This document shows positions 1 to 64,000 of a DNA stretch of 64,000 bases, piece after piece. Where the stretch lies: positions 62,001 through 126,000 of the forward strand of contig JAFDYT010000005.1 in the NCBI GenBank assembly GCA_018266055.1. Reading direction: 5' to 3'. Within the stretch, counting starts at the first letter, position 1. The number at the start of each line of letters is the position of its first letter. The translations under genes were made by a program, and so were the position numbers. Source of the DNA: Bacteroidota bacterium. GTDB lineage: Bacteria > Bacteroidota > Bacteroidia > Cytophagales > Cyclobacteriaceae. The notes under the pieces were generated by a model. It searched no databases, was not told the DNA's origin, and was given only the letters and a program-made list of their open reading frames with translations.

Positions 1-586
1 TATTCAATTTCTTTAGCGGAGCAAGAACCCTATTTTGAATTAAGAAGTAATCGGTCGTAGAGACGAACCTGACTTCTGATTTGCCCAACATAGGATCATA
101 TTTGTCTTTCACCAGTTCGGTGGTAGTCTTTTTCAAAAAAATAATTTTACCATCAGACAAAATTTGTGCGTAGCCTTTGCTTCGTGGATTGAAACTTGCA
201 AAAGGCATAAATACAGCTCTGATTTTTGATGTGTCATTTTTTTCGTAAATCAAGATTTTTCTGATTTGCTCAATGGTTGCTGTATATTCAGTTCCTTTTG
301 GATCAGTGTAGTGAACTTCATTGGAATAGAAATTCAATTTCACTTGTGGCATTTTTATTCCCTTTCCATTTTTGATGATTAATACAGCAGGGCTCCAATC
401 CGATTCCCAAAAGCAGTTTCCTCGCACATCCGAGTACTCGAGTTTATCTGCTTTCTTTCCGAGGGCAGTGGGGTCATAGAATTTAACATAGCCGCTAGCA
501 CCGGTGCCGCCTCCTGAAACATCTAATGTAGGCGCCTGTGCCTGCACAAGGTTCGCTACGAAAATCAATCCGAGAAATAACCGCAT
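1..586 (-). CDS. Secreted hypothetical protein, C-terminus outside the window
   Basis: An open frame runs on the minus strand from an ATG at 586-584 to the window edge, about 195 codons without a stop. The translation starts MRLFLGLIFVANLVQAQAPT, a short signal peptide with a likely signal peptidase I cut after AQA. After it comes a glycine-rich stretch (VSGGGTGASGYVKFY) and a mixed beta-rich sequence with no family I recognise. The gene is divergent from the amidotransferase gene at 702, and the 115 bases between them carry a -7 promoter box for that gene. Function is unknown; a periplasmic or surface location is inferred from the signal peptide only. Confidence 0.7.
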   Translation of the reverse strand, partial: MRLFLGLIFVANLVQAQAPTLDVSGGGTGASGYVKFYDPTALGKKADKLEYSDVRGNCFWESDWSPAVLIIKNGKGIKMPQVKLNFYSNEVHYTDPKGTEYTATIEQIRKILIYEKNDTSKIRAVFMPFASFNPRSKGYAQILSDGKIIFLKKTTTELVKDKYDPMLGKSEVRFVSTTDYFLIQNRVLAPLKKLN

Positions 587-669
587 AAGAAAAAAATTTA
601 TTCTAAAATAAGAACTTATCCACGTAAATAAAACAAGGGCCTTATCTGTCCGGATTGCGATCATAAATC

Positions 670-677
670 TATCTTTG
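670..677 (+). promoter_or_regulatory. Bacteroidota -7 promoter box (TATCTTTG)
   Basis: TATCTTTG is an exact match to the Bacteroidota sigma-A consensus TAnnTTTG and ends 24 bases before the ATG at 702. No TTG at the usual upstream spacing is evident, so only the -7 element is supported. Confidence 0.5.
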
Positions 678-701
678 TAAGAATGCTCTTATTGGCCCAC
701 T

Positions 702-1520
702 ATGAAAATAGCTATTCTTGACTTGTATGATGGCGAAGCAAACGAAGGGATGCGATGCATTCATCAATTGATTGACCAATTCAAGTCAGAAGTTTCCTTT
801 TCTGTAACCCACCAGGTATTCGACGTTCGTCGGAATCTGGAAATCGCCGACCTGAGTTTTGATGTGTACATTTCCTCGGGGGGACCGGGTAGCCCTATCG
901 CCAGCGCTGGGAGCGAATGGGAGCGAAACTATTTTGCATTGATGGATGGGATCCTAAAACACAATCGCGAGAATCCGCATCAGCGAAAATTTGTATTTCT
1001 CATTTGTCATTCGATGCAAATTTTTTGCAGGTATTATAATTATGCCAAAGTGAGCAAACGAAAAAGTACCTCGTTTGGGGTGATGCCGATGCACAAAACG
1101 AAAGAAGGGAAAAAGGAAAAATTGTTTGGACAACTTGAAGATCCCTTTTATGCCGTTGACTCTCGCGATTACCAAATTCTTCAGCCCAACGAAGCAAAAA
1201 TCTGGTCGGGTGGCGGGCAGGTGTTGTGCATAGAAAAAGAGCGACCGCTGGTTCCTTTTGAGCGCGCTGTCATGGCCATTCGATTCAACGAAGCCATTGT
1301 GGGCACCCAGTTTCATCCCGAAGTAGATAGTGACGGCATGCATCTTTATTTGCTGCGTGACGACAAAAAGAAAATCGTAACGGAGAAGTACGGCGAAAAA
1401 AAATACTTTCAGATGTTGCAGATGCTTAATGATCCTGACAAAATAAAACGTACTTATCGCACGGTGCTTCCGGATTTTTTGCATTCGGCAGCGCAAGTTT
1501 ATAATCCCGTCGAGGCATGA
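702..1520 (+). CDS. Class I glutamine amidotransferase-like protein
   Basis: 272 residues with the class I (triad) amidotransferase fold. An oxyanion segment SSGGPGSP lies at 58-65, the nucleophile C102 is in FLICHSM, and the His/Glu partners H205 and E207 are in GTQFHPEVD. It resembles the stand-alone GMP-synthase-like amidotransferases rather than GuaA, CarA or TrpG, because no synthase domain follows. The family hydrolyses glutamine to supply ammonia, or hydrolyses gamma-glutamyl amides. Its stop overlaps the start of the next gene (ATGA, 4 bases), so the two are surely co-translated. That partner is an ATP-grasp-like ligase, suggesting an amidotransferase/ligase pair. The substrate is unknown. 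Confidence 0.8.
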   Translation: MKIAILDLYDGEANEGMRCIHQLIDQFKSEVSFSVTHQVFDVRRNLEIADLSFDVYISSGGPGSPIASAGSEWERNYFALMDGILKHNRENPHQRKFVFLICHSMQIFCRYYNYAKVSKRKSTSFGVMPMHKTKEGKKEKLFGQLEDPFYAVDSRDYQILQPNEAKIWSGGGQVLCIEKERPLVPFERAVMAIRFNEAIVGTQFHPEVDSDGMHLYLLRDDKKKIVTEKYGEKKYFQMLQMLNDPDKIKRTYRTVLPDFLHSAAQVYNPVEA

Positions 1521-2713
1521 TTAGTGAAGTTCGCCAGCACTACAATGCTTCGTTCTCTGAAAAAAAGTATTCCGACTTTTTAGCTGACCTCAACCGCAGC
1601 TTTGATTATAAAATTACGTTCCGCGTGGCGGAGAGCCCCGTGTTTGTAGACAAAACGTTCAAACGAAAATTACGTGAGGCCTCTGATCACATTATCGACT
1701 TCCTGGTTCGCGACGATTTTAAATCGCTTACGCAAAAGGCTATCCCACAGCAACTGTTTGTTCCCAACGAAACCCATCATTCTCTTTTTCTTGCGCTTGA
1801 CTATGCGGTGGTGAAGGATGCCCATGGTGCATTGACTCCTCAGTTGATTGAGATGCAGGGTTTCCCATCCTTGTTTGGATTTCAGGATTTTGTTGCTTCA
1901 AAGTATAAAGAGCATTTCTACTGCCCAGAAGGCTTCAATAACCATTTCGGTCTGACCAACGAGCAATACAGGAATGAATTAAAAAATGTGCTACTCAATG
2001 GTCATTCGCCTGAGAATGTGATCTTATTGGAGATTGATCCCTTGAAACAAAATACGGCTATTGATTTTTTGATCACCGAGAAAATCACTGGTATTACACC
2101 TGTTCATATTGGCGATGTGATTCGCGAAGGCAAAAATCTTTTTTATCATAAAAATGGAAAGAAGATTCTAATCAGACGAATTTACAACCGCGTGATCTTC
2201 GACGAGCTGGTAAAACGAACAGACCTTAACTTGTCTTTCAATCTGACCGAGGAGGTTGACGTCGAGTGGGCCGGTCACCCCAACTGGTTTTTTCGCATCA
2301 GCAAGTTTACCATGCCGATGATTAAGAGTCCGTACATTCCTGAATGCCGGTTCTTGAATGAATACGAAACGGCTCCCACTGACCTTGAGAATTATGTGCT
2401 CAAACCGCTGTTTTCCTTTTCAGGAAGCGGCGTAATCTTTCACGTAACAAAAGCAGACTGGGACGCTATCAATGAAGAGGAACGCGGAAATTATTTGCTG
2501 CAACGAAAAATTCAATACGAACCGGTGATCGAAGCCATCGAAGGGAAAGTGAAAGCTGAAATTCGCCTTTTGTTTTTCTGGAAAGAAAATCAATTACGTC
2601 CAACACTGGTGACTAACCTGGCTCGGTTAAGCCGTGGCGAAATGATCGGCGTAAAATTCAATAAGGACAAAACCTGGGTAGGTGGATCGGTTTGCTTTTT
2701 CGAGCCTGACTAA
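1517..2713 (+). CDS. Putative ATP-grasp-type ligase (possibly circularly permuted)
   Basis: 398 residues, probably cytoplasmic (no signal peptide or membrane segment). The C-terminal half has ATP-grasp-like signals: a lysine in YVLKPLFSFSGSGV (K296 and glycines 303-305), then LLQRKI (329-331) and KAEIRLL with E348. The N-terminal half contains LIEMQGFPSLFG (110-121), which looks like the metal-binding E-x-N/Q-x-x-P strand that normally comes last; finding it first is what a circularly permuted ATP-grasp would show. It overlaps the amidotransferase gene by 4 bases, so the pair may form an amide or peptide bond using ammonia or an amino acid. It meets prmC tail to tail with a 4-base overlap. 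The family call is inference from motifs; substrate unknown. Confidence 0.55.
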   Translation: MISEVRQHYNASFSEKKYSDFLADLNRSFDYKITFRVAESPVFVDKTFKRKLREASDHIIDFLVRDDFKSLTQKAIPQQLFVPNETHHSLFLALDYAVVKDAHGALTPQLIEMQGFPSLFGFQDFVASKYKEHFYCPEGFNNHFGLTNEQYRNELKNVLLNGHSPENVILLEIDPLKQNTAIDFLITEKITGITPVHIGDVIREGKNLFYHKNGKKILIRRIYNRVIFDELVKRTDLNLSFNLTEEVDVEWAGHPNWFFRISKFTMPMIKSPYIPECRFLNEYETAPTDLENYVLKPLFSFSGSGVIFHVTKADWDAINEEERGNYLLQRKIQYEPVIEAIEGKVKAEIRLLFFWKENQLRPTLVTNLARLSRGEMIGVKFNKDKTWVGGSVCFFEPD

Positions 2714-3540
2714 CTTCTTCTTTCAGCAAATACCAGCCGGTCTTTACCGTCAAAATCTTTGATGATTCTTGTGTTGATGAATCCTTTTTCGTCAAACGAT
2801 TTTTTCACGCCTTCGCCAAACCTGTGATTGATTTCTACAATGACTTTGCCCGAAGGCCTGAGGAGCCTTTCGCCTTGTGTGGCGATGGAGTTGTAGAAGA
2901 GCAGCGGATCGTTGTCGGGTACAAAGAGTGCATTGTGCGGCTCGAAGTTCAGAACATTTGGCTCCATTGATTTTTTTTCTGACGAGCAGATGTACGGCGG
3001 ATTGCTGACAATCCAATCCAGCGGCTTAATCACAAACTCGGCTTTTAAAAAATCCTCATTGATAAACGTGATTGAAGCGTTCTGCCGTCTGGCGTTTTCT
3101 TTAGTCACTTCAAGCGCTTCCATACTTATGTCCAATGCAAAAACTTCGGCGCCGATAATTTCCTTAGCTAATGTAACGGCGATGCACCCGCTGCCCGTGC
3201 CTACATCCAGTATTACCGGTCTTTCGGGTTTTGAAGTTAGAACTTCATGGACAAGTAGTTCAGTTTCCGGACGCGGAATAAGAGTATGTGTGTTGACTGT
3301 AAACTTCCTTCCGTAAAATTCGGCTTCACCCAAAATGTATTGAACCGGTTCGTGTAAATTGATGCGATGAATTAAAGGCGAAAAGTCAAAAGGCTCAATT
3401 TCTTTTTCGGCAAGAATAGCAGTGCGAGAAACGCCGCAGAATTTCTCCATCAGCAAAAGCGCAATGGCGTGAGCCTCGTCTCGATCTGAACTTTCGATTT
3501 GGGCTTTAAGACTGTTAAAAACTGCTTTGGAATTGGCCAT
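2710..3540 (-). CDS. prmC: Peptide chain release factor N5-glutamine methyltransferase
   Basis: PrmC (HemK) methylates the GGQ glutamine of release factors RF1 and RF2 with S-adenosylmethionine. The protein has an N-terminal helical domain (about 1-75), a SAM loop VLDVGTGSGCIAVTLA, and the diagnostic NPPYI motif that holds the target glutamine. The size, about 276 residues, is normal. I chose the ATG at 3540 (MANSKAVF) because Bacteroidota homologues begin with a similar M-x-x-SK-x-F; an upstream ATG at 3552 would add four residues. It is divergent from ribD, with only about 30 bases between the starts, so the two promoters must overlap coding DNA or each other. Confidence 0.93.
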   Translation of the reverse strand: MANSKAVFNSLKAQIESSDRDEAHAIALLLMEKFCGVSRTAILAEKEIEPFDFSPLIHRINLHEPVQYILGEAEFYGRKFTVNTHTLIPRPETELLVHEVLTSKPERPVILDVGTGSGCIAVTLAKEIIGAEVFALDISMEALEVTKENARRQNASITFINEDFLKAEFVIKPLDWIVSNPPYICSSEKKSMEPNVLNFEPHNALFVPDNDPLLFYNSIATQGERLLRPSGKVIVEINHRFGEGVKKSFDEKGFINTRIIKDFDGKDRLVFAERRS

Positions 3541-3569
3541 CTTCCGTTTCATCTTTGCAATGATAACAA

Positions 3570-4601
3570 ATGCCCATGACTCCCGATGAAATTTTCATGA
3601 CGCGCGCGCTTGAGTTGGCACAGCGGGGCATTGGTTATGTCAGCCCCAATCCACGGGTGGGTTGCGTGATTGTGCATGATAATCAGATAATCGGGGAAGG
3701 CTGGCATCAGAAATTCGGTGAGGCGCACGCGGAAGTAAATGCGGTGAATTCTGTTGCTGATGTTTCGTTGCTAAGAGAAAGTACGGTTTATGTAAATCTT
3801 GAGCCATGCTCTCATTTTGGTAAAACGCCACCGTGTGCCGATCTGCTCATTAAGCACTCGGTTAAGAAAGTTGTTATCGCCAACAAAGACAGCAACCCTT
3901 TGGTAGCCGGAGAGGGTATAAAAAAATTAAAGGACGCGGGCGTTGAAGTGGTAGTGGGTGTGTTGGAAAGAGAAGGACTTGAATTGAACAAGCGCTTCTT
4001 TACTTCGATGGCGAAGCAAAGACCGTATATCATTTTGAAATGGGCCCAGACGACTGACGGCTTTATTGCTCAGAAAAATTACGAGTCGAAGTGGATCAGC
4101 AACGAACTGTCGAGGCAATTGGTGCATCGCTGGCGAAGTGAGGAGGATGCTGTGCTGGTCGGAACTAAAACAGCGACTCACGATAACCCGTCGCTTACCG
4201 TGCGTGACTGGACTGGGCGAAACCCCACACGAATTGTGATCGACCGCTTCTTGCGCTTGCACGACCACCTTCATCTCTTTGACGGAAAGGAGAAAACTTT
4301 GTGCTACAATGTGCTCAGGCACGAAGAGAAAAAGAATTTGTCGCTCGTTCGAATCGATGAAGAAAATTTTATTATCCATCTGGTGAATGATTTGCCTAAG
4401 CAAAAAATCCAGTCGGTGCTGGTAGAAGGCGGCGCACAAACACTGCAGTTGTTTATCGATCTCAATCTTTGGGATGAAGCCCGGGTGTTTACTTCTCCCC
4501 GTTTGTTTCACGAAGGAATTTCAGCACCCAAATTAAATGCCAGGAAAATTGGGCACGAGCAAGTTCAATCTGACTTGTTAGAGATTTTCACCCCACTATA
4601 A
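3570..4601 (+). CDS. ribD: Bifunctional riboflavin biosynthesis deaminase/reductase
   Basis: RibD carries out two riboflavin steps: deamination of the pyrimidine and NADPH-dependent reduction of the ribosyl group. The zinc deaminase domain (about 1-145) shows HAEVNAV and EPCSHFGKTPPCADLL, supplying the catalytic Glu and the His/Cys/Cys zinc ligands. The reductase domain (about 150-343) follows, with WAQTTDGFIA and the VEGGAQTL strand near the end. The length is typical. No FMN riboswitch is visible upstream, since prmC begins about 30 bases away. Other rib genes are not in the window, as is usual for scattered Bacteroidota rib genes. A second ATG at 3576 could also serve as the start. Confidence 0.95.
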   Translation: MPMTPDEIFMTRALELAQRGIGYVSPNPRVGCVIVHDNQIIGEGWHQKFGEAHAEVNAVNSVADVSLLRESTVYVNLEPCSHFGKTPPCADLLIKHSVKKVVIANKDSNPLVAGEGIKKLKDAGVEVVVGVLEREGLELNKRFFTSMAKQRPYIILKWAQTTDGFIAQKNYESKWISNELSRQLVHRWRSEEDAVLVGTKTATHDNPSLTVRDWTGRNPTRIVIDRFLRLHDHLHLFDGKEKTLCYNVLRHEEKKNLSLVRIDEENFIIHLVNDLPKQKIQSVLVEGGAQTLQLFIDLNLWDEARVFTSPRLFHEGISAPKLNARKIGHEQVQSDLLEIFTPL

Positions 4602-4607
4602 AAACAA

Positions 4608-4636
4608 AAACTCCAGCCCTGAGCAGACTGGAGTTT
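4608..4636. terminator. Bidirectional intrinsic terminator between ribD and the NmrA-like gene
   Basis: A 9-bp perfect stem (AAACTCCAG 4608-4616 with CTGGAGTTT 4628-4636) has an 11-base loop. On the minus strand it is followed by TTGTTTTTAT, a good U-tract, and on the plus strand by an A/T-rich stretch with TTTTTT about 12 bases on. It lies between convergent genes and can serve both. Confidence 0.8.
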
Positions 4637-4655
4637 CACTTGAATACTTTTTTAC

Positions 4656-5546
4656 CTATGAATTGAACGCTGCCGCGAATTCTTTGGCAAACTCTTCCAA
4701 TTTTACCTTGCCAAGCTTTGGCCGATTTTTCCAATAGTCGCCTTGCATTTTACCTTCGCGAAGGCATGCGCCCATTTCCACATACGCATTCGCAATTTCA
4801 GGATTCAATCCACCTTGTAACATTCCTTTGAGGGCATCTTCATCTTTGAATTCAATCCATGGAATTCCGGGTTTGGCAATGGCCTTGCTCAACACTTGGG
4901 CAATTTCGCTCGGATGACGCTCGTCGCTGGCAATGTATTCAATGGTATGACCTTTGAATTTCAGGCCCAGCAAATGTGCAGCAGCAACATTGGCGATATC
5001 TGATGTATGAGTAAGCACCAGTTTTTCTTTCGAACCCCCGAAGTTCGATCCCATGATGTTCATGTTTTTAATCAGCGGAATCATGCTCATCAGATTGTAA
5101 TAGAAATAGGAGGGGCGTAAGATTTTCACATTTAGATTTTTCTCCTGATTCAAAAGCCATTCTGCTACTGAAAGGCCATCTACAGGGCCGGTTCCCTTGC
5201 CGAGGTGGGCACCAATGCTACTCAAAAGCACAACATGTTTAATGCCATTGATTTTTACTGCATCAATGTAGTTTTTAATTACTTTTTTCTGGTAATCGCC
5301 CCAGCTTCCCTGAAGTGCCCAGTTGGGTGGAATCATGAGGTACACGGCTTGCGCTCCCGCGAAAGCGGATTTCAAAAATGCTCCGTCTTCCACAGAACCA
5401 ACGGCTGCCTTAGCGCCCAAACTTTCAATGTCTTTTACTTTGGCACTGCTGCTGGTAATAACCGTAACGAAGTGGCCCGAGGCCTTCAATTTTTCGACGA
5501 TGGGTTTGCTGATGTGGCCAATAGAGCCAGTGATTACATAGTTCAT
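4656..5546 (-). CDS. NmrA-like NAD(P)-binding oxidoreductase
   Basis: 296 residues of the atypical short-chain dehydrogenase (NmrA/azoreductase-like) family. The N-terminus MNYVITGSIGHISKPIVE has the Rossmann glycine loop in a degenerate GATGxxG form (residues 7-13). The middle has YLMIPPNW and VVLLSSIGAH, typical of the family, which lacks the classical YxxxK catalytic pair. Members bind NAD(P)H and act as redox sensors or quinone/azo reductases. It is monocistronic, divergent from the giant T9SS gene and convergent with ribD across a shared terminator. The reaction cannot be told from sequence. Confidence 0.85.
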   Translation of the reverse strand: MNYVITGSIGHISKPIVEKLKASGHFVTVITSSSAKVKDIESLGAKAAVGSVEDGAFLKSAFAGAQAVYLMIPPNWALQGSWGDYQKKVIKNYIDAVKINGIKHVVLLSSIGAHLGKGTGPVDGLSVAEWLLNQEKNLNVKILRPSYFYYNLMSMIPLIKNMNIMGSNFGGSKEKLVLTHTSDIANVAAAHLLGLKFKGHTIEYIASDERHPSEIAQVLSKAIAKPGIPWIEFKDEDALKGMLQGGLNPEIANAYVEMGACLREGKMQGDYWKNRPKLGKVKLEEFAKEFAAAFNS

Positions 5547-5665
5547 AAAGTGTTTTGTTAAAGGTTTGAGATAGACTGGTTAAACTTCCATTTACAAACT
5601 GAAATTGGTGTGTATCAGTTCCAGATTTCGAAATCGGTTGTTGAAAAATTAACATACATTCTAAT

Positions 5666-5710
5666 AATTGATATTAATCAATTTTCAATCTTTGCAACTT
5701 GTCTAAGTTG
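5666..5710. promoter_or_regulatory. Two inverted repeats upstream of the T9SS cargo gene
   Basis: AATTGAT (5666-5672) pairs with ATCAATT (5677-5683) across 4 bases. CAACTT (5695-5700) pairs with AAGTTG (5705-5710) across GTCT. A near-consensus -7 box (AATCTTTG, one mismatch to TAnnTTTG) lies between them. The first could be an operator and the second a 5' UTR hairpin 11 bases before the ATG at 5722. This region is also upstream of the divergent NmrA-like gene. No regulator gene is adjacent. Confidence 0.3.
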
Positions 5711-5721
5711 TAACCTAGTCT

Positions 5722-8700
5722 ATGCACATCAAATCTGCTCCTAAGTGGCCCTTCCGGGTCGCAAAAACCACGTTTTTAGCGTTTTTACTGACATCAATAG
5801 CTTTATCTGGCTTTGGCCAGACGATTTCAACATCTACCATTTCCGGAAGTCCATTTTGTGCAGGGACGTCAGTTAACGTGCCTTATACGATAACAGGATC
5901 TTTTACTGGAGGAAACGTCTTTACCGCCCAGCTTTCAGATGCAACGGGTTCATTTGCCTCGCCCACGGCTATTGGCAACGTAACGGCAACAACGGCCGGA
6001 ACGATTTCGGCTACAATTCCGCTTACCCAGGCTGCGGGTACACTTTATAGAATTAGAGTAGTGAGTTCCTCCCCAGTAATTACAGGAACAGATAATGGGG
6101 CCAATTTGACCGTTACCGCTATTGGTTTGAGTGCTCCCACGGTAGCGGGTTCACCGTTTTGTGCTGGGTCGACATTCACCATTACCAATAATTTAGCCAA
6201 TGCCTGTACGTTCGGGGCCGGAAACACTTTTTCAGTTCAGCTTTCAGATGCGGCCGGAAGTTTTGCGGCACCCACTACCATTGGATCGCTGTCAACAACA
6301 TCGGGAGGTTCAATTTCGGTTACAATTCCTTTGACAACCGCCGCAGGGGCCGGATATAAAATTCAGGTAGTAAGCTCTAGCCCAGTATTGACAAGTGCGG
6401 CGAGCGGTGCATTTACAGTTACGGCGTTAGGTATTAGCGCTCCCACAGTTACGGGTTCACCGTTTTGTGCGGGTTCCACTTTTAACATTACTAATAACCT
6501 CGCTAATGCCTGTACGTTCGGGCCTGGAAATACTTTTTCAGTTCAGCTATCTAATGCGGCCGGAAGTTTTGCGGCGCCCACTACCATTGGATCGTTGTCA
6601 ACAACATCGGGAGGTTCAATTTCGGTTACGATTCCTTTATCAACCGCCGCAGGGGCCGGATACAAAATTCAGGTAGTAAGCTCTAGCCCAGTATTGACAA
6701 GTGCGGCGAGCAGTGCATTTACAGTCACGGCTTTAGGTATTAGCGCTCCCACAGTTACGGGTTCCCCGTTTTGTGCGGGCTCCACTTTTAACATTACTAA
6801 TAACCTTGCTAATGCCTGTACTTTTGGTACAGGAAATACTTTTTCAGTTCAGCTTTCAGATGCCGCGGGAAGTTTTGCTTCACCCACTACCATTGGATCG
6901 CTGTCAACAACATCGGGAGGTACAATTTCGGTTACGATTCCTTTGACCATGGCGGCTGGCGCCGGATATAAAATGCAAGTGGTAAGCTCGAGTCCTGTGT
7001 TGACGAGTGCGGCGAGCAGTGCATTTACAATTACAGCCTTAGGCATCAATGCTCCAACCGTGAGTTCACCGATGTGTCAGGGGGCAACCTTTAATATCAC
7101 CAACAATTTGCCTAACGTCTGTGCCTTTGGTTCGGGCAATACCTTTACTGTACAACTGTCGGATGCCACCGGAAGCTTTGCAGCGCCCACGGCCATCGGA
7201 TCTGGAACCGCATCGGGTGCGATTTCTGTAACGATCCCACAATCCCAGGCTACCGGGACACTATATAAAGTAAGAGTTATTTCGTCTAACCCGGCGATTA
7301 TTGGAACCGCTACAGGAAGCTTAACGATTAATGCACCAGGTCTGAATGCGCCCACGGGAACAGCAACACGATGCGCAGGAACTACATTTACTTTGACCAA
7401 CAACCTTACGGGATGTAATTTCTTTAGCGGCAACACCTTTACGGCTTACCTATCTGATGCTGCCGGAAGTTTTGCTTCTCCGACCTCGATTGGAACCTTA
7501 ACAGCTGTCTCGGGAAATATATCCGTAACCTTACCTGCCACTGCTGTTTCAGGAGCGGGCTACAAGATTCAGGTTGTTTCATCAAGTCCGGTCGTGACCA
7601 GTCCGGCAAGTGCTGCGTTTCAAATCAATGCCATCGCGCTTAATGCGCCTACTTTCGGTGCAACCACATACTGTCAGGGGGCAACCTTTACATTGACTTA
7701 CTCATACCCCAATGCGTGCCCTTTTGTATCCGGCAATACTTTCACTGCTCAACTTTCAGATGCATTTGGGGGATTTAGTTCTCCAACTACCATTGGAACA
7801 ACAACCGCCACCGCAGCAGGAAATTTTTCAGTTACCATTCCTACTAGCACACCAGCCGGCAATGCCTACCGTATCCGCGTGGTAGCATCAAACCCTTCTG
7901 TAATTAGCCCTGATAATGGAGCCAACATTACAATCAATGCTTTTGGAATTTCACTGCCAAGTTTTGCTGCAACTTCATTTTGTCAGAATTCTACATTCTC
8001 GCTCACATATACCATTTTGAATAGCTGTAATTTTCCCAATACGCCATCCGCTAACGTATTCACCGCTCAGCTTTCAGATGCTTTGGGGAGTTTTGCATCG
8101 CCGACAACCATTGGTACTGTTACCTCGGCGACTAACGGTACCATCAATGTGACCATACCCAGCAACACTCCGGCTGGATCTGGATACAGAATACGCGTGG
8201 TGAGTTCAAATCCTGGTACGGGTGTGATCGGGCCTGACAACGGTACTAATTTAAATATTACTGCTACGGCTGGAACCCCTTCAGTATTTGGAAATGGGGT
8301 GTGGAATGCGTACGTCTATAACAGCAACAACTTCACTAACTACAGCGGTTTTTATACCGAAAACAATTTAAGTTTTAACTCAGCATCACGATTTGCAAAT
8401 ACGGCGCCACCTTCTAACGCAGATGCTTCTTCGGGCCTTGCTTACAGCGGATGTGTTACCAATGCAGCACCCTGGTCGATCAGTTACAAGAGGACCAATT
8501 TTACCTGTGGCTATTATCAAATTGATATTCCCACGCACGACGATAACCTCACACTGCTTATCAATGGAGTGTCAGTGTATTCGGTGACGTGTTGTACTTC
8601 TAATCTCACGAATGTATGGACCGGTTTTCTTGGACCAGCGTCAACCGTTGAGTTTCAAATTGTGAACGGCGGTGGCCCTGGAAATCTTTCGGCTACATTT

Positions 8701-11700
8701 TCGAATCCAGCCAATCCTTTATCTGTAAGTACGGGAGTATCTATTTGTAGCGGTGCATCTACCACACTCACGGCAAGTTCGCCGGCGACGTTAACCTATG
8801 TGTGGAATCCGGGTGCACTTTCTGGCGCAAGCGTTTCGGTTAGCCCTACATCAACTACCACCTACACAGTTACGGGTACGGATGCGGTGACCGGTTGCTC
8901 TGTGAGCGGAAGTGTTTTGGTAACGGTATCAAACTCATTTACCACAGCGGTTTCTTCAAGCTTAGGTACAATTTGTTCTGGTGTAAATACATCGACTCTT
9001 ACGGCCAGTGGTGCCAATACCTACACCTGGTCTCCGGCCACCGGGCTAAGCGCCACTACGGGAAATGTGGTGACGGCAAATCCTGCAAGCACTACCACCT
9101 ATACCGTGACGGGAAGCAACGGATGTACAACCAATTCAGCCAACGTAACTGTAACCGTGCAGAATATTCCGGCGTCACCGGTCAACACTACTTTTGGTAA
9201 TGGCACGTGGAATGTATTCTGTCATAACAACACCACGTGGAGCAATTACTACGGCTACTACACCGAGAATAACCTTAGCTTTAACACGACCTCACGATGG
9301 AACGCAAGCAATGGTCCTACAGTAGCGAATGCAGCTTCAGGCCTTGCGTATTCCGGTTGTACGTTTGGGACGACCTCTTATTCGATGAGTTTCAGAAGGA
9401 CAAATTTTACCTGCGGATACTATCAAATCGATATTCCTTCACACGACGATAATGTCACCTTGCTGATTAACGGTACACAAGTATTTCAACACAACGGATG
9501 TTGTGATGCGCACACCAATGTGTGGACTGGTTTTCTGGGAGCTTCGTCAACCGTAGAATTTTTACTCATTAACGGTGCCGGCCCTGGTTCCCTTCAGGTG
9601 GCTTTCAGCGCGTCGACCTCATCACCCCAAACCTTGAACAGTAATTCGACGATCTGTGCAGGAACGACAGCAAACTTGTCCGCTTCTTCTTCGCTGTCAG
9701 GCGCCACATACACCTGGTCAATTAGCCCAACAGACCCTTCGATCAGTTTTTCACCCAGCAATACAGGTACGAATCCATTTGTGGTTACGACGGCCGCAAC
9801 ACCTGCTACTACTTACACTGTGACCAATGTGCTTACCGATGCTGGCGGTACAGGCTGTACCGCTTCAGCTACGACCCTATTGACGGTAAATCCTTTGCCA
9901 ACTACGGCGGTCACACCAACTGCGGTCACTACAACATGCCCGAGTGCAGGAATAACCCTTACGGCGAGCGGAGCGAACACGTATGCGTGGTCTCCCTCCA
10001 CAGGGTTAAGTGCAACTACTGGTTTTTCTGTGGTTGCTTCGCCGACAGTCACCACAACCTACACAGTAGCGGGTAGCAACAACTGTAGTGTGAATTCTGC
10101 GACTACAACTATTACAGTAGTTCCACTTCCCGCCTACACCACTTTCCCTTCAGGCACATGGAATGTCTACGGATTTAATTCCACCACCGTGGGCACCAAT
10201 TATGTAGGCTACTATACAGAAAATGGATCGGGCGCCAGCACGTACGATTTTAACACCGCTACACGTTGGACCAGCGGAGCAGCGCCATCAACCGCCAACG
10301 CAACGAATGGAATTGCGTGGCAGGGTTGTACCATGAACGCCACCAACATGAGCATGAGTTACAAGCGCACAAACTTTGCCTGCGGAGTTTACCAGATCAA
10401 TATCCTTAACCACGACGATGGAGTTGTTCTATTAATCAACGGAACCCAGGTTGCGGCGCACAATGGATGTTGCGATACTCACACCGCAATCTGGACTGGT
10501 GTTCTTAATTCTGCGAGCACAGTAGAATGGCAATTGGTTCAAGGTGCCGGCGGATCAGGTCTTTCCGTTCAGTTTGTTCCGGTATCACAGACTGCGAATA
10601 TCTGGAGTGGCTCAGTCAGCAACGATTGGTCAAACGCAGCCAACTGGTGTACAAGTGTTCCCACTTCCACTACCGATGCGGTTATATTTTCGGCCGGCCC
10701 TCAAAACATGCCTAGCATAATCAGCACAGGTGCAGTGGTAAGAAACCTTACGGTGAACGGAGCTATTTCAGTAGGTGCTTACAACAGTGCCATCGCGGCA
10801 GCATCGGTTACTACAGCTACAACGAACAACCTTGATGTGTATGGTAATTGGACCAACAATGGTACTTATACGGCGAACAGCGGCTCGGTTTCTTTTGTCG
10901 GTGCTAACGCTGGTAACACCATCAGCAATGCCAGTCCAACTACATTTTATAATTTGATTTTGAATAAAACGAACCCGATCACCAATTCTTCAGGAATTAT
11001 TCAGGTAAGTAACAACCTCACTTTTACCGCAGGAGTGTTAACTCAAAACGCATCTCTCAAAATCTTAAACGGAGGATCGGTTTCAGGTGCGAGCAACACC
11101 AGCTTTGTGAATGGCACGGTAACCAAAGTCGGTAATACCGCCTTTACATTCCCGGTAGGAAGCGGAACATTCTATAGACCCATTTCGATTTCGGCACCAT
11201 CACTGACGACCGATAATTTCACAGCGCAATATTTTAATTCAAGTGCCAATGGAACCTATCCGCTTGCGCAGAAGGCCGCCACGTTTGATCACGTGAGTGC
11301 TGCAGAATATTGGATACTCAACCGGACCGGCGGTACTTCAAATGTAGCGGTTACTTTGAGTTGGAATACCAACAGTGGAGGTGTTGGAAGCCTTTCATCG
11401 TTGCGCGTAGCGCGCTGGGATGTGGGTTCTTCCAAATGGCTTGATGAAGGAACGAACGGATCTCCTACCGGGAATACCACCGCAGGAACTGTAACTTCTG
11501 CTGCAGCTGTTTCAACCTTTGGCTCTCCGAATAGTCCGTTTACGTTGGGAACCGCCGATAATTTCAATACACTCCCGGTTGAGTTGACTAATTTTTCTTG
11601 TGCCTTGCAACCGGATAATAGTGTAAGATTAACCTGGATTACCCGGAGTGAATTAAACAATGATTCTTTTGAAATAGAACGCTCCACCGACGGAGGGACG

Positions 11701-12114
11701 TTCACGCTCATTGGTTCAGTAAAAGGAGCCGGTACTACGTCCACACAACATAGTTATTTGTTCAACGACAATTCACCGGTAGCCGGAAGAATCTATTATC
11801 GTCTGGTGCAAATTGATTTTGATGGAAAGAAAACATATTCCGAAGTATGCTCGGTTGAAGTTGAGTCCGTGTCACACCAAGTAAACATTTATCCAAATCC
11901 GGCAACAAATATGACGACTATTGATTGTAGCGGATTAGTGAATGTGTCGGCGGTGCGACTGCTCAATTCCCTCGGCGAGGAAATTTTTGTACTCACGGAA
12001 ATTCATACTCAGCAAGTACAACTCAGCACCGGTGAGCAACCCAACGGTTTGTATTTTGTGGAAGTGGTTTCTGCCAACGGACGATTCAAAAGCAAACTGA
12101 TCATTGCACGCTAG
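5722..12114 (+). CDS. Giant repetitive surface protein with T9SS type A sorting domain
   Basis: 2130 residues, exported by Sec (signal peptide about 1-33, ending SGFGQ) and then through the type IX secretion system. Eight Ig-like units of about 100 residues span roughly 34-853, each with one N-terminal cysteine and most with a second; units at 135-440 are nearly identical (306-bp DNA repeats). Next come three copies of a roughly 140-residue module starting near 854, 1154 and 1473, with conserved GxWNxxxxN, FTCGYYQI-like, HDDxxxLLING and (in copies 2 and 3) HNGCCD motifs. These modules are separated by pairs of PKD/Ig-like domains rich in TTTYTVTG. A region of about 1625-1920 contains a NW-type beta-solenoid-like segment, a fibronectin-like domain follows (about 1950-2045), and the T9SS type A signal begins VNIYPNPA at 2054. 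It is likely an adhesin or carbohydrate-binding surface protein. It is monocistronic. Confidence 0.9.
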   Translation: MHIKSAPKWPFRVAKTTFLAFLLTSIALSGFGQTISTSTISGSPFCAGTSVNVPYTITGSFTGGNVFTAQLSDATGSFASPTAIGNVTATTAGTISATIPLTQAAGTLYRIRVVSSSPVITGTDNGANLTVTAIGLSAPTVAGSPFCAGSTFTITNNLANACTFGAGNTFSVQLSDAAGSFAAPTTIGSLSTTSGGSISVTIPLTTAAGAGYKIQVVSSSPVLTSAASGAFTVTALGISAPTVTGSPFCAGSTFNITNNLANACTFGPGNTFSVQLSNAAGSFAAPTTIGSLSTTSGGSISVTIPLSTAAGAGYKIQVVSSSPVLTSAASSAFTVTALGISAPTVTGSPFCAGSTFNITNNLANACTFGTGNTFSVQLSDAAGSFASPTTIGSLSTTSGGTISVTIPLTMAAGAGYKMQVVSSSPVLTSAASSAFTITALGINAPTVSSPMCQGATFNITNNLPNVCAFGSGNTFTVQLSDATGSFAAPTAIGSGTASGAISVTIPQSQATGTLYKVRVISSNPAIIGTATGSLTINAPGLNAPTGTATRCAGTTFTLTNNLTGCNFFSGNTFTAYLSDAAGSFASPTSIGTLTAVSGNISVTLPATAVSGAGYKIQVVSSSPVVTSPASAAFQINAIALNAPTFGATTYCQGATFTLTYSYPNACPFVSGNTFTAQLSDAFGGFSSPTTIGTTTATAAGNFSVTIPTSTPAGNAYRIRVVASNPSVISPDNGANITINAFGISLPSFAATSFCQNSTFSLTYTILNSCNFPNTPSANVFTAQLSDALGSFASPTTIGTVTSATNGTINVTIPSNTPAGSGYRIRVVSSNPGTGVIGPDNGTNLNITATAGTPSVFGNGVWNAYVYNSNNFTNYSGFYTENNLSFNSASRFANTAPPSNADASSGLAYSGCVTNAAPWSISYKRTNFTCGYYQIDIPTHDDNLTLLINGVSVYSVTCCTSNLTNVWTGFLGPASTVEFQIVNGGGPGNLSATFSNPANPLSVSTGVSICSGASTTLTASSPATLTYVWNPGALSGASVSVSPTSTTTYTVTGTDAVTGCSVSGSVLVTVSNSFTTAVSSSLGTICSGVNTSTLTASGANTYTWSPATGLSATTGNVVTANPASTTTYTVTGSNGCTTNSANVTVTVQNIPASPVNTTFGNGTWNVFCHNNTTWSNYYGYYTENNLSFNTTSRWNASNGPTVANAASGLAYSGCTFGTTSYSMSFRRTNFTCGYYQIDIPSHDDNVTLLINGTQVFQHNGCCDAHTNVWTGFLGASSTVEFLLINGAGPGSLQVAFSASTSSPQTLNSNSTICAGTTANLSASSSLSGATYTWSISPTDPSISFSPSNTGTNPFVVTTAATPATTYTVTNVLTDAGGTGCTASATTLLTVNPLPTTAVTPTAVTTTCPSAGITLTASGANTYAWSPSTGLSATTGFSVVASPTVTTTYTVAGSNNCSVNSATTTITVVPLPAYTTFPSGTWNVYGFNSTTVGTNYVGYYTENGSGASTYDFNTATRWTSGAAPSTANATNGIAWQGCTMNATNMSMSYKRTNFACGVYQINILNHDDGVVLLINGTQVAAHNGCCDTHTAIWTGVLNSASTVEWQLVQGAGGSGLSVQFVPVSQTANIWSGSVSNDWSNAANWCTSVPTSTTDAVIFSAGPQNMPSIISTGAVVRNLTVNGAISVGAYNSAIAAASVTTATTNNLDVYGNWTNNGTYTANSGSVSFVGANAGNTISNASPTTFYNLILNKTNPITNSSGIIQVSNNLTFTAGVLTQNASLKILNGGSVSGASNTSFVNGTVTKVGNTAFTFPVGSGTFYRPISISAPSLTTDNFTAQYFNSSANGTYPLAQKAATFDHVSAAEYWILNRTGGTSNVAVTLSWNTNSGGVGSLSSLRVARWDVGSSKWLDEGTNGSPTGNTTAGTVTSAAAVSTFGSPNSPFTLGTADNFNTLPVELTNFSCALQPDNSVRLTWITRSELNNDSFEIERSTDGGTFTLIGSVKGAGTTSTQHSYLFNDNSPVAGRIYYRLVQIDFDGKKTYSEVCSVEVESVSHQVNIYPNPATNMTTIDCSGLVNVSAVRLLNSLGEEIFVLTEIHTQQVQLSTGEQPNGLYFVEVVSANGRFKSKLIIAR
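6124..7041 (+). repeat. Three near-identical 306-bp tandem repeats inside the T9SS gene
   Basis: Units begin at 6124, 6430 and 6736, each exactly 306 bp (102 codons) and in frame, differing at a modest number of positions. Flanking units (before 6124 and after 7042) encode the same domain but are much more diverged. The pattern points to recent in-frame duplication or gene conversion, and to possible copy-number variation between strains or assemblies. Confidence 0.9.
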
Positions 12115-12233
12115 GGCTTTTGTTGATTTACTTTCGGGTTGTGCTGTTTCGCCAGCGGACGATTTTGTCCAGCTGCGAACGTGGGTATTTTAGGTCTACA
12201 ATTTTTTTGCGAGAATAGGAGTGTTTTTCAGGC

Positions 12234-12509
12234 ATGACTATTGTAACGCAACACACTATGGAAACTCAAATTGTAAAAACCTGCTTTACCATTACGTTCA
12301 CTCAGGAGCAATACCACCACGCCAGGGCGTATGTGGAAGACATGAAGCGTCATCCGCAACGCGTGTTTTGGCAAGGCAAACAGCACAAGTCTGACGATGA
12401 GTTGGTGATTGAGCAGATAGCCCACCGTATTTTGTCAGGCTTCTATAACGACGACCCGTTCAACGCCGGCAAGCACATCATGCGCATGGACAGCATGGCG
12501 ACAGCCTGA
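12234..12509 (+). CDS. Small hypothetical protein
   Basis: 91 residues, hydrophilic and charged, with no signal peptide or recognised domain. The body (FTQEQYHHARAYVEDM, then VIEQIAHRILSGFYNDDPF) reads like a real folded helical protein rather than a shadow frame. Met9 (12258, METQIVKT) is an alternative start. An AGGAG lies about 14 bases before the first ATG, longer than ideal spacing. It sits alone between the T9SS gene and a convergent phosphorylase gene. Function unknown. Confidence 0.55.
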   Translation: MTIVTQHTMETQIVKTCFTITFTQEQYHHARAYVEDMKRHPQRVFWQGKQHKSDDELVIEQIAHRILSGFYNDDPFNAGKHIMRMDSMATA

Positions 12510-12517
12510 GAGAAATT

Positions 12518-13375
12518 TCAAATTCTAGTCAAAACCTTCTCGATCAGGTTTTCTATTACTTGATTTGGGTTTTTCACGAATTTGTTTTTGATCCGGTTGG
12601 CGAAGATGGCGTTCACGCTAAGTGCATCATGGCCTAGCAGTCGAGCCATGGCATAGTAGCCAGCCGTTTCCATTTCAAAATTAGTAAGCCAGAAATCACC
12701 TTTGTGATAATAATTCAAATCGTCGAGCAGGTTTGGAAATCGAACCGGCGCACGAAGTTTTCTTCCTTGTGGCGCATAAAAGCCGGGACAGGTAACAGTG
12801 TTGCCCACGCGCATGTCAGATCCAATTTGTTTTAACAGTGTTTCTGAACCTCTCACTACATACGGCATAAACGGTAGCCCGATTTTTTTCTGAATGTCGT
12901 GCGCCAGGCCGATCTCTTCATCATCCATTGGCAAATCATAAAAGTTCATCAGGTTATCGAGGCCAAGCGCAGCCTCTGACACCAGATAGGACCCCACGGG
13001 GATATCCTCTTGCATCGCTCCGGAAGTGCCGATGCGAATTACTTTCAGTTTTTTCCGGCGTGACTTTACTTCACGGGTTTTTAAATCAATGTTGGCCAAT
13101 GCATCAAGTTCGGTAAAGAAGATTTCGATATTGTCTGTTCCTATGCCTGTGCTGATCACGGTAATTTTTTTGCCGTTGAATTTTCCCACATGCGTGATAA
13201 ACTCGCGCTTGTTCATTTCAAACTCTACCTCGTCAAAAAATTGGCTCACCATATACACGCGGCTTGGGTCGCCTACCGCAATGATGGTGTCGCTGATATG
13301 CTTGGGAAGAAGATTAAGATGATAAACGCTTCCGTCGGAATTCAGCAAAAGATCGGTCTCAGAGATTTTTGGCAT
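12518..13375 (-). CDS. Nucleoside phosphorylase (uridine phosphorylase-like)
   Basis: 285 residues of the PNP/UDP phosphorylase family, which splits nucleosides with phosphate into base and ribose-1-phosphate. Phosphate and substrate elements are visible in AVGDPSRV (N-terminal third), STGIGTDN and RIGTSGAMQEDIPVG. NFEMETAGYYAMARLLGH is the family purine/ribose site segment with its conserved ME. It resembles the Bacteroidota uridine phosphorylase-like branch, but base preference cannot be fixed by eye. The gene lies 10 bases after kmo on the same strand, so it may be the last cistron of the kynurenine run. That would fit nucleoside salvage beside NAD precursor synthesis. Confidence 0.88.
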   Translation of the reverse strand: MPKISETDLLLNSDGSVYHLNLLPKHISDTIIAVGDPSRVYMVSQFFDEVEFEMNKREFITHVGKFNGKKITVISTGIGTDNIEIFFTELDALANIDLKTREVKSRRKKLKVIRIGTSGAMQEDIPVGSYLVSEAALGLDNLMNFYDLPMDDEEIGLAHDIQKKIGLPFMPYVVRGSETLLKQIGSDMRVGNTVTCPGFYAPQGRKLRAPVRFPNLLDDLNYYHKGDFWLTNFEMETAGYYAMARLLGHDALSVNAIFANRIKNKFVKNPNQVIENLIEKVLTRI

Positions 13376-13385
13376 AGGTGAATTT

Positions 13386-14717
13386 CTACAATTTATTCAC
13401 GATCGCCTCAAAATTCAAATGCTCCCACATGTTTTCGATATCATCCGTTTGCATTACGTCATCCATAATTTTTTTCTGACGTCGACCGATAGAAAGCGCT
13501 TCCGAATAGCGGATGTCGTCGCGAAAGGTCACCATGGTGTACAGTGGAACCCAGCGATCAGGATAAAGTTGATGAAGTTTAGCCTCTATTTTTTTGCGCA
13601 GGAGAAATCCTGGGTCGCCAACGAGATCGCGCATTTCAATAAAGTTGTCGAGTGCGAGTTGAGCGATGGCATCGGTGTCGGGTTTTCTTAGCGATTGAAA
13701 TGCACTAAACAGTTCCGGCCAATCATCAGCCTTGTCTAAAAGTCCGTTGAAAATACGACAATCTTCAAAGCCTGCGATCATACCTTGGCCATAAAACGGA
13801 ACAATAGCATGCGCGGCATCACCGATGAGCAACGTTCTGTTTTTGGTCCATGGAAAACACTTTACCGTCACCAACGACGACGCCGGACTGCTTTTAAAAA
13901 GCGATATTGGATTATCCATCAGGCTGAAGGCGTCGGGAAATGTTCCCTTCATAAATTCTTCGATGTCCTTTTCTGTTTTTAGCGAAGCAAACGAAAGTGG
14001 CCCTTCAAACGGAAAGAAGAGTGTGCAGGTAAAGCTGGCGTCAGGATTTGGTAAGGCGATCAGCATGAAACTTTCGCGCGGCCAGATGTGCAGCGCATTT
14101 TTTTCTAATTGAAAGTCGTCGGTGGCAGAAGCAGGAATATGAAGTTCTTTGTAGCCATGGGCGATGTACTCTTGCGAATAATCGAAACGATCAGTGATTT
14201 GCAAACTGCCACGCACTGCCGAGAAAGCTCCGTCAGCACCGATGATCGCGTCGAATTTATCCTCACTTTTTTCTCCGGACTGAAAGACAAATGCTGTTTT
14301 CTCAAAATCGACGGAAGCAATTCGCTGGTTGAAGTGAAACTCAACGCCCTGCGACTCGGCTTTGTTCATCAACACAACGTTGAGGTTGCTTCGCGAAATG
14401 GAGTTGATGAATTGACCTTCTTTCCCGTAAGGTTGAAAGGTGAGCTTGCCTGCACGATCGTGCATCATCCGGCCATGCATAGGGATGGCTGCTTTTTTTA
14501 TTTCGGCTGAAAGGCCAACCTCATCGAGTGCGCGGATACCGCGATTGCTCAGCGCCAAATTAATGGACCGGCCACCGTCGGTCTGTTGCTTGCGCATATC
14601 CGCTCGGCGCTCAAATACACTGACACGGTGCCCGCGCTGCGCCAGGTAGATGGATAGCAATGAACCGACTAATCCGCCGCCAGCAATGGCGATGTGTTGT
14701 TTTTTATCGAATGGCAT
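13386..14717 (-). CDS. kmo: Kynurenine 3-monooxygenase
   Basis: An FAD-dependent hydroxylase that turns L-kynurenine into 3-hydroxykynurenine with NADPH and O2. From the chosen start (MPFDKKQH) the protein is 443 residues. It has the FAD dinucleotide loop AGGGLVGS near 12-19, DGGRSINLALSNRG in the substrate region, and the second FAD motif LIGDAAHAIVPFYGQGM. The start at 14717 is preferred over the longer frame at 14783 because it begins just before the Rossmann strand. It then overlaps the end of kynU by 14 bases, typical of coupled genes. It acts between the missing kynurenine formamidase step and kynureninase in the de novo NAD (quinolinate) route. Confidence 0.95.
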   Translation of the reverse strand: MPFDKKQHIAIAGGGLVGSLLSIYLAQRGHRVSVFERRADMRKQQTDGGRSINLALSNRGIRALDEVGLSAEIKKAAIPMHGRMMHDRAGKLTFQPYGKEGQFINSISRSNLNVVLMNKAESQGVEFHFNQRIASVDFEKTAFVFQSGEKSEDKFDAIIGADGAFSAVRGSLQITDRFDYSQEYIAHGYKELHIPASATDDFQLEKNALHIWPRESFMLIALPNPDASFTCTLFFPFEGPLSFASLKTEKDIEEFMKGTFPDAFSLMDNPISLFKSSPASSLVTVKCFPWTKNRTLLIGDAAHAIVPFYGQGMIAGFEDCRIFNGLLDKADDWPELFSAFQSLRKPDTDAIAQLALDNFIEMRDLVGDPGFLLRKKIEAKLHQLYPDRWVPLYTMVTFRDDIRYSEALSIGRRQKKIMDDVMQTDDIENMWEHLNFEAIVNKL

Positions 14718-15972
14718 TTTTGAAACGCTGATAGAATTGGAAAACATCTTCGAATGTATTGTACAACGGAACCGGCGCCACACGGATCACGTCGGGTTCA
14801 CGCCAGTCTGCGATTACACCGTCGGCTGTAATTTTTTCAAATACTCTCTTTCCATTTTTTTTCATCAGCAGTGAAAGCTGACAGCCTCTTTCCGTTTTGC
14901 TTGGCGGCGTGATAATGGTGAAATGCTGATTGAAATTTTCGATAGAGGTTAATAGAAATTCGAGGTAGCCGGTAAGAAGAATACTTTTTTTGCGCAGGTT
15001 GCTCATGCCGGCCTTTTCAAAAATCTCAAGCGAAGCCAGTTGAACTGCGCCCGACATGATCGGAAAATTAGAAACCTGCCAACCGTCGGCGCCGGTCATC
15101 GGCTGAAATCCTTTTTTCATTTGAAAGCGCTCACGCGGATTGTGACCCCACCATCCGGCAAAACGAGGGAGATCAAAATTTGTGGCGTGCATTTCATGCA
15201 CAAAAACTCCCGACATGCCGCCGGGACCTGAGTTTAAATATTTGTAGCCGCACCAGGTGGCAAAGTCAACGTTGTGTTGGTGAAGTTGTAGTGGCACGTT
15301 GCCGATGGCGTGCGCCAGATCAAAACCTACAAATGCGCCTGCGTTATGTCCAGCTTCGGTAATTTTCCTTAGGCCAAAAAATTGGCCCGTATAATATTGA
15401 ACTGCTCCAAAGACCACCAGCGCCAACTCGTCCTTATGCTTTTCGATGGCCTGCACGATGTCTTCTGTTCGCAACGTATGCTCACCTGCTCGTGGAGATA
15501 ATTCAATGATGGCTTTCTCTGGATCAAGCCCATGAAACTTTACTTGCGACTCAAAGGCATACTGATCGGAAGAGAAAGCCCCAGCCTCCGTAAGGATTTT
15601 ATATTTCGTTGCCGTGGGTTTATAAAATGACACCAGCAGCAAGTGAAGGTTTACAGTGAGCTGGTTCATCGCCACTACTTCAGTCGATTTGGCTCCGACA
15701 ATTTTTGCTAATGCTTTCTTACTGAACTGATGATAATGCAACCACGGACGCTTCGCATGAAAATGACCTTCTACGCCGAGGGATGCCCAATCGTTTAATT
15801 CTTCGCTGATGAATTTTTTGGTAATCTTCGGCTGAAGCCCGAGTGAATTCCCCGTAAAATAAATAGCGGGTTTGCCTTTCACTTTCGGAAGATAGAACTG
15901 TGATCGAAACGAACGGAGTGGATCTTCCTTATCCAGCTTTCGGGCAAACTGAAGTGACGCTTCGAATTTCAT
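14704..15972 (-). CDS. kynU: Kynureninase
   Basis: A PLP enzyme that cleaves 3-hydroxykynurenine (or kynurenine) to 3-hydroxyanthranilate (or anthranilate) and alanine. 422 residues, normal size. GFDLAHAIGN at 216-225 contains the PLP-contacting Asp and His, and the Schiff-base lysine is K244 in WCGYKYLNSGPGG. It lies 15 bases downstream of the alkyltransferase gene and overlaps kmo by 14 bases. With the 3-hydroxyanthranilate dioxygenase two genes upstream, three consecutive-step enzymes of the kynurenine-to-quinolinate path are clustered. Confidence 0.97.
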   Translation of the reverse strand: MKFEASLQFARKLDKEDPLRSFRSQFYLPKVKGKPAIYFTGNSLGLQPKITKKFISEELNDWASLGVEGHFHAKRPWLHYHQFSKKALAKIVGAKSTEVVAMNQLTVNLHLLLVSFYKPTATKYKILTEAGAFSSDQYAFESQVKFHGLDPEKAIIELSPRAGEHTLRTEDIVQAIEKHKDELALVVFGAVQYYTGQFFGLRKITEAGHNAGAFVGFDLAHAIGNVPLQLHQHNVDFATWCGYKYLNSGPGGMSGVFVHEMHATNFDLPRFAGWWGHNPRERFQMKKGFQPMTGADGWQVSNFPIMSGAVQLASLEIFEKAGMSNLRKKSILLTGYLEFLLTSIENFNQHFTIITPPSKTERGCQLSLLMKKNGKRVFEKITADGVIADWREPDVIRVAPVPLYNTFEDVFQFYQRFKNAIR

Positions 15973-15987
15973 GTAGCCAAAGTTATT

Positions 15988-16464
15988 TTAAAATAGTGAG
16001 AGTTGTTCTTGCATAGCGCCTTCGTGCTGCAGCAACCAAATTTTTTTATCAAGACCGCCGCCGTAGCCTACCAGATCGCCACTTTTGCCGATCACCCGGT
16101 GACAGGGCACTACGATGGCGATTGGATTTTGACCGTTGGCCAGTCCCACGGCGCGAATGGATTTAATATTGCCGACGCGAATGGCGAGTTCTTCATATGA
16201 AATAGTTTTCCCGTAAGGAATGTTAAGCAGTTCGGTCCAGACTTTCTTTTGAAAATCAGTTCCGAGGAACTCCATGGGAAAGGTGAAGAACTTTCTGCCT
16301 TCGTAGAAATACTCTTCCAACTCGGTCAGGCATTCGTCGAAGACTGAGGTTTTTAATTCTTCCTGCTTATTTTCTTTAAGAAAGCCAAGCGTAATTATTT
16401 TCTCGTCGTCAGATTCAATCACCAGTTCGCCAACCGGAGAGGAAAAATAGCATCGGCCTTTCAT
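15988..16464 (-). CDS. ogt: Methylated-DNA-protein-cysteine methyltransferase
   Basis: A suicide DNA repair protein that moves the alkyl group from O6-alkylguanine to its own cysteine. From the start at 16464 (MKGRCYFSSPVG) it is 158 residues, with the helix-turn-helix recognition region around 85-110 (IPYGKTISYEELA) and the acceptor C121 in the family motif PCHRV. The frame could extend to 16518, but that would run into the dioxygenase gene. The chosen ATG is 5 bases after that gene's stop. Its place inside the kynurenine operon is unexpected, since DNA repair has no evident link to NAD precursor synthesis. Confidence 0.95.
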   Translation of the reverse strand: MKGRCYFSSPVGELVIESDDEKIITLGFLKENKQEELKTSVFDECLTELEEYFYEGRKFFTFPMEFLGTDFQKKVWTELLNIPYGKTISYEELAIRVGNIKSIRAVGLANGQNPIAIVVPCHRVIGKSGDLVGYGGGLDKKIWLLQHEGAMQEQLSLF

Positions 16465-16469
16465 CAGTG

Positions 16470-17000
16470 TTATACAAACCTCGGGTCGGTTTCCATCACG
16501 GTACCGCACTTTTTGCAAGTGCGCAATTCGGCAGAACCATAAAATTCGCGAAAGCGAGGCAGAAAATCTTTCTCTATATTTTCCAGGTGAAAGCGATATT
16601 CGTGAAGTTGATGATTACACTTTTCACAAAACCAGATTAGTCCGTCGAGGTAGGTGTTGGCTGAGCGCTTGCATTCAATGACCAAACCCACCGTGTTCGC
16701 CGGGCGCTCAGGGCGATGTGGTGTGTTGGCTGGAAGCAAAAACATTTCGCCTTCTTTAATGGGAATGTCCACGGCTTTTCCTTCCTCCTGTATACGCACA
16801 TTGATGTCACCTTGCAGCTGATAAAATAATTCTTCCGTTTGATTGAAGTGATAATCTTTGCGTGCATTGGGCCCGCCTACAATCATGACGATGTAGTCGC
16901 CTGCATCGGCATAAAGGTTTTTATTGCCCACCGGCGGTTTCAGCAAATCCCGATTGTCGGTGATCCACTTATTTAAATTGAACGGTCTGCGAATGGCCAT
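16470..17000 (-). CDS. nbaC: 3-hydroxyanthranilate 3,4-dioxygenase
   Basis: A cupin Fe(II) dioxygenase that opens 3-hydroxyanthranilate to the precursor of quinolinate. 176 residues. The iron ligands fall at H51, E57 and H95, the same numbering as in the well-studied bacterial enzyme. The C-terminal rubredoxin-like Fe site is complete, with C125/C128 and C162/C165. It is the first gene of the tight run dioxygenase, ogt, kynU, kmo. A weak -7 box (TACATTTA on the minus strand, 17030-17023) lies about 23 bases upstream. Tryptophan dioxygenase, kynurenine formamidase and nadC are not in the window and must lie elsewhere if the path is complete. Confidence 0.96.
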   Translation of the reverse strand: MAIRRPFNLNKWITDNRDLLKPPVGNKNLYADAGDYIVMIVGGPNARKDYHFNQTEELFYQLQGDINVRIQEEGKAVDIPIKEGEMFLLPANTPHRPERPANTVGLVIECKRSANTYLDGLIWFCEKCNHQLHEYRFHLENIEKDFLPRFREFYGSAELRTCKKCGTVMETDPRFV

Positions 17001-17090
17001 CGGCTTTTTGTTTTTAATGGAGTAAATGTACTAACTATAGATTACCGCATTTTTCTAAGAGAATTTTTTTAATGCCTTGAAATTTCATGG

Positions 17091-18284
17091 TTAAGCCAAT
17101 TCGTAAATGACCGCCGCTCCTTGCCCCACACCGATGCACATGGTGGCGAGGCCGTACCTTACGTTTCGTTTTTTCATTTCGTGAAGTAGCGTAGCGCTAA
17201 TGCGCACACCGCTGCACCCCAGCGGATGGCCGATAGCGATCGAGCCGCCGTTGACATTGACGAGCGAAGGGTCAAGCTGAAGGTCGTGCATGCACGCCAG
17301 CGACTGTGAGGCAAAAGCTTCGTTCAATTCGATCAACCCGATGTCGCTGATTTTCAAACCTGCACGTTGCAAGGCTTTGCGTGTGGCAGGCACCGGGCCG
17401 ATGCCCATGTGTGCGGGCTCCACACCAGCAACAGCAACCGACACCACGCGTGCGAGTGGAGTCAGGTTATTCTTCTTCACAAAATCGTCGGAGCATAGCA
17501 GTGAAGCTGCAGCACCATCGTTGATGCCCGACGAATTTCCTGCCGTCACACTTCCGCCTTCTTTGAAAGCCGGTTTTAACGCGGCCAACTTTTCAAGTGA
17601 AGTTTCGCGCGGATATTCATCTTTATCAAAGACTACCGTTTCTTTTCCTTTCGGGAATGACACGGCCACGATTTCATTTTGAAATTTCTTTTCGGTGGCT
17701 GCCGCAAAATATTTTTGCTGCGATGCGAGTGCAAATTCGTCCTGCGCCGTGCGGCTGATGTTCCAATGTTCGGCTACGTTTTCGGCTGTTTCGCCCATGC
17801 TATAGGGATGATACAGTTTTGAAAGTTTGGAGTTGACAAAGCGCCAACCTATGGTAGTATCAAAAATTTCTGCTTTTCGCGAAAAAGGCTCGTCGTTTTT
17901 GGCCATAACAAATGGCGCGCGTGACATGCTTTCTACTCCGCCGGCAATATAAACGTCGCCGTCGCCGTGGGCGATTCCGCGCGCGGCATCCATAATGGCC
18001 TGCAAGCCCGAAGCGCACAATCGGTTTACAGTTAAACCACCCACCGATACTGGTAGCCCAGCCAGCAGCGAAGCCATGCGCGCCACGTTGCGGTTGTCTT
18101 CACCGGCCTGGTTGGCGGCGCCAAAGATGACTTCTTCAATGTCGTTGGGATTTAGTGACGGGTTTCGCTCCAACAATTTCTTTATCACGAGTGCGGCCAG
18201 GTCGTCGGGGCGAACAGAGGCAAGTGTGCCGCCGTATTTGCCAACGGGTGTGCGGAGGATATCAACAATGTAGGCTTGCTTCAT
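17091..18284 (-). CDS. Acetyl-CoA/3-oxoadipyl-CoA acyltransferase (thiolase)
   Basis: 397 residues, a class II degradative or acetoacetyl-type thiolase. The acyl-accepting C90 is in NRLCASGLQA, GGVESMSRAPFV follows, the catalytic His is in GHPLGCSG, and the second Cys is in MCIGVGQGAA. The segment IFGAANQAGEDNRNVARMA is characteristic of the PcaF/FadA-like branch, so it may act on 3-oxoadipyl-CoA from aromatic breakdown or in fatty acid oxidation. It is upstream of the dioxygenase on the same strand with a 90-base gap, so it may share transcription with the kynurenine genes. The exact substrate is not settled. Confidence 0.92.
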   Translation of the reverse strand: MKQAYIVDILRTPVGKYGGTLASVRPDDLAALVIKKLLERNPSLNPNDIEEVIFGAANQAGEDNRNVARMASLLAGLPVSVGGLTVNRLCASGLQAIMDAARGIAHGDGDVYIAGGVESMSRAPFVMAKNDEPFSRKAEIFDTTIGWRFVNSKLSKLYHPYSMGETAENVAEHWNISRTAQDEFALASQQKYFAAATEKKFQNEIVAVSFPKGKETVVFDKDEYPRETSLEKLAALKPAFKEGGSVTAGNSSGINDGAAASLLCSDDFVKKNNLTPLARVVSVAVAGVEPAHMGIGPVPATRKALQRAGLKISDIGLIELNEAFASQSLACMHDLQLDPSLVNVNGGSIAIGHPLGCSGVRISATLLHEMKKRNVRYGLATMCIGVGQGAAVIYELA

Positions 18285-18361
18285 AAATTAAGTTGGGGTG
18301 TTTTCCTGATGGGTCAGAAATTTTCAAACCCTGGAGAAAAGCCGCAGACAAAATGGTTTCG

Positions 18362-18369
18362 TATTTTTG
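18362..18369 (+). promoter_or_regulatory. Bacteroidota -7 promoter box (TATTTTTG)
   Basis: TATTTTTG fits TAnnTTTG exactly and ends 37 bases before the ATG at 18407, a typical distance. It is the likely promoter of the DUF4293 gene. Confidence 0.5.
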
Positions 18370-18406
18370 TGAAAATTAGTCAAAGCAAGTTAAACCCAAC
18401 AACTCC

Positions 18407-18877
18407 ATGTGGCAAAGAAAACAAACGATATTCCTGGCGATTGCCATCGCCTGTTTGGTAGGTATGATCTTTTTTCCGGTGTGGCAAGCTAAAACCGACA
18501 CCACGGACACAACCATGACACTTTATCCGCTGTATTATGGAGTGAAGCAAGGTACTGCGTTGACGGTGGTTTATTTTCCCTACAGCCTCATCGCGATTTT
18601 CGGAATAGCGGCAGCGACGCTGGCTGCTTTTGAGATCGGGAAATTTGAAAACAGGATGTTGCAGATAAAAATTGGTGCTCTCAACTCACTTTTCATTGCG
18701 GGATGTATGGGCTCGGCAGCGTATTTGTCGGTGCAGGTGATGAAAGAAGCGCATGTGGCGGGCAACTATGGAATATCTCTTTTCTTTCCGGCGGTGGCAC
18801 TGGTATGCAATGCAATTGCCAACCGGTTTATCCGTAAGGATGAAAACCTGGTGCGCGATGCAGACCGGCTTCGCTAA
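18407..18877 (+). CDS. DUF4293 family membrane protein
   Basis: 156 residues with four hydrophobic segments (about 7-25, 58-78, 90-110 and 124-142), an inner membrane protein. The start MWQRKQTIFLAIA and the tail NRFIRKDENLVRDADRLR are hallmarks of the Bacteroidota-specific DUF4293 family. No function is established to my knowledge. It is often found near core genes. Here it lies 256 bases upstream of pyrH, separated by a structured element. Confidence 0.9.
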   Translation: MWQRKQTIFLAIAIACLVGMIFFPVWQAKTDTTDTTMTLYPLYYGVKQGTALTVVYFPYSLIAIFGIAAATLAAFEIGKFENRMLQIKIGALNSLFIAGCMGSAAYLSVQVMKEAHVAGNYGISLFFPAVALVCNAIANRFIRKDENLVRDADRLR

Positions 18878-18890
18878 GGATTGGTAGTTG

Positions 18891-19020
18891 CGTTTGTGGC
18901 ACTGATACATGCCACAGGCGTCGGCCAGGGATTGAGGCATTGTTGGAGCCCGAAGTGGCTCTGCGGGATGGCGGCGACTGCCGAAAGCCCGGTGCCTTGC
19001 GTAAGCTTGGCAGGCCGCCA
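18891..19020. other. Strongly structured intergenic element, candidate noncoding RNA or repeat
   Basis: Three helices are visible. A: TGTGGCA 18895-18901 pairs with TGCCACA 18910-18916 around an 8-base loop. B: GAGCC 18946-18950 pairs with GGCTC 18957-18961. C: a long interrupted stem of TGGCGGC 18969-18975 with GCCGCCA 19014-19020, continued after a 2-base bulge by CTGCC 18978-18982 with GGCAG 19009-19013, then after another 2-base bulge AAGC 18985-18988 with GCTT 19005-19008, 16 pairs in all. It is more GC-rich than its A/T-rich flanks. Translations on both strands give cysteine- and tryptophan-rich sequence with no domain. It does not match the signatures I know for tmRNA, RNase P or SRP RNA. 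Strand and function are unknown. Confidence 0.5.
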
Positions 19021-19133
19021 AAATTTGGGGTTGGCTTGCATCTTTTGGAGCGCTTTGTGCATTGAAATTTCTCAAATACTGCTCATATTTGCTCGATTTA
19101 AGCCCTTACTAAACATCGGCTCAGATTTACTCG

Positions 19134-19838
19134 ATGAAATACAAACGCATACTACTGAAATTGAGCGGCGAAGCGCTCATGGGTTCTAAAAACGGTAACA
19201 TTGATCCGGCCGTGCTCGAACAATATTGTGAGGAGATAAAACTGGTGAAGGACCAGGGTGTGCAGGTGGCGATTGTGATTGGCGGAGGAAATATTTTTCG
19301 CGGCGGTCAGGCCGAAACGCTTGGCATCGACCGGGTGCAGGGCGACTATATGGGCATGCTGGCCACGGTGATCAATGCGATGGCACTGCAAAGTGCGCTT
19401 GAGCGCCATGGGGTGTACACACGACTGATGGCGGGTATTAAAATGGAGCAGGTGTGCGAGCCATTCATCCGCCGCCGTGCGATTCGCCATCTTGAAAAAC
19501 ATAGAATTGTAATTTTCGGTGCGGGTATTGGTAATCCGTATTTCACCACCGACTCTACCGCGAGTTTGCGCGCGATTGAAATTCAGGCCGATGTGGTGCT
19601 GAAAGGAACGAGGGTAGACGGCGTATATACCAAAGACCCGCTGAAGTTTCCGGATGCCGTGCGCTACAAGTCGCTTTCTTTTCAGGAAGCATATGAAAAG
19701 AACCTTAGCATTATGGACATGACGGCGTTTACGCTGTGCATGGAAAACAAATTGCCGATTATTGTATTTGATATGAATAAGAAGGGCAACCTGCTGCGCA
19801 TTGCCAACGGCGAAGAAGCAGGAACGCTGATTAGCTAG
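19134..19838 (+). CDS. pyrH: UMP kinase
   Basis: Bacterial UMP kinase (amino acid kinase fold) phosphorylates UMP to UDP with ATP and is usually GTP-activated and UTP-inhibited. 234 residues. It shows the N-terminal [13 protein letters not shown] nucleotide motif, [10 protein letters not shown], and [15 protein letters not shown], plus the C-terminal FDMNKKGNL segment. It is followed after 55 bases by frr, a conserved bacterial pairing. The upstream DNA carries the structured element described at 18891-19020, with about 110 bases between it and the start. Confidence 0.97.
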
Positions 19839-19893
19839 TTACCAGATAGTAGACATAAGACATAAGATACATCTTAGCACTTACAACATTTTT

Positions 19894-20448
19894 ATGGAAG
19901 AACTTGAATTATATCTTGAAGATGCGAAAGACCGCATGAACAAAGCCATCAATCACGTAGCAAGTGAGTTGGCGAAAATCCGTGCGGGCAAAGCTAATCC
20001 CGCCATGCTGGATGGAATTTTGGTTTCGTATTATGGAGCCATGAGTCCGCTGAGTCAAGTATCGTCGATCACCACGCCGGATGCGCGTAGCATCTTTATC
20101 AAGCCGTGGGAGAAAAGCCTGATTCAGGAAATTGAAAAATCGATCATGAACGCCAACCTGGGCCTTACGCCTCAAAACGATGGGCAACAGGTGATTATTA
20201 ATATCCCGATGCTCACCGAAGAGCGCAGAAAGCAATTGGTAAAACAGGTGGGTCAGGAATGTGAGCATGGCAAAGTGAGCGTGCGCGCCATTCGTAAAGA
20301 GACCAACGAATCGCTCAAAAAAGTAAAGGGTGTTTCTGAAGACGACGTGAAGAACGCGGAAGAGACCGTTCAAAAACTTACCGATGAATTCATTATCAAG
20401 ATCGACGGTCTGATGAAGAAAAAGGAAGTCGAGATCATGACGGTGTAA
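19894..20448 (+). CDS. frr: Ribosome recycling factor
   Basis: RRF splits post-termination ribosomes together with EF-G. 184 residues, the standard length. The N-terminal helix (AINHVASELAKIRAGKANPAM) is followed by the domain II YYGAMSPLSQVS motif and the C-terminal VRAIRKETNESLKK helix carrying the conserved arginines. It lies 55 bases after pyrH on the same strand and is probably co-transcribed with it. Confidence 0.97.
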   Translation: MEELELYLEDAKDRMNKAINHVASELAKIRAGKANPAMLDGILVSYYGAMSPLSQVSSITTPDARSIFIKPWEKSLIQEIEKSIMNANLGLTPQNDGQQVIINIPMLTEERRKQLVKQVGQECEHGKVSVRAIRKETNESLKKVKGVSEDDVKNAEETVQKLTDEFIIKIDGLMKKKEVEIMTV

Positions 20449-20567
20449 ACGATCGTTAATTCATTTAAAAAACGATTTAGGAATTGGAGAGGGATGCCAA
20501 CACGATTGGCTGAAAAACTTTTGTCATCGCCAAACGTTTTCTGTTTCATCAACCTTAAACAATCAAA

Positions 20568-21257
20568 ATGAAAAATCTAAGTTTGTTTGCTCTCCTCCTA
20601 ACAGGAACAGTCGCATCGTACGCACAAACAGTGGGTGATAAAACGAAATTTCAAATTATTGATCAGTGGGACCGCGTGAACATCGCCAACTTTGAAAGTG
20701 AAACTAAGGGATTTACGAAAATAGATTTAGTAACGGTAAAGTCTACCGGCACTACAATACTCTCCAGCGCAAGTCGCGTGCACAATCGCGCCGTCCGCAA
20801 ATTGAAAATTGCTACTGCGTTATTAGGCGGAACGCTAGTCTATCTTAAAGACGAGACGCTGGTAGGAAATGGATTCAGCAATCTGGGCATGCCGCGCACA
20901 CAGCTCTTCGGCACGGTGTATGCAACGCCTTGGTCGGATACCGCGTCGGTGATTAAGCAACTTAAGGAAACGCGAGAGTATGTTATGGTCACTAAAATCG
21001 GCATGCGCAACAACGACGCGAAAATTCATTTTTTTGATGCAAAGCTCCAACCCGTTATTGTTGACTCGTATACTATTCGCGACAATTTTGTCTATTTGAA
21101 ATTGTCGGCTAATAAGGGCAAGGAAAAATGGGTACCTCTGCCAGAAAAGAATGTGAATAAAGATCAAGTGCGAGTGCTTGGTTTGATTGAGGGAGGTCTC
21201 CTTTTATCGTACAAAGAAGGGACCGCGATTTACAACGTTCGAATTGTAAAAAAATAG
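20568..21257 (+). CDS. Secreted hypothetical protein
   Basis: 229 residues with a signal peptide (MKNLSLFALLLTG through SYAQT, cleavage near residue 20). The mature part is a mixed beta-rich sequence with no family I recognise; one short hydrophobic stretch near 85-95 (KIATALLGGTLVYL) is too short to be a confident membrane span. It stops three bases before the lgt start and may share a transcript with it. Function unknown; a periplasmic location is inferred. Confidence 0.75.
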   Translation: MKNLSLFALLLTGTVASYAQTVGDKTKFQIIDQWDRVNIANFESETKGFTKIDLVTVKSTGTTILSSASRVHNRAVRKLKIATALLGGTLVYLKDETLVGNGFSNLGMPRTQLFGTVYATPWSDTASVIKQLKETREYVMVTKIGMRNNDAKIHFFDAKLQPVIVDSYTIRDNFVYLKLSANKGKEKWVPLPEKNVNKDQVRVLGLIEGGLLLSYKEGTAIYNVRIVKK

Positions 21258-21260
21258 CGG

Positions 21261-22040
21261 ATGCATCCTGTTCTTTTCGAGGCCGGGCCGTTGACAATCT
21301 ATACCTACGGTTTTTTTATAGCGCTTGGTGCAATAGCCGGCGCTCTGTTTATGTGGCGCCAAGGCAAGAAGCGCTACGGCATGACATTCGATCAGGCAAA
21401 CACCTTGTTTATTCTGTTGCTGGTGGCAGGAATCGTCGGCGGAAAATTATTCATGCTATTCGAAAGCCCTTCGTATTATTTTAATCACCCTTCAAGCTTG
21501 CTTTCTAAAAATGGTTTTGTCTTTTATGGTTCATTGCTTGTGGCGATACCGGTGATGTTGATTTTCTTCCGGCGTAGCAAGTTGCCGGTACTCGGCATGC
21601 TTGATGTGATGGCGATGGTGACTTGCGTTGTGCACGGGTTTGGCCGCATAGGATGTTTTAATGCAGGTTGCTGTTACGGCAAACCCACTCAAAGTTTCCT
21701 CGGAGTTGTTTTTACCGATCCGGTTTGTCAGGCCGAGCCTTTAGGTGTGGCGCTGCATCCCACGCAGTTGTATGAAGCTGGTTTTGTCTTTTTGCTTCTG
21801 GTATTTCTTTTTTACGTTGACCGACGCAAAAAATTTGATGGGCAAGTATTTCTGCTTTACCTGATTTTGTATGCTGTAGGCAGAAGTATTATTGAATTAT
21901 TCCGTGCTGACCTTGATCGTGGTTTCGTGATTGAGAATGTGTTGACCAATGCGCAGACTGTGTCCATTGTAGTGGTTGTTGCGGCTGCAATCAGCTATGT
22001 AAAGTTGAGGCAAAAAGCTATCTTTCCTAAATCAAAATGA
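21261..22040 (+). CDS. lgt: Prolipoprotein diacylglyceryl transferase
   Basis: Lgt attaches diacylglycerol from phosphatidylglycerol to the lipobox cysteine of prolipoproteins in the inner membrane. 259 residues with about seven membrane segments. The Lgt signature appears in its Bacteroidota form HGFGRIGCFNAGCCYG (125-140), with two cysteines where proteobacteria have ING. HPTQLYE and the late GRSIIELFRAD segment are also conserved. The window contains several lipobox proteins that would be substrates (29821, 30446, 54961 and 59620 starts). It overlaps the next gene by 4 bases. Confidence 0.93.
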   Translation: MHPVLFEAGPLTIYTYGFFIALGAIAGALFMWRQGKKRYGMTFDQANTLFILLLVAGIVGGKLFMLFESPSYYFNHPSSLLSKNGFVFYGSLLVAIPVMLIFFRRSKLPVLGMLDVMAMVTCVVHGFGRIGCFNAGCCYGKPTQSFLGVVFTDPVCQAEPLGVALHPTQLYEAGFVFLLLVFLFYVDRRKKFDGQVFLLYLILYAVGRSIIELFRADLDRGFVIENVLTNAQTVSIVVVVAAAISYVKLRQKAIFPKSK

Positions 22041-22465
22041 TTTTGGTTATGGAAAACGAAAGCTTCGGTCAACGCCTGGGTAAAGTCACCAAGAAAATTC
22101 TTAAGCGCACGTTAATTCTTGTCCTCGTTGTCGGCGCATTGATCTTTTCTTTTTTGTACTGGGGTGTGTATGAGCGCGGAATCATGGCAGGTAAAGTGTT
22201 GCGCATCACACAAAAAGGCGTGCTCTTTAAAACCTACGAAGGCAAACTAAATCTCGAAACATTCGGTGCACTGAAAGGGACAAGCCCGATAGCCGAGTCG
22301 TTTGATTTTTCTGTAGAGAGCGATGAAACTGAAGTGATCAAGGAGTTGGAACAGGTAGCACTTAGCGGCGAGCGTGTAAACCTTCATTTTAAAAAACGCT
22401 ATACTACTTTTTTCTGGCGCGGAGACACACGCTATTTTATTGACAAAGTTGAACGCATGAAATAA
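22037..22465 (+). CDS. Single-pass membrane protein of unknown function
   Basis: 142 residues: a basic N-terminal segment, one transmembrane helix (about 25-46, ILVLVVGALIFSFLYWG), and a soluble C-terminal domain with KVLRITQKGVLFKTYEGKLN. I recognise it as a Bacteroidota conserved membrane protein without an assigned role. It overlaps lgt by 4 bases and is overlapped by one base by the next gene (TAATG), so the three form a tight operon. A start at Met5 (22049) is possible. Confidence 0.8.
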   Translation: MILVMENESFGQRLGKVTKKILKRTLILVLVVGALIFSFLYWGVYERGIMAGKVLRITQKGVLFKTYEGKLNLETFGALKGTSPIAESFDFSVESDETEVIKELEQVALSGERVNLHFKKRYTTFFWRGDTRYFIDKVERMK

Positions 22466-23526
22466 TGGCTATGAATGACGCTACCATAATTCTCTACGGT
22501 TCGTACGGCTACACAGGCCAATTGATTGTGGAAGAATGCAAGGCCAAGGGGCTGTCGGTAATTCTATCGGGAAGAAACCGCGAGCACCTTCAGAAACAAA
22601 GTCAGCAGTCGGGGTATCCTTTTGAAGTGGTTGATATATCCGATGCCGAAGCGTTAAGCCGGTTGTTATCCAAAGGCAAGCTGGTCATTCATGCCGCGGG
22701 GCCTTTTCAATTTACGGCAAAGGCAATGGCAGCTGCATGCCTAAAAACAAAAACACATTACACCGATATCACCGGCGAGATTTTGGTTTTCGAAGCCATG
22801 GCCAAACTTGATGCTCAAGCCAAGGAAGCAGGAATTACCCTCATGCCCGGTGTTGGCTTTGATGTGGTTCCATCCGATTGCCTGGCGTCGCATTTGAAAA
22901 ACCGACTTCCATCGGCCACACATCTGCAGCTGGCGTTCGCGTCCAATAAGGGAGGGCTTTCGCGTGGCACTTCCAAAACCATGATCGAAGGGCTCGGTCT
23001 TGGTAGCGCTATCCGTCAGAATGGAAAAATTATTCCAGTGCCTCTTCACGAAGGAATCACAGAAATAGATTACGGCCCTTTCCGACTTCAGTCAGCGCGA
23101 ATCCCGTGGGGCGATGTGTCCACCGCTTTTTATAGTACTGGCATTGGCAACATCGAAGTGTTTCGCGGAGCGGATGCTAAAATGTTGAAGCAGTTGAAAA
23201 TGAGCCGCTACCTCAACTGGCTTTTCCGAATGGATTTTGTAAAACGTTATTTGAAAAAGCAGATTGACAAGAAACCTGCCGGTCCCAATGAGGAAAGAAG
23301 AGCGAGATCAAAAATGTTTTTGTGGGGAAAGGTGAGTGATGGAAAGCAAGAGCGCATCAGTCTGCTGGAAACCATTGAAGGCTATACCCTTACCGCCAAA
23401 ACAAGCGTGTTGATTGCAGAAAAAATTCTGAAAGGAAATTATAAAGCTGGTTTTCAAACTCCATCCCTTGCTTACGGCTCCGACTTAATCATGGAAGTCG
23501 CCGGAAGTACTCGAAAAGATCTTTAA
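22465..23526 (+). CDS. Saccharopine dehydrogenase-like oxidoreductase
   Basis: 353 residues. The N-terminal Rossmann domain has YGSYGYTGQLIVE (11-23), and AAGPFQFTAKAMAAACL and MPGVGFDVVPSDCLA are diagnostic of the saccharopine dehydrogenase-like/trans-acting enoyl reductase family. Members reduce double bonds or carbonyls in lipid or polyketide intermediates, but many are unassigned and the substrate is unknown here. It is the last gene of the lgt operon and meets the glycogen synthase gene tail to tail with a 4-base overlap. Confidence 0.85.
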   Translation: MAMNDATIILYGSYGYTGQLIVEECKAKGLSVILSGRNREHLQKQSQQSGYPFEVVDISDAEALSRLLSKGKLVIHAAGPFQFTAKAMAAACLKTKTHYTDITGEILVFEAMAKLDAQAKEAGITLMPGVGFDVVPSDCLASHLKNRLPSATHLQLAFASNKGGLSRGTSKTMIEGLGLGSAIRQNGKIIPVPLHEGITEIDYGPFRLQSARIPWGDVSTAFYSTGIGNIEVFRGADAKMLKQLKMSRYLNWLFRMDFVKRYLKKQIDKKPAGPNEERRARSKMFLWGKVSDGKQERISLLETIEGYTLTAKTSVLIAEKILKGNYKAGFQTPSLAYGSDLIMEVAGSTRKDL

Positions 23527-25334
23527 GAAACCGGGTTGGCCAGCTCGTAGGCGTCTTCGTAGTGCTTGATCAGCGTGTTCCAATCAAAAGCAGAAGAATA
23601 GTTTTCTACATTGTTGCGCTGCATGATGCGTTCGCGGCGCGATTGCTTCAGGTATTTGTATAGAAATGCTGCCAGCTGTTTCGCACTCCAGTCAAACGTG
23701 CGCTTGCCACGCTCTACCACAAACATTCCGCCCTTTTCGTGATCAGGCATATGTTTCATCAGGTAATCCCCAAAGCCGCTGAGATCGCTGGTTACGGCTG
23801 GTACTCCGCTCGCCATGCATTCAAGTGGGGTATAGCCCCAAGGCTCGTAATAGCTGGGGAATATTCCAAGATGGCATCCGCGCACAAACTGACTGTAGTC
23901 CAAACCAAATAACGGATTGGTCGAGTTAATAAAATCCGGATGATAAATGATTTTTACTTTGTCTTCCGGTCGATTGATCAGGTTTCTTCGCGTGATGAAT
24001 TTTACAATGTCTTCCTGCTCTTCGTTGTTCAGCCGGTGTGTTACTACTTGCGGTAAGTTTTTGCTCTTCCAGGTTTGTATGGTGCGGCGGTAGCGCAACG
24101 CCCAGTAGTCGTCCACAAATTTATTCAGGCTTGGCAGGTGATGATCTTGCTGCAACGTGCTTTCCAGAAAAAGACGTTTCCCGATTTGCTTCTGAATCGC
24201 TTCGCACACCTGACGAATTTCTTCCATCACGGCCCGCGATTGCAAAACTTCAGGTTTGATGCTGGTGAAGTCGCGTTTGGTCACAAAAAACATCACCACC
24301 GTGAGGTCAGATTTTTCATCTTTTAATTGCTCGTTGAGATGAGCAAGCGCCTCCAGCGTCAGATCAAAGCCTTTGTTTTTGTATTCATAGCGGCCAGAAG
24401 TAAAAAAATACAGCGTTTTGTTGAGGTCGAAGGAATACGATTGAAAGAAATGCCCCATGACAAACTCATGGATCTTTTCTTTATAAAGCGAATGAAGATT
24501 TTGAAACTCATGTAAAGCCTCAAACCGCTGAATGTTTAGCCCGTTGGGCACAATCACTTCAGGTGCTCGTTTGAGCAGGTGCTTACACTCGCGTGCAGTC
24601 ACGTCGCTCACCGTTGTAAATACATCGCAGTTTTGAGCGCATCCAAATTCAATAGAAGCTTCTGTGGCCACACCAAATTTTTTAGCTTCTTCTTCCCAGT
24701 TAAAGAACGGAAGATGGGCATAAAATAAAGGAGAGTTGATGGCAAGATGCCGGCCGAGTTGTGTGGCATGTGTGGTGAATACAGTCTTCACCGGCATTTG
24801 ATCGCGGCGGATATCAAGAATAGGAAGTCCTGCCATCCATTCATGAAAATGTCCAATCACAGGTTGATCGCCCCGTAACTTTACGAGCTCATCCAAAAAG
24901 AGTTTTGTCAGAAAGGCAAAGGCGATAACCTGATCGATTAACACGTTTCCCGAGGGGGTAGCGATGCCGTGATTTTTCCAAAGCAAATATTTGACAACGC
25001 TTAGCGCCTTCTCTTCAATGACGGGATTGAGTAGCACTACGCGAGGCTTGCCGGTGATGAGCCACTCAGCATACATTACGTCGTATCCTTTTTTGCGCAG
25101 GCTTGCCGCCGCCTGACCGAAGATGTCTTCTACATCGTTAAGTGGTTCTATTTCAGCCAGAATATTTTTGTTGATATATGGCCCCACCATACAAAAATTC
25201 CCACTGTGATTTTTCATCATCGCGGGCGCTTTCGACCGTATTACTGTATAAATCCCACCTACCTGGTTACAAACCTCCCACGCTACTTCTACCAGTAAGG
25301 GCGGATGGTTTTTGGGTTTGTTTTTCTTTTGCAT
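23523..25334 (-). CDS. GT3-type (eukaryote-like) glycogen synthase
   Basis: 603 residues. The sequence follows the glycogen synthase family of animals and fungi (GT3), not bacterial GlgA (GT5). VEVAWEVCNQVGGIYTVIRSK at the N-terminus holds the donor-site glycines, HFHEWMAG and FTTHATQLGRH follow, then FFTSGRYEYKNKGFDLTLEAL and the C-terminal PSYYEPWGYTPLECMASG. The enzyme adds glucose from a nucleotide sugar to glycogen. Allosteric arginine clusters of the eukaryotic form are not obvious. The gene is monocistronic and divergent from clpB across 177 bases. Confidence 0.9.
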   Translation of the reverse strand: MQKKNKPKNHPPLLVEVAWEVCNQVGGIYTVIRSKAPAMMKNHSGNFCMVGPYINKNILAEIEPLNDVEDIFGQAAASLRKKGYDVMYAEWLITGKPRVVLLNPVIEEKALSVVKYLLWKNHGIATPSGNVLIDQVIAFAFLTKLFLDELVKLRGDQPVIGHFHEWMAGLPILDIRRDQMPVKTVFTTHATQLGRHLAINSPLFYAHLPFFNWEEEAKKFGVATEASIEFGCAQNCDVFTTVSDVTARECKHLLKRAPEVIVPNGLNIQRFEALHEFQNLHSLYKEKIHEFVMGHFFQSYSFDLNKTLYFFTSGRYEYKNKGFDLTLEALAHLNEQLKDEKSDLTVVMFFVTKRDFTSIKPEVLQSRAVMEEIRQVCEAIQKQIGKRLFLESTLQQDHHLPSLNKFVDDYWALRYRRTIQTWKSKNLPQVVTHRLNNEEQEDIVKFITRRNLINRPEDKVKIIYHPDFINSTNPLFGLDYSQFVRGCHLGIFPSYYEPWGYTPLECMASGVPAVTSDLSGFGDYLMKHMPDHEKGGMFVVERGKRTFDWSAKQLAAFLYKYLKQSRRERIMQRNNVENYSSAFDWNTLIKHYEDAYELANPVS

Positions 25335-25511
25335 AAATAGGTTTTCACCTAACAGGCCACAAGTAAAGTGCCATCTCTAAATTAAGCAATTACACGTCAA
25401 ATTGGCTGTATTCGAAAAAAAATATTGAATTATTGAGACATTATTTCCTGTAAATTGTTCTTACACAAGAGTGGATAGTCTTTTGATTGGAAGAAAGTAA
25501 TCTTCAAAACT

Positions 25512-28127
25512 ATGAACTTCGAAAAATTTACCATCAAATCGCAAGAGGCTTTACAAAAAGCCGCGAGCATTGCTACCAACAATGGCCAACAAGCTATTGA
25601 GCCTGGGCATTTGCTTCAGGCAATTGTGGAAACCGATGAAAATGTTTTCAGTTACGTCGTTAAAAAGCTGAACGTCAACGAAGGCATTTTAAAAAGTAAG
25701 TTGCTGGAGATTGTAAATAGCTACCCAAAGGTTTCGGGTCAGCAAGCGTATCTCTCACACACGGCCAATCAAGTCTTGCAAAATGCTGAAAAAGAACTGC
25801 GCGAACTCAAAGATGAGTTTGTGTCCATTGAGCATTTGCTGTTGGCGTTGCTCTCCACCAAAGATAAAATCTCGACGCTGATGAAAGACGTGGGCTTTGA
25901 AAAAGCTACGTTGCTCAAAGCAATCAAAGAACTTCGCGGAGGCGAAAAAGTAACCGACCAAAATGCGGAAGCGAAGTACAAATCGCTGGAACGTTATTCA
26001 AAAAATCTTAATGAACTAGCCAAGAAAGGAAAAATCGATCCGGTGATTGGCCGCGATGAAGAGATCCGACGCGTGTTGCAGATTCTATCGCGCCGCACAA
26101 AAAACAACCCGATTTTGATCGGTGAGCCAGGAGTAGGAAAAACCGCCATCGTAGAAGGAATGGCACAACGCATTGTGAATGGCGACGTACCGGAAAATTT
26201 GAAAACCAAAGTACTTGCTTCGCTCGACATGGGCTTGCTTGTGGCTGGCGCGAAATACAAAGGTGAATTTGAAGAACGATTGAAGGCGGTCATTAAAGAA
26301 GTGACTGATTCAAACGGCGAAATTATTTTGTTCATCGATGAAATTCATACGCTGATTGGCGCCGGTGGAGGCGAAGGAGCGATGGACGCGGCCAACCTGT
26401 TGAAACCTGCGTTGGCTCGTGGCGAACTCCATGCGATTGGTGCCACTACCCTGAAAGAATATCAGAAACACATTGAAAAAGACAAAGCGCTCGAGCGCAG
26501 GTTTCAAACGGTAATGGTTGATGAACCTAACGTGGAAGATTCTATTTCCATCTTGCGAGGTATTAAAGATAAATACGAATTGCACCACGGCGTGCGCATC
26601 AAAGATGATGCGGTGATATCGGCTGTCGAACTTTCAAGCCGCTACATCAGCGATCGGTTTTTGCCAGATAAAGCCATCGATTTGATGGATGAAGCTGCCG
26701 CTAAACTTCGTCTCGAAATGGACTCGCTTCCTGAAGAGCTCGATGAACTTAACCGGAGAATCATGCAGTTGGAAATTGAGCGCGAAGCAATTCGCCGCGA
26801 AAAAGATAAGGACAAAGAAATTGCGCTGAGCAAATCCATCGCCGACTTATCGGCAGAAAGAAATTCGCTTAAAGCGAAATGGGACAGCGAAAAGAATATT
26901 ATCCATGGTATCCGTAAGGAAAAAGAAAACATTGATAAGCTGAAGTTCGAAGCAGAACAAGCCGAGAAGGCTGGCGATTACGGAAAGGTTGCCGAAATCA
27001 GGTATGGAAAAATCGGCGAGGTGGAGAAAAAACTGAAAGATCTTCAGGTGCAGATGAAAGAAATGCAGAATGGCCATTCTCTTTTGAAAGAGGAAGTGGA
27101 CAGTGAAGACATCGCCGAGGTTGTAGCCAAGTGGACAGGAATTCCAGTGTCGAAAATGCTTCAAAGCGAACGCGTGAAGTTGTTGCATCTGGAGGAAGAG
27201 CTTAGCAAACGCGTAGCCGGACAAGAAGAAGCTATTCAAGCTTTGAGCGACGCCGTGCGTAGAAGCCGCGCCGGGTTGCAGGACCCGAAACGCCCTATTG
27301 GTTCATTTATTTTCATGGGAACTACGGGTGTGGGAAAAACTGAACTGAGCAAAGCGTTGGCGGAATATCTGTTCAATGACGAAAACGCGATGGTGCGCAT
27401 CGACATGAGTGAGTACCAGGAAAGTCACAGCGTGAGCCGATTGGTCGGCGCGCCGCCCGGATACGTGGGCTACGATGAAGGCGGGCAGCTCACGGAAGCC
27501 GTGCGTAGAAAACCGTATTCAGTGATTTTGTTGGATGAAATTGAAAAAGCTCATCCTGACGTTTTCAACATCCTGCTTCAGGTGCTTGACGATGGGCGAT
27601 TGACCGACAATAAAGGCCGTGTAGCGAATTTTAAAAACACGATCATTATTTTAACGACAAACATTGGCTCGCAAATCATTCAGGAAAATTTTGAGAAGCT
27701 TACCGAAGCGAATTATTTCGATATTCTCGATAAAACAAAAGATGAAGTTTTGTCAGTCCTGAAAAAATCGGTTCGCCCTGAATTTATTAACCGGATTGAT
27801 GAGATTATCATGTTCCGTCCGCTGAGTAAAAAGGATATCCGCAAAATTGTCAGGATACAATTCGAGCTGATCAAAAAGCGTTTAGAGGAAAGTGGAGTGA
27901 AATTAGAAATTTCAGACAAAGCGTTAGACAGATTGGCGAAACTGGGTTTTGATCCTCAATTTGGGGCTCGTCCCTTAAAGCGGGTGATGCAACGCGAGAT
28001 ATTAAATGAGCTTTCGAAGCAAATTTTATCGGGCAAAGTGAACAAGGACTCAATAATTTTCGTTGATATTAAAAACGACGTAGAATTCGAGTTCATCAAC
28101 TCCGATCAGATTGTGATCGAAGGTTAA
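25512..28127 (+). CDS. clpB: ATP-dependent chaperone ClpB
   Basis: ClpB is the hexameric AAA+ disaggregase that works with DnaK. 871 residues. It has a Clp N domain (about 1-145), NBD1 with Walker A GEPGVGKT near 204-211 and Walker B LFIDEIHT, a long coiled-coil M domain (about 400-530), and NBD2 with GTTGVGKT near 603-610 and [14 protein letters not shown] tripartite C-terminal region ends the protein. The upstream region has a box (TAGTCTTTTG) one base longer than the -7 consensus, so the promoter is uncertain. A strong terminator follows the gene. Confidence 0.98.
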
Positions 28128-28194
28128 AATAGTGAAGATTGTTGGTTTGTGGGTTTGGTAGATCTCGCCGTCAGGCGGGATGGTTTTTGGGGTT

Positions 28195-28224
28195 AGGGCG
28201 TGCAGAGGTGCACGCCCTTCATTT
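28195..28224 (+). terminator. Intrinsic terminator after clpB
   Basis: A 10-bp perfect stem AGGGCGTGCA (28195-28204) with TGCACGCCCT (28209-28218), 4-base loop GAGG, followed by TCATTTTTT. It lies just before the convergent channel gene. A smaller hairpin (CGCC/GGCG near 28167-28178) precedes it. Confidence 0.85.
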
Positions 28225-28225
28225 T

Positions 28226-29281
28226 TTAAATACCTTCTTCGATGTGGAACAGTTTACTAAGCTTGTTCCTTCCTTTGCCATCCATCATCATCATTAAATA
28301 ATCGCCGGGTTCGATTTTTACACTGCCTTCTGGGTTCTTCAGCAGCATGCGTTTTCCGTCCTTAATTTTCACCAGGCCGATGAGAATTACATTGCAATCG
28401 CGCTTCAGATCGAAGAAAGCTTTATCGTAAGGAGTATTGGCATAAACGTTGTCAGGTTTTACCAAAAACTGCTTCATGTCGTACTCGTTGTCTTCATGCG
28501 CATAAGCGATCAGCTCTTCGCTGAAGAAAGCCACATCGGGTTCGTAGATATAGCTTGCCAGCAGCTTGGAAGAAATTTCGTTTTTTGAAATTGTATATGT
28601 AACCCCGGCATGGGCGAACGTGCTTTTCAGGTTACCGTTGTCAAGCGTTACCACATAGTTCAGATTATCAAAGTGTTTTTTGATGTTGATGATGTACACC
28701 AGCTTTTCTGTATCGTCGTTGAGGTTTACAAACACGATGGAAGCCTGACGGATATTGGATTTTTCGAGCAGCTCGAAATTGTTGTAATCTGAATAAAGGG
28801 TAAAAACCTTTTCCATGGAATAATATTCCCGGATTATATCGATGTGCCCACGGTCTTTGGTCACCACGGCTACCTGACGGCCGGCGCCAACGAGGTGACT
28901 AATTACCGACTGGCCAAAGTCGTTCCACCCGATGATCACGACGTGATTTTTAAAGTTGGTACCATTAAGACCCAGCTCCCGTTGTTCTTTAATTGTGCTC
29001 ATAAAATTTGTGATCTGTCCGATGATAAAACCGTAAACACCCAAACTGGAAAGTAAAAAGAAAAAACCGATGATCCGGCCCCAATAAGTCACGGGCAAAG
29101 CATCTCCGTAGCCTACCGTGGTTAGCGTCTCGATCAGGTACCAGAGTCCGTCTTGAATACTTTTGAGCCTCCCGTTAGGAACGTCCTCTTCCAGGTTCAA
29201 CAAAATCCCAAGCAGCGCGCCATAGACTCCAATAAAAACTGCTATCGTAATGACGACTTTTTTATAATCAGGGCGCTTCAT
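28226..29281 (-). CDS. Potassium channel with RCK (TrkA-N/TrkA-C) domains
   Basis: 351 residues: two transmembrane helices (about 8-28 and 68-92) around a pore loop with the K+ selectivity filter TVGYGD (55-60). A cytosolic RCK domain follows, whose Rossmann strand is VVIIGWNDFGQSVISHL (about 109-125), and then a TrkA-C domain (about 265-345). The layout is that of MthK-type ligand-gated channels: a tetramer in the inner membrane opened by ligand binding to the RCK ring. It is a single-gene unit between the clpB terminator and the cytochrome gene. Confidence 0.93.
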   Translation of the reverse strand: MKRPDYKKVVITIAVFIGVYGALLGILLNLEEDVPNGRLKSIQDGLWYLIETLTTVGYGDALPVTYWGRIIGFFFLLSSLGVYGFIIGQITNFMSTIKEQRELGLNGTNFKNHVVIIGWNDFGQSVISHLVGAGRQVAVVTKDRGHIDIIREYYSMEKVFTLYSDYNNFELLEKSNIRQASIVFVNLNDDTEKLVYIINIKKHFDNLNYVVTLDNGNLKSTFAHAGVTYTISKNEISSKLLASYIYEPDVAFFSEELIAYAHEDNEYDMKQFLVKPDNVYANTPYDKAFFDLKRDCNVILIGLVKIKDGKRMLLKNPEGSVKIEPGDYLMMMMDGKGRNKLSKLFHIEEGI

Positions 29282-29380
29282 GTTGGATAAACTCCGCTTA
29301 AGTAAATTAAAATGTTGAACAAATAAAAATAGTGAGTTGGTTAGAGGGGGATAAATACCCTAAAAGCAGAACCTTTTCAT

Positions 29381-29821
29381 TTAAGGAGCGCTGCATTTGT
29401 CCAAGGCCTGCTTTACGCGTTGTATGTCAACTATTCCATTTTCTCGTCCCCAGCTGTTGGTAATGTAGGTGGCGATCTCCGCAATTTCAAGTTCTGTAAG
29501 TGAGGGCACGCCGGGCATGGCTTTATTGTATTCTTTGCCATTCACCAGGATGCTTCCTTTTTTACCATATTTCATTTCGCAAAAGGAGTCATCGAGGTGA
29601 TCTGTAAAGTAATTGTTATCGGCTAGCGGTGGGTAAACCAATCCTAAGCCTTTGCCATTTTTTTGGTGGCAGTTGCTACAGTTCTTTTCGTACAAGGCCT
29701 GCCCCTGCACATAGTATTGATCCAGCTTTGTGTTTTTGGAGGAACAGCTTAGCAAGAATATTCCACCCAAGAATACCGCAACTGTAATGCTTCCAGGAAC
29801 TAGCGTTCTGCTACTGCTCAT
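29381..29821 (-). CDS. Lipoprotein c-type cytochrome
   Basis: From the start at 29821 (MSSSRTLVPGS) the protein is 146 residues. A lipobox FLLSC marks a membrane-anchored lipoprotein, a single haem-binding CSNCH (CxxCH) follows, and a downstream Met in KAMPGVPSLT is a likely axial ligand. It resembles the mono-haem cytochromes that feed cytochrome oxidase. The start at 29821 overlaps the SCO gene by 11 bases; the longer frame to 29845 would overlap more. The pairing with SCO suggests a link to copper-haem oxidase function. Confidence 0.88.
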   Translation of the reverse strand: MSSSRTLVPGSITVAVFLGGIFLLSCSSKNTKLDQYYVQGQALYEKNCSNCHQKNGKGLGLVYPPLADNNYFTDHLDDSFCEMKYGKKGSILVNGKEYNKAMPGVPSLTELEIAEIATYITNSWGRENGIVDIQRVKQALDKCSAP

Positions 29822-30446
29822 TACGAAGTCGTTTGATATCCGCAATGAGTCGGTTTACATCTTCTTCCTTGGTACCGTCGTATTTTCCGCGAATGCGACT
29901 TTGCTTGTCGATCAGCAGAAAAGCGCCGCTGTGAATGTAGCCATCAGGCTCTGTTTTATCTTGCATCGCGGTAGCAAAGTAGCTGGTCTGTGCAATTTTA
30001 TAGATCGAATCTTTTACTCCTGTTACAAAGTGCCAGCGTTTTGTCTCCACGCCGAGCCGTCTCGCGAAATCATGAAGCAAGGCAACGGTATCGTATTCGG
30101 GATCGATGGAATGCGAAAGCAGCACTACATCCGGTAGGTTTTCCGTGGCCTCATATACGCGGTGCATCTGGGTTTTCATAATCGGGCAGATGGTACGGCA
30201 CGAGGTGAAGAAAAAATCGGCTACATAGATTTTGTCTTTGAAGGTGGCGTTTGTAATTATCGCGCTGTCCTGATCAACAAATTGAAATGGAGCGATCGTA
30301 TGGTAGAGCGTATCCTTTCCGTTAAACTCACGCTCGCCAAAAATTGGAAGCTTCTCACTCTTTGGTTTGCAAGCCACCACAAGAGTAAATATGGAGAGTG
30401 TTACAAGAATTGAAAAAGACTTATTAGTCTTCGAGAGTGATTTCAT
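29811..30446 (-). CDS. SCO1/SenC family copper chaperone lipoprotein
   Basis: SCO proteins load copper into the CuA site of cytochrome c oxidase. About 211 residues with a lipobox (LVVAC) near 28-32 and a thioredoxin fold. The copper-binding CxxxC appears as FTSCRTICPIM, and the third ligand is probably the His in HSGAFLLID. I preferred the second Met (30446). It overlaps the MOSC gene upstream by about 23 bases and the cytochrome gene downstream by 11, so MOSC, SCO and cytochrome form one transcript. Confidence 0.92.
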   Translation of the reverse strand: MKSLSKTNKSFSILVTLSIFTLVVACKPKSEKLPIFGEREFNGKDTLYHTIAPFQFVDQDSAIITNATFKDKIYVADFFFTSCRTICPIMKTQMHRVYEATENLPDVVLLSHSIDPEYDTVALLHDFARRLGVETKRWHFVTGVKDSIYKIAQTSYFATAMQDKTEPDGYIHSGAFLLIDKQSRIRGKYDGTKEEDVNRLIADIKRLRNEQ

Positions 30447-31236
30447 CGCCTTCATGAATTTCAGTATGATTAATCGCTAAAACGTTTTGTCCAAAAAAAA
30501 CTTTATTGTTTTCCTTTCTATATCCTGCAAGCGTAGCCAGCGGCTCAACGCCCTTTTCACCAGTATTTTGATTTACAGTGGTGAGTACACAACGTGCGCA
30601 TCGCTTTACAGCTGCAAATTTATTTTTTCCAATTGAAAAATTCTTCCAATGATCTTCCGCATAAGCGTCTCCTCCGCTAAATACAAAATTTGGTCGGAAG
30701 CGATTCATTGGCACAGGTTCGTTCAGCCGATGGTTCAGGTCGGCCAACGACTCTTCTCCGATGATTAAAAACGGATACGCATCGGCAAGGCTTACGTTCT
30801 CGCGATTGATTTGGTAATTAGCATCAACGGGCCGTAGATTTTCTTCTGGAAAAGAAACCAGACGACAATCGATGTTGAGCTTTTCAGAAAACCATTGACT
30901 GTATTCTTTACTCACTTCGAAGACCTCCACTTCGTCATCCCAGATTTTGGCCTTTACCAACGGATGCGTAGTGGTTTGCTTACCGGAAGTCAGAAAGGGA
31001 AAAGCAATAGAATCCGATTTAAAGTGAATAGACCATTGTCCGTTCGTTTCAGACCAGGTAAACAAGGCCATGGAATGGTGAACCCTTTGGGTAAGGAAGT
31101 TATTGTCACGGTCGATCAGCATCCAGCGCCGGTCGTTCTTCAAGCCTTTTTCAAATACTTGGGCCGATCTCAAACGAATGCCGCCCAATGATTTGATAGG
31201 GTAAATCCAGATTTCTGTGAGTACTAGCTTTGACAA
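30424..31236 (-). CDS. MOSC domain protein (YcbX-like)
   Basis: 270 residues with an N-terminal MOSC beta-barrel (LTEIWIYPIKSLGGIRL) and a C-terminal MOSC domain. The latter carries CARCVLTTVNQNTGEKG, which includes the cysteine expected to coordinate molybdenum cofactor. YcbX-type proteins reduce N-hydroxylated bases. The stop overlaps the SCO gene. It is divergent from the Crp-family gene across about 55 bases. Confidence 0.9.
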   Translation of the reverse strand: MSKLVLTEIWIYPIKSLGGIRLRSAQVFEKGLKNDRRWMLIDRDNNFLTQRVHHSMALFTWSETNGQWSIHFKSDSIAFPFLTSGKQTTTHPLVKAKIWDDEVEVFEVSKEYSQWFSEKLNIDCRLVSFPEENLRPVDANYQINRENVSLADAYPFLIIGEESLADLNHRLNEPVPMNRFRPNFVFSGGDAYAEDHWKNFSIGKNKFAAVKRCARCVLTTVNQNTGEKGVEPLATLAGYRKENNKVFFGQNVLAINHTEIHEGDEITLED

Positions 31237-31291
31237 TGGAATTATTATCTGAAATTTTGCGCTAACTTACTCAGGAATAACCGTTAAAAAA

Positions 31292-31972
31292 ATGTCTAAC
31301 GCGACAGCACTTTGGTATTTTGAAAGCGTGGATCTGTACGATATCCTATGTCCGCATAAAGTGAAAACGATGGCGGAGCGCCACCAATTCAATTATTTTA
31401 AGAAAGACGAATTTATTTACTTCCCTGATCAGCCGGCTCAATACATTTATATGATAGCCGAAGGGCGCGTGCGTATCGGCCATTATCTGGACGATGGAAA
31501 AGAAGTAGTCACCTCCATTTTGAGTGTGGGCGAAATTTTTGGTGAGCTTGCACTTGCCGGGGAAGAGTTGCGCCGCGATTTCGCCCAGGCCATGGACGAG
31601 AAAACCGTTGTCTGCCCTTTAAGCATTGACGAATTGAAACAGCTCATGTATGATAACCGGGAGCTTAGTTTTAAGATGCTGAAGCTGGTTGGCCTGCGGC
31701 TGATGAAGCTTGAGCGCAAATTGGAGTTGCTTGTTTTCAAAGATGCACGCACCCGAGTGATTGAATTCATTAAAGACTCGGCCACATGGAAAGGAAAAAA
31801 AATAGGCTATGAAACACTTGTGCCTACTAAATTGACACACAAGGATATCGCTGCGTTGACGGGCACCAGCCGCCAGACAGTCACTACTATCCTGAATGAA
31901 TTAAAAGAGAAAAACCTGATCAATTTTGACCGCAAGAAAATCCTGGTGCGTGATCTTGCCAATTTGAAATAG
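31292..31972 (+). CDS. Crp/Fnr family transcription regulator
   Basis: 226 residues: a cyclic-nucleotide-binding-like beta-roll (about 20-140, with GEIFGELALAGEE near the phosphate cassette) and a winged helix with KDIAALTGTSRQTVTTILNEL near 185-205. There is no cysteine cluster for a 4Fe-4S centre, so it is not an FNR-type oxygen sensor. The phosphate-cassette arginine is not clearly in place, so cAMP binding is uncertain. It is divergent from the MOSC/SCO/cytochrome operon and may regulate it (inference). Confidence 0.9.
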   Translation: MSNATALWYFESVDLYDILCPHKVKTMAERHQFNYFKKDEFIYFPDQPAQYIYMIAEGRVRIGHYLDDGKEVVTSILSVGEIFGELALAGEELRRDFAQAMDEKTVVCPLSIDELKQLMYDNRELSFKMLKLVGLRLMKLERKLELLVFKDARTRVIEFIKDSATWKGKKIGYETLVPTKLTHKDIAALTGTSRQTVTTILNELKEKNLINFDRKKILVRDLANLK

Positions 31973-31976
31973 GCAG

Positions 31977-32846
31977 TTACTCTTCGATGAGTACTCCCAT
32001 TTTTCCCATCTGGTAATCGCGCATTGCTTCGAGGATCTGAGTTTGGGTGTTCATCACAAAGGGTCCATGGGATACAACCTCTTCGTTTAGCGGTTTGCCA
32101 CTGAGCAACAGCACGCGTGTATCTTGCCTCGCTTCAAGGCCAATGCCTTCGCCATCATTTTTAAAATGTACCAGATGCAGTCCTTCCACAAGTCCGAAAC
32201 CGTCAACGTTCAATTCGCCATCCAACAAATAGATTAAGGCGTTGTGTGCTTCAGGAAGAGGAATCGAAATTTTTCCACCCTTTTCAAGAGCAATAGTCGC
32301 TGCATTTACCTCGGCTTGCGAAGGAACGGGACCTTTTACGTTAAGCACTTCACCAGAGAAAATATTTACGCGACTTTTTTTATCATCACTGATGACGAAA
32401 GGAACGTCTTTCGCCTGAACAGGCATGTAAGAAGGCACATCCATTTTATTTTTCGCTGGGGTATTAATCCACAGCTGAATAATTTCTTGCCGGCCACCGA
32501 TTTCGTGAATGTTATCCGAGGGCCGCTCGCTGTGAATGATGCCCATACCGGCATTCATCCATTGAGCACCACCTGCATACACCGTGCTGTTATGACCGCG
32601 GCTATCGCGATGGTGTACACCGCCTTTAAAAATAAAAGTTACAGGCGAAAACCCGCGATGAGGATGAGGCCCAACACCCGCGTGTCCGGGCTTCACATGC
32701 GACGGTGCTTTGATGTCAGCATGATGCAACAACAAGAAAGGATCAATTTGCTTTACTGCAAAAGTCGGCAGCGGTTGGCGAATAGGCATGCCACCCATAT
32801 CCATTGGTTCGGCGTAAAGCAATCTGGAAACAGACCGGTTTTTCAT
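31977..32846 (-). CDS. Pirin family protein
   Basis: 289 residues of the bicupin pirin family. The N-terminal cupin shows PHPHRGFSPVTFIFKG and a later HSERP, which together supply the His/His/His/Glu metal ligands. Pirins include quercetin dioxygenases and redox-sensing cofactors. It is 29 bases downstream of a second pirin gene on the same strand, so the two are probably co-transcribed. Substrate unknown. Confidence 0.9.
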   Translation of the reverse strand: MKNRSVSRLLYAEPMDMGGMPIRQPLPTFAVKQIDPFLLLHHADIKAPSHVKPGHAGVGPHPHRGFSPVTFIFKGGVHHRDSRGHNSTVYAGGAQWMNAGMGIIHSERPSDNIHEIGGRQEIIQLWINTPAKNKMDVPSYMPVQAKDVPFVISDDKKSRVNIFSGEVLNVKGPVPSQAEVNAATIALEKGGKISIPLPEAHNALIYLLDGELNVDGFGLVEGLHLVHFKNDGEGIGLEARQDTRVLLLSGKPLNEEVVSHGPFVMNTQTQILEAMRDYQMGKMGVLIEE

Positions 32847-32875
32847 CGGTATTTATTTAGCTAAGAAACTATGAA

Positions 32876-33586
32876 TTAAATATCCATGGGCACATCCATC
32901 AGGAGCAGTTCGGCGTCGCTGTCTGCCGTGATGGAAAGTTTATCTACACCCCAACTGCCGAGCCCGTCACGCTTGTTGAGACTCTGGCCGTCGATCGTCA
33001 CGTCACCATTAATTACAAAAGCATAGACTCCATTTCCGTTCCGACTTAATCCATACTCTGCGTGGAACCCTTTCTTGAGTGAGCCCAGATAAAATTTCGC
33101 ATCCTGATTGATCCACACGCCTTCACTTTGTTTTTCGGGCGAAACGATAAGCTGCAGTTTATTTTCACGGTTTTTCGGATCAAAGTTTTTCTGGTCGTAG
33201 CGAGGTTTTATATCACGCAACTTGGGGAATACCCAGATTTGCAAAAAGTTTACTTTTTTGTCTTTGTTCTTGTTGTATTCCGAATGTTGAATTCCGGTAC
33301 CAGCGCTCATGATTTGTACATCGTTCTGACGGATCACCGTTACATTTCCCATGCTGTCCCGATGCTCAAGGTCGCCCTCAAGAGGAATGGAAATGATTTC
33401 CATGTTGTCGTGCGGGTGTGTGCCGAAGCCCATGCCACCGTCAACAAAATCATCGTTGAGCACCCGCAGTGCACCAAAGTGCACCCGAGTGGGGTCATAA
33501 TAATGCGCAAAACTGAATGTGTGGTTGGTATCAAGCCAGCCGTGATTGGCGTGGCCTCGTGTATTGGCTTTGTGAAGTATGGTCAT
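32876..33586 (-). CDS. Pirin family protein (YhaK/quercetin dioxygenase-like)
   Basis: From Met10 (33586, MTILHKANTRGHANHGW) it is 236 residues. THPHDNMEIISIPLEG and GIQHSEYN carry the metal-ligand histidines of the first cupin. It belongs to the shorter YhaK-like pirin branch, distinct from its downstream neighbour. The start is moved from 33613 because family members begin at the HKANTRGH segment. A 7-bp inverted repeat upstream may be an operator. Confidence 0.9.
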   Translation of the reverse strand: MTILHKANTRGHANHGWLDTNHTFSFAHYYDPTRVHFGALRVLNDDFVDGGMGFGTHPHDNMEIISIPLEGDLEHRDSMGNVTVIRQNDVQIMSAGTGIQHSEYNKNKDKKVNFLQIWVFPKLRDIKPRYDQKNFDPKNRENKLQLIVSPEKQSEGVWINQDAKFYLGSLKKGFHAEYGLSRNGNGVYAFVINGDVTIDGQSLNKRDGLGSWGVDKLSITADSDAELLLMDVPMDI

Positions 33587-33628
33587 ATATTTATTTGTTG
33601 ATAACAGAACCAATTATACTTGAAAAAG

Positions 33629-33657
33629 TTCACTATTACTTACCTTACCTTAGTGAA
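33629..33657. promoter_or_regulatory. Inverted repeat, candidate operator between a pirin gene and a divergent gene
   Basis: TTCACTA (33629-33635) and TAGTGAA (33651-33657) are perfect inverted repeats with a 15-base spacer. The half-sites are 22 bp apart centre to centre, two helical turns, as expected for a dimeric regulator. The site is about 45 bases upstream of the pirin start and about 50 upstream of the plus-strand gene at 33706. Confidence 0.4.
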
Positions 33658-33705
33658 ATGGAACTTCCTGAGAATGCATGAAATTTTGTATGGATTACAC
33701 TGCCC

Positions 33706-36387
33706 ATGAGCAAATTTAGTTTTATCCTTTTCTTTCTTTTGGGATGTTTCGCATTGTACGGACAGACAGGCGAAGTGATGGGGCGCCTTGTCGATGCAAA
33801 AACTCATGAGCCGCTGCCCTTTGCTAATGTGTACATCAATAAGACGACTGTTGGAACGGTTACCAATGATTCAGGAAAATTTCTTCTTAAGAAGGTTCCC
33901 TTGGGGCCTGCAGAAATTGTCTTTTCGTTCGTGGGATACACACCAGCGCAACAGCGGATTGTGGTGAAGGAAAAAAATGATTTGAAAATTGTGTCGCTAA
34001 ATCAAGACGTGGAGCAGTTGTCAGAAATAGAAATCAAATCGAGCCGCGACAAGGCTTGGGAAAAACAAGAACGAAAGTTTGAAAAGATATTTTTAGGAAC
34101 AACTTCAAACTGTAAGATCCTCAATCCCTGGGCAATCAATTTTGTTAACGAGAATGGAGTGATCATTGCCACCGCATCGCAACCAATCGAAATCGAAAAC
34201 AAAATCCTTGGCTATCATCTTTATTTTCAATTAAAAAATTTCAGGTATTCTGCATCGGGATATGTGATTGTGGGTAATGTTCTTTTTAAAGAATTAACAA
34301 CCACAGTAGCGACAGAAGCTTTGGCGTGGAAGAAAAATCGCGAACGGGCCTACTATGGCTCAACTAAGCATTTGATGAAATCCATTCTTGATCATCGGAT
34401 CAGTAAAAATGGTTTTTCGCTTTACCGCGAACGAATAAAAGGAAAACTTCGGTCGCACAATTTTACCCTTGAGCTTCAAAACAACCTTGCCGCCTATGAT
34501 ACAAGCGCGATTGTGATGCCCGGTCCCAGTATTCATGAGTATCGCCTTTTGCTTAAAGAAAAAATGGAGGTGCACTACGATGCCGGCTTTTCTGAAAAGA
34601 ACTATTACACCGATATCAACAGCCCGATCAGTTGGATCGAAGTAAGAGGTGGCGCAGTGATTGTCAGTGGCGACGGTACGATTCTTAACCCTACCGATGT
34701 CGCGGTGTCTGGGGAAATGGCTGAAGCCCGCGTTTCAAACATGTTGCCTGCAGACTATAAACCAGGAAGCATTGTTGCCATCGAGGTACCCAAAAATATT
34801 TCAGCTATCCGACTGCAAGAGAAACCTTACCTGCATACTGACAAACCGTACTATTACTGTGGCGATCAGATCTGGTTTAGTGCTTACATGAAATACAGAG
34901 CACCTGCATTGATGGATACGCTCAGCAAAGTGCTTTACGTTGATTTGATGGATAGCGCTAAAGCGGTTCAGCACAGGATTGTAAAGTTGGACAGTGGACG
35001 TGGCGAAGGATCTTTCAATCTTACGAAAAGCATTAAACCCGGCAATTATGTTTTGTGTGCCTATACGCAATGGATGAGAAATTATGGCGTCGATCAATTT
35101 TATTATAAGCCTATCAAAATTCTCAGCGCTGATGAGAAGGTGAATTTACAAGGGGCAGAAATGATCCAAAACAACCAAATGCAGATTGGGTTTGATAAAA
35201 CTGAGTACAAGAAAAGAGATGAAGTGAAGATGACCTTGCGTTTGGACACTACAGAAACTGTGGAGTTTGTCAGAGGAAGTTTTTCTGTGTCGATTACCGA
35301 TGAATCGATAAGTGTGCCGATCAACAACCCGACAATTCAAACTGAGTTGGAAATAGCTGAGCCTTCAAAGGGGATGCTCTCCAAATTTGTGTATCCAATT
35401 GAAAGAGGAATTTCAATTTCGGGGATTTACCAAGATGAGAAAGGAAAAGGCAAGAAGACTAAGCTCACGCTACTGCCCGAAACATTCGAAAGTATTTATC
35501 AGGTGCCTACATTAGTGAACGGTGAATTTGTACTGAGAGACCTTTCCTTTTACGATACCATGCGATTTGGCGTGCAGCCTAAGGAAGGAAAGATCGCTTT
35601 AATTTCTTCTAGTTCTCCGCAGCTTCCAGAAAAATGGCCCACCCTTGAATTGCCTGTGGTGCCGATGACTGAGCCTTATGTTTCTCCTTCCGGCGATACT
35701 ACTGCCTCTATTGTTTTGAAGGAAGTTGTGGTAGAACAAAAGAAAGAGAAAATCAAATACGAGGGTTCTTATGCAGAGCCGGATTTTTACATAAAAGGCG
35801 ACGACATTGAAACCTATCAGAATCTTGCCGCTGCTATCGCCGCAAAGATCCCAGCCTATAAACTAATTTCATGGAGTGGGCACTGGTACCTGATATGGGC
35901 GCGAGGAGAATTTACTCACGGAGAAACACCTTCAGAGCCTGTACTCTATGTCGATCAGGCGCAGGTAATTGAAGGTCCCGCCGGCGACAGGCTGGTGATG
36001 ATTAACCCAGCCATGGTAGATCATATTGAAGTAAAGGGAATGATTGGCTCCAACGTAGGGGCTACTGGCGCCAACGGTTCGATCATGGTGTTTACCAAGC
36101 GATATACCGATCCGGCATTCAAAGGCTTACCTATTTTGAAGGTGAAAGGATTTGACCGACCCCAAGTCTTCGTGTTACCTGATTACAAAACATCTGCTGC
36201 TGCGAAGGAGGATTTGCGTAGTACACTTTACTGGAATCCCAGAGTGAATCTTACTTCTAAGCATCCTTTCAGGGAAATCAATTTTTTTACCTCTGATCGT
36301 GTTGGTGCTTTCCGTGTGGTCGTTGAAGGCCTGACAAGTAACGGCAAGAAGATTCATGCCGAGGCAAGATTGAAGGTGACGGACTAG
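33706..36387 (+). CDS. Carboxypeptidase-regulatory-domain protein with TonB plug-like C-terminus
   Basis: 893 residues with a signal peptide (cleavage after FALYGQ). A CarboxypepD_reg-like domain follows (about 23-100, GRLVDAKTHEPLPFANVYI and FVGYTPAQQ). A long central part (about 110-640) contains HTDKPYYYCGDQIWFSAYMKY, which resembles the macroglobulin MG2 opening seen in many Bacteroidota surface proteins. Near 720-810 is a plug-like stretch (VLYVDQAQVIEG, DHIEVKGMIGSNVGATGANGSIMVF), as in SusC-type receptors but without a beta-barrel. It is likely periplasmic or outer-membrane-associated; partner unknown. It is the only gene in its unit. Confidence 0.8.
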   Translation: MSKFSFILFFLLGCFALYGQTGEVMGRLVDAKTHEPLPFANVYINKTTVGTVTNDSGKFLLKKVPLGPAEIVFSFVGYTPAQQRIVVKEKNDLKIVSLNQDVEQLSEIEIKSSRDKAWEKQERKFEKIFLGTTSNCKILNPWAINFVNENGVIIATASQPIEIENKILGYHLYFQLKNFRYSASGYVIVGNVLFKELTTTVATEALAWKKNRERAYYGSTKHLMKSILDHRISKNGFSLYRERIKGKLRSHNFTLELQNNLAAYDTSAIVMPGPSIHEYRLLLKEKMEVHYDAGFSEKNYYTDINSPISWIEVRGGAVIVSGDGTILNPTDVAVSGEMAEARVSNMLPADYKPGSIVAIEVPKNISAIRLQEKPYLHTDKPYYYCGDQIWFSAYMKYRAPALMDTLSKVLYVDLMDSAKAVQHRIVKLDSGRGEGSFNLTKSIKPGNYVLCAYTQWMRNYGVDQFYYKPIKILSADEKVNLQGAEMIQNNQMQIGFDKTEYKKRDEVKMTLRLDTTETVEFVRGSFSVSITDESISVPINNPTIQTELEIAEPSKGMLSKFVYPIERGISISGIYQDEKGKGKKTKLTLLPETFESIYQVPTLVNGEFVLRDLSFYDTMRFGVQPKEGKIALISSSSPQLPEKWPTLELPVVPMTEPYVSPSGDTTASIVLKEVVVEQKKEKIKYEGSYAEPDFYIKGDDIETYQNLAAAIAAKIPAYKLISWSGHWYLIWARGEFTHGETPSEPVLYVDQAQVIEGPAGDRLVMINPAMVDHIEVKGMIGSNVGATGANGSIMVFTKRYTDPAFKGLPILKVKGFDRPQVFVLPDYKTSAAAKEDLRSTLYWNPRVNLTSKHPFREINFFTSDRVGAFRVVVEGLTSNGKKIHAEARLKVTD

Positions 36388-36409
36388 CAAGATTCAGCTT
36401 AATTTTTAC

Positions 36410-37573
36410 TTAAGCATTATCCGTCCAACTCATAGGATAATTTTTGTCGAGGTAAGGAATAGCCTCTTCCGTGAGGTGAAGCGGATGAAATGTATCGATC
36501 ATCACGGCGAGTTCGTGCGTCTCTTTGGCACCGATACTTTTTTCAACCGTGCCCGGATGTGGGCCGTGAGGCAAACCGCCGGGGTGGAGCGTAAACGATC
36601 CTCGCTCAATTCCCCGCCGACTCATGAAATTGCCTTCGGCGTAATACAACACTTCATCGCTGTCGATATTGCTATGATTGTAGGGCGCAGGGATTGCCAA
36701 CGGATGATAATCAAATAAGCGTGGTACAAAAGAACAGATCACAAAATTGTGCGCCTGAAACGTTTGATGCACTGGCGGAGGCTGATGGATGCGACCGGTG
36801 ATTGGCTCAAAGTCGTGGATGGAGAAGGCGTATGGCCATAAAAAACCATCCCAGCCAATTAGATCCAGTGGACTAAAGTCGTACACATACTGGTGCAGAA
36901 ATCCCTGCTTCTTTATTTTTACTAAAAATTCTCCGCGAGTTGTGTCGGTGATGAGCTCATGCGGTGCGCGAATGTCACGTTCGCAATAAGGAGAATGTTC
37001 AAGCAATTGGCCAAGCTGACTGCGGTATCGTTTCACTGTCTCTACCGGTGAATTGGATTCGATGATTAATAAACGCAGCGGTCCTTCTTCAAATTCCAGT
37101 TTGTAAATTACTGTGCGCGGTATCACGATATAATCGCCCTGGCGGATGTCGAGTCTGCCAAATGGCGATGTTAAGGTTCCCTTTCCGTCGTGAACAAAGA
37201 TAACTTCATCGCCTTCAGCGTTTTTATAAAAATAGTCCATCGTTCTCTTGCGCGGTGAGCAAAGAGAAAGCGCACAATCGTTATTGACAAGCAAAGTCTT
37301 TCGCGCACTTAAATAATCCTCTCCTGTTTCGCCTACTTTAGACGTATTGAGGTGTGTCTGAAGTAACTTATACTCAGCGATTCGGCGCGTAGCATATTTC
37401 GTAGGCTCTAGAACTTTTTTGATCCGCGTGGGCGGATGAATGTGATACAGATTAGAATAAATCCCTGAAAATCCTTCCGAGCTCACCAACTCTTCGTGAT
37501 AGAGACTTCCGTCAGGTTGACGAAATTGGGTGTGCCTCTTGTGAGGTATGTTTCCTAATTTGTGGTAATACAT
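36410..37573 (-). CDS. hmgA: Homogentisate 1,2-dioxygenase
   Basis: An Fe(II) dioxygenase that opens homogentisate to maleylacetoacetate in tyrosine and phenylalanine breakdown. 387 residues, shorter than the roughly 440-residue animal and proteobacterial enzymes but in line with Bacteroidota forms. The metal-site region runs through DEVLYYAEGNFMSRRG and LHPGGLPHGPHPG near the C-terminus, and FLWPYAFSIHDFEP is also typical. Maleylacetoacetate isomerase, fumarylacetoacetase and 4-hydroxyphenylpyruvate dioxygenase are not in the window. Confidence 0.93.
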   Translation of the reverse strand: MYYHKLGNIPHKRHTQFRQPDGSLYHEELVSSEGFSGIYSNLYHIHPPTRIKKVLEPTKYATRRIAEYKLLQTHLNTSKVGETGEDYLSARKTLLVNNDCALSLCSPRKRTMDYFYKNAEGDEVIFVHDGKGTLTSPFGRLDIRQGDYIVIPRTVIYKLEFEEGPLRLLIIESNSPVETVKRYRSQLGQLLEHSPYCERDIRAPHELITDTTRGEFLVKIKKQGFLHQYVYDFSPLDLIGWDGFLWPYAFSIHDFEPITGRIHQPPPVHQTFQAHNFVICSFVPRLFDYHPLAIPAPYNHSNIDSDEVLYYAEGNFMSRRGIERGSFTLHPGGLPHGPHPGTVEKSIGAKETHELAVMIDTFHPLHLTEEAIPYLDKNYPMSWTDNA

Positions 37574-37593
37574 GTTATTAAAATTACAAAAAG

Positions 37594-37992
37594 TTAGGGA
37601 TCTGATTTCCTAATTTTATAAAACGGTCCGTTGGCAATCAGTCCTATCAACGCCAATACCATTTCAAGCGCACTCAAAATCAAAACATTTGGTCTATGTT
37701 CGTTAACAAATGCGAATTGGTCGGGATAGTCTCGGTTGTACTTTAATTTGATTTTTTGATCTTGATTGAATAAAGCGCAATCTCTGCTCGAAATTTTTTG
37801 GGTATAATTCCCATCTTCAAACACAAAGGTCATTTCGCCCAGAGGGCAATTAAGATGAGTAATCCTTACCTCCACAATTTCTCCTTGATCAATGATTATT
37901 TTCGTTCTCCATTCGTTTCGAAAGCTAACATAACCGTAACCGCCTAAGCCTAACAGAACAACCAGGTAAAGAAAGTAAAGGATCGCTTTCAT
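37594..37992 (-). CDS. Small two-pass membrane protein of unknown function
   Basis: 132 residues with an N-terminal transmembrane helix (about 3-22) and a second near 105-122. The loop between (about 25-100) has two cysteines (NCPLGEMTF and SRDCALF) and is probably extracytoplasmic. The fold recalls DUF3592-like proteins, but I cannot assign it. It lies 20 bases upstream of hmgA on the same strand and may be co-transcribed. Confidence 0.7.
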   Translation of the reverse strand: MKAILYFLYLVVLLGLGGYGYVSFRNEWRTKIIIDQGEIVEVRITHLNCPLGEMTFVFEDGNYTQKISSRDCALFNQDQKIKLKYNRDYPDQFAFVNEHRPNVLILSALEMVLALIGLIANGPFYKIRKSDP

Positions 37993-38197
37993 ACTGATTT
38001 AATATTCTTGCTTGTTAACATTGCTTCCTGCGAATTCGGCATTAACTGCAATGTTAAATTTGTATAAAGAATTCACAAAATTCAATTTTTTAGATTCAAC
38101 AAAGACCATATATTGCCGCTTCCTTTTTGCGCATGGACAATACCCAATTTATCCAAAAGAAAAGATCAACCTTATATCGTATCCTCTTTATAATCTA

Positions 38198-39673
38198 ATG
38201 AGTTTCACGAACCCTAAGTCGCAAGAAGATATATTCAACGAAAGTGAACAGCGCTACCGCACCCTGTTAGAGCATTTGCCCTTGGGAATTTCTATTCTAA
38301 GTGAAGGAAAAGTTGTTTTTAGTAACATTTCCGGAGCAGTGATGCTTGGCGCATCCAGCCCAGACGAAATCGTAGGTACGGAGTTTATCAAATTTGTGCA
38401 TCCCGCTTTTCGCGAAATATGTCAGGCACGGGTGGCCAGGGTGATGAGCGGCGAATCAGTTCCTACCATGGAGCAGAAATACATTCGGCTGGATGGAAAA
38501 GTAATTGATGTAGAGGTGTCGTCCTTCCCTTTTCTTTATCAAGATAAAAATGCGGTGCAGGTGATTGTCAAAGACATTACCGCACAAAAGGAAAGCCTCT
38601 TGGCCGTGAAGCGATCAGAGACGCTGTTTTCTCAATTGTTTCATGTTTCACCCATGGCCATTGTACTTCTGGACAGCGAAGGCAACGTCACGCATGTTAA
38701 TCCCGGCTTTGAAAAGCTTTTTGGATATTCATACGATGAACTTAGGGGAAGGGAACTCAATCAAACTATTGTTCCCAATGGCTTGGAGTCGGAAGGCAAT
38801 GACCTCAATACCCTCATCTCGTCGCAGCAGGTTATCCGCATCGAAACCAAGCGTCAGCACAAAAATGGCTCGATGCTTTCGGTAATTATCTATGGACTGC
38901 CTGTGCACCTTGAAGATAAAACCTTAGGCATTTTCGGAGTGTACGTGGACATCACCGAACAGAAAAAAATTGAAGAAGAATTAAAAGTACGCAATACTGA
39001 GCTGGATAATTTTGTGTATAAAGTTTCGCACGACCTGCGTGCGCCTTTGTCATCCGTGCTTGGACTTGTAAATCTGGCGAATCACCCGGAGAATGATGAC
39101 AACCTGAAACTATATCTAAATGTGATCGGGCAGAAGGTGAGTCAATTGGATCATTTCATCACCGATGTGCTGAGCCACTCCAAGAACTTAAAGCTGGAAA
39201 TTAAAATTGAACCCATCGATTTTGAAAGTTTGATCAACCAAACTTTTATCGATTTAAATTATTTGAAAGGAGCTGAGCAAATCAATCGCTCGGTTGTAAT
39301 CGAAGGAGTCACTTTTTACAGTGACCCGTGGCGCATTGCTGAGATTTTCCGCAATCTGGTTTCAAACGCCATCAAGTATCGAAATTTCAAACGCTCTGAT
39401 TCAGAAATTAGCTTGCGCATTGAGATTAAAGAAGACAAGGCCTCCATTGTGTTCAGCGATAACGGCATCGGTATTGAGTCGTCGAACATGGAAAAAATAT
39501 TCAATATGTTTTATCGCGCCAGCGAGCAGTCGGATGGATCAGGTCTTGGCTTGTACATTGTGAAAAATGCCATCGACAAATTGGGAGGTCAGGTGCAGGT
39601 GTCAAGTACGCTGGGCGAAGGCACAACATTTATTATCAACCTGCCCAACCGCGTGCCGGTCACGGTAGAATAA
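38198..39673 (+). CDS. PAS-domain sensor histidine kinase
   Basis: From the ATG at 38198 (MSFTNPKSQED) the protein is 491 residues: two PAS domains (about 15-135 and 140-255), a HisKA dimerisation domain with the phospho-accepting His in KVSHDLRAPLSSVLG, and a HATPase domain with DNGIGIE and SGLGLYIVKNA. There is no membrane segment, so it is a cytosolic sensor. An upstream in-frame extension to 38012 looks non-coding in composition. No response regulator adjoins it. The next gene starts 11 bases downstream and is probably co-transcribed. Confidence 0.9.
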   Translation: MSFTNPKSQEDIFNESEQRYRTLLEHLPLGISILSEGKVVFSNISGAVMLGASSPDEIVGTEFIKFVHPAFREICQARVARVMSGESVPTMEQKYIRLDGKVIDVEVSSFPFLYQDKNAVQVIVKDITAQKESLLAVKRSETLFSQLFHVSPMAIVLLDSEGNVTHVNPGFEKLFGYSYDELRGRELNQTIVPNGLESEGNDLNTLISSQQVIRIETKRQHKNGSMLSVIIYGLPVHLEDKTLGIFGVYVDITEQKKIEEELKVRNTELDNFVYKVSHDLRAPLSSVLGLVNLANHPENDDNLKLYLNVIGQKVSQLDHFITDVLSHSKNLKLEIKIEPIDFESLINQTFIDLNYLKGAEQINRSVVIEGVTFYSDPWRIAEIFRNLVSNAIKYRNFKRSDSEISLRIEIKEDKASIVFSDNGIGIESSNMEKIFNMFYRASEQSDGSGLGLYIVKNAIDKLGGQVQVSSTLGEGTTFIINLPNRVPVTVE

Positions 39674-39684
39674 AATCCAGTGAC

Positions 39685-40851
39685 ATGAAACTAAGGGAAG
39701 TGATCAGCGAAAGCGACAAAAAGGAATTCCTGCATTTACCGTTGCAGTTGTATAAAAATTCTCCTCAGTGGATCAGGCCGCTTGACAAAGACGTTGAATT
39801 GGTTTTTGATACTGAAAAAAATAAATCTTTTCGCACGGGTGAGTGCATTCGGTGGATTTTGCTGAATGATGAAGGAAAAACGATTGGAAGGATTGCTGCC
39901 TTTTACGACAACAAAATCACAAATAAAGGAAACGATCAGCCTACAGGTTCATTTGGTTTCTTTGAATGCATCCAGGATCAGGCGGCAGCTTTTTTACTTT
40001 TTGATCAGTGCCGTCAATGGCTTCAGACTAAAGGAATGGAGGCCATGGATGGCCCTGTCAACTTCGGGAGCCGTGACCGCTGGTGGGGTTTGCTGATTGA
40101 AGGTTATGACCTTCAACCCAATTATCAATGCAACTACAACCCACCGTATTACAAAGACTTTTTTGAGGCGTACGGATTTCAGGTTTATTTTTATCAGTTG
40201 ACTTTCGGTAGAAAGATTGATGGTCCGCTCGACGAAAAACTTTACGAAAAAGCAAAACTGATCGCGAAGGATCCGGCGTACCGTTTTGAATATTTACGAA
40301 AAAAAGACTGGAATACGCTGGCTGATAAAATCAGGCAAGTGTACAATAAAGCATGGGCGAATCGCGGTGAGATTCCTGAACTTACTGATCAACAAGCAAA
40401 GCTGATCGTAAAGCAGATGAAGCCCATCATGGATGAAAAACTGATTTGGTTTGGCTACTATGAAAACGAACCCATTGCGTTCTTTCTTTCTCTGCCTGAA
40501 GTGAATCAGATATTTAAATTTTTGAATGGCCGATTTGATTTGTTGGCCAAGCTAAAATTTGTATGGCACTCGTGGCGTAAAACCAGTAAAAAAGCATTTG
40601 GCGTTTTGTTTGGCGTGGTGCCTGGCCATCAGGGTAAAGGTGTGGACGGTGCCATCATCGAAGCATTTCGGGTGTTGCACCAGAATGAATACTTACGCTA
40701 CACCGAGTATGAGATGAACTGGATTGGAGATTTTAACAGCAAGATGATCCGCGTATGCGAGCAGATCAATGCAGTAGTAGTAAAACGTCACGCTACCTAC
40801 CGCAAATTGTTTGACGAATCCAAGCCCTTCAAGCGGTATCCAATACGGTAA
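39685..40851 (+). CDS. GNAT/Fem-like acyltransferase of unknown substrate (YghO-like)
   Basis: 388 residues. A GNAT-like acetyl-CoA binding motif GHQGKGVDGAIIEAF is near 310-325, and the N-terminal half has TGECIRWILLNDEGKTIGRIAAFYD, a second GNAT-like sheet. Two GNAT-like lobes and about 390 residues are also the layout of Fem-type peptidoglycan amino acid transferases, though family members are usually labelled GNAT or YghO-like. It follows the histidine kinase by 11 bases and ends 6 bases from the convergent GCS2-type ligase. Substrate unknown. Confidence 0.75.
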   Translation: MKLREVISESDKKEFLHLPLQLYKNSPQWIRPLDKDVELVFDTEKNKSFRTGECIRWILLNDEGKTIGRIAAFYDNKITNKGNDQPTGSFGFFECIQDQAAAFLLFDQCRQWLQTKGMEAMDGPVNFGSRDRWWGLLIEGYDLQPNYQCNYNPPYYKDFFEAYGFQVYFYQLTFGRKIDGPLDEKLYEKAKLIAKDPAYRFEYLRKKDWNTLADKIRQVYNKAWANRGEIPELTDQQAKLIVKQMKPIMDEKLIWFGYYENEPIAFFLSLPEVNQIFKFLNGRFDLLAKLKFVWHSWRKTSKKAFGVLFGVVPGHQGKGVDGAIIEAFRVLHQNEYLRYTEYEMNWIGDFNSKMIRVCEQINAVVVKRHATYRKLFDESKPFKRYPIR

Positions 40852-40857
40852 TAGAAA

Positions 40858-41955
40858 TTACACACCTACCAGCGTCTGCTCGGTGATGTAATCCACTACA
40901 CGCTCCAGACTTTTAGTTTGCTCATACACTTTCAGCTGGCGGTCGGCGCCGGTGCCGTGTTCTAAGATTTTCCGTACGTCGTTAATGGCTTGTCGGCTTC
41001 CGAGTTCGTCTACCACATCGTCTACGAAATCAATTAATTCCATAAGCAGTGCGCGCGTATCTACCTGCTGCTGCTTTCCAAAGTCGATCAACTTGCCATC
41101 AATGCCGTAGCGCGAAGCGCGCCATTTGTTTTCGTTGATGAGTGCGCGGTTGTACATAATGAAACTCATGTTTTGCATGCGCAGTTTGTAGAGTTTGGCA
41201 ACCAATGCTTGAAAGAGCGCTGCGATGGCAATGGTTTCTTCCACACGCAAGGGCACATCACAAATTCGAAACTCAATCGTGTCGAAGAAGGGATGAACGC
41301 GTACGTCCCACCAGATTTTTTTTGCGTTATCGATGCAACTGGTTTTGATCAGCAGGTTGATGTAGTTTTTATAATCATCCCAGTCGTTGAAGTATTCAGG
41401 AATTCCCGTGCGGGGAAATTTATCAAACACTTTCGTGCGAAATGATTTGAATCCGGTATTGCGCCCTTCCCAGAAAGGTGAGTTTGCCGATAGCGCATAG
41501 ACGTGCGGCAAAAAGTAGCGCACGGTATTCATGATGTGAATGGCCATGTTTTTGTCGGCAATGCCCACATGCACGTGCAATCCAAAAATCAGGTTTGAAC
41601 GAGCGGCTTCCTGCATTTCGTTAACGATCTCGTCGTAGCGCGGATTGGGGGTGATGAGTTGCGTGCTCCAATGCGAAATGGGGTGAGTGCCGGCCGCACC
41701 AATTTTTAGGTTAAGGCTGGCGGCCACTTCAGCCACATATTTGCGTAGCCGCGAGATATCATGGCGGGCTTCTTCTACATTGTTGCAGATGCCCGTTCCC
41801 ACTTCCACAACGGCCTGGTGCATTTCGGCTTTGACGTGGTCTTTCAATACCTGCGACGCGATCTCTACAATTTTCTGGTCGTGCGATTTTAGTTCGCGCG
41901 TCACCGGGTCGATCACCATGTATTCTTCTTCAACTCCGAGCGTAAATTTTTCCAT
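40858..41955 (-). CDS. Carboxylate-amine ligase, GCS2 family (YbdK-like)
   Basis: 365 residues from MEKFTLGVEEEYMVID at 41955. The opening GVEEEYM supplies the metal-binding glutamates of the glutamate-cysteine ligase 2 fold. FGLHVHVGI, LSANSPFWEG and VHPFFDTIEFRICDVP are also family landmarks. The E. coli relative YbdK has weak glutamate-cysteine ligase activity, but many members ligate other carboxylates and amines. Upstream on the same strand are a GxxExxY gene, an ATP-grasp ligase and an esterase, so it probably belongs to a metabolite-building operon. The longer frame to 42003 reaches into a repeat and is not used. Confidence 0.9.
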   Translation of the reverse strand: MEKFTLGVEEEYMVIDPVTRELKSHDQKIVEIASQVLKDHVKAEMHQAVVEVGTGICNNVEEARHDISRLRKYVAEVAASLNLKIGAAGTHPISHWSTQLITPNPRYDEIVNEMQEAARSNLIFGLHVHVGIADKNMAIHIMNTVRYFLPHVYALSANSPFWEGRNTGFKSFRTKVFDKFPRTGIPEYFNDWDDYKNYINLLIKTSCIDNAKKIWWDVRVHPFFDTIEFRICDVPLRVEETIAIAALFQALVAKLYKLRMQNMSFIMYNRALINENKWRASRYGIDGKLIDFGKQQQVDTRALLMELIDFVDDVVDELGSRQAINDVRKILEHGTGADRQLKVYEQTKSLERVVDYITEQTLVGV

Positions 41956-41990
41956 AGTTCGCTTTTCTCTAAAAGTCCTTTTGTCGGTCA

Positions 41991-42013
41991 AGCAAAGGCG
42001 CAAGGACGCAAGG
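41991..42013 (+). repeat. Left inverted repeat flanking the GxxExxY gene
   Basis: The segment contains GCAAAGGCGCAAGGACGCAA reading toward the GxxExxY gene. Its first 12 bases (GCAAAGGCGCAA) recur exactly, inverted, in the right copy at 42405-42430, and about 18 of 22 bases match overall. It lies between the GCS2 start (41955) and the GxxExxY stop (42021). Confidence 0.7.
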
Positions 42014-42020
42014 TTAAGGT

Positions 42021-42398
42021 TTACAAATTATTTACTATTCGTTGAATTCCATTCTTGATTAGAGCTTCATTGAAATTTACAAGGAGCCCAAGTTTCAGTC
42101 CAGTCAATCGCAAGTATGTTAGTAGTTGCTTTTGGTGAACTGGCAAAACAGTTTCTATTGATTTAATTTCAAGAATCACTTTGTTTTCCACTACAATGTC
42201 GGCCCTAAACCCAATCTCCATTTTCATTTCCCTAAAATATACAGGAATCTCTTTTTGACGTTCTATCGGTACTTCATTCTTACGAAACAGATAAAATAAG
42301 CATTCTTCGTAAACCGATTCAAAAAGGCCTGGCCCCAATTCCTTGTGCACCTGATAACAGCAATCAACGGCAATTTTGGAAATTTCATTTTCCGTCAT
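42021..42398 (-). CDS. GxxExxY family PD-(D/E)xK protein
   Basis: From Met13 of the open frame (42398, MTENEISK) it is 125 residues. The name-giving motif is GLFESVY (G24, E27, Y30) and a PD-(D/E)xK nuclease-like core follows: D67 in FRADIVV, then E77-I-K79 in LEIKS. The family is common in Bacteroidota, Planctomycetes and Verrucomicrobia and its function is unknown. The frame could start at 42434, but those extra residues (MHAKAQKRKKC) are encoded by the flanking inverted repeat. The gene plus repeats looks inserted between two ligase genes of one operon. Confidence 0.88.
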   Translation of the reverse strand: MTENEISKIAVDCCYQVHKELGPGLFESVYEECLFYLFRKNEVPIERQKEIPVYFREMKMEIGFRADIVVENKVILEIKSIETVLPVHQKQLLTYLRLTGLKLGLLVNFNEALIKNGIQRIVNNL

Positions 42399-42404
42399 CC
42401 GACA

Positions 42405-42430
42405 CTTTTTGCGTTTTTGCGCCTTTGCGT
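42405..42430 (-). repeat. Right inverted repeat flanking the GxxExxY gene
   Basis: Read on the minus strand this begins ACGCAAAGGCGCAAAAACGC, an inverted copy of the repeat at 41991-42013 with two GG-to-AA differences. It ends about 4 bases from the stop of the ATP-grasp gene (42435) and covers the apparent N-terminal extension of the GxxExxY frame. Confidence 0.7.
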
Positions 42431-42434
42431 GCAA

Positions 42435-43436
42435 CTATTTCTTCCTGGTTGACTTAACCGCAGCTTTTGGTTTCGCTGCTGCGGCCGGTTCAAAATCAGC
42501 TACTGAGTTTCTTACAAACGTTCCCCAGGTGAGGTTGTCTTTGCCCGGCTTTTGAGCTTTGGCTCTTTCCACTGCATACTTTGCCGCATGCTCTACTACC
42601 CATTCGAAATTTTCCTGACCCACGGATTTCACATCGGCGTCAGGGGCTGGATTGCAAAAATCGATGGCGTAAGGCACGCCGTCGCGCACAGCCATTTCAA
42701 CGGTATTAAAATCATAGCCCAGTGCGTTGCACAAATCCAGAACATAATCATGCACTTTTTTCACCAGCTTGTCGGATGCTGGCGGGCCATTCACCACATA
42801 GCGCAGGTGGTGCGGGTTGCGTGGTTCATACTGCATCACGCGCACGTATTTCCGCCCGAGGCAATAGCACCGGAAATATTCGGTGAAAATAATTTCTTCC
42901 TGAAGCATCATCACCAATTGGCCGGTTTCGCGGTACGCGTTAAAAAAATCGTCGGGGCCGTTTAGCTTATAAACGCTTTTCCACCCGCCACCAGCGTGAG
43001 GCTTCATGTAGGCAGGCCAGCCGATATGCGCGAATATTTTCTCCCAACTCAGCGGGAATTTCAAATTGCTGAACGAACTATCTTGTGTGTCGGTCGGTCT
43101 TTCGTGTGAGGGAAGAATCACCGTTTTAGGAACCGGTACTCCAAGCTTCACCGCGAGCGCATTGTTAAAAAACTTTTCATCGGCGCTCCACCAAAAGGGG
43201 TTATTGATCACCGCCGTGCCGCTGATGGCCGCGTTTTTCAAATAGGCGCGGTAAAAGGGTACGTCCTGCGAAATCCGGTCGATGATTACGGCGTAACCAT
43301 CGCCCACACCTTGTTGCACCATGTCGATGGAAACGGGCTCAGCCTGAATATCTTTCAATCCCATTTTGTTGATTCGCTCAACGAACGCTTCGGGAAATGA
43401 GCGCTCCATGCCGTGGAGTATTCCGATTTTTTTCAT
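42435..43436 (-). CDS. ATP-grasp ligase (RimK-like)
   Basis: 333 residues. ATP-grasp features in order: PAYMKPHAGGGWKSVYK with K145 and a glycine loop (149-151), MMLQEEIIFTEYFRCYCLG with the adenine-binding strand (178-194), and TVEMAVRDGVPYAIDFCNPAPD with the magnesium ligands E247, D259 and N262. A low-complexity lysine/alanine tail (AAAAKPKAAVKSTRKK) ends the protein. The family joins a carboxylate to an amine or thiol. It is cytosolic. The esterase gene is 30 bases upstream and the GCS2-type ligase is downstream beyond the GxxExxY insertion, suggesting two successive ligations. Substrate unknown. Confidence 0.9.
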   Translation of the reverse strand: MKKIGILHGMERSFPEAFVERINKMGLKDIQAEPVSIDMVQQGVGDGYAVIIDRISQDVPFYRAYLKNAAISGTAVINNPFWWSADEKFFNNALAVKLGVPVPKTVILPSHERPTDTQDSSFSNLKFPLSWEKIFAHIGWPAYMKPHAGGGWKSVYKLNGPDDFFNAYRETGQLVMMLQEEIIFTEYFRCYCLGRKYVRVMQYEPRNPHHLRYVVNGPPASDKLVKKVHDYVLDLCNALGYDFNTVEMAVRDGVPYAIDFCNPAPDADVKSVGQENFEWVVEHAAKYAVERAKAQKPGKDNLTWGTFVRNSVADFEPAAAAKPKAAVKSTRKK

Positions 43437-43466
43437 GTGCCTTTAGGTTTCAAATGGTTTGGTGAA

Positions 43467-44177
43467 CTACTTTATGAGTGATAGATAGTGAGGAAACATT
43501 TCGCGCCAGGCTGGCCAGTCGTGGGGTCGTTCAGGGCGAACGTCAAGCCAGTGGTGAATTCCCTTGGCGAATAGAATGTCCGCCATTTTTTCGTTGGCAT
43601 GCCAGCACATGTCGTGTGTGCCGGTACCCAATACCACAAACATATCTTGAAAGAAATTACTGTGAGCACCGGGAATAAAATCTGGCGGGTTATTGAAATA
43701 GACGTTGTCGTCGTAATATCCATCGAGCTGATCGCGGATATCAAAGGCTGCGCCCATATTAAAAACATATTTCACCACTTCCGGATGCCGGAATGCAAAG
43801 TTGGTGGCGTGGTATCCGCCGAAACTACACCCGGCCGTAGCCACGCGGCCTATGCCGGTTTCGCGTTGCGCCAGTGGCACGAGCTCGTTGTACACCATCT
43901 GATCATACCAAATGTGATTTCGTACACGATCGGCAGGATGAATATTTTTGTTGTACCAGCTGTCGCTATCTATTCCGTCGGGACAATAAATCTTCACGAG
44001 TCCTTCGTCAAGAAACCACGATACACTTTCAATCAATTTGAAATCCTTGTTTTCATAATACCGCCCCATCGAGGTTGGGAAAAGGATCACCGGATAGCCT
44101 CTCGTTCCAAAGGCAAGCACATCAATATCGCGGCTCAGCGCCGGTGAGTACCATCGGTGATGATGTTCGTGCGGCAT
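43467..44177 (-). CDS. Alpha/beta-hydrolase fold esterase
   Basis: 236 residues, cytosolic by sequence (no signal peptide). The nucleophile elbow is TAGCSFGGYHA, with the acid and base probably in the GTGTHDMCWHA and RPHDWPAW segments. It belongs to the putative esterase (esterase D-like) group. It starts the minus-strand run esterase, ATP-grasp, GxxExxY, GCS2, and is divergent from a second esterase 115 bases away. The two esterases are different in sequence. It may hydrolyse or transfer a product of the ligases (inference). Confidence 0.88.
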   Translation of the reverse strand: MPHEHHHRWYSPALSRDIDVLAFGTRGYPVILFPTSMGRYYENKDFKLIESVSWFLDEGLVKIYCPDGIDSDSWYNKNIHPADRVRNHIWYDQMVYNELVPLAQRETGIGRVATAGCSFGGYHATNFAFRHPEVVKYVFNMGAAFDIRDQLDGYYDDNVYFNNPPDFIPGAHSNFFQDMFVVLGTGTHDMCWHANEKMADILFAKGIHHWLDVRPERPHDWPAWREMFPHYLSLIK

Positions 44178-44217
44178 AATTTAATGATCAATAGTCAAGG
44201 CAATGAAAAAGATAGTT

Positions 44218-44225
44218 TATTTTTG
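44218..44225 (+). promoter_or_regulatory. Bacteroidota -7 promoter box (TATTTTTG)
   Basis: TATTTTTG matches TAnnTTTG exactly in the 115-base divergent region between the two esterase genes, 67 bases before the GTG start at 44293. The leader would be fairly long. Confidence 0.4.
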
Positions 44226-44292
44226 ACCCCTTTAAGTTGGCGAATAAAAACTTAACGACAAACAGTCGTCAAAAAATTAACCAAACGAAAAC

Positions 44293-45096
44293 GTGCGAGC
44301 GACCTACAGTGAAGAAACAATCTCGGCTTACTCCAGTTTATTGAATCGTGAGGTGACGGTGACTGTTTTGCTTCCGCCTGATTACAGTGCAGGCAACACT
44401 AAATTCCCTTTGCTGATACTCAACGATGGCCAGGACATGAAGGCGTTGAACCTGAAGCAAACGATTGAAGAACTTACTTCTGTTTCTGAGGTGGAGCACG
44501 TGATCGTTGCCGGTGTAGTGGCGGGCGATCGCCTGCAGGAATATGGAGTGGCGGCGCAGCGCGATTACCTCAAGCGCGGCCGGTCGGCCAAAGCATATAC
44601 AAAATACATCACCACCGAACTCATTCCGTATTTGATTTATAAATTTCCGGTTGATGCCGACGCGAATCGTCATGCTATTGCGGGTTGCTCAATGGGCGGG
44701 CTCAGTGCGATTGACATTGCATGGAATCACCCCGAACTGTTTCGAAGGGTGGGCGTATTCAGCGGATCATTTTGGTGGCGTAAGCGCGATAGCGCCAGCC
44801 GGTTTTATTCTGACCACCGCGACAGGCTGATGCATCGGCAGGTGCGCAACGGACGAAAAAAAGAAGGATTGAAATTTTGGTTTCAAACCGGGACACTCGA
44901 CGAGCAGAGTGACCGCAACAAAAACGGTGTGATCGATTCCATTGATGATACTCTCGATTTGATTGTGGAACTGGTGAAAAAAAATTATCGCCCGTTTTAT
45001 GACATTCACTATCACGAAGTGAAAGAAGGGCATCACGACATTAAAACCTGGGCCGAGGCATTTCCGGAATTTTTAAAATGGGCATTTGGAAAGTAA
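44293..45096 (+). CDS. Alpha/beta-hydrolase fold esterase (Fes/esterase D-like)
   Basis: 267 residues starting at GTG (44293). The frame opens with a region like other putative esterases: REVTVTVLLPPDY, FPLLILNDGQDM, then the nucleophile elbow AGCSMGGLSAID, with the acid probably in the TGTLDEQSDRNKNG loop and a catalytic His in KEGHHDIKTW near the end. There is no signal peptide, unlike ferric siderophore esterases of the periplasm. A HAD phosphatase gene begins 5 bases after the stop. With the divergent esterase it frames the ligase genes. Confidence 0.88.
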   Translation: MRATYSEETISAYSSLLNREVTVTVLLPPDYSAGNTKFPLLILNDGQDMKALNLKQTIEELTSVSEVEHVIVAGVVAGDRLQEYGVAAQRDYLKRGRSAKAYTKYITTELIPYLIYKFPVDADANRHAIAGCSMGGLSAIDIAWNHPELFRRVGVFSGSFWWRKRDSASRFYSDHRDRLMHRQVRNGRKKEGLKFWFQTGTLDEQSDRNKNGVIDSIDDTLDLIVELVKKNYRPFYDIHYHEVKEGHHDIKTWAEAFPEFLKWAFGK

Positions 45097-45100
45097 TGAT

Positions 45101-45715
45101 ATGGAGAAAGGAATAGAGACTATTGTGTTTGACCTTGGCGGCGTGTTGATCGATTGGAATCCTCGCCACCTGTACCGGAAAATTTTTAAAACCGAAGACG
45201 AGATTGAATGGTTTTTGCAAAACGTGTGCACCCACGACTGGAATGAAAAGCAGGATGCAGGCCGATCTTTTGAAGAAGCGACGCAAGAACTGCTTGAAAA
45301 ATTTCCCGAACACGAAGAGCCCATTCGTGCCTGGTACGGGCGCTGGGAAGAAACCATCAACGGACCGATTCATGATACTGTTGAAATCCTGAAAGAAATT
45401 CGTGACTCAAAGAAATACAGATTGTATGCTCTCACCAACTGGTCGGCGCAGACTTTTCCGTGGGCGCTGAGCAATTTTGAATATCTCCATTGGTTTGAAG
45501 GCATCGTCGTGAGCGGCCACGAGAAAACCAGAAAGCCCTTTCCGGAATTCTATCAAATTCTTTTGGACCGCTATTCGATTGATCCGGCCAAAACAATTTT
45601 TATTGACGACGTTCCACGCAATCTTGGCGGAGCGGAGGCGATGGGTATTCGAGGGATTCATTTTCAAAGTCCAGATCAGTTGCGGGCCGACCTGAAGGTC
45701 TTGGGTCTTCTCTAA
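45101..45715 (+). CDS. HAD superfamily hydrolase (IA variant)
   Basis: 204 residues from MEKGIET. HAD motif I is IVFDLGGVLIDWN, in which the second Asp of DxD is Gly as in YihX/epoxide hydrolase-like members. Motif II is LTNWS, a lysine follows in HEKTRKP, and motif IV is FIDDVPRNL. The cap is a small helical bundle (about 16-80). Members are sugar phosphatases or dehalogenase-like. It follows the esterase gene by 5 bases and is likely co-transcribed with it. An in-frame TTG at 45086 is rejected as start because it would overlap the esterase stop. Confidence 0.9.
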   Translation: MEKGIETIVFDLGGVLIDWNPRHLYRKIFKTEDEIEWFLQNVCTHDWNEKQDAGRSFEEATQELLEKFPEHEEPIRAWYGRWEETINGPIHDTVEILKEIRDSKKYRLYALTNWSAQTFPWALSNFEYLHWFEGIVVSGHEKTRKPFPEFYQILLDRYSIDPAKTIFIDDVPRNLGGAEAMGIRGIHFQSPDQLRADLKVLGLL

Positions 45716-45808
45716 TAATTTTCTCACGCTAATTCGAGAGGCGCTGTGTTACCAAACATAGGCCAGGGGTATAGACCGTTTTTGAGTTTATTCACCAGCC
45801 TCCTTGGT

Positions 45809-46087
45809 ATGCCGATCAAAGCCCTTCTTCTGCAAGATGAAAATTCATACGCTGAACAATCGCTGACCGTCGATCAGCCTCATTCGGTGAAAATCATTGG
45901 CACTTCAATGTCTGTGGCAGAAGCCAGAGCGAAAATCAAAATTCATCCCGCCGAAGTTATTTTCATCAATGTTCCCGTTTCCGAATCGGATTATTATCAG
46001 ATGAAAAACAAGATCGAATACCAAACGATTTATCACTCAGAGTTGATGATCGAAGCCGTAACCAAGGCGCTTCAGATTATCGAGTAA
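45809..46087 (+). CDS. Small hypothetical protein, possibly receiver-like
   Basis: From Met22 of the longer frame (45809, MPIKALLLQDENSYAEQ) it is 92 residues. The pattern of a short beta strand with LLQDE, then VKIIGTSMSVAEARAKI and PAEVIFINVPVSESDYYQM, faintly resembles a truncated response-regulator receiver (strand with acidic residues, then strand with VIFIN), but the phospho-acceptor Asp is not present. I do not recognise it. The first 21 residues of the longer frame look like read-through of the intergenic DNA. Confidence 0.5.
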   Translation: MPIKALLLQDENSYAEQSLTVDQPHSVKIIGTSMSVAEARAKIKIHPAEVIFINVPVSESDYYQMKNKIEYQTIYHSELMIEAVTKALQIIE

Positions 46088-46169
46088 CACCCCAATTGGT
46101 TTTTACCGGGGCAAGCATGAACTTTGTCGGCGGGAAATTGTTTTTCCGCTACACTAACCACCATTCATT

Positions 46170-47159
46170 ATGCAAATTCGAAATCTGGGATCGCAGGGAA
46201 TAAAAACGTCGCAGCTTGGCCTCGGCTGCATGGGCATGTCTGAATTTTATGGAGCCGGCAACGACGAAGAATCTATCCGCGTCATTCATCGCGCTATTGA
46301 ACTCGGTGTTTCCTTTCTCGACACAGCCGATATGTACGGGCCATTCACCAACGAGATTTTGTTGAGCAAAGCCTTGAAAGGCAAACGTGATAAAGTCACA
46401 CTCGCCACTAAATTTGGAATCGTACGAAATCCAACGGATCCTACAGTTCGCGGAATGAACGGCAAACCGGAGTATGTGCAGCAAGCCTGTGAGGCAAGTT
46501 TGAAACGACTGAATGTAGAGGTAATCGATCTTTACTATTTGCATCGTGTTGATCCGGCCACGCCGATTGAAGATACGGTGGGTGCTATGGGCCAGCTGGT
46601 GAAGCAAGGAAAAGTAAAAGCCATTGGCCTTTCGGAAGTGTCGCCTGCTACATTGCGCAAGGCGCACAAAATTCATCCGATTACGGCGCTACAAACAGAA
46701 TATTCATTGTGGAGCCGTGAACCGGAAGACGAGCTTTTGAAAACCTGCCGTGAACTGGGCGTAGCCTTTGTAGCCTATTCGCCGTTAGGCCGCGGCTTTC
46801 TTACAGGCCAGATTAAAAAATTTGAAGACTTTGAAGCCAACGATTTTCGTCGGTACTCGCCACGTTTTCAAGGAGAGAATTTTCAAAAAAATCTTGACAT
46901 CGTAAAAAAACTGGAATCACTCGCCGCTAAAAAAGGATGCACTACATCGCAACTAGCGCTAGCGTGGGTGATGGCCCAAGGCGACCATATCTTCCCGATT
47001 CCGGGAACGAAGCGCATCAAATACCTGGAAGAAAATGTAGGTGCGCTCAACGTAAAATTCACCAAAGAAGAACTCACCGACATCGATGCGATTGCGCCCA
47101 AAGGTGCAGCAGCGGGTCTGCGATATCCTGAGGCAAGCATGAAGGTGCTGAATGCGTAA
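46170..47159 (+). CDS. Aldo/keto reductase
   Basis: 329 residues of the AKR superfamily (AKR13/YakC-like). It has the catalytic Asp and Tyr in [14 protein letters not shown], the Lys in LATKFG, and the His in YYLHRVDP. The NADPH-binding end has [16 protein letters not shown]. Such enzymes reduce aldehydes and ketones with broad range. It is single-gene; a near-consensus -7 box (GAACTTTG) lies about 50 bases upstream. It is convergent with the next gene, 4 bases apart. Confidence 0.94.
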
Positions 47160-47163
47160 ATGA

Positions 47164-47751
47164 TTATTTTTTCTTCGGCGGATCAATCATGATGTGCGCA
47201 CGATGTGTGCCGGCATCCATGATCCACGGTAAGCCTGGGCCTACTGGTTTGGTAGGCAAACCTGTACTTTCGGCGGTGGCAAAGGGAATGTAAATCACCG
47301 ACCGTTCGTAGCCATCTTGTACTTCACCTGTTACCGGATTGTATTTTTCTTTGTCGGCTGTGTAAATCAAAAGTGTGGCCGGCAATTTGGGCATCACTAG
47401 TATTCCGCTTTTCACTTCCTGCTCACGGATATCGAAAATCTGTTGAAAGGTTTTTCCTAGCTTTTTCAATTCGCGGCCACGCGCCATGAAGGGATCAAGG
47501 CTTTTGTGGTAGCACGATATGTTCAAACCTGGCTGTGCTGGATCATCGGCGAGACAAACCATTTCGTTTTCGCCTTTGCGCAACACAATGAATTCGCCTT
47601 TTGGCGAATAGCCATACACCATGGCTTTCTCTTTGTATTCGTCAGGGCAAGCGAGTAATGCGGTTTTGATTTGTACGTCGGCCGAGGGGATAGTCTGTGC
47701 AAAAATACTCCCCGCACCACTCAGCAGTAAGAGAAGAAGTTTTGTTTTCAT
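47164..47751 (-). CDS. Secreted hypothetical protein
   Basis: 195 residues with a signal peptide (cleavage near FAQT, about residue 19). The mature part begins with an acidic helical section, has two cysteines that could pair (LLACPDEYK and ISCYHKSLD), and ends with PWIMDAGTHRAHIMIDPPKKK. I do not recognise the family. It is downstream of rocD on the same strand with 15 bases between, so they could be co-transcribed, but a functional link is not evident. Confidence 0.75.
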   Translation of the reverse strand: MKTKLLLLLLSGAGSIFAQTIPSADVQIKTALLACPDEYKEKAMVYGYSPKGEFIVLRKGENEMVCLADDPAQPGLNISCYHKSLDPFMARGRELKKLGKTFQQIFDIREQEVKSGILVMPKLPATLLIYTADKEKYNPVTGEVQDGYERSVIYIPFATAESTGLPTKPVGPGLPWIMDAGTHRAHIMIDPPKKK

Positions 47752-47766
47752 AATCCATGTTTTGGT

Positions 47767-48999
47767 TTAAAAAGCAAGTACACTTTTTTCAATCAGGTCG
47801 CAGCACTCGTGAATCTGCTCTTCGGTAATGACCAACGGAGGCGCCAGCCTTATGATGTTTCCGTGCGTCGGTTTGGCGAGCAATCCATTTTCAGCAAACT
47901 TCAAACAAAGGTTCCAGGCCGTGTCGCTTTCAGGAGTATCGTTGATCACAATTGCGTTGAGCAGTCCTTTGCCGCGAACTAACGTGATCAGGTTGGTTTT
48001 CTTTTTCAGCGCATTCATGCGGTCGCGGAATATAATTCCGAGACGCTCGGCATTTTCAGCAAGCTTTTCATCTTTCACCACTTGCAGCGCCTCTACTACT
48101 ACGGCAGCAGCCAGCGGATTGCCGCCGAACGTAGAGCCATGTTCACCCGGTTTGATCACCAACATTACTTCATCGTCAGCGAGTACAAGCGAAATAGGAA
48201 GTACGCCACCTGATAATGCTTTGCCCAATATGAGCAAGTCGGGCCTTACATTTTCATGATCGCCGGCCAGCATTTTGCCCGTGCGTGCAATGCCCGTCTG
48301 TATTTCATCCATCATCAGCAACACATTGTGCTGACGGCACAGTTTCTCCGCAGCCTTCAGATAGCCATCATGCGGCACAAACACCCCAGCTTCGCCTTGA
48401 ATAGGTTCGATCCATAGCGCACATACATTTTTGTTCGCCAATGCTTTTTCAAGTGCAGCGATGTCATCGTAGTTCACAATATCGAAGCCAGGCATAAATG
48501 GCCCGAAATTTTTGGTAGACGACGGATCGGTAGAAGCAGAAATTATAGTTGTGGTGCGACCGTGAAAATTTTGTTTCACTGCTACAATCACAGCCTTATT
48601 GTCTTCAATTCCTTTTTTGGTGTAGCCCCACTTGCGCGCCAGTTTTATCGCCGTTTCATTTGCTTCGGCGCCGCTGTTCATAAACAGTGCTTTTTGATAG
48701 CCGAATGTATCGCATACATATTTTTCGGCCAGACCCAATTTGTCGTTATAAAAGGCGCGTGAGGTAAGTGTAAGTTCTTTCGCCTGATTGATCAACGCAC
48801 TTACAATGCGTGGATGACAGTGCCCCTGATTAACGGCGCTGTACGCCGACAGAAAGTCAAAATAGCGTTTGCCTTCCACATCCCATAGAAAAACACCCTC
48901 ACCTTTGGTGAGAACCACAGGCAACGGATGATAATTGTGAGCGCCGTATTTTTCTTCGAGTGCAATGGCCTCATGGGCCGATGCGATTGTGTCAACCAT
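47767..48999 (-). CDS. rocD: Ornithine-oxo-acid aminotransferase
   Basis: A PLP enzyme that converts ornithine and 2-oxoglutarate to glutamate semialdehyde and glutamate in arginine/ornithine breakdown. From [10 protein letters not shown] at 48999 it is 410 residues, the usual size; the longer frame to 49053 adds an atypical hydrophobic leader. [12 protein letters not shown] and [17 protein letters not shown] are strong ornithine aminotransferase signatures. The cofactor Asp is in [15 protein letters not shown] and the Schiff-base lysine in [10 protein letters not shown]. Confidence 0.95.
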
Positions 49000-49082
49000 A
49001 ACCTGAAAAATTAAAATCTGAGGAATACCAAAGGTACCCAAAAGGCCTTGCAAAGCCTAATAAAATCGGGCGATGCGTGCGG

Positions 49083-49559
49083 CTACTTTTTCTTTTCGAG
49101 CTCGTTGATCATGGGGATGCTCTCCAGAATGTTTGTGCGAATCTGACTTTGCAGATACCATTCGATTTGATAAAACTGTGCGGCTGCGTTGATCCCGATA
49201 GCCTTTTTGATTTTGTTGTAGTACCGCGCGATGAGTTTGTCCTGGCTGGTGGTGAGCAAAATAATATCTTCCATGATCTCGTCCGTTTCTTTGGCTGAGA
49301 GGGTGGTGTAATTCTTTACGTAATTATTGAGTACGGCGAAACGCTTTTCGCCGAGCTGCCTCCGGTGACTCTCGTAATCATTATACAGCTTCCAGAAAAC
49401 ATCTTGCTTGGCGCCTTCTACTTTCACAAACTCGCTGATGATATCTTTTTTGGGTGTGCCAAACAACGTTTTAAAGAGTTGTGTTTCGTCGTGATTGATC
49501 TGGCCGAAGAGCAAAGACGAAGAGATCATAAAAAAGCCAAAGACAAGAAGGTTTTTCAT
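49083..49559 (-). CDS. Secreted helical hypothetical protein
   Basis: 158 residues with a signal peptide (to about LFGQ, residue 20) and an almost wholly helical, charged mature part including FWKLYNDYESHRRQLGEKR and YYNKIKKAIG. The helical, Lys/Arg/Glu-rich build recalls Spy-like periplasmic chaperones or sensors, but no LTxxQ motif is present, so this is only a comparison. It is upstream of rocD on the same strand with an 83-base gap, and divergent from the RmuC-like gene. Confidence 0.75.
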   Translation of the reverse strand: MKNLLVFGFFMISSSLLFGQINHDETQLFKTLFGTPKKDIISEFVKVEGAKQDVFWKLYNDYESHRRQLGEKRFAVLNNYVKNYTTLSAKETDEIMEDIILLTTSQDKLIARYYNKIKKAIGINAAAQFYQIEWYLQSQIRTNILESIPMINELEKKK

Positions 49560-49729
49560 TGAAACGATTTTAATAACCTAAGATAAGAATTTAATTTAAC
49601 CTGATACCGGCGATGAAAGGAAATTCTGGTTTTGGCGCTTTTTCTCCCGGCGGATTAGCCGATGAGTCGGCAATAAACTCATTGTAAACGGATCGAAATG
49701 ACCTACCTTTACGGGAATAAATTGAGTGC

Positions 49730-51112
49730 ATGGATTTTAATTTCGATAGCTTGAAAAGAACGTTTGAAAAACTGGCCGGAATGGGTTGGTGGCAACGCCT
49801 TTTTGGCTGGGGAAAAGTAAAGGCAGAACTGGTGGAGGCGAACGGCGAACTGCAACGGCTGCTGGCTAGAGCCGAATTGTTGAAAGCTGAAAACCTTAAA
49901 CTCGAAAACGCACTTTCTCTTGAAAAAGGAAACTCGGCCAATCTCATTCAAAATGTAAACCGTTTTGAAAATGAAGTTTCGGCGCTAAAAGTATCGAACG
50001 ATTTTTTATTGAAAGAAAAAGAAGAGCGTACCAAAGAGCTCTCGCGCCTGGAAGAAGCCAATCGGATCTATTTGAAAAGAGGAACGGAGCTATCGAACGA
50101 ACTTTCAGTCACTCGCAGCAACCTTGAGCGCACCGAGCAGGAATCGAAAAAACTCAAAGAACAGGTTACGCAGTTTCAAAGCCTTGAAGATCACCGTCGC
50201 GTGGAATACGAAAAATCAATGTCGTCGCTCAATCTTATTCAGCAGAAGCTGCAAAAAGACCGTGAGGCAGAAGTGGAAACCAGAAACCGCGCAGAGATTG
50301 ATCGTATCCGCAAGCTGAGGGAAACCTGGTCGGCGCACGAAGACAATGTGAAAGGCCGCATCAAAGCCATCTGCAATCGCCACGGTGTAGATTATGTGGA
50401 CAAGGTGCCGTTCAGAGGTAGCCCTGACAATACTATTCGGATCAAGGATGAATACATTGTGTTCGATGCGAAAAGCCCGGCCAATGACGACTTGTCCAAC
50501 TTCCCGTCGTACATTAAAAATCAGACAGAGAACGTGAGCAAATACGTGCGTGAAGAAGGTGTGCGCCGCGAAGTTTTTTTAGTGGTGCCTACCAACGCGT
50601 TGGAGCTGCTCGGCCAGTACGAATACAAGCTCGCCGATTACCGGGTGTATGTGATTTCGATTGATTCACTCGAGCCGGTGATTCTGGCGCTGCGTAAAAT
50701 TGAAGACTATGATTTTGTAGATCAGCTTAGCCCGGAAGAGCGTGAAAATATTTGCCGCGTGATCGGCAAGTTTGTTCATCTCTCAAAAAGAAGAATTCAG
50801 ATCGACGGATTTTTTGCCAAACAATTCTTTGAACTCGTCTACCGCAGCGAGGCCGATTTGCCCAAGGATATTCTGGATAAGGTGGTAGAGTTTGAGAAAT
50901 CGGAAATGCTAAATCCGCCTACGGAAAAAAGAGCGAAGCAAATTAATTTGAAAGAATTGGAGCTTGAATCGGACAAACTAAAAAGCGAAGCCAACCAAAA
51001 GGGCATTGTGATGCAAGATGCCTTGCTATCCAAAGGCTTGAATAAACTGCCGCTATATACTACGCAAGTAGAAAACCCAAAGAATACCGAGCAGGCCGAT
51101 TTGTTTGAATAA
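49730..51112 (+). CDS. Coiled-coil protein with RmuC-like PD-(D/E)xK nuclease core
   Basis: 460 residues. The N-terminal 30-210 region is a long coiled coil. A nuclease-like core follows: GSPDNTIRI (D233) and EYIVFDAKSP with D246-A-K248, spaced as in RmuC-type PD-(D/E)xK enzymes, then FPSYIKNQTENVSKYV and VFLVVPTNALELLG, also typical of RmuC. E. coli RmuC limits recombination of inverted repeats. A C-terminal helical tail follows. A near-consensus -7 box (TACCTTTA 49704-49711) precedes it. The GroES-like gene follows after 11 bases. RmuC kinship is inference from motif order. Confidence 0.75.
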   Translation: MDFNFDSLKRTFEKLAGMGWWQRLFGWGKVKAELVEANGELQRLLARAELLKAENLKLENALSLEKGNSANLIQNVNRFENEVSALKVSNDFLLKEKEERTKELSRLEEANRIYLKRGTELSNELSVTRSNLERTEQESKKLKEQVTQFQSLEDHRRVEYEKSMSSLNLIQQKLQKDREAEVETRNRAEIDRIRKLRETWSAHEDNVKGRIKAICNRHGVDYVDKVPFRGSPDNTIRIKDEYIVFDAKSPANDDLSNFPSYIKNQTENVSKYVREEGVRREVFLVVPTNALELLGQYEYKLADYRVYVISIDSLEPVILALRKIEDYDFVDQLSPEERENICRVIGKFVHLSKRRIQIDGFFAKQFFELVYRSEADLPKDILDKVVEFEKSEMLNPPTEKRAKQINLKELELESDKLKSEANQKGIVMQDALLSKGLNKLPLYTTQVENPKNTEQADLFE

Positions 51113-51123
51113 GTTGAAAAAGT

Positions 51124-51501
51124 ATGAAGGTAACAGCAGACAATAAATTGAAGAAGTTAATTGTAGTAGGAGATCGTGTGCTGATTCGTCCCGCTAAGGA
51201 ATCAGATCGCACCGAAAGTGGGTTGTACCTGCCGCCCGGCGTGCAAGAGAAAGAGAAGATTCAGCGCGGTTATGTAATCAAGGTAGGGCCGGGTTATCCG
51301 CTTCCCATGCCAGCCGACGAAGACGATTTATGGAAAGGAAAAGAAGACCAGGTCAAGTACTTGCCACTGCAAGCGCAGGAAGGTGATATGGCTATATTCC
51401 TGCAAAAGGGCGCCATTGAAGTGATGTACGAAAACGAAAAGTATTTTATCGTGCCGCAAGCTTCCATACTGATGCTGGAACGCGAAGAGGATCTGGCTTA
51501 A
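51124..51501 (+). CDS. GroES-like co-chaperone
   Basis: 125 residues, longer than the roughly 95-residue standard GroES. The chaperonin-10 pattern is clear: KLIVVGDRVLIRPAKES and SGLYLPPGVQEKEKIQRGYVIKVGPG (mobile loop region). An insertion of about 25 residues (PLPMPADEDDLWKGKEDQVK) precedes the last strands, which have DMAIFLQKGAIEVMYENEKYFIV. No groEL is adjacent. It probably shares a transcript with the RmuC-like gene. It may be a paralogue of the main GroES, with altered partners. Confidence 0.88.
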   Translation: MKVTADNKLKKLIVVGDRVLIRPAKESDRTESGLYLPPGVQEKEKIQRGYVIKVGPGYPLPMPADEDDLWKGKEDQVKYLPLQAQEGDMAIFLQKGAIEVMYENEKYFIVPQASILMLEREEDLA

Positions 51502-52191
51502 CTACACCCGCGCATACAAGTCGCCCTTTTCGGTGGCGGTAATGCGGAGCACATTGGCCAGCACCAGCAATATTAATTTACGCGACGCCACGTAGCGATT
51601 CAGCCCCGTTAGCTTTTGAAATTCCTGTAGCGTAATAGACGAATACTGATCGAGGTACTTCATCAGCGCCAGCTCGTGCTCGGCAAAATAAAAGCGAATA
51701 TCTTTTTTCTGTTTTTTCCTTCGAATGATTTCCACCATCTCGTCGCTGGCTTTGATACTCATGTCGTTCACGCGCACGTAGCTCTCCGATTGCCGTGGTC
51801 CGAGATAAAATAAAATTGGGCCGCGGATGCCGGGCGGAATATCAATCCGTACTACAAATTTATTTTCTGATAAAGGAACGACCGTGTCGTGATACACCAT
51901 GGGCTGGCGCACGTGCTTGTGCAATGCTTCGCGCACGCTAATCATTTCTTCGTCAGGATATTTTACACCGGCCAGCGCGCCGTTGTCATCCACACCGATA
52001 AGGATTGTTCCACCTTCGGAGTTGGCGAAAGCAATCATTTCACGCACAATCTTTTCCGGATGACTCGCCTTGCGCTTGAATTCCAGATGCTGGCCTTCAC
52101 CTTCGTGCGCCAGTTTTCGCAGCTGGTGAACTTCTTCCGAGTTAAAGTTTATCGGTTCCGAACGATTCGTCTTCTTCATCGTCGTCGGCAT
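51502..52191 (-). CDS. AlbA_2 (Schlafen-like) domain protein
   Basis: 229 residues. The N-terminal domain (about 20-130) has GEGQHLEFKRKASHPEKIV, MIAFANSEGGTILIGVDDNG and VRIDIPPG, the AlbA_2/divergent AAA-4 fold found in transcription regulators and Schlafen-like RNA-binding nucleases. The C-terminal part (about 155-229) is probably a winged helix (YLDQYSSITLQEFQKLTGL). It overlaps the MoxR-type ATPase gene by 38-50 bases, depending on which ATG is used (52191 or 52179), so its translation is coupled. The stop abuts the GroES-like gene's stop with no gap. Confidence 0.85.
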   Translation of the reverse strand: MPTTMKKTNRSEPINFNSEEVHQLRKLAHEGEGQHLEFKRKASHPEKIVREMIAFANSEGGTILIGVDDNGALAGVKYPDEEMISVREALHKHVRQPMVYHDTVVPLSENKFVVRIDIPPGIRGPILFYLGPRQSESYVRVNDMSIKASDEMVEIIRRKKQKKDIRFYFAEHELALMKYLDQYSSITLQEFQKLTGLNRYVASRKLILLVLANVLRITATEKGDLYARV

Positions 52192-53653
52192 CAGGTTTAG
52201 GCATGGTGAACATACTGCTGAGCAAATCTTTAAACTGATGCCCCGCGGTTAAATTGTGCTTGCTGATCAGGCTATACTCTGCCAGACCGTGTAGCGCAAA
52301 CTCCATCAGGAACAATTTCAGCGCCGGCTCTTGTCCTTTTTGAAATTCATTCACCAGGTCCGAAAGTCCGGGCACCGACTTCAACGCTTTCTCGTATTCG
52401 GCATTGCTCAAGTCGTGTAGCAGATCTACGGTGTTGCCGTCGCCAAACCAGTTGGTGATTTTTTTGTACGGACTTTTTTCTTTTTGCTTGCGGAATTTTT
52501 CCGGATCGGGAAAGTAATTGATGAACTGTGTGCGGATGGCTTTGCCCAAAAGATTTTGTGCTACCAACCCCGGACCTTCCTGCTGTCCTTCGTACACGAG
52601 TTCAACCTTACCGGTAATGGAGGGTATGACACCTACAAAATCCGACACACGCACGAATGTATTTTTTTCTTTGTTGATAATGCTCCTTCGCTCGGCAGCG
52701 GCGATCAAGTTTTCGTAGGCCGAAATAGTAAGACGCGCCGATACCCCGCTTTTCGCATCCACATATTCACTCTTGCGCGCTTCAAAGGCAATTTGCTCTA
52801 CAATGTCTTTGGCGATTTCGGTCGAGGCGACCAACTTGTTTTGCTCTTCGAGAATGCGGGCTTCTTGCTGAGTGATTCGCTTGCCGATCTCTAATGTTTT
52901 GGGATAATGTGTAATGATCTGGCTGTCGATGCGATCTTTCAGGGGAGTCACAATGCTTCCGCGGTTGGTGTAGTCTTCGGGGTTGGCGGTGAATACAAAC
53001 TGGATCTCCAGCGGCAGGCGTAACTTGAATCCGCGGATTTGAATATCGCCCTCCTGCAAAATGTTGAACAGCGCTACCTGAATGCGGGCTTGCAAATCGG
53101 GCAATTCGTTGATCACAAAAATGCAGCGGTGCGACCGTGGGATTAGCCCGAAGTGAATGACGCGTTCATCAGAGTAAGGAAGTTTAAGTGACGCTGCCTT
53201 GATCGGATCCACATCGCCAATCAGGTCAGCGATGGACACATCAGGTGTAGCGAGTTTTTCAGTATAGCGATCATCGCGATGCAACCAGGTGATTGGTGTT
53301 TCGTCGCCGAGTTCTTTCACCTTATCTTTTCCATAACGCGATATCGGATGAAGCGGATCGTCATTTAGTTCCGAGCCTTCGATGACCGGAATATATTCGT
53401 CCAGCAAATGTACCATCAGTCGTGCGAGGCGTGTTTTTGCTTGTCCGCGCAAGCCCAACAAATTCACATCATGACCCGCGAGGATCGCTCTTTCAAGATC
53501 GGGAATAACGGTCTCTTCGTAACCCCAAATTCCTTCAAACACATTTTCCTTGTTGCGCAATTTCTCGATCAGGTTGTGTCGAAGTTCGTCTTTAATTGTT
53601 TTAAAATGATAGCCGGCGCCTTTGAGCTGACCGAGTGTTCTGGGTTTGTTCAT
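52142..53653 (-). CDS. MoxR/magnesium-chelatase-type AAA+ ATPase
   Basis: 503 residues. Walker A is LLGLRGQAKTRLARL, Walker B is CIFVINELPDLQARI, and sensor 1 is IQFVFTANPEDYTNRG. The lid carries the arginine-rich SVSARLTISAYENLI-like segment. It belongs to the MoxR/ChlI branch, whose members remodel proteins with a VWA-domain partner. The VWA gene is 28 bases upstream on the same strand, so the pair is complete. A helical C-terminal extension (about 390-503) ends in an acidic tail. Confidence 0.88.
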   Translation of the reverse strand: MNKPRTLGQLKGAGYHFKTIKDELRHNLIEKLRNKENVFEGIWGYEETVIPDLERAILAGHDVNLLGLRGQAKTRLARLMVHLLDEYIPVIEGSELNDDPLHPISRYGKDKVKELGDETPITWLHRDDRYTEKLATPDVSIADLIGDVDPIKAASLKLPYSDERVIHFGLIPRSHRCIFVINELPDLQARIQVALFNILQEGDIQIRGFKLRLPLEIQFVFTANPEDYTNRGSIVTPLKDRIDSQIITHYPKTLEIGKRITQQEARILEEQNKLVASTEIAKDIVEQIAFEARKSEYVDAKSGVSARLTISAYENLIAAAERRSIINKEKNTFVRVSDFVGVIPSITGKVELVYEGQQEGPGLVAQNLLGKAIRTQFINYFPDPEKFRKQKEKSPYKKITNWFGDGNTVDLLHDLSNAEYEKALKSVPGLSDLVNEFQKGQEPALKLFLMEFALHGLAEYSLISKHNLTAGHQFKDLLSSMFTMPKPDADDDEEDESFGTDKL

Positions 53654-53681
53654 TGTTAATGGTTAATCGTTATCAGCGATT

Positions 53682-54779
53682 TTATAAATTCTTCGTTCTG
53701 TTCTTTTTAAAATCTTCGAACACCAAGTTGCCAAGTCCCTGCAGACTGCTGTAGTAAGCATTGCCGTTGTTGGCCTTGGTAAACTCTCGCACAAACGCTT
53801 TCAGATAAGGATCGGTGGCAATCATAAACGTGGTGACCGGAATTTTTATTTTCCTGAGCTGCACGGCAAGGTCGAGTGTCTTGTTCAGGATTTTATGATC
53901 CAATCCGAAGCTATTTTTGTAATACTTGATGCCTTGTTTGATACACGTGGGCTTGCCATCGGTAATCATGAAGATCTGCTTGTTGGTATTTTTCTTGCGG
54001 CGCAAAATACCCATCGCCAATTCAAGACCGGCTACGGTGTTCGTATGATACGGCCCGACTTGCAAATAAGGGAGATCTTTGATTTCGATTTGCCAGGCGT
54101 CATCGCCAAATACTAAAATGTCGAGGGTGTCTTTCGGATATTTTTTGGTGATCAGTTCCGACAAGGCCATGGCCACTTTTTTGGCCGGGGTAATCCTGTC
54201 TTCACCATACAAAATCATGGAATGAGAAATGTCGATCATCAGCACGGTTGAAGTTTGCGCTTTTGATTCGTTTTCGGTGACTTCGAGGTCTTCTTCTGTC
54301 ATGAAGAAATCCTCCAGCCCATGATTGATCTGAGCATTGCGCAGCGAGTCGGTCATGGATATTTGTTCCAGCGTATCGCCAAACTCATAGTCACGCCTGT
54401 CGGTAGTCGGCTCATCGCCCCGCCCGCTGTGCGGCGTTTGATGACCTCCGGGTTTTGTTTTTTTAAGCTTTCCAAAAATTTCTTCCAGCGCCGATTGCCT
54501 TAGGCTTTGCTCGCTTTTGGGCTTGAGTTTGAATTCGCCATCCGGTCCCTCGTCGGTGATGTATCCGTTCTTTTTCAAGTCTTCAATGAAATCGCCGATG
54601 CCATAATCTTTGCTGCTGAGATTGTATTGCTTGTCGACTTCGGTGAGCCATTGGAGCGCTTCGGAAACGTTGCCGGCCGTAATGAGCAATAGTTGCATGA
54701 AAATCTTCAGCAGCTTCTCAAAATCCGATTTCCCTTCATCGGGAGGAGGCGTGTATTTGGAAAAACGATGTCCCAGCAT
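53682..54779 (-). CDS. VWA-domain protein, partner of the MoxR-type ATPase
   Basis: 365 residues. The VWA domain (about 175-350) has a complete metal-ion-dependent adhesion site: DISHS after TVLMI, a Thr in the PYHTNTVAG loop, and the Asp in MITDGKPT. The N-terminal 1-170 is helical with a basic, glycine-rich linker. It is cytosolic. VWA proteins with a complete MIDAS usually bind the client that the MoxR ATPase remodels. The gene leads the VWA, ATPase, AlbA_2 operon and is divergent from a small lipoprotein gene. Confidence 0.9.
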   Translation of the reverse strand: MLGHRFSKYTPPPDEGKSDFEKLLKIFMQLLLITAGNVSEALQWLTEVDKQYNLSSKDYGIGDFIEDLKKNGYITDEGPDGEFKLKPKSEQSLRQSALEEIFGKLKKTKPGGHQTPHSGRGDEPTTDRRDYEFGDTLEQISMTDSLRNAQINHGLEDFFMTEEDLEVTENESKAQTSTVLMIDISHSMILYGEDRITPAKKVAMALSELITKKYPKDTLDILVFGDDAWQIEIKDLPYLQVGPYHTNTVAGLELAMGILRRKKNTNKQIFMITDGKPTCIKQGIKYYKNSFGLDHKILNKTLDLAVQLRKIKIPVTTFMIATDPYLKAFVREFTKANNGNAYYSSLQGLGNLVFEDFKKNRTKNL

Positions 54780-54932
54780 TGGATTGAATGTTCAAGTTAA
54801 ACCATTTATCGGCCGATAATGTTCAGAAGACCCAAATTTTTGGCCCTTATCGAATCCAAAACAATTTTCGGGCATTAGAAACTTATGTAAGGATTTCGCC
54901 GTTCTTTAAAATATTTCGGAAACAAACCCGAC

Positions 54933-54940
54933 TATCTTTG
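54933..54940 (+). promoter_or_regulatory. Bacteroidota -7 promoter box (TATCTTTG)
   Basis: An exact TAnnTTTG match 20 bases before the ATG of the small lipoprotein at 54961. Confidence 0.6.
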
Positions 54941-54960
54941 TATCCATAAATCATACAAAC

Positions 54961-55086
54961 ATGAAAAAATCAGTTGCAGTTTTAGTGGTATTGGCGGCGG
55001 TAGTGATGTCAGCATGCTCAACGTACACTTGCCCTACTTATTCTAAGGCTCCTGCTACCAAAGCAGTGAAGGAAACCAGAATTTAA
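54961..55086 (+). CDS. Small lipoprotein (41 residues)
   Basis: A 41-codon gene too short for most gene callers: MKKSVAVLVVLAAVVMSACS is a lipoprotein signal with lipobox MSAC. The mature peptide is only about 23 residues (CSTYTCPTYSKAP and a basic tail), with a second cysteine. It is supported by an exact -7 box 20 bases upstream and an intrinsic terminator 26 bases downstream, so it is an independent transcript. Similar CPTYS-type mini-lipoproteins seem to be common in Cytophagales, but I know no function. Confidence 0.8.
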   Translation: MKKSVAVLVVLAAVVMSACSTYTCPTYSKAPATKAVKETRI

Positions 55087-55111
55087 GAATTCATCCTCGA
55101 AATATTTTGTC

Positions 55112-55138
55112 AAGCCGCACTCGCGGCTTTTTTTATTT
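55112..55138 (+). terminator. Intrinsic terminator after the small lipoprotein gene
   Basis: AAGCCGC (55112-55118) pairs with GCGGCTT (55123-55129), 4-base loop ACTC, followed directly by a run of T (TTTTTTTATTT). Confidence 0.9.
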
Positions 55139-55154
55139 CCGTGTGCTCGTCGGA

Positions 55155-55763
55155 CTATTTCATTGTTCCGAAAACGTAATCCCACAAGGGCGAAGACACG
55201 CCAAAAACCACTTCTCCGTTTTTGTAATGATGCACACTGTGGTTGATCCACAACACTTTGAAGAAATTTTTAGGAGGTTGAAAGGCATGCACCATATAAT
55301 GCACCGACAGGTAAGCCGCATAACCTACCAAAAAGCCTGGCAGAAACGAAAAAACGAAATCGCCAAGCACCAAACGGAATACAATTAAAAGCAAAGTGGC
55401 CAGCGTAACGCTCAATAGTGGTGGCATGGCCAGGCGGTCTTTGTCTTTAGGAAACTCATGGTGCACCCCGTGCATGGTGTATTGCATCTTGGCGCGCTGC
55501 TCGGTGGAGGCATCCATGTGAAAAACATAACGATGGATCAGGTATTCCACCAGCGTGAACGCCAGCAAGCCGATAAAAAACATTAGCACGGTAATAGCCA
55601 CTGAAAGCGAAGTGTGCGTGATGCTCCAGTAGAGAAGGCCGGCTGCATACGAAAAGAAGATCACCAGCGGTACCGAGATATGAGTGCGTGAAAGTTTTTC
55701 CAATACCGGATTTTCAAACAGCTTCTTAGTTCCTTGATTTTGCGGTTTAATGTTTCCTTCCAT
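55155..55763 (-). CDS. Fatty acid hydroxylase/sterol desaturase family protein
   Basis: 202 residues, integral membrane with about four hydrophobic segments. The di-iron histidine clusters are present: HRYVFH, HGVHHEFP, and HSVHHY near the end. The family hydroxylates or desaturates fatty acids or lipids using O2. The product could be a hydroxylated sphingolipid or fatty acid, both seen in Bacteroidota, but the substrate is inference. It is the 3' neighbour of bshA on the same strand, 61 bases downstream. Confidence 0.9.
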   Translation of the reverse strand: MEGNIKPQNQGTKKLFENPVLEKLSRTHISVPLVIFFSYAAGLLYWSITHTSLSVAITVLMFFIGLLAFTLVEYLIHRYVFHMDASTEQRAKMQYTMHGVHHEFPKDKDRLAMPPLLSVTLATLLLIVFRLVLGDFVFSFLPGFLVGYAAYLSVHYMVHAFQPPKNFFKVLWINHSVHHYKNGEVVFGVSSPLWDYVFGTMK

Positions 55764-55824
55764 AACTCCAAAAATTCGAACGCAAATTTAAATTGAAATA
55801 GAGACTAAGCCAATCAAAAAAGGT

Positions 55825-56967
55825 TTAAATGGCCTCCTTCAGTCGCGCTTTTTCGAGGATCTGTCGATAATAATTTTCGTACAGCGGCAAAATGTTGGTG
55901 ATATCAAATTCTTTGGCGCGTTTCAGGGCATTGGCTTTGAATAAAGGCAAGTTGTTTTTGTCGAGAATGAACAACGCTTTGCGTGTCATGTCTTCAATAT
56001 CGCCAACGTTGCTCATGAAGCCCGTCACGCCCTGCACCTGAAGTTCTGGAAGTCCACCAGAGTTCGAGCTGATCACCGGCACTTCGCAGGCCATCGCTTC
56101 AAGTGCGGCCAATCCGAAGCTTTCTTTTTCTGAAGGCATCATAAACAAATCGGCTACTGAGAGCACTTCTTCCACTGCTTCCAGTTTGCCGAGAAAACGC
56201 ACGTCGTTGCCCACACCAAGTTCACGACAAAGCTGTTCGGCCGGATCACGCTCCGGGCCATCGCCAATCATCAGTAGCTTGGCCGGTATTTCTTTACGGA
56301 TATTAAAGAAGGTCTGAATTACATCGCCCACTCGTTTTACCTTACGGAAATTGGATGTGTGCACCACCAGCGCTTCATCGTCAGGGCAGATGGCTTTTTT
56401 GAAGTGATCCTTTTTTTGTTTTTTGAATTTGTCAAGGTCGATAAAGTTCGGGATTACCTCGATTTGATTTGTAATATCGAAAAACTCGTACGTCTCTTTC
56501 TTAAGATCGCGCGACACGGAAGTGACGCCATCGGATTTATTGATGCTAAAGGTGACTACCGGTTCATACGATGCATCTTTTCCCACAAGAGTAATGTCGG
56601 TTCCGTGAAGGGTGGTAATCACCGGAATGTAGATGCCCTGGCTCTTTAAAATTTGCTTGGCCATGTACGCCGCCGAGGCGTGAGGGATGGCGTAGTGCAC
56701 GTGCAGCAAGTCCAACTGTTCGTTTTTTACCACGCTCACCATCTTGCTGGCCAGCGCCAACTCATACGGTGGATATTCAAAAAGTGGATACGAGCGGAAT
56801 TCTACTTCGTGATAATAAAGATTTTCACTGAGGAAATCGAGGCGTGACGGTTGATTGTAGGTAATAAAATGAACGGGATGTCCCTTTTTGGCCAGCGCTT
56901 TACCCAATTCGGTAGCTACTACGCCGCTACCGCCGAAGGTTGGGTAACAAACTATTCCAATTTTCAT
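55825..56967 (-). CDS. bshA: N-acetyl-alpha-D-glucosaminyl L-malate synthase
   Basis: GT4 glycosyltransferase that joins UDP-GlcNAc and malate in the first step of bacillithiol synthesis. 380 residues from MKIGIVCYPTFGGSGVVA at 56967. The N-terminal glycine loop GGSGVVATELG is a strong BshA marker, with HVHYAIPHASAAYMA and TTLHGTDITLVG. The C-terminal donor site has SEKESFGLAALEAMACEVPV. The last step enzyme BshC and the deacetylase BshB are not in the window. The longer frame to 56982 adds MPVEK. Confidence 0.95.
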   Translation of the reverse strand: MKIGIVCYPTFGGSGVVATELGKALAKKGHPVHFITYNQPSRLDFLSENLYYHEVEFRSYPLFEYPPYELALASKMVSVVKNEQLDLLHVHYAIPHASAAYMAKQILKSQGIYIPVITTLHGTDITLVGKDASYEPVVTFSINKSDGVTSVSRDLKKETYEFFDITNQIEVIPNFIDLDKFKKQKKDHFKKAICPDDEALVVHTSNFRKVKRVGDVIQTFFNIRKEIPAKLLMIGDGPERDPAEQLCRELGVGNDVRFLGKLEAVEEVLSVADLFMMPSEKESFGLAALEAMACEVPVISSNSGGLPELQVQGVTGFMSNVGDIEDMTRKALFILDKNNLPLFKANALKRAKEFDITNILPLYENYYRQILEKARLKEAI

Positions 56968-57004
56968 TTTTTCCACAGGCAAAAGGTTTGCTTCTTAACT
57001 CTAT

Positions 57005-59560
57005 TTACTCGCTTTTGGTTTCAACGGCCTGATGATTTTTACGATACTCAAAGATAGACTGATAAATGACCTCTTGTATCCGTGGACGGATATTGGCATT
57101 TAATATTTTGGTATTGTTCATGTCCGGATGCACCCGGTTGGAAAGAAACACATAGACCACGTTAAATTCAGGATCTACCCAAATACAAGTACCTGTAAAG
57201 CCGGTGTGCCCGAATGTTTTGGCTGATGCATACAAGGAGGTAGGGCCATTCCAATCGCTGGGGGTAGGTTTATCCCAACCCAGGCCGCGGCGGCTGTCCT
57301 CGTATTGCTTGGCAGTGAAGAGATCAAGCGTTTCAGGTTTGAAAAATTGAATACCGCCATAACTTCCTTTGTTCAGCCACATCTGCCCCAATTTGGCAAG
57401 GTCGTTGGCACTGCTAAAAAGCCCGGCGTGCCCGGCAATGCCACCGTGCATGGCTGCACCTTGATCGTGCACGTAACCGATGAGCAGGCTTTTGCGAAAC
57501 AGCGTATCCTTTTCGGTTGGCGCCACCTGACCGTAAGGAAACTTTCGTAGCGGAAGATACCCCGTAGTGTATGCACCTAGCGGTTTGTAAATCGTGGATT
57601 GTAAAAAATCTTCCTGCGGCTGGTGTAGCATTTTTTCAGCCAGATGCTGCATGATATAAAAGCCCATGTCGCTATAGCGGTAATCAAAAAGAGCATGAGT
57701 CGACTTGTCGCGTACTTTGGCTTTGATGATCCACTGCCACAACGAGTCTTTCATCGACTTGTGCGCAAACAGTCTTTCAGACACAGGGAAATAGTAGTTG
57801 GAGTTGGCCGAGCGACTGTAATATTTGCGGAAGGTGGCAGAATCTTTCACCGTCTCCGACCAGAAGGGAAGGTACGGCCACAGGCCCGCCTGGTGCGTGA
57901 GTATATCTTTGATAATGTAATCTTCTTTGTTTGATTTTTTCAACTCCGGCAGATATACCGATGCTTTTTTGTTTATGTCGATCATGCCTTTTTCGTGCAT
58001 GTACATCACTGCTTGCAGCGTGGCGGATACTTTAGTCACCGAGGCCAAGTCGTAGATGGTTTCTTCCGTGACCGGGATTTTCTTTTCATACGTTTGATAG
58101 CCGAAAGATCGCTCATACACCACCTTGCCGTCTTTGGCTACCAGCACATGACAACCAGGTGTTCCTTTCATGTCGATCGCCTCTTGCGCGATGGCTTCTA
58201 TTTTGCGAAGCGTGCGACTGTCCATGCCTGCGGCTTCCGGCAACGTGTAGGCAAAGCGGTGAGCAAGCGAAGTGGGGATGCCCGCGCCCGCGGGAAACGT
58301 GTCACTGATTTTTACGGATAGCTTTCCTTTTGCTTGAAGTCCACCGAAAATAATTTGTGCGGCTGCTTTTTGAATTTCACGATCATCCGTGTAGCATGCG
58401 ATAAGCGCGGCGCTGTTCTCAAATCCCAAAAGAGTGGATGGATCAGCGAAGCTACACACAACCACCGCATGAGTTTGCGCGAGCCTGTTAATCCAGGGTG
58501 TTATGTTTTTGAGGAATGAGGTTGAACCGGCGAAAACGCCAACGACGATGATCTCCTGATTCTTCACCTGCGAGGAAAAACCGGCTGTGTCACTTTCGCT
58601 TTTCAGAGCGAATTTTTTGAACTCCGCGTATTTCGAAAGGAAGTGATTGAATTCATTCCTGGAAGATTCACCAAGGGTAATGGATACAAATTTTCGATCG
58701 TCAAGTTTTTTAATGGGCAGTGTCGCGCTATCGTTTTTAATAACGGTCACCGCGTGTTGGGCAATTGCCTGAGTAAGCCATTGCGCTTCAGGTGTATGTA
58801 GTTTTTGTGCGAGGTTGTCGGCGTTAATAAATTTTGAACTTGCGAGCCCGGCATCGAATTTTAAGGCAAGAATTTTTTTGATTGTTTGATCCAGCCGCGA
58901 CGCAAGCGCTTTGTCTTTTTTTATCGATTTCAAAATTGCTTTGGAGCCAGCGTCGATGTTGATAGGGTTCAAAATCACATCAGCGCCATTCGCGAAGGCG
59001 AGCTTTTCTTGATCGCCTTTTTGTGATTTAGGGCCTAACTTCACGGATGCAGCTACCGTCGCATGCAGGTTTTCAAGTGACTGATTCGATTCTGAATATT
59101 TAACCGCAAGATGAAGAAGTTTTTTCTGTCGCGATTTTTCCTTTCCCAATTCAAAGAGCAGGCTATCGCTGGTAATAGCGTTGATCACCGTAGACGGATA
59201 AAAATTCATTACGCTGTCAAACTGTGCATTCAACCCTTCCGACACATCAGCAGCGACCATCAGCGGGATTTTAGAAGTCGTCTGAAGTGTGTTGATAAGC
59301 CGGACGTAGCCGATAGGGCCGCTGCGGCGAAGGACAAGCCCACCAAGCTTGTTGGTTTGCGCCAGTTTGGCTAACGATGCAATTCGCTCGGGGCTGTCGT
59401 ACGAAGAGGCTGTCATAAAAAACAACTGCCCTACTTTTTCGTCCGGTGTCAACGTTTGAAACACACTGTCCACCCACTTGTCTTTCGGGGATTGGGCGAA
59501 GGTCGCACAGACAGAGATCAAAATACCAGGAACCAAAAGAAGCCTCCGCATATACCTCAA
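57005..59560 (-). CDS. Serine hydrolase (beta-lactamase family) fused to a shortened GH3-like domain
   Basis: 851 residues with a signal peptide (cleavage after CATFAQ). The N-terminal 30-440 matches the GH3 beta-N-acetylglucosaminidase layout (DEKVGQLFFM, LGGLVLRR, PLMVAADVSEGL near 99-110), but the catalytic KHxPGHG loop and the nucleophile Asp are missing; about 130 residues seem to be lost between 140 and 195. The C-terminal domain (about 450-840) is an intact serine hydrolase with S507-V-T-K510, YSD 629-631 and HTG 785-787. Fusions of these two domains occur elsewhere in Bacteroidota, at nearly 1000 residues. It is likely periplasmic and acts on muropeptides or beta-lactams. bshA follows 22 bases after its stop on the same strand. 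Confidence 0.88.
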   Translation of the reverse strand: MRYMRRLLLVPGILISVCATFAQSPKDKWVDSVFQTLTPDEKVGQLFFMTASSYDSPERIASLAKLAQTNKLGGLVLRRSGPIGYVRLINTLQTTSKIPLMVAADVSEGLNAQFDSVMNFYPSTVINAITSDSLLFELGKEKSRQKKLLHLAVKYSESNQSLENLHATVAASVKLGPKSQKGDQEKLAFANGADVILNPINIDAGSKAILKSIKKDKALASRLDQTIKKILALKFDAGLASSKFINADNLAQKLHTPEAQWLTQAIAQHAVTVIKNDSATLPIKKLDDRKFVSITLGESSRNEFNHFLSKYAEFKKFALKSESDTAGFSSQVKNQEIIVVGVFAGSTSFLKNITPWINRLAQTHAVVVCSFADPSTLLGFENSAALIACYTDDREIQKAAAQIIFGGLQAKGKLSVKISDTFPAGAGIPTSLAHRFAYTLPEAAGMDSRTLRKIEAIAQEAIDMKGTPGCHVLVAKDGKVVYERSFGYQTYEKKIPVTEETIYDLASVTKVSATLQAVMYMHEKGMIDINKKASVYLPELKKSNKEDYIIKDILTHQAGLWPYLPFWSETVKDSATFRKYYSRSANSNYYFPVSERLFAHKSMKDSLWQWIIKAKVRDKSTHALFDYRYSDMGFYIMQHLAEKMLHQPQEDFLQSTIYKPLGAYTTGYLPLRKFPYGQVAPTEKDTLFRKSLLIGYVHDQGAAMHGGIAGHAGLFSSANDLAKLGQMWLNKGSYGGIQFFKPETLDLFTAKQYEDSRRGLGWDKPTPSDWNGPTSLYASAKTFGHTGFTGTCIWVDPEFNVVYVFLSNRVHPDMNNTKILNANIRPRIQEVIYQSIFEYRKNHQAVETKSE

Positions 59561-59578
59561 CTGAATTTTAATGGATCA

Positions 59579-59586
59579 TTACTTTG
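59579..59586 (+). promoter_or_regulatory. Near-consensus -7 box upstream of the serine hydrolase lipoprotein
   Basis: TTACTTTG differs from TAnnTTTG at one base and ends 33 bases before the ATG at 59620. It overlaps the alternative upstream start 59584, which favours 59620 as the real start. Confidence 0.35.
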
Positions 59587-59619
59587 AATTCAAAGTTACG
59601 TGAAGTTACTTTCGAAAGA

Positions 59620-60870
59620 ATGAAAAAAGTTTTATTGCTGCTAATCCTGAGTTGGACGGCAACTTCGTGTATGGGCCCACTGGTGGAAAATCAGTTTCTC
59701 GTGGAGAACATGATGAAGCGTCACCCCGACAAGTTCAAACATATTCTCGACCAGAAGGATCAGCTTGAAGTGCAGATTATCTACACTCAAATTAACCGCG
59801 ACTCCCTGAACCGCCCCGTATTCCGGTCTTTCTATTTTAATGTTGACTCGACCAAATATTTTTATCCGGCCAGCACGGTGAAGTTGCCCATGGTGCTGCT
59901 GGCACTAGAGAAAATCAACCAACTCAATATTAAAGGCCTTGATAAGTTCACGCCGATGTTTCACGACAGTGTTTACTCCGGCCATATTTCTGTGAAGAAA
60001 GACACGACCTCTGAGAGCGGTCTTCCTTCAGTAGCGCATTACGCCAAAAAGATATTGCTGGTGAGTGACAACGATGCATCGAATCGGTTGTACGAGTTCA
60101 TGGGTCAGAAAGCAGCCAACGAAGTTTTAAAAGGGAAAGGCTACAACATACGGCTGCTCCACCGGCTTGAGCGACCACTGAAGCCGGACCAAAACCGCCA
60201 CACTGAACCCGTAAGGTTCCTCCGCAACGATTCGGTGCTTTACCAACAGCCGATGCTGGTGCACAGCGACTCCATCAGGCCGCCACGTCGGGTCTTTAAA
60301 GGCATCGGGTATATCAAGCAGGACACCGTGCTGGTGAACGAGCCGTTTGAATTCACGTATAAAAATTCTTATCCGCTTCAGGAGCAACAGGAGATTCTTA
60401 AAGCAGTTTTGTTCCCGGAGGCAGTGGCCGCCAATAAAAGATTTAACCTTACTGAAGCCGACCGCCGCTATGTGATGCAGTATATGTCGCAGTGGCCGCG
60501 GGAGACAAAATTCCCGCCCTATTATAAAGACACTGCCTACTACGATGCCTATTGCAAGTTTTTGGTGTTTGGTGAAAAACGATTCGCTATACCAGGAAAC
60601 ATCCGCATATTTAATAAGGTGGGCGATGCCTACGGCTACCTGATCGACAATGCATATTTTGTGGACTTTGATAACGGCGTTGAGTTTATGCTCTCGGCCG
60701 TGATCAACACCAACACCGACCAGATCTACAACGACAGCAAATACGAGTATTCTACCCTGGGCTTTCCCTTTATGCGCGATCTTGGACAAACGGTTTATGC
60801 CTACGAGTTGAAACGCAAAAAGAAGTTCAAACCCGATTTATCCGCTTTTCGATTCACCTACGATCAATAA
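59620..60870 (+). CDS. Class-A-beta-lactamase-like serine hydrolase lipoprotein
   Basis: 416 residues from MKKVLLLLILSWTATSC (lipobox TATSC, Cys17), so an anchored periplasmic protein. The class A beta-lactamase/PBP motifs are present: S85-T-V-K88 in YPASTVKLPM, S149-D-N151 in LLVSDNDASN, and KVG in NKVGDAYG. Large inserts (about 175-300) distinguish it from true beta-lactamases; these enzymes may be carboxypeptidases or uncharacterised hydrolases. A longer frame to 59584 is rejected because the promoter box overlaps it. It is just upstream of the DgcN/DgcA-like genes. Confidence 0.88.
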   Translation: MKKVLLLLILSWTATSCMGPLVENQFLVENMMKRHPDKFKHILDQKDQLEVQIIYTQINRDSLNRPVFRSFYFNVDSTKYFYPASTVKLPMVLLALEKINQLNIKGLDKFTPMFHDSVYSGHISVKKDTTSESGLPSVAHYAKKILLVSDNDASNRLYEFMGQKAANEVLKGKGYNIRLLHRLERPLKPDQNRHTEPVRFLRNDSVLYQQPMLVHSDSIRPPRRVFKGIGYIKQDTVLVNEPFEFTYKNSYPLQEQQEILKAVLFPEAVAANKRFNLTEADRRYVMQYMSQWPRETKFPPYYKDTAYYDAYCKFLVFGEKRFAIPGNIRIFNKVGDAYGYLIDNAYFVDFDNGVEFMLSAVINTNTDQIYNDSKYEYSTLGFPFMRDLGQTVYAYELKRKKKFKPDLSAFRFTYDQ

Positions 60871-60924
60871 GTAGTTGTGCGTTCGCCAATTTTCACCGAA
60901 TTTTCAACCTCATAATTAATAGTC

Positions 60925-62001
60925 ATGGCAAAAAGTACTGCAATTGTAATCACTTCAAGTTTTCTGGATAGCGACAACGCCAAAACGGCCCACGGTCTGA
61001 TTCGCGGCACCGAGCGATTTACCATTCTGGGTGTAATTGATAAAAAATATCCCGGCAAGGATGCCGGCGAAGTTCTCGATGGCCGCAAGCGAGATATTCC
61101 GGTGTTTGCGTCGCTCAAGGATTTCGAAAAGAAATCGAAGAAGAAAGCCAAGTATTGCATCATCGGTGTGGCCACCAAGGGTGGTGTGCTTCCCAAAGAA
61201 TTACAGGTAATGCTCCGAGAAGCCATTTCGCTCGGCTATAGTATCGTGAATGGTTTGCACGACTATGTCTCCGACCATCCGGATCTGGTAGCGCTGGCGA
61301 AGAAAAAGAAAGTACAGATCATCGATGTGCGCAAGCCCAAGAAATTTAAAGACCTTCACTTCTGGTCGGGCGAGATCAGCAAGGTACGCTGCCCGAAAGT
61401 AGCTGTGCTCGGCACCGACTGCGCACTGGGCAAACGCACCACCACACGGTTTTTAATGCAAGCCATGCAAGCCGCTGGTTATAAGGCCGAAATGATTTAC
61501 ACCGGTCAGACAGGCTGGATGCAAGGCGCCAAATACGGATTCATTTTCGATAGCACGCTTAATGACTTTATTTCAGGGGAGATGGAACACGCCATCGTAC
61601 AATGCTGGAAAGAAGCGAAGCCCGACATTATTTTTATAGAAGGCCAATCGAGCTTGCGCAATCCCAGCGGTCCTGCCGGGGCAGAGTGGCTCATCAGCGC
61701 CGATGCAGATGCGGCTGTGCTACAACACAATCCCGCAAGAAAAAAATACAAAGGCATGGAATATTATAAAGACAATATTCCTGATGTGAAAGACGAAATC
61801 GCACTCATCAAAACCTATGGAGCGCCTACGGTAGCGCTTACGGTGAACACCATGAAAATGAGCGAAGAGGATGCACGCGCCTGGGCCGAAGCCAAAGAGA
61901 AAGAACTGGGCGTTACCACCATTCTTCCGCTCGAAGATGGCGTTGACAAGCTCGTTCCTATTTTTGAAAAAATGATTAAAGATTATAAACGTAAGGCTTA
62001 A
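60925..62001 (+). CDS. DUF1611 family protein (DgcN-like, D-glutamate N-acetyltransferase)
   Basis: 358 residues. An N-terminal Rossmann-like region is followed by a P-loop VLGTDCALGKRTTTRF (161-176) and IFIEGQSSLRNP, the DUF1611 signature. The DUF1611 protein DgcN of marine bacteria acetylates D-glutamate and pairs with the racemase DgcA (recalled literature). Here the enolase-superfamily epimerase gene follows after 74 bases, matching that pairing. Product call is inference from context; a different acyl or amino acid substrate is possible. Confidence 0.82.
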   Translation: MAKSTAIVITSSFLDSDNAKTAHGLIRGTERFTILGVIDKKYPGKDAGEVLDGRKRDIPVFASLKDFEKKSKKKAKYCIIGVATKGGVLPKELQVMLREAISLGYSIVNGLHDYVSDHPDLVALAKKKKVQIIDVRKPKKFKDLHFWSGEISKVRCPKVAVLGTDCALGKRTTTRFLMQAMQAAGYKAEMIYTGQTGWMQGAKYGFIFDSTLNDFISGEMEHAIVQCWKEAKPDIIFIEGQSSLRNPSGPAGAEWLISADADAAVLQHNPARKKYKGMEYYKDNIPDVKDEIALIKTYGAPTVALTVNTMKMSEEDARAWAEAKEKELGVTTILPLEDGVDKLVPIFEKMIKDYKRKA

Positions 62002-62075
62002 GATTCTCTACTTCAGCATAAGACTACACACTACTAAACTTTCTACTTTTCACTTTCTGCTTTCAACTTTTAATC

Positions 62076-63143
62076 ATGAAAATTAAATCGATAAAATCCT
62101 GGACCGCCGACCTTGGAAACACCAAGCCCTATACCATCGCCTTCAAAACAGTAGACGAAGTCAATAATGCTTTTGTTGAAATCACGTTGGACAACGGCGT
62201 CACCGGCATAGGTGCAGGAAACCCCAGCGAATATGTGACCGGCGAATATTTTCAGTCGTGCGCCGATGCGCTGAAAGAAAACAACATTTCTTTTTTGGTG
62301 GGCCGCGACATCCGCGAACTCAACCAGCTTACCTACGAAGTGTGGCAGAAATTCCCCAAGAACCCCGCCGCGCGTGCAGCGCTCGACATCGCTCTGTACG
62401 ATGCACTCACCAAATACCTCGGCGTGCCGCTGGTAAAATTTCTCGGACAAAAAATTCAATCACTCCCAACATCTAACACCATCGGGATAAAAAATGTGGA
62501 GGAGACGTTGAAAGAAGCGCAGGAGTATGGCGAGCGCGGCTTCAAAGTATTGAAAGTAAAGTTGGGCATCGACTTGCAGGAAGACATTGAGCGCATTGTG
62601 AAACTGCGCGAAAAATTCGGAAAGAAATTCGTGATTCGGATCGACGCCAACCAAGGTTACGACACGGCCAAGACAATCGAATTTTATGAGAAGACCAAGC
62701 ACCTTGACGTAGAGCTGATCGAGCAACCGCTTCCTGCCAAAGACATTGAGGCGACCAAAAAGTTACCTGATCACATTCGTAAAATAATCGCGGCCGACGA
62801 GTCGCTTCTCACGCCGGCAAGCGCGATGGCGTTGGTAAAGCCGCCACTCGCCACTGGAATATTCAACATCAAGTTGATGAAATGCGGAGGCATCAGTCAG
62901 GCGCTTAAGATTGCCGACATCGGTGCGCTAGAAGGTGTAGAACTTTTCTGGGGCTGCAACGACGAAAGTATTATCAGCATTACGGCGGCGCTTCATGCAG
63001 CGTTTGCGTGTGCCAATACCAAATACATCGACCTTGACGGAAGCCTTGACCTGGCGCGCGATGTAGTCAAAGGCGGCTTTATTTTGAAAGATGGAATCAT
63101 GACCTGCTCTGACAAACCGGGGCTAGGTGTGGAGCGGGTTTGA
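62076..63143 (+). CDS. Enolase-superfamily epimerase (dipeptide epimerase/DgcA-like)
   Basis: 355 residues. The muconate-lactonising branch is clear: the catalytic KxK is K160-V-K162 (KVLKVKLG), metal ligands D190 (RIDANQG), E216 (ELIEQPL) and D241 (AADES), and the second general base K266 (FNIKLMKCGG). Such enzymes are L-Ala-D/L-Glu epimerases used in murein dipeptide salvage, or N-acetyl-D-glutamate racemase (DgcA) when beside DUF1611. The neighbour favours the latter but the two cannot be separated by eye. The beta-lactamase-like genes upstream add a cell-wall theme. Confidence 0.9.
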   Translation: MKIKSIKSWTADLGNTKPYTIAFKTVDEVNNAFVEITLDNGVTGIGAGNPSEYVTGEYFQSCADALKENNISFLVGRDIRELNQLTYEVWQKFPKNPAARAALDIALYDALTKYLGVPLVKFLGQKIQSLPTSNTIGIKNVEETLKEAQEYGERGFKVLKVKLGIDLQEDIERIVKLREKFGKKFVIRIDANQGYDTAKTIEFYEKTKHLDVELIEQPLPAKDIEATKKLPDHIRKIIAADESLLTPASAMALVKPPLATGIFNIKLMKCGGISQALKIADIGALEGVELFWGCNDESIISITAALHAAFACANTKYIDLDGSLDLARDVVKGGFILKDGIMTCSDKPGLGVERV

Positions 63144-63153
63144 GTGATTGCTT

Positions 63154-63318
63154 ATGATTGAAAATTTGCAAGAGCCGGAACGGAATAGTTCGGAAGTTTA
63201 TCGACTCAACACGGATCAAATAAACTCGATAGCGGAAGCATTTGATCAGATAAAAAAAGGTCAGACAATTTCAGTCACGCAAGCAGATGAAGAAATTGAT
63301 GAATGGTTAGGCGAGTAA
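63154..63318 (+). CDS. Small antitoxin-like protein
   Basis: 54 residues, too short for most gene callers: charged, helical, with a DQINSIAEAFDQIKKGQ stretch and an acidic IDEWLGE tail, resembling the small antitoxins of RelB/Phd-type modules. It begins 11 bases after the epimerase stop. No intact toxin follows: the next 100 bases hold only stops and a short frame (VIDNFSVLKVDSILKIRRE), which may be a remnant. Assignment is by resemblance only. Confidence 0.4.
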   Translation: MIENLQEPERNSSEVYRLNTDQINSIAEAFDQIKKGQTISVTQADEEIDEWLGE

Positions 63319-63419
63319 TCTAGTCATTGAATATTTCGAGTGATCGATAACTTCTCTGTTTTGAAAGTCGACTCCATCTTGAAAATTAGGAGAGAATAAT
63401 AGGATAACTTTCAGCTTTT

Positions 63420-64000
63420 ATGTGCCTCATTTTTCTTTCTCTTCATCAGCATCCCAACTACAAACTGATTGTTGCCGCTAACCGCGATGAATTTTACGCG
63501 CGCAAAACGGCAGCCGCCGAATGGTGGCCCGAGCATCCCGATCTTGTGGGTGGCCGTGACCTCGAAGCAGTAAAACCCGATGGCACTTGCGGCACCTGGA
63601 TGGCCATGAATAAGAACGGTCGCATCGCGATGGTCACCAATTTTCGTGACATCAAAAACATCAGATCCGACGCACCGTCGCGCGGACATCTGGTCACCGA
63701 TTATCTGCTCGGCGATGAGTCGCCTGAAAAATACGTCCGCCGCCTTGAGCCTTCGGCCAAAAACTACAATGGCTTCAATCTTATTGTGGGCGATGCCGAC
63801 GGTCTTTATTATTTATCCAATTATAAGGAAGGTGTCGGGCGCATCAGCACCGGATTTCATGGATTGAGCAACGCCCTGCTCGACACACCCTGGCCCAAAG
63901 TAAAAGAAGGCAAAGAAAAAATGAGCCGCCTGTTTACGGCGAAAAAAATTGAAGCAATTAATTTATTCAATGGACTATACGATGATCGTGTAGCGCCCGA
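63420..64000 (+). CDS. NRDE/TANGO2 family protein, C-terminus outside the window
   Basis: Starts MCLIFLSLHQHPNYKLIVAA with the family motif NRDEFYAR directly after, and runs open to the window edge (about 193 codons). WPEHPDLVGGRDLEA and GTWMAMNKNGRIAMVTNFRD are typical of NRDE proteins (TANGO2 in animals), which are probably involved in haem handling or membrane traffic; the bacterial role is unknown. The initial Cys2 could become an N-terminal nucleophile as in Ntn hydrolases. It is 101 bases after the small antitoxin-like gene. Confidence 0.9.
   Translation, partial: MCLIFLSLHQHPNYKLIVAANRDEFYARKTAAAEWWPEHPDLVGGRDLEAVKPDGTCGTWMAMNKNGRIAMVTNFRDIKNIRSDAPSRGHLVTDYLLGDESPEKYVRRLEPSAKNYNGFNLIVGDADGLYYLSNYKEGVGRISTGFHGLSNALLDTPWPKVKEGKEKMSRLFTAKKIEAINLFNGLYDDRVAP

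Follow-up and report, generated by a model that had tools for sequence, protein, structure and literature searches.

Six genes at two loci of a Cyclobacteriaceae genome form a conserved cluster in relatives and suggest a shared amide-forming pathway

Two groups of ligase and hydrolase genes lie far apart in the window, the 64,000-nucleotide stretch of Cyclobacteriaceae DNA analysed here, and raise the question of whether they serve one pathway. The first-pass annotation had proposed such a split amidoligase pathway, with two ligase types, two unlike esterases, a HAD phosphatase and a GNAT/Fem-like protein packed into 6 kb and an amidotransferase paired with another ligase at 702-2713. The named genes lie at these positions. 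At the first locus, GATase (702..1520, plus strand) resembles class I glutamine amidotransferases (Pfam GATase, E 3e-8, in line with the class claimed for it), carries Cys and His-Pro-Glu motifs, and overlaps by 4 bases with ATPg2 (1517..2713, plus), a putative circularly permuted ATP-grasp ligase like glutathionylspermidine (GSP) synthetase. At the second locus are GCS2 (40858..41955, minus; start set at ATG, the ORF as listed extending to 42003), a predicted carboxylate-amine ligase of the glutamine-synthetase fold (Pfam GCS2, E 7e-68); ATPg1 (42435..43436, minus), an ATP-grasp ligase with canonical motif order and a weak likeness to the R2K clade; EstA (43467..44177, minus), an alpha/beta-hydrolase (Pfam Esterase, 24 bits against a cut-off of 22) whose GCSFGG is like a nucleophile elbow; and EstB (44293..45096, plus), also an alpha/beta-hydrolase (Pfam Esterase, E 5e-36).

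The grouping of the two loci was borne out by the genomes of relatives. In most relatives holding both, the 702-2713 pair adjoins the 40-45 kb genes, and a neighbourhood comparison set beforehand found GCS2 and GATase starting at most 3 kb apart in 48 of 57 genomes, with the cluster unbroken on many named Bacteroidota loci. The usual gene order in relatives, EstB(-) followed by EstA-ATPg1-GCS2-GATase-ATPg2, is taken here as ancestral, and a rearrangement in the window's lineage would have broken the unit between GCS2 and GATase; the same split is common to four congeners. Among 116 relatives, all six genes were present in 51, none in 49 and some in 16, and each gene pair co-occurred at Fisher p < 1e-18, a value that counts genomes rather than independent events and ignores relatedness. 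ATPg1 and GCS2 start at most 5 kb apart in 56/60 relatives, and ATPg1 and ATPg2 at most 8 kb apart in 45/62. Dropped before the 116-relative counts were ATPg1 in G093, GCS2 in G016, G068 and G085, second weak GCS2 matches in G001, G007 and G014, and ATPg2 in G092 and G107 together with small ATPg2 fragments. EstA matches below about 290 bits and EstB matches below about 225 bits were left out as paralogues or fragments, including an EstB fragment in G014 and a 142-bit EstA relative in G102, and the ATPg1 of G057, two fragments only, was kept.

Named loci anchored on ATPg1 gave a similar picture. On the best 80 of 583 confirmed loci, which lean towards close relatives because the best were kept and whose contigs sometimes end early, GCS2 was found on 73, EstA on 62, GATase on 57, ATPg2 on 57 and EstB on 56. 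Median gaps between adjacent ORFs on these best 80 of 583 loci were 27 bases for ATPg1-GCS2, 8.5 for GCS2-GATase and 6 for GATase-ATPg2, and the co-directed genes of the cluster had median intergenic gaps of 6-42 bases; gaps of a few bases indicate an operon-like arrangement. Five of the best 80 of 583 loci, and also L128, carry an M17 gene and a third ATP-grasp gene next to the cluster. The cluster is present in Pedobacter, Algoriphagus and Flavobacterium, and ATPg1 was located on contigs from named strains of Pedobacter, Algoriphagus, Flavobacterium and Runella. Phylum-wide, ATPg1 was found in 137 of 395 sampled genomes (three of these only at E ~5e-4), and of 32 genomes from across the phylum 17 hold ATPg2 and the same 17 hold GCS2, the latter counted at a line of at least 450 bits chosen by us; the 32 genomes, like the regions fetched, were picked from hits and are non-random. 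A search of plasmids for ATPg1 returned no match at E 1e-5, and PADLOC defence-system models hit none of the six genes at E 0.01.

Because these genomes are related by descent, their counts are not independent, which speaks for the alternative that the genes are neighbours through chance or shared ancestry only and have no common pathway. We consider this highly improbable, since presence is near all-or-none within one genus and across other families, distant families keep the same gene order, and five genes co-occur without a GCS2 match even in three genomes (G072, G091 and G106) where they are scattered on separate contigs or far apart. The co-location of the six genes is far beyond chance. 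Many relatives keep in a single conserved cluster the genes that are split here, which suggests a shared pathway, and very probably the six act as one functional unit.

Other genes near the second locus do not travel with the cluster, so that the earlier pathway reading holds for the joining of the two loci but not for its GNAT-like and HAD members. The protein at 39685, which had been labelled GNAT/Fem-like, drew no hit from Pfam or NCBIfam models at E 0.01, which leaves the label unconfirmed; its gene has matches in 108/116 relatives, and in four cluster-free relatives (G005, G015, G031 and G041) it adjoins a gene of the type at 38012, a histidine kinase by our own reading (this label, like those of PrmC and RibD, comes from reading the sequence and not from a family search). 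The HAD gene (45101-45715, plus), whose class Pfam confirmed, lies next to or near EstB in several congeners but was matched on 5/80 named loci (best 80 of 583), and is not counted in the core. Between GCS2 and ATPg1 is a gene missing from the earlier list (42021-42434), assigned to GxxExxY/PDDEXK_3 by Pfam and NCBIfam. It was matched on one of the best 80 of 583 named loci (L168) and is thus likely a local insertion. The GxxExxY gene also gave a marginal PADLOC match to Cas4 (E 0.0055).

We then considered each enzyme, beginning with GCS2. It scored 555 bits against NF010039 (PRK13515, 'carboxylate-amine ligase'; cut-off 371), 76 bits against the cyanobacterial GshA model TIGR02048 (cut-off 249) and 15 bits against the EgtA model TIGR03444 (cut-off 371). 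By these profile scores GCS2 is a PRK13515 carboxylate-amine ligase rather than GshA or EgtA, and is not firmly placed among glutathione ligases; such a placement would have counted against the proposal. The window's own genome has a single PRK13515 match above cut-off; 14 control genomes have none, with matches below it in 5/14. The cluster does resemble glutathione synthesis by GCS2-type GshA and GshB in having a GCS2-fold ligase and then an ATP-grasp ligase, but differs from it in the family of GCS2, in the lack of significant similarity between ATPg1 and E. coli GshB, and in its extra permuted ATP-grasp. PMC2588565 gives GhExE as a signature of carboxylate-amine ligases. Residues 7-11 of GCS2, GVEEE, fit it, with G7, E9 and E11 in common with E. 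coli YbdK, which keeps the motif, is identical at 99/362 aligned residues and keeps 61 of the 126 residues invariant in cluster GCS2. Nonetheless, GCS2 is above the cut-off of PRK13515 and below that of PRK13516 (YbdK), and the neighbours of ybdK are unrelated. GCS2 is absent from the cluster on five named loci (L119, L125, L162, L196 and L216), and at 450 bits or more it was not found in nine examined genomes of the CP_ATPgrasp type, of which four have a relative at 40-49%. Together with its absence in G072, G091 and G106, this suggests that GCS2 may not be obligatory as a first step.

ATPg1 is the most conserved cluster member, counted in 64/116 relatives and with 39% of its columns unchanged across 15 rows, more than in any other of the six genes. 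Its family matches are weak (RimK/LysX and R2K-clade models, with D-Ala-D-Ala ligase as the closest PDB match at E 0.021), but KP..GGG and D..N, which we take to be ATP-grasp motifs, are invariant in 15 aligned orthologues, in agreement with the earlier call of an ATP-grasp gene at 42435. Against Pfam R2K_2 the window protein reached 13.2 bits, below the cut-off of 26.2, and 26/28 family members matched weakly, at best with E 2e-4. PMC4431377 describes a predicted role in protein modification for the R2K clade. This weak resemblance and the very high conservation would suit a system in which a protein or ribosomal peptide is tagged with amino acids by ATPg1 and ATPg2 and the tag is taken off again by the peptidases and esterases. 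A small conserved substrate gene in the operon is the mark of Pup-like tagging and of graspetide RiPPs. We regard tagging as quite unlikely, since gaps between co-directed genes, counting ORFs of at least 90 aa within the cluster, are mostly a few to tens of bases, and such short gaps leave hardly any space in the operon for a conserved gene encoding a tag or precursor.

The ATPg2 protein of the window has no meaningful Pfam match (a chance-level Sialidase hit, E 0.012), and its closest PDB match is YgiC at E 0.068. Elsewhere in its family there are hits to permuted ATP-grasp models and to GSP_synth, the latter in 13/31 members at E values no higher than 5 (9e-4 for the strongest) and not in the window protein. 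By pattern, its motif order is permuted, with an acidic metal-type motif at 112 (115 in YgiC, 116 in YjfC) and a KP lid-type motif at 296 (302 in both), and this order, together with the family matches, agrees with the ATP-grasp-like ligase claimed as the partner of the amidotransferase. The acidic motif precedes KP in ATPg2, YgiC, YjfC, Gss and three CP_ATPgrasp proteins, and the reverse holds in GshB and DdlB; the KP of RimK was missed by the pattern. The ATPg2 profile compared with YgiC/YjfC/Gss gave P = 0.0015, against at least 0.027 for nine other profiles tried, with an hhalign probability of 17% over about 64 aligned columns at 27% identity. ATPg2 thus shares motif order with glutathionylspermidine synthetase, YgiC and YjfC, the last two named peptide--spermidine ligases by RefSeq for E. 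coli, but has Q in place of N in its acidic motif, and the sequence statistics are weak. Profile comparison of ATPg1 and ATPg2 indicated no direct homology (P 0.4-0.5).

GATase is predicted to be the peptidase or amidase of the pathway, although class I GATases may instead supply ammonia. His-Pro-Glu is kept in 14/14 aligned rows and Cys in 13/14, an orphan copy carrying Ser instead; we presume these residues to be catalytic. No close PDB relative was found at E 0.1. Carbamoyl-phosphate synthetase is the model for amidation by a glutaminase-ligase pair. Were GATase likewise a true glutaminase giving ammonia to ATPg2, the product would be a terminal carboxamide on a peptide built by GCS2 and ATPg1, as the retained Cys, the 4-base gene overlap and the close linkage of the pair (adjacent on 55/57 named loci among the best 80 of 583; starts at most 3 kb apart in 54/60 relatives) would allow. 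We think this unlikely: an M29 aminopeptidase stands between GCS2 and ATPg2, in the place of GATase, in four genomes (G170, G207, G365 and G381), none of which has a GATase match; ten further genomes with ATPg1, GCS2 and ATPg2 also have no GATase match, nor any M29 on the loci fetched (the ATPg1 surroundings of G142 and G193 being left out); and in nine genomes lacking ATPg2, GATase accompanies a different ligase, CP_ATPgrasp. The labels CP_ATPgrasp and M29 come from Pfam for two loci each and from our own profiles for all others.

The position of GATase beside GCS2 bears on another alternative. PuuA and PuuD, a GS-fold ligase paired with a class I GATase, use a gamma-glutamyl protecting group in amine metabolism. 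GCS2 could similarly gamma-glutamylate an amine on which later enzymes act before GATase removes the glutamate, and a GS-fold ligase does adjoin a class I GATase in the cluster. Such amine protection is improbable, however, because two or three ATP-grasp ligases exceed its need and, on a non-systematic look at the surroundings, no oxidase, dehydrogenase or transporter recurred directly beside the cluster.

The two esterases, described earlier as unlike each other, are distantly related, the EstA profile matching EstB at E 6e-11. They occur together in 59 of the 116 relatives (Fisher p 2e-29, relatedness ignored), and EstA adjoins ATPg1 on 54 of the 62 named loci where it is found (among the best 80 of 583). 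EstB matches NCBIfam PRK10439 at E 6e-17, below its cut-off, and is distantly like enterochelin and S-formylglutathione esterases.

Taken together, the pathway likely synthesizes and hydrolyses a small peptide-like amide. The best explanation overall, to which we assign a probability of roughly 0.45, is a dedicated pathway, independent of the ribosome, for making and turning over a small, probably gamma-glutamyl, pseudo-peptide joined by amide bonds. From the protein families we infer its substrates, step order and product, and that the two loci share this product. GCS2 would activate a carboxylate, most probably the one at the gamma position of glutamate, for coupling with an amine or amino acid; ATPg1 would add a further residue; and ATPg2 would couple the peptide carboxylate to an amine, resembling glutathionylspermidine synthetase or peptide-spermidine ligase. 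GATase, or M29 in the four genomes above, would then remove or trim the (gamma-)glutamyl or N-terminal residue, and the two alpha/beta-hydrolases would cleave ester or thioester adducts. Against the scheme stand the loci and genomes without GCS2, the weak tie of ATPg2 to GSP_synth, and the ten genomes that have neither a GATase match nor an M29 on the loci fetched. The specific gamma-glutamyl and amine-cap chemistry is tentative and somewhat doubtful. The 2009 amidoligase survey of Iyer, Abhiman, Burroughs and Aravind reportedly describes GCS2, ATP-grasp and peptidase genes in predicted small-peptide systems, and the cluster, as a conserved amidoligase-peptidase neighbourhood, fits that description. 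Our literature search, which covered sources other than that survey, found no product or description of the cluster.

If the chemistry were as sketched, a large share of Bacteroidota might contain a gamma-glutamyl pseudo-peptide of low molecular weight, so far undescribed, that bears an amine or polyamine cap and is comparable to glutathionylspermidine and trypanothione. Three dissimilar stand-alone ligases would build it, and a peptidase and two esterases of its own would maintain it; this is a speculative and, on present evidence, unlikely reading. New stand-alone amide-forming ligases are sought as biocatalysts, according to PMC12568646. Because presence is near all-or-none within a genus, the cluster is suited to comparative metabolomics combined with gene deletion, and this pattern of presence and absence could lead directly to the product.

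The first-pass annotation had placed a GCS2-type ligase, an ATP-grasp ligase and two esterases at 39685–45715 and a class I amidotransferase with another ATP-grasp-like ligase at 702–2713. Pfam and NCBIfam searches agreed with this account of the reading frames and domains, except at 39685, where the gene labeled GNAT/Fem-like gave no domain match at E 0.01. Pfam identifies GCS2 (40858–41955, minus strand) and GATase (702–1520, plus strand) clearly. Taken singly, the ATP-grasp genes ATPg1 (42435–43436, minus strand) and ATPg2 (1517–2713, plus strand) are almost undetectable by Pfam; as families, ATPg1 weakly matches the R2K clade and ATPg2 the GSP_synth and circularly permuted ATP-grasp models. 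In the same 4.79 Mb genome, of which the window is contig C17 62001–126000, a distant second GCS2-like gene lies at C17:471376–472212 (locus L220; 56 bits, under the family cut-off). The window also encodes a probably secreted, repetitive protein of 2130 residues (5722–12114, plus strand), with modules near-identical by eye.

Seven window proteins were searched in one common set of 116 relatives (G numbers denote genomes, L numbers loci), and weak matches were excluded before counting. ATPg1 was present in 64, GCS2 in 60, ATPg2 and GATase in 62 each, and the alpha/beta-hydrolases EstA (43467–44177, minus strand) and EstB (44293–45096, plus strand) in 61 and 60, respectively. All six genes occurred in 51 genomes, none in 49 and some in 16, seven of which (G014, G021, G029, G045, G049, G051, G054) are listed as 70–90% complete. 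The check proposed in the first-pass annotation, whether the GATase/ATPg2 pair sits beside the 40–45 kb genes in other genomes, came out in favor of one pathway: GCS2 and GATase start within 3 kb of each other in 48 of the 57 genomes that carry the two genes. Five of the nine exceptions belong to the window's genus (the window genome itself, G001, G002, G033 and G052); G079, G086 and G110 come from other parts of the order, and in G058 ATPg1, GCS2 and GATase lie on three contigs. G072, G091 and G106 carry five of the six genes, far apart or on separate contigs, and gave no GCS2 match. Since the set is kept there without linkage, its conservation argues for function, beyond shared DNA alone.

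In the fetched neighborhoods the order is EstB(-) / EstA-ATPg1-GCS2-GATase-ATPg2, followed in several congeners (L052, L055, L056, L067, L068, L069) by genes read from sequence as PrmC and RibD. PrmC-like and RibD-like genes still lie behind the window's pair, so the cluster broke between GCS2 and GATase in this lineage. The pair lies on the same contig as the rest in G052 (~25 kb away) and the window genome (~40 kb), and on a different contig in G001, G002 and G033. The kinase-like (38012) and GNAT-like genes next to GCS2 in the window are bystanders, since four relatives that lack the cluster still keep the two side by side. Between GCS2 and ATPg1, a GxxExxY/PDDEXK_3 gene (42021–42434, minus strand) looks like an insertion; it was matched on one (L168) of the 80 named loci, the best of at least 583 confirmed relatives. 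Many congeners have an extra alpha/beta-hydrolase between EstA and ATPg1, absent there in the window (L053, L054, L060, L070 and others; 15 loci, some representing one genome twice; Abhydrolase_1 in the single one scanned by Pfam).

Across the phylum, ATPg1 matched at E 0.001 in 137 of 395 genomes drawn, and in 134 of the 371 with completeness of 90% or more and contamination of 5% or less. On the best 80 of at least 583 confirmed ATPg1 relatives, where some contigs end early, GCS2 was found on 73 loci, EstA on 62, ATPg2 and GATase on 57 each and EstB on 56; the genera include Pedobacter, Algoriphagus, Belliella, Arcicella, Runella, Emticicia, Flavobacterium, Polaribacter and Sediminibacterium. 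Some of these loci show fewer than the six genes, as in Sediminibacterium (L174; EstB, ATPg1 and GCS2 only) and Runella (L175; EstA, ATPg1 and GCS2). Diverged ATPg1 relatives (31–43% identity) in G122, G201, G273, G397 and G497, genomes without GCS2, GATase or ATPg2 matches, perhaps belong to a different system. The titles, abstract openings and passages searched contained no description of the cluster, although it may already be drawn in Iyer et al. 2009, the survey closest to this subject.

The cluster itself varies. In G170, G207, G365 and G381, genomes without a GATase match, an M29 aminopeptidase (Pfam-assigned in two) occupies the usual GATase position between GCS2 and ATPg2. In nine genomes (G128, G145, G226, G249, G295, G330, G334, G364, G400) a CP_ATPgrasp-like protein (Pfam-assigned in two) adjoins ATPg1; all nine have a GATase match and none an ATPg2 match. 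GCS2 in these genomes either falls short of 450 bits or is absent; G226, G334, G364 and G400 have a 40–49% relative located away from ATPg1. Among 32 picked genomes, the same 17 hold ATPg2 and GCS2 (at least 450 bits). A third ATP-grasp gene (ATP-grasp_4 in the two scanned), an M17 leucyl aminopeptidase (by Pfam in the one scanned) and an EstB-like gene adjoin the cluster at L163, L169, L172, L208, L217 and L128; the third ATP-grasp occurs without M17 at L125 and, together with the CP type, at L099. At L232, L234 and L240, ATPg2 lies apart from ATPg1 and GCS2, beside an amidohydrolase-like protein (one Pfam-confirmed). Hydrolases that cut amides are thus repeated neighbors of these ligases. 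Two findings argue against a simple rule: no GATase match was obtained in ten genomes that carry ATPg1, GCS2 and ATPg2, nor an M29 on the loci fetched from them, and GCS2 is missing from five clusters that keep ATPg1, GATase and ATPg2 (L119, L125, L162, L196, L216).

GCS2 retains the GhExE signature and shares 61 of its 126 cluster-invariant residues with YbdK, and thus should be an active carboxylate-amine ligase; its family, as treated in PMC2588565, suggests gamma-glutamate as substrate. The ATP-grasp motifs of ATPg1 are in canonical order. Those of ATPg2 are permuted as in YgiC, YjfC, Gss and three CP_ATPgrasp proteins; RefSeq names YgiC and YjfC peptide--spermidine ligase (source paper Pederick et al. 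2023), and PMC12568646 terms them peptidylpolyamine synthetases. In GATase the Cys is kept in 13 of 14 aligned rows and His-Pro-Glu in all 14. Ser replaces this Cys in the GATase of L050 (8386–9207), an orphan in G092, a genome for which the counts include no copy of the other five genes.

These motif and residue comparisons of GCS2, ATPg1, ATPg2 and GATase suggest a pathway in which a small pseudo-peptide would be assembled stepwise, with ATPg2 performing the amine coupling. GATase might instead supply ammonia, a role we prefer less, mainly because a peptidase is found in its position; we favor trimming, in which GATase or M29 would act on the pseudo-peptide.
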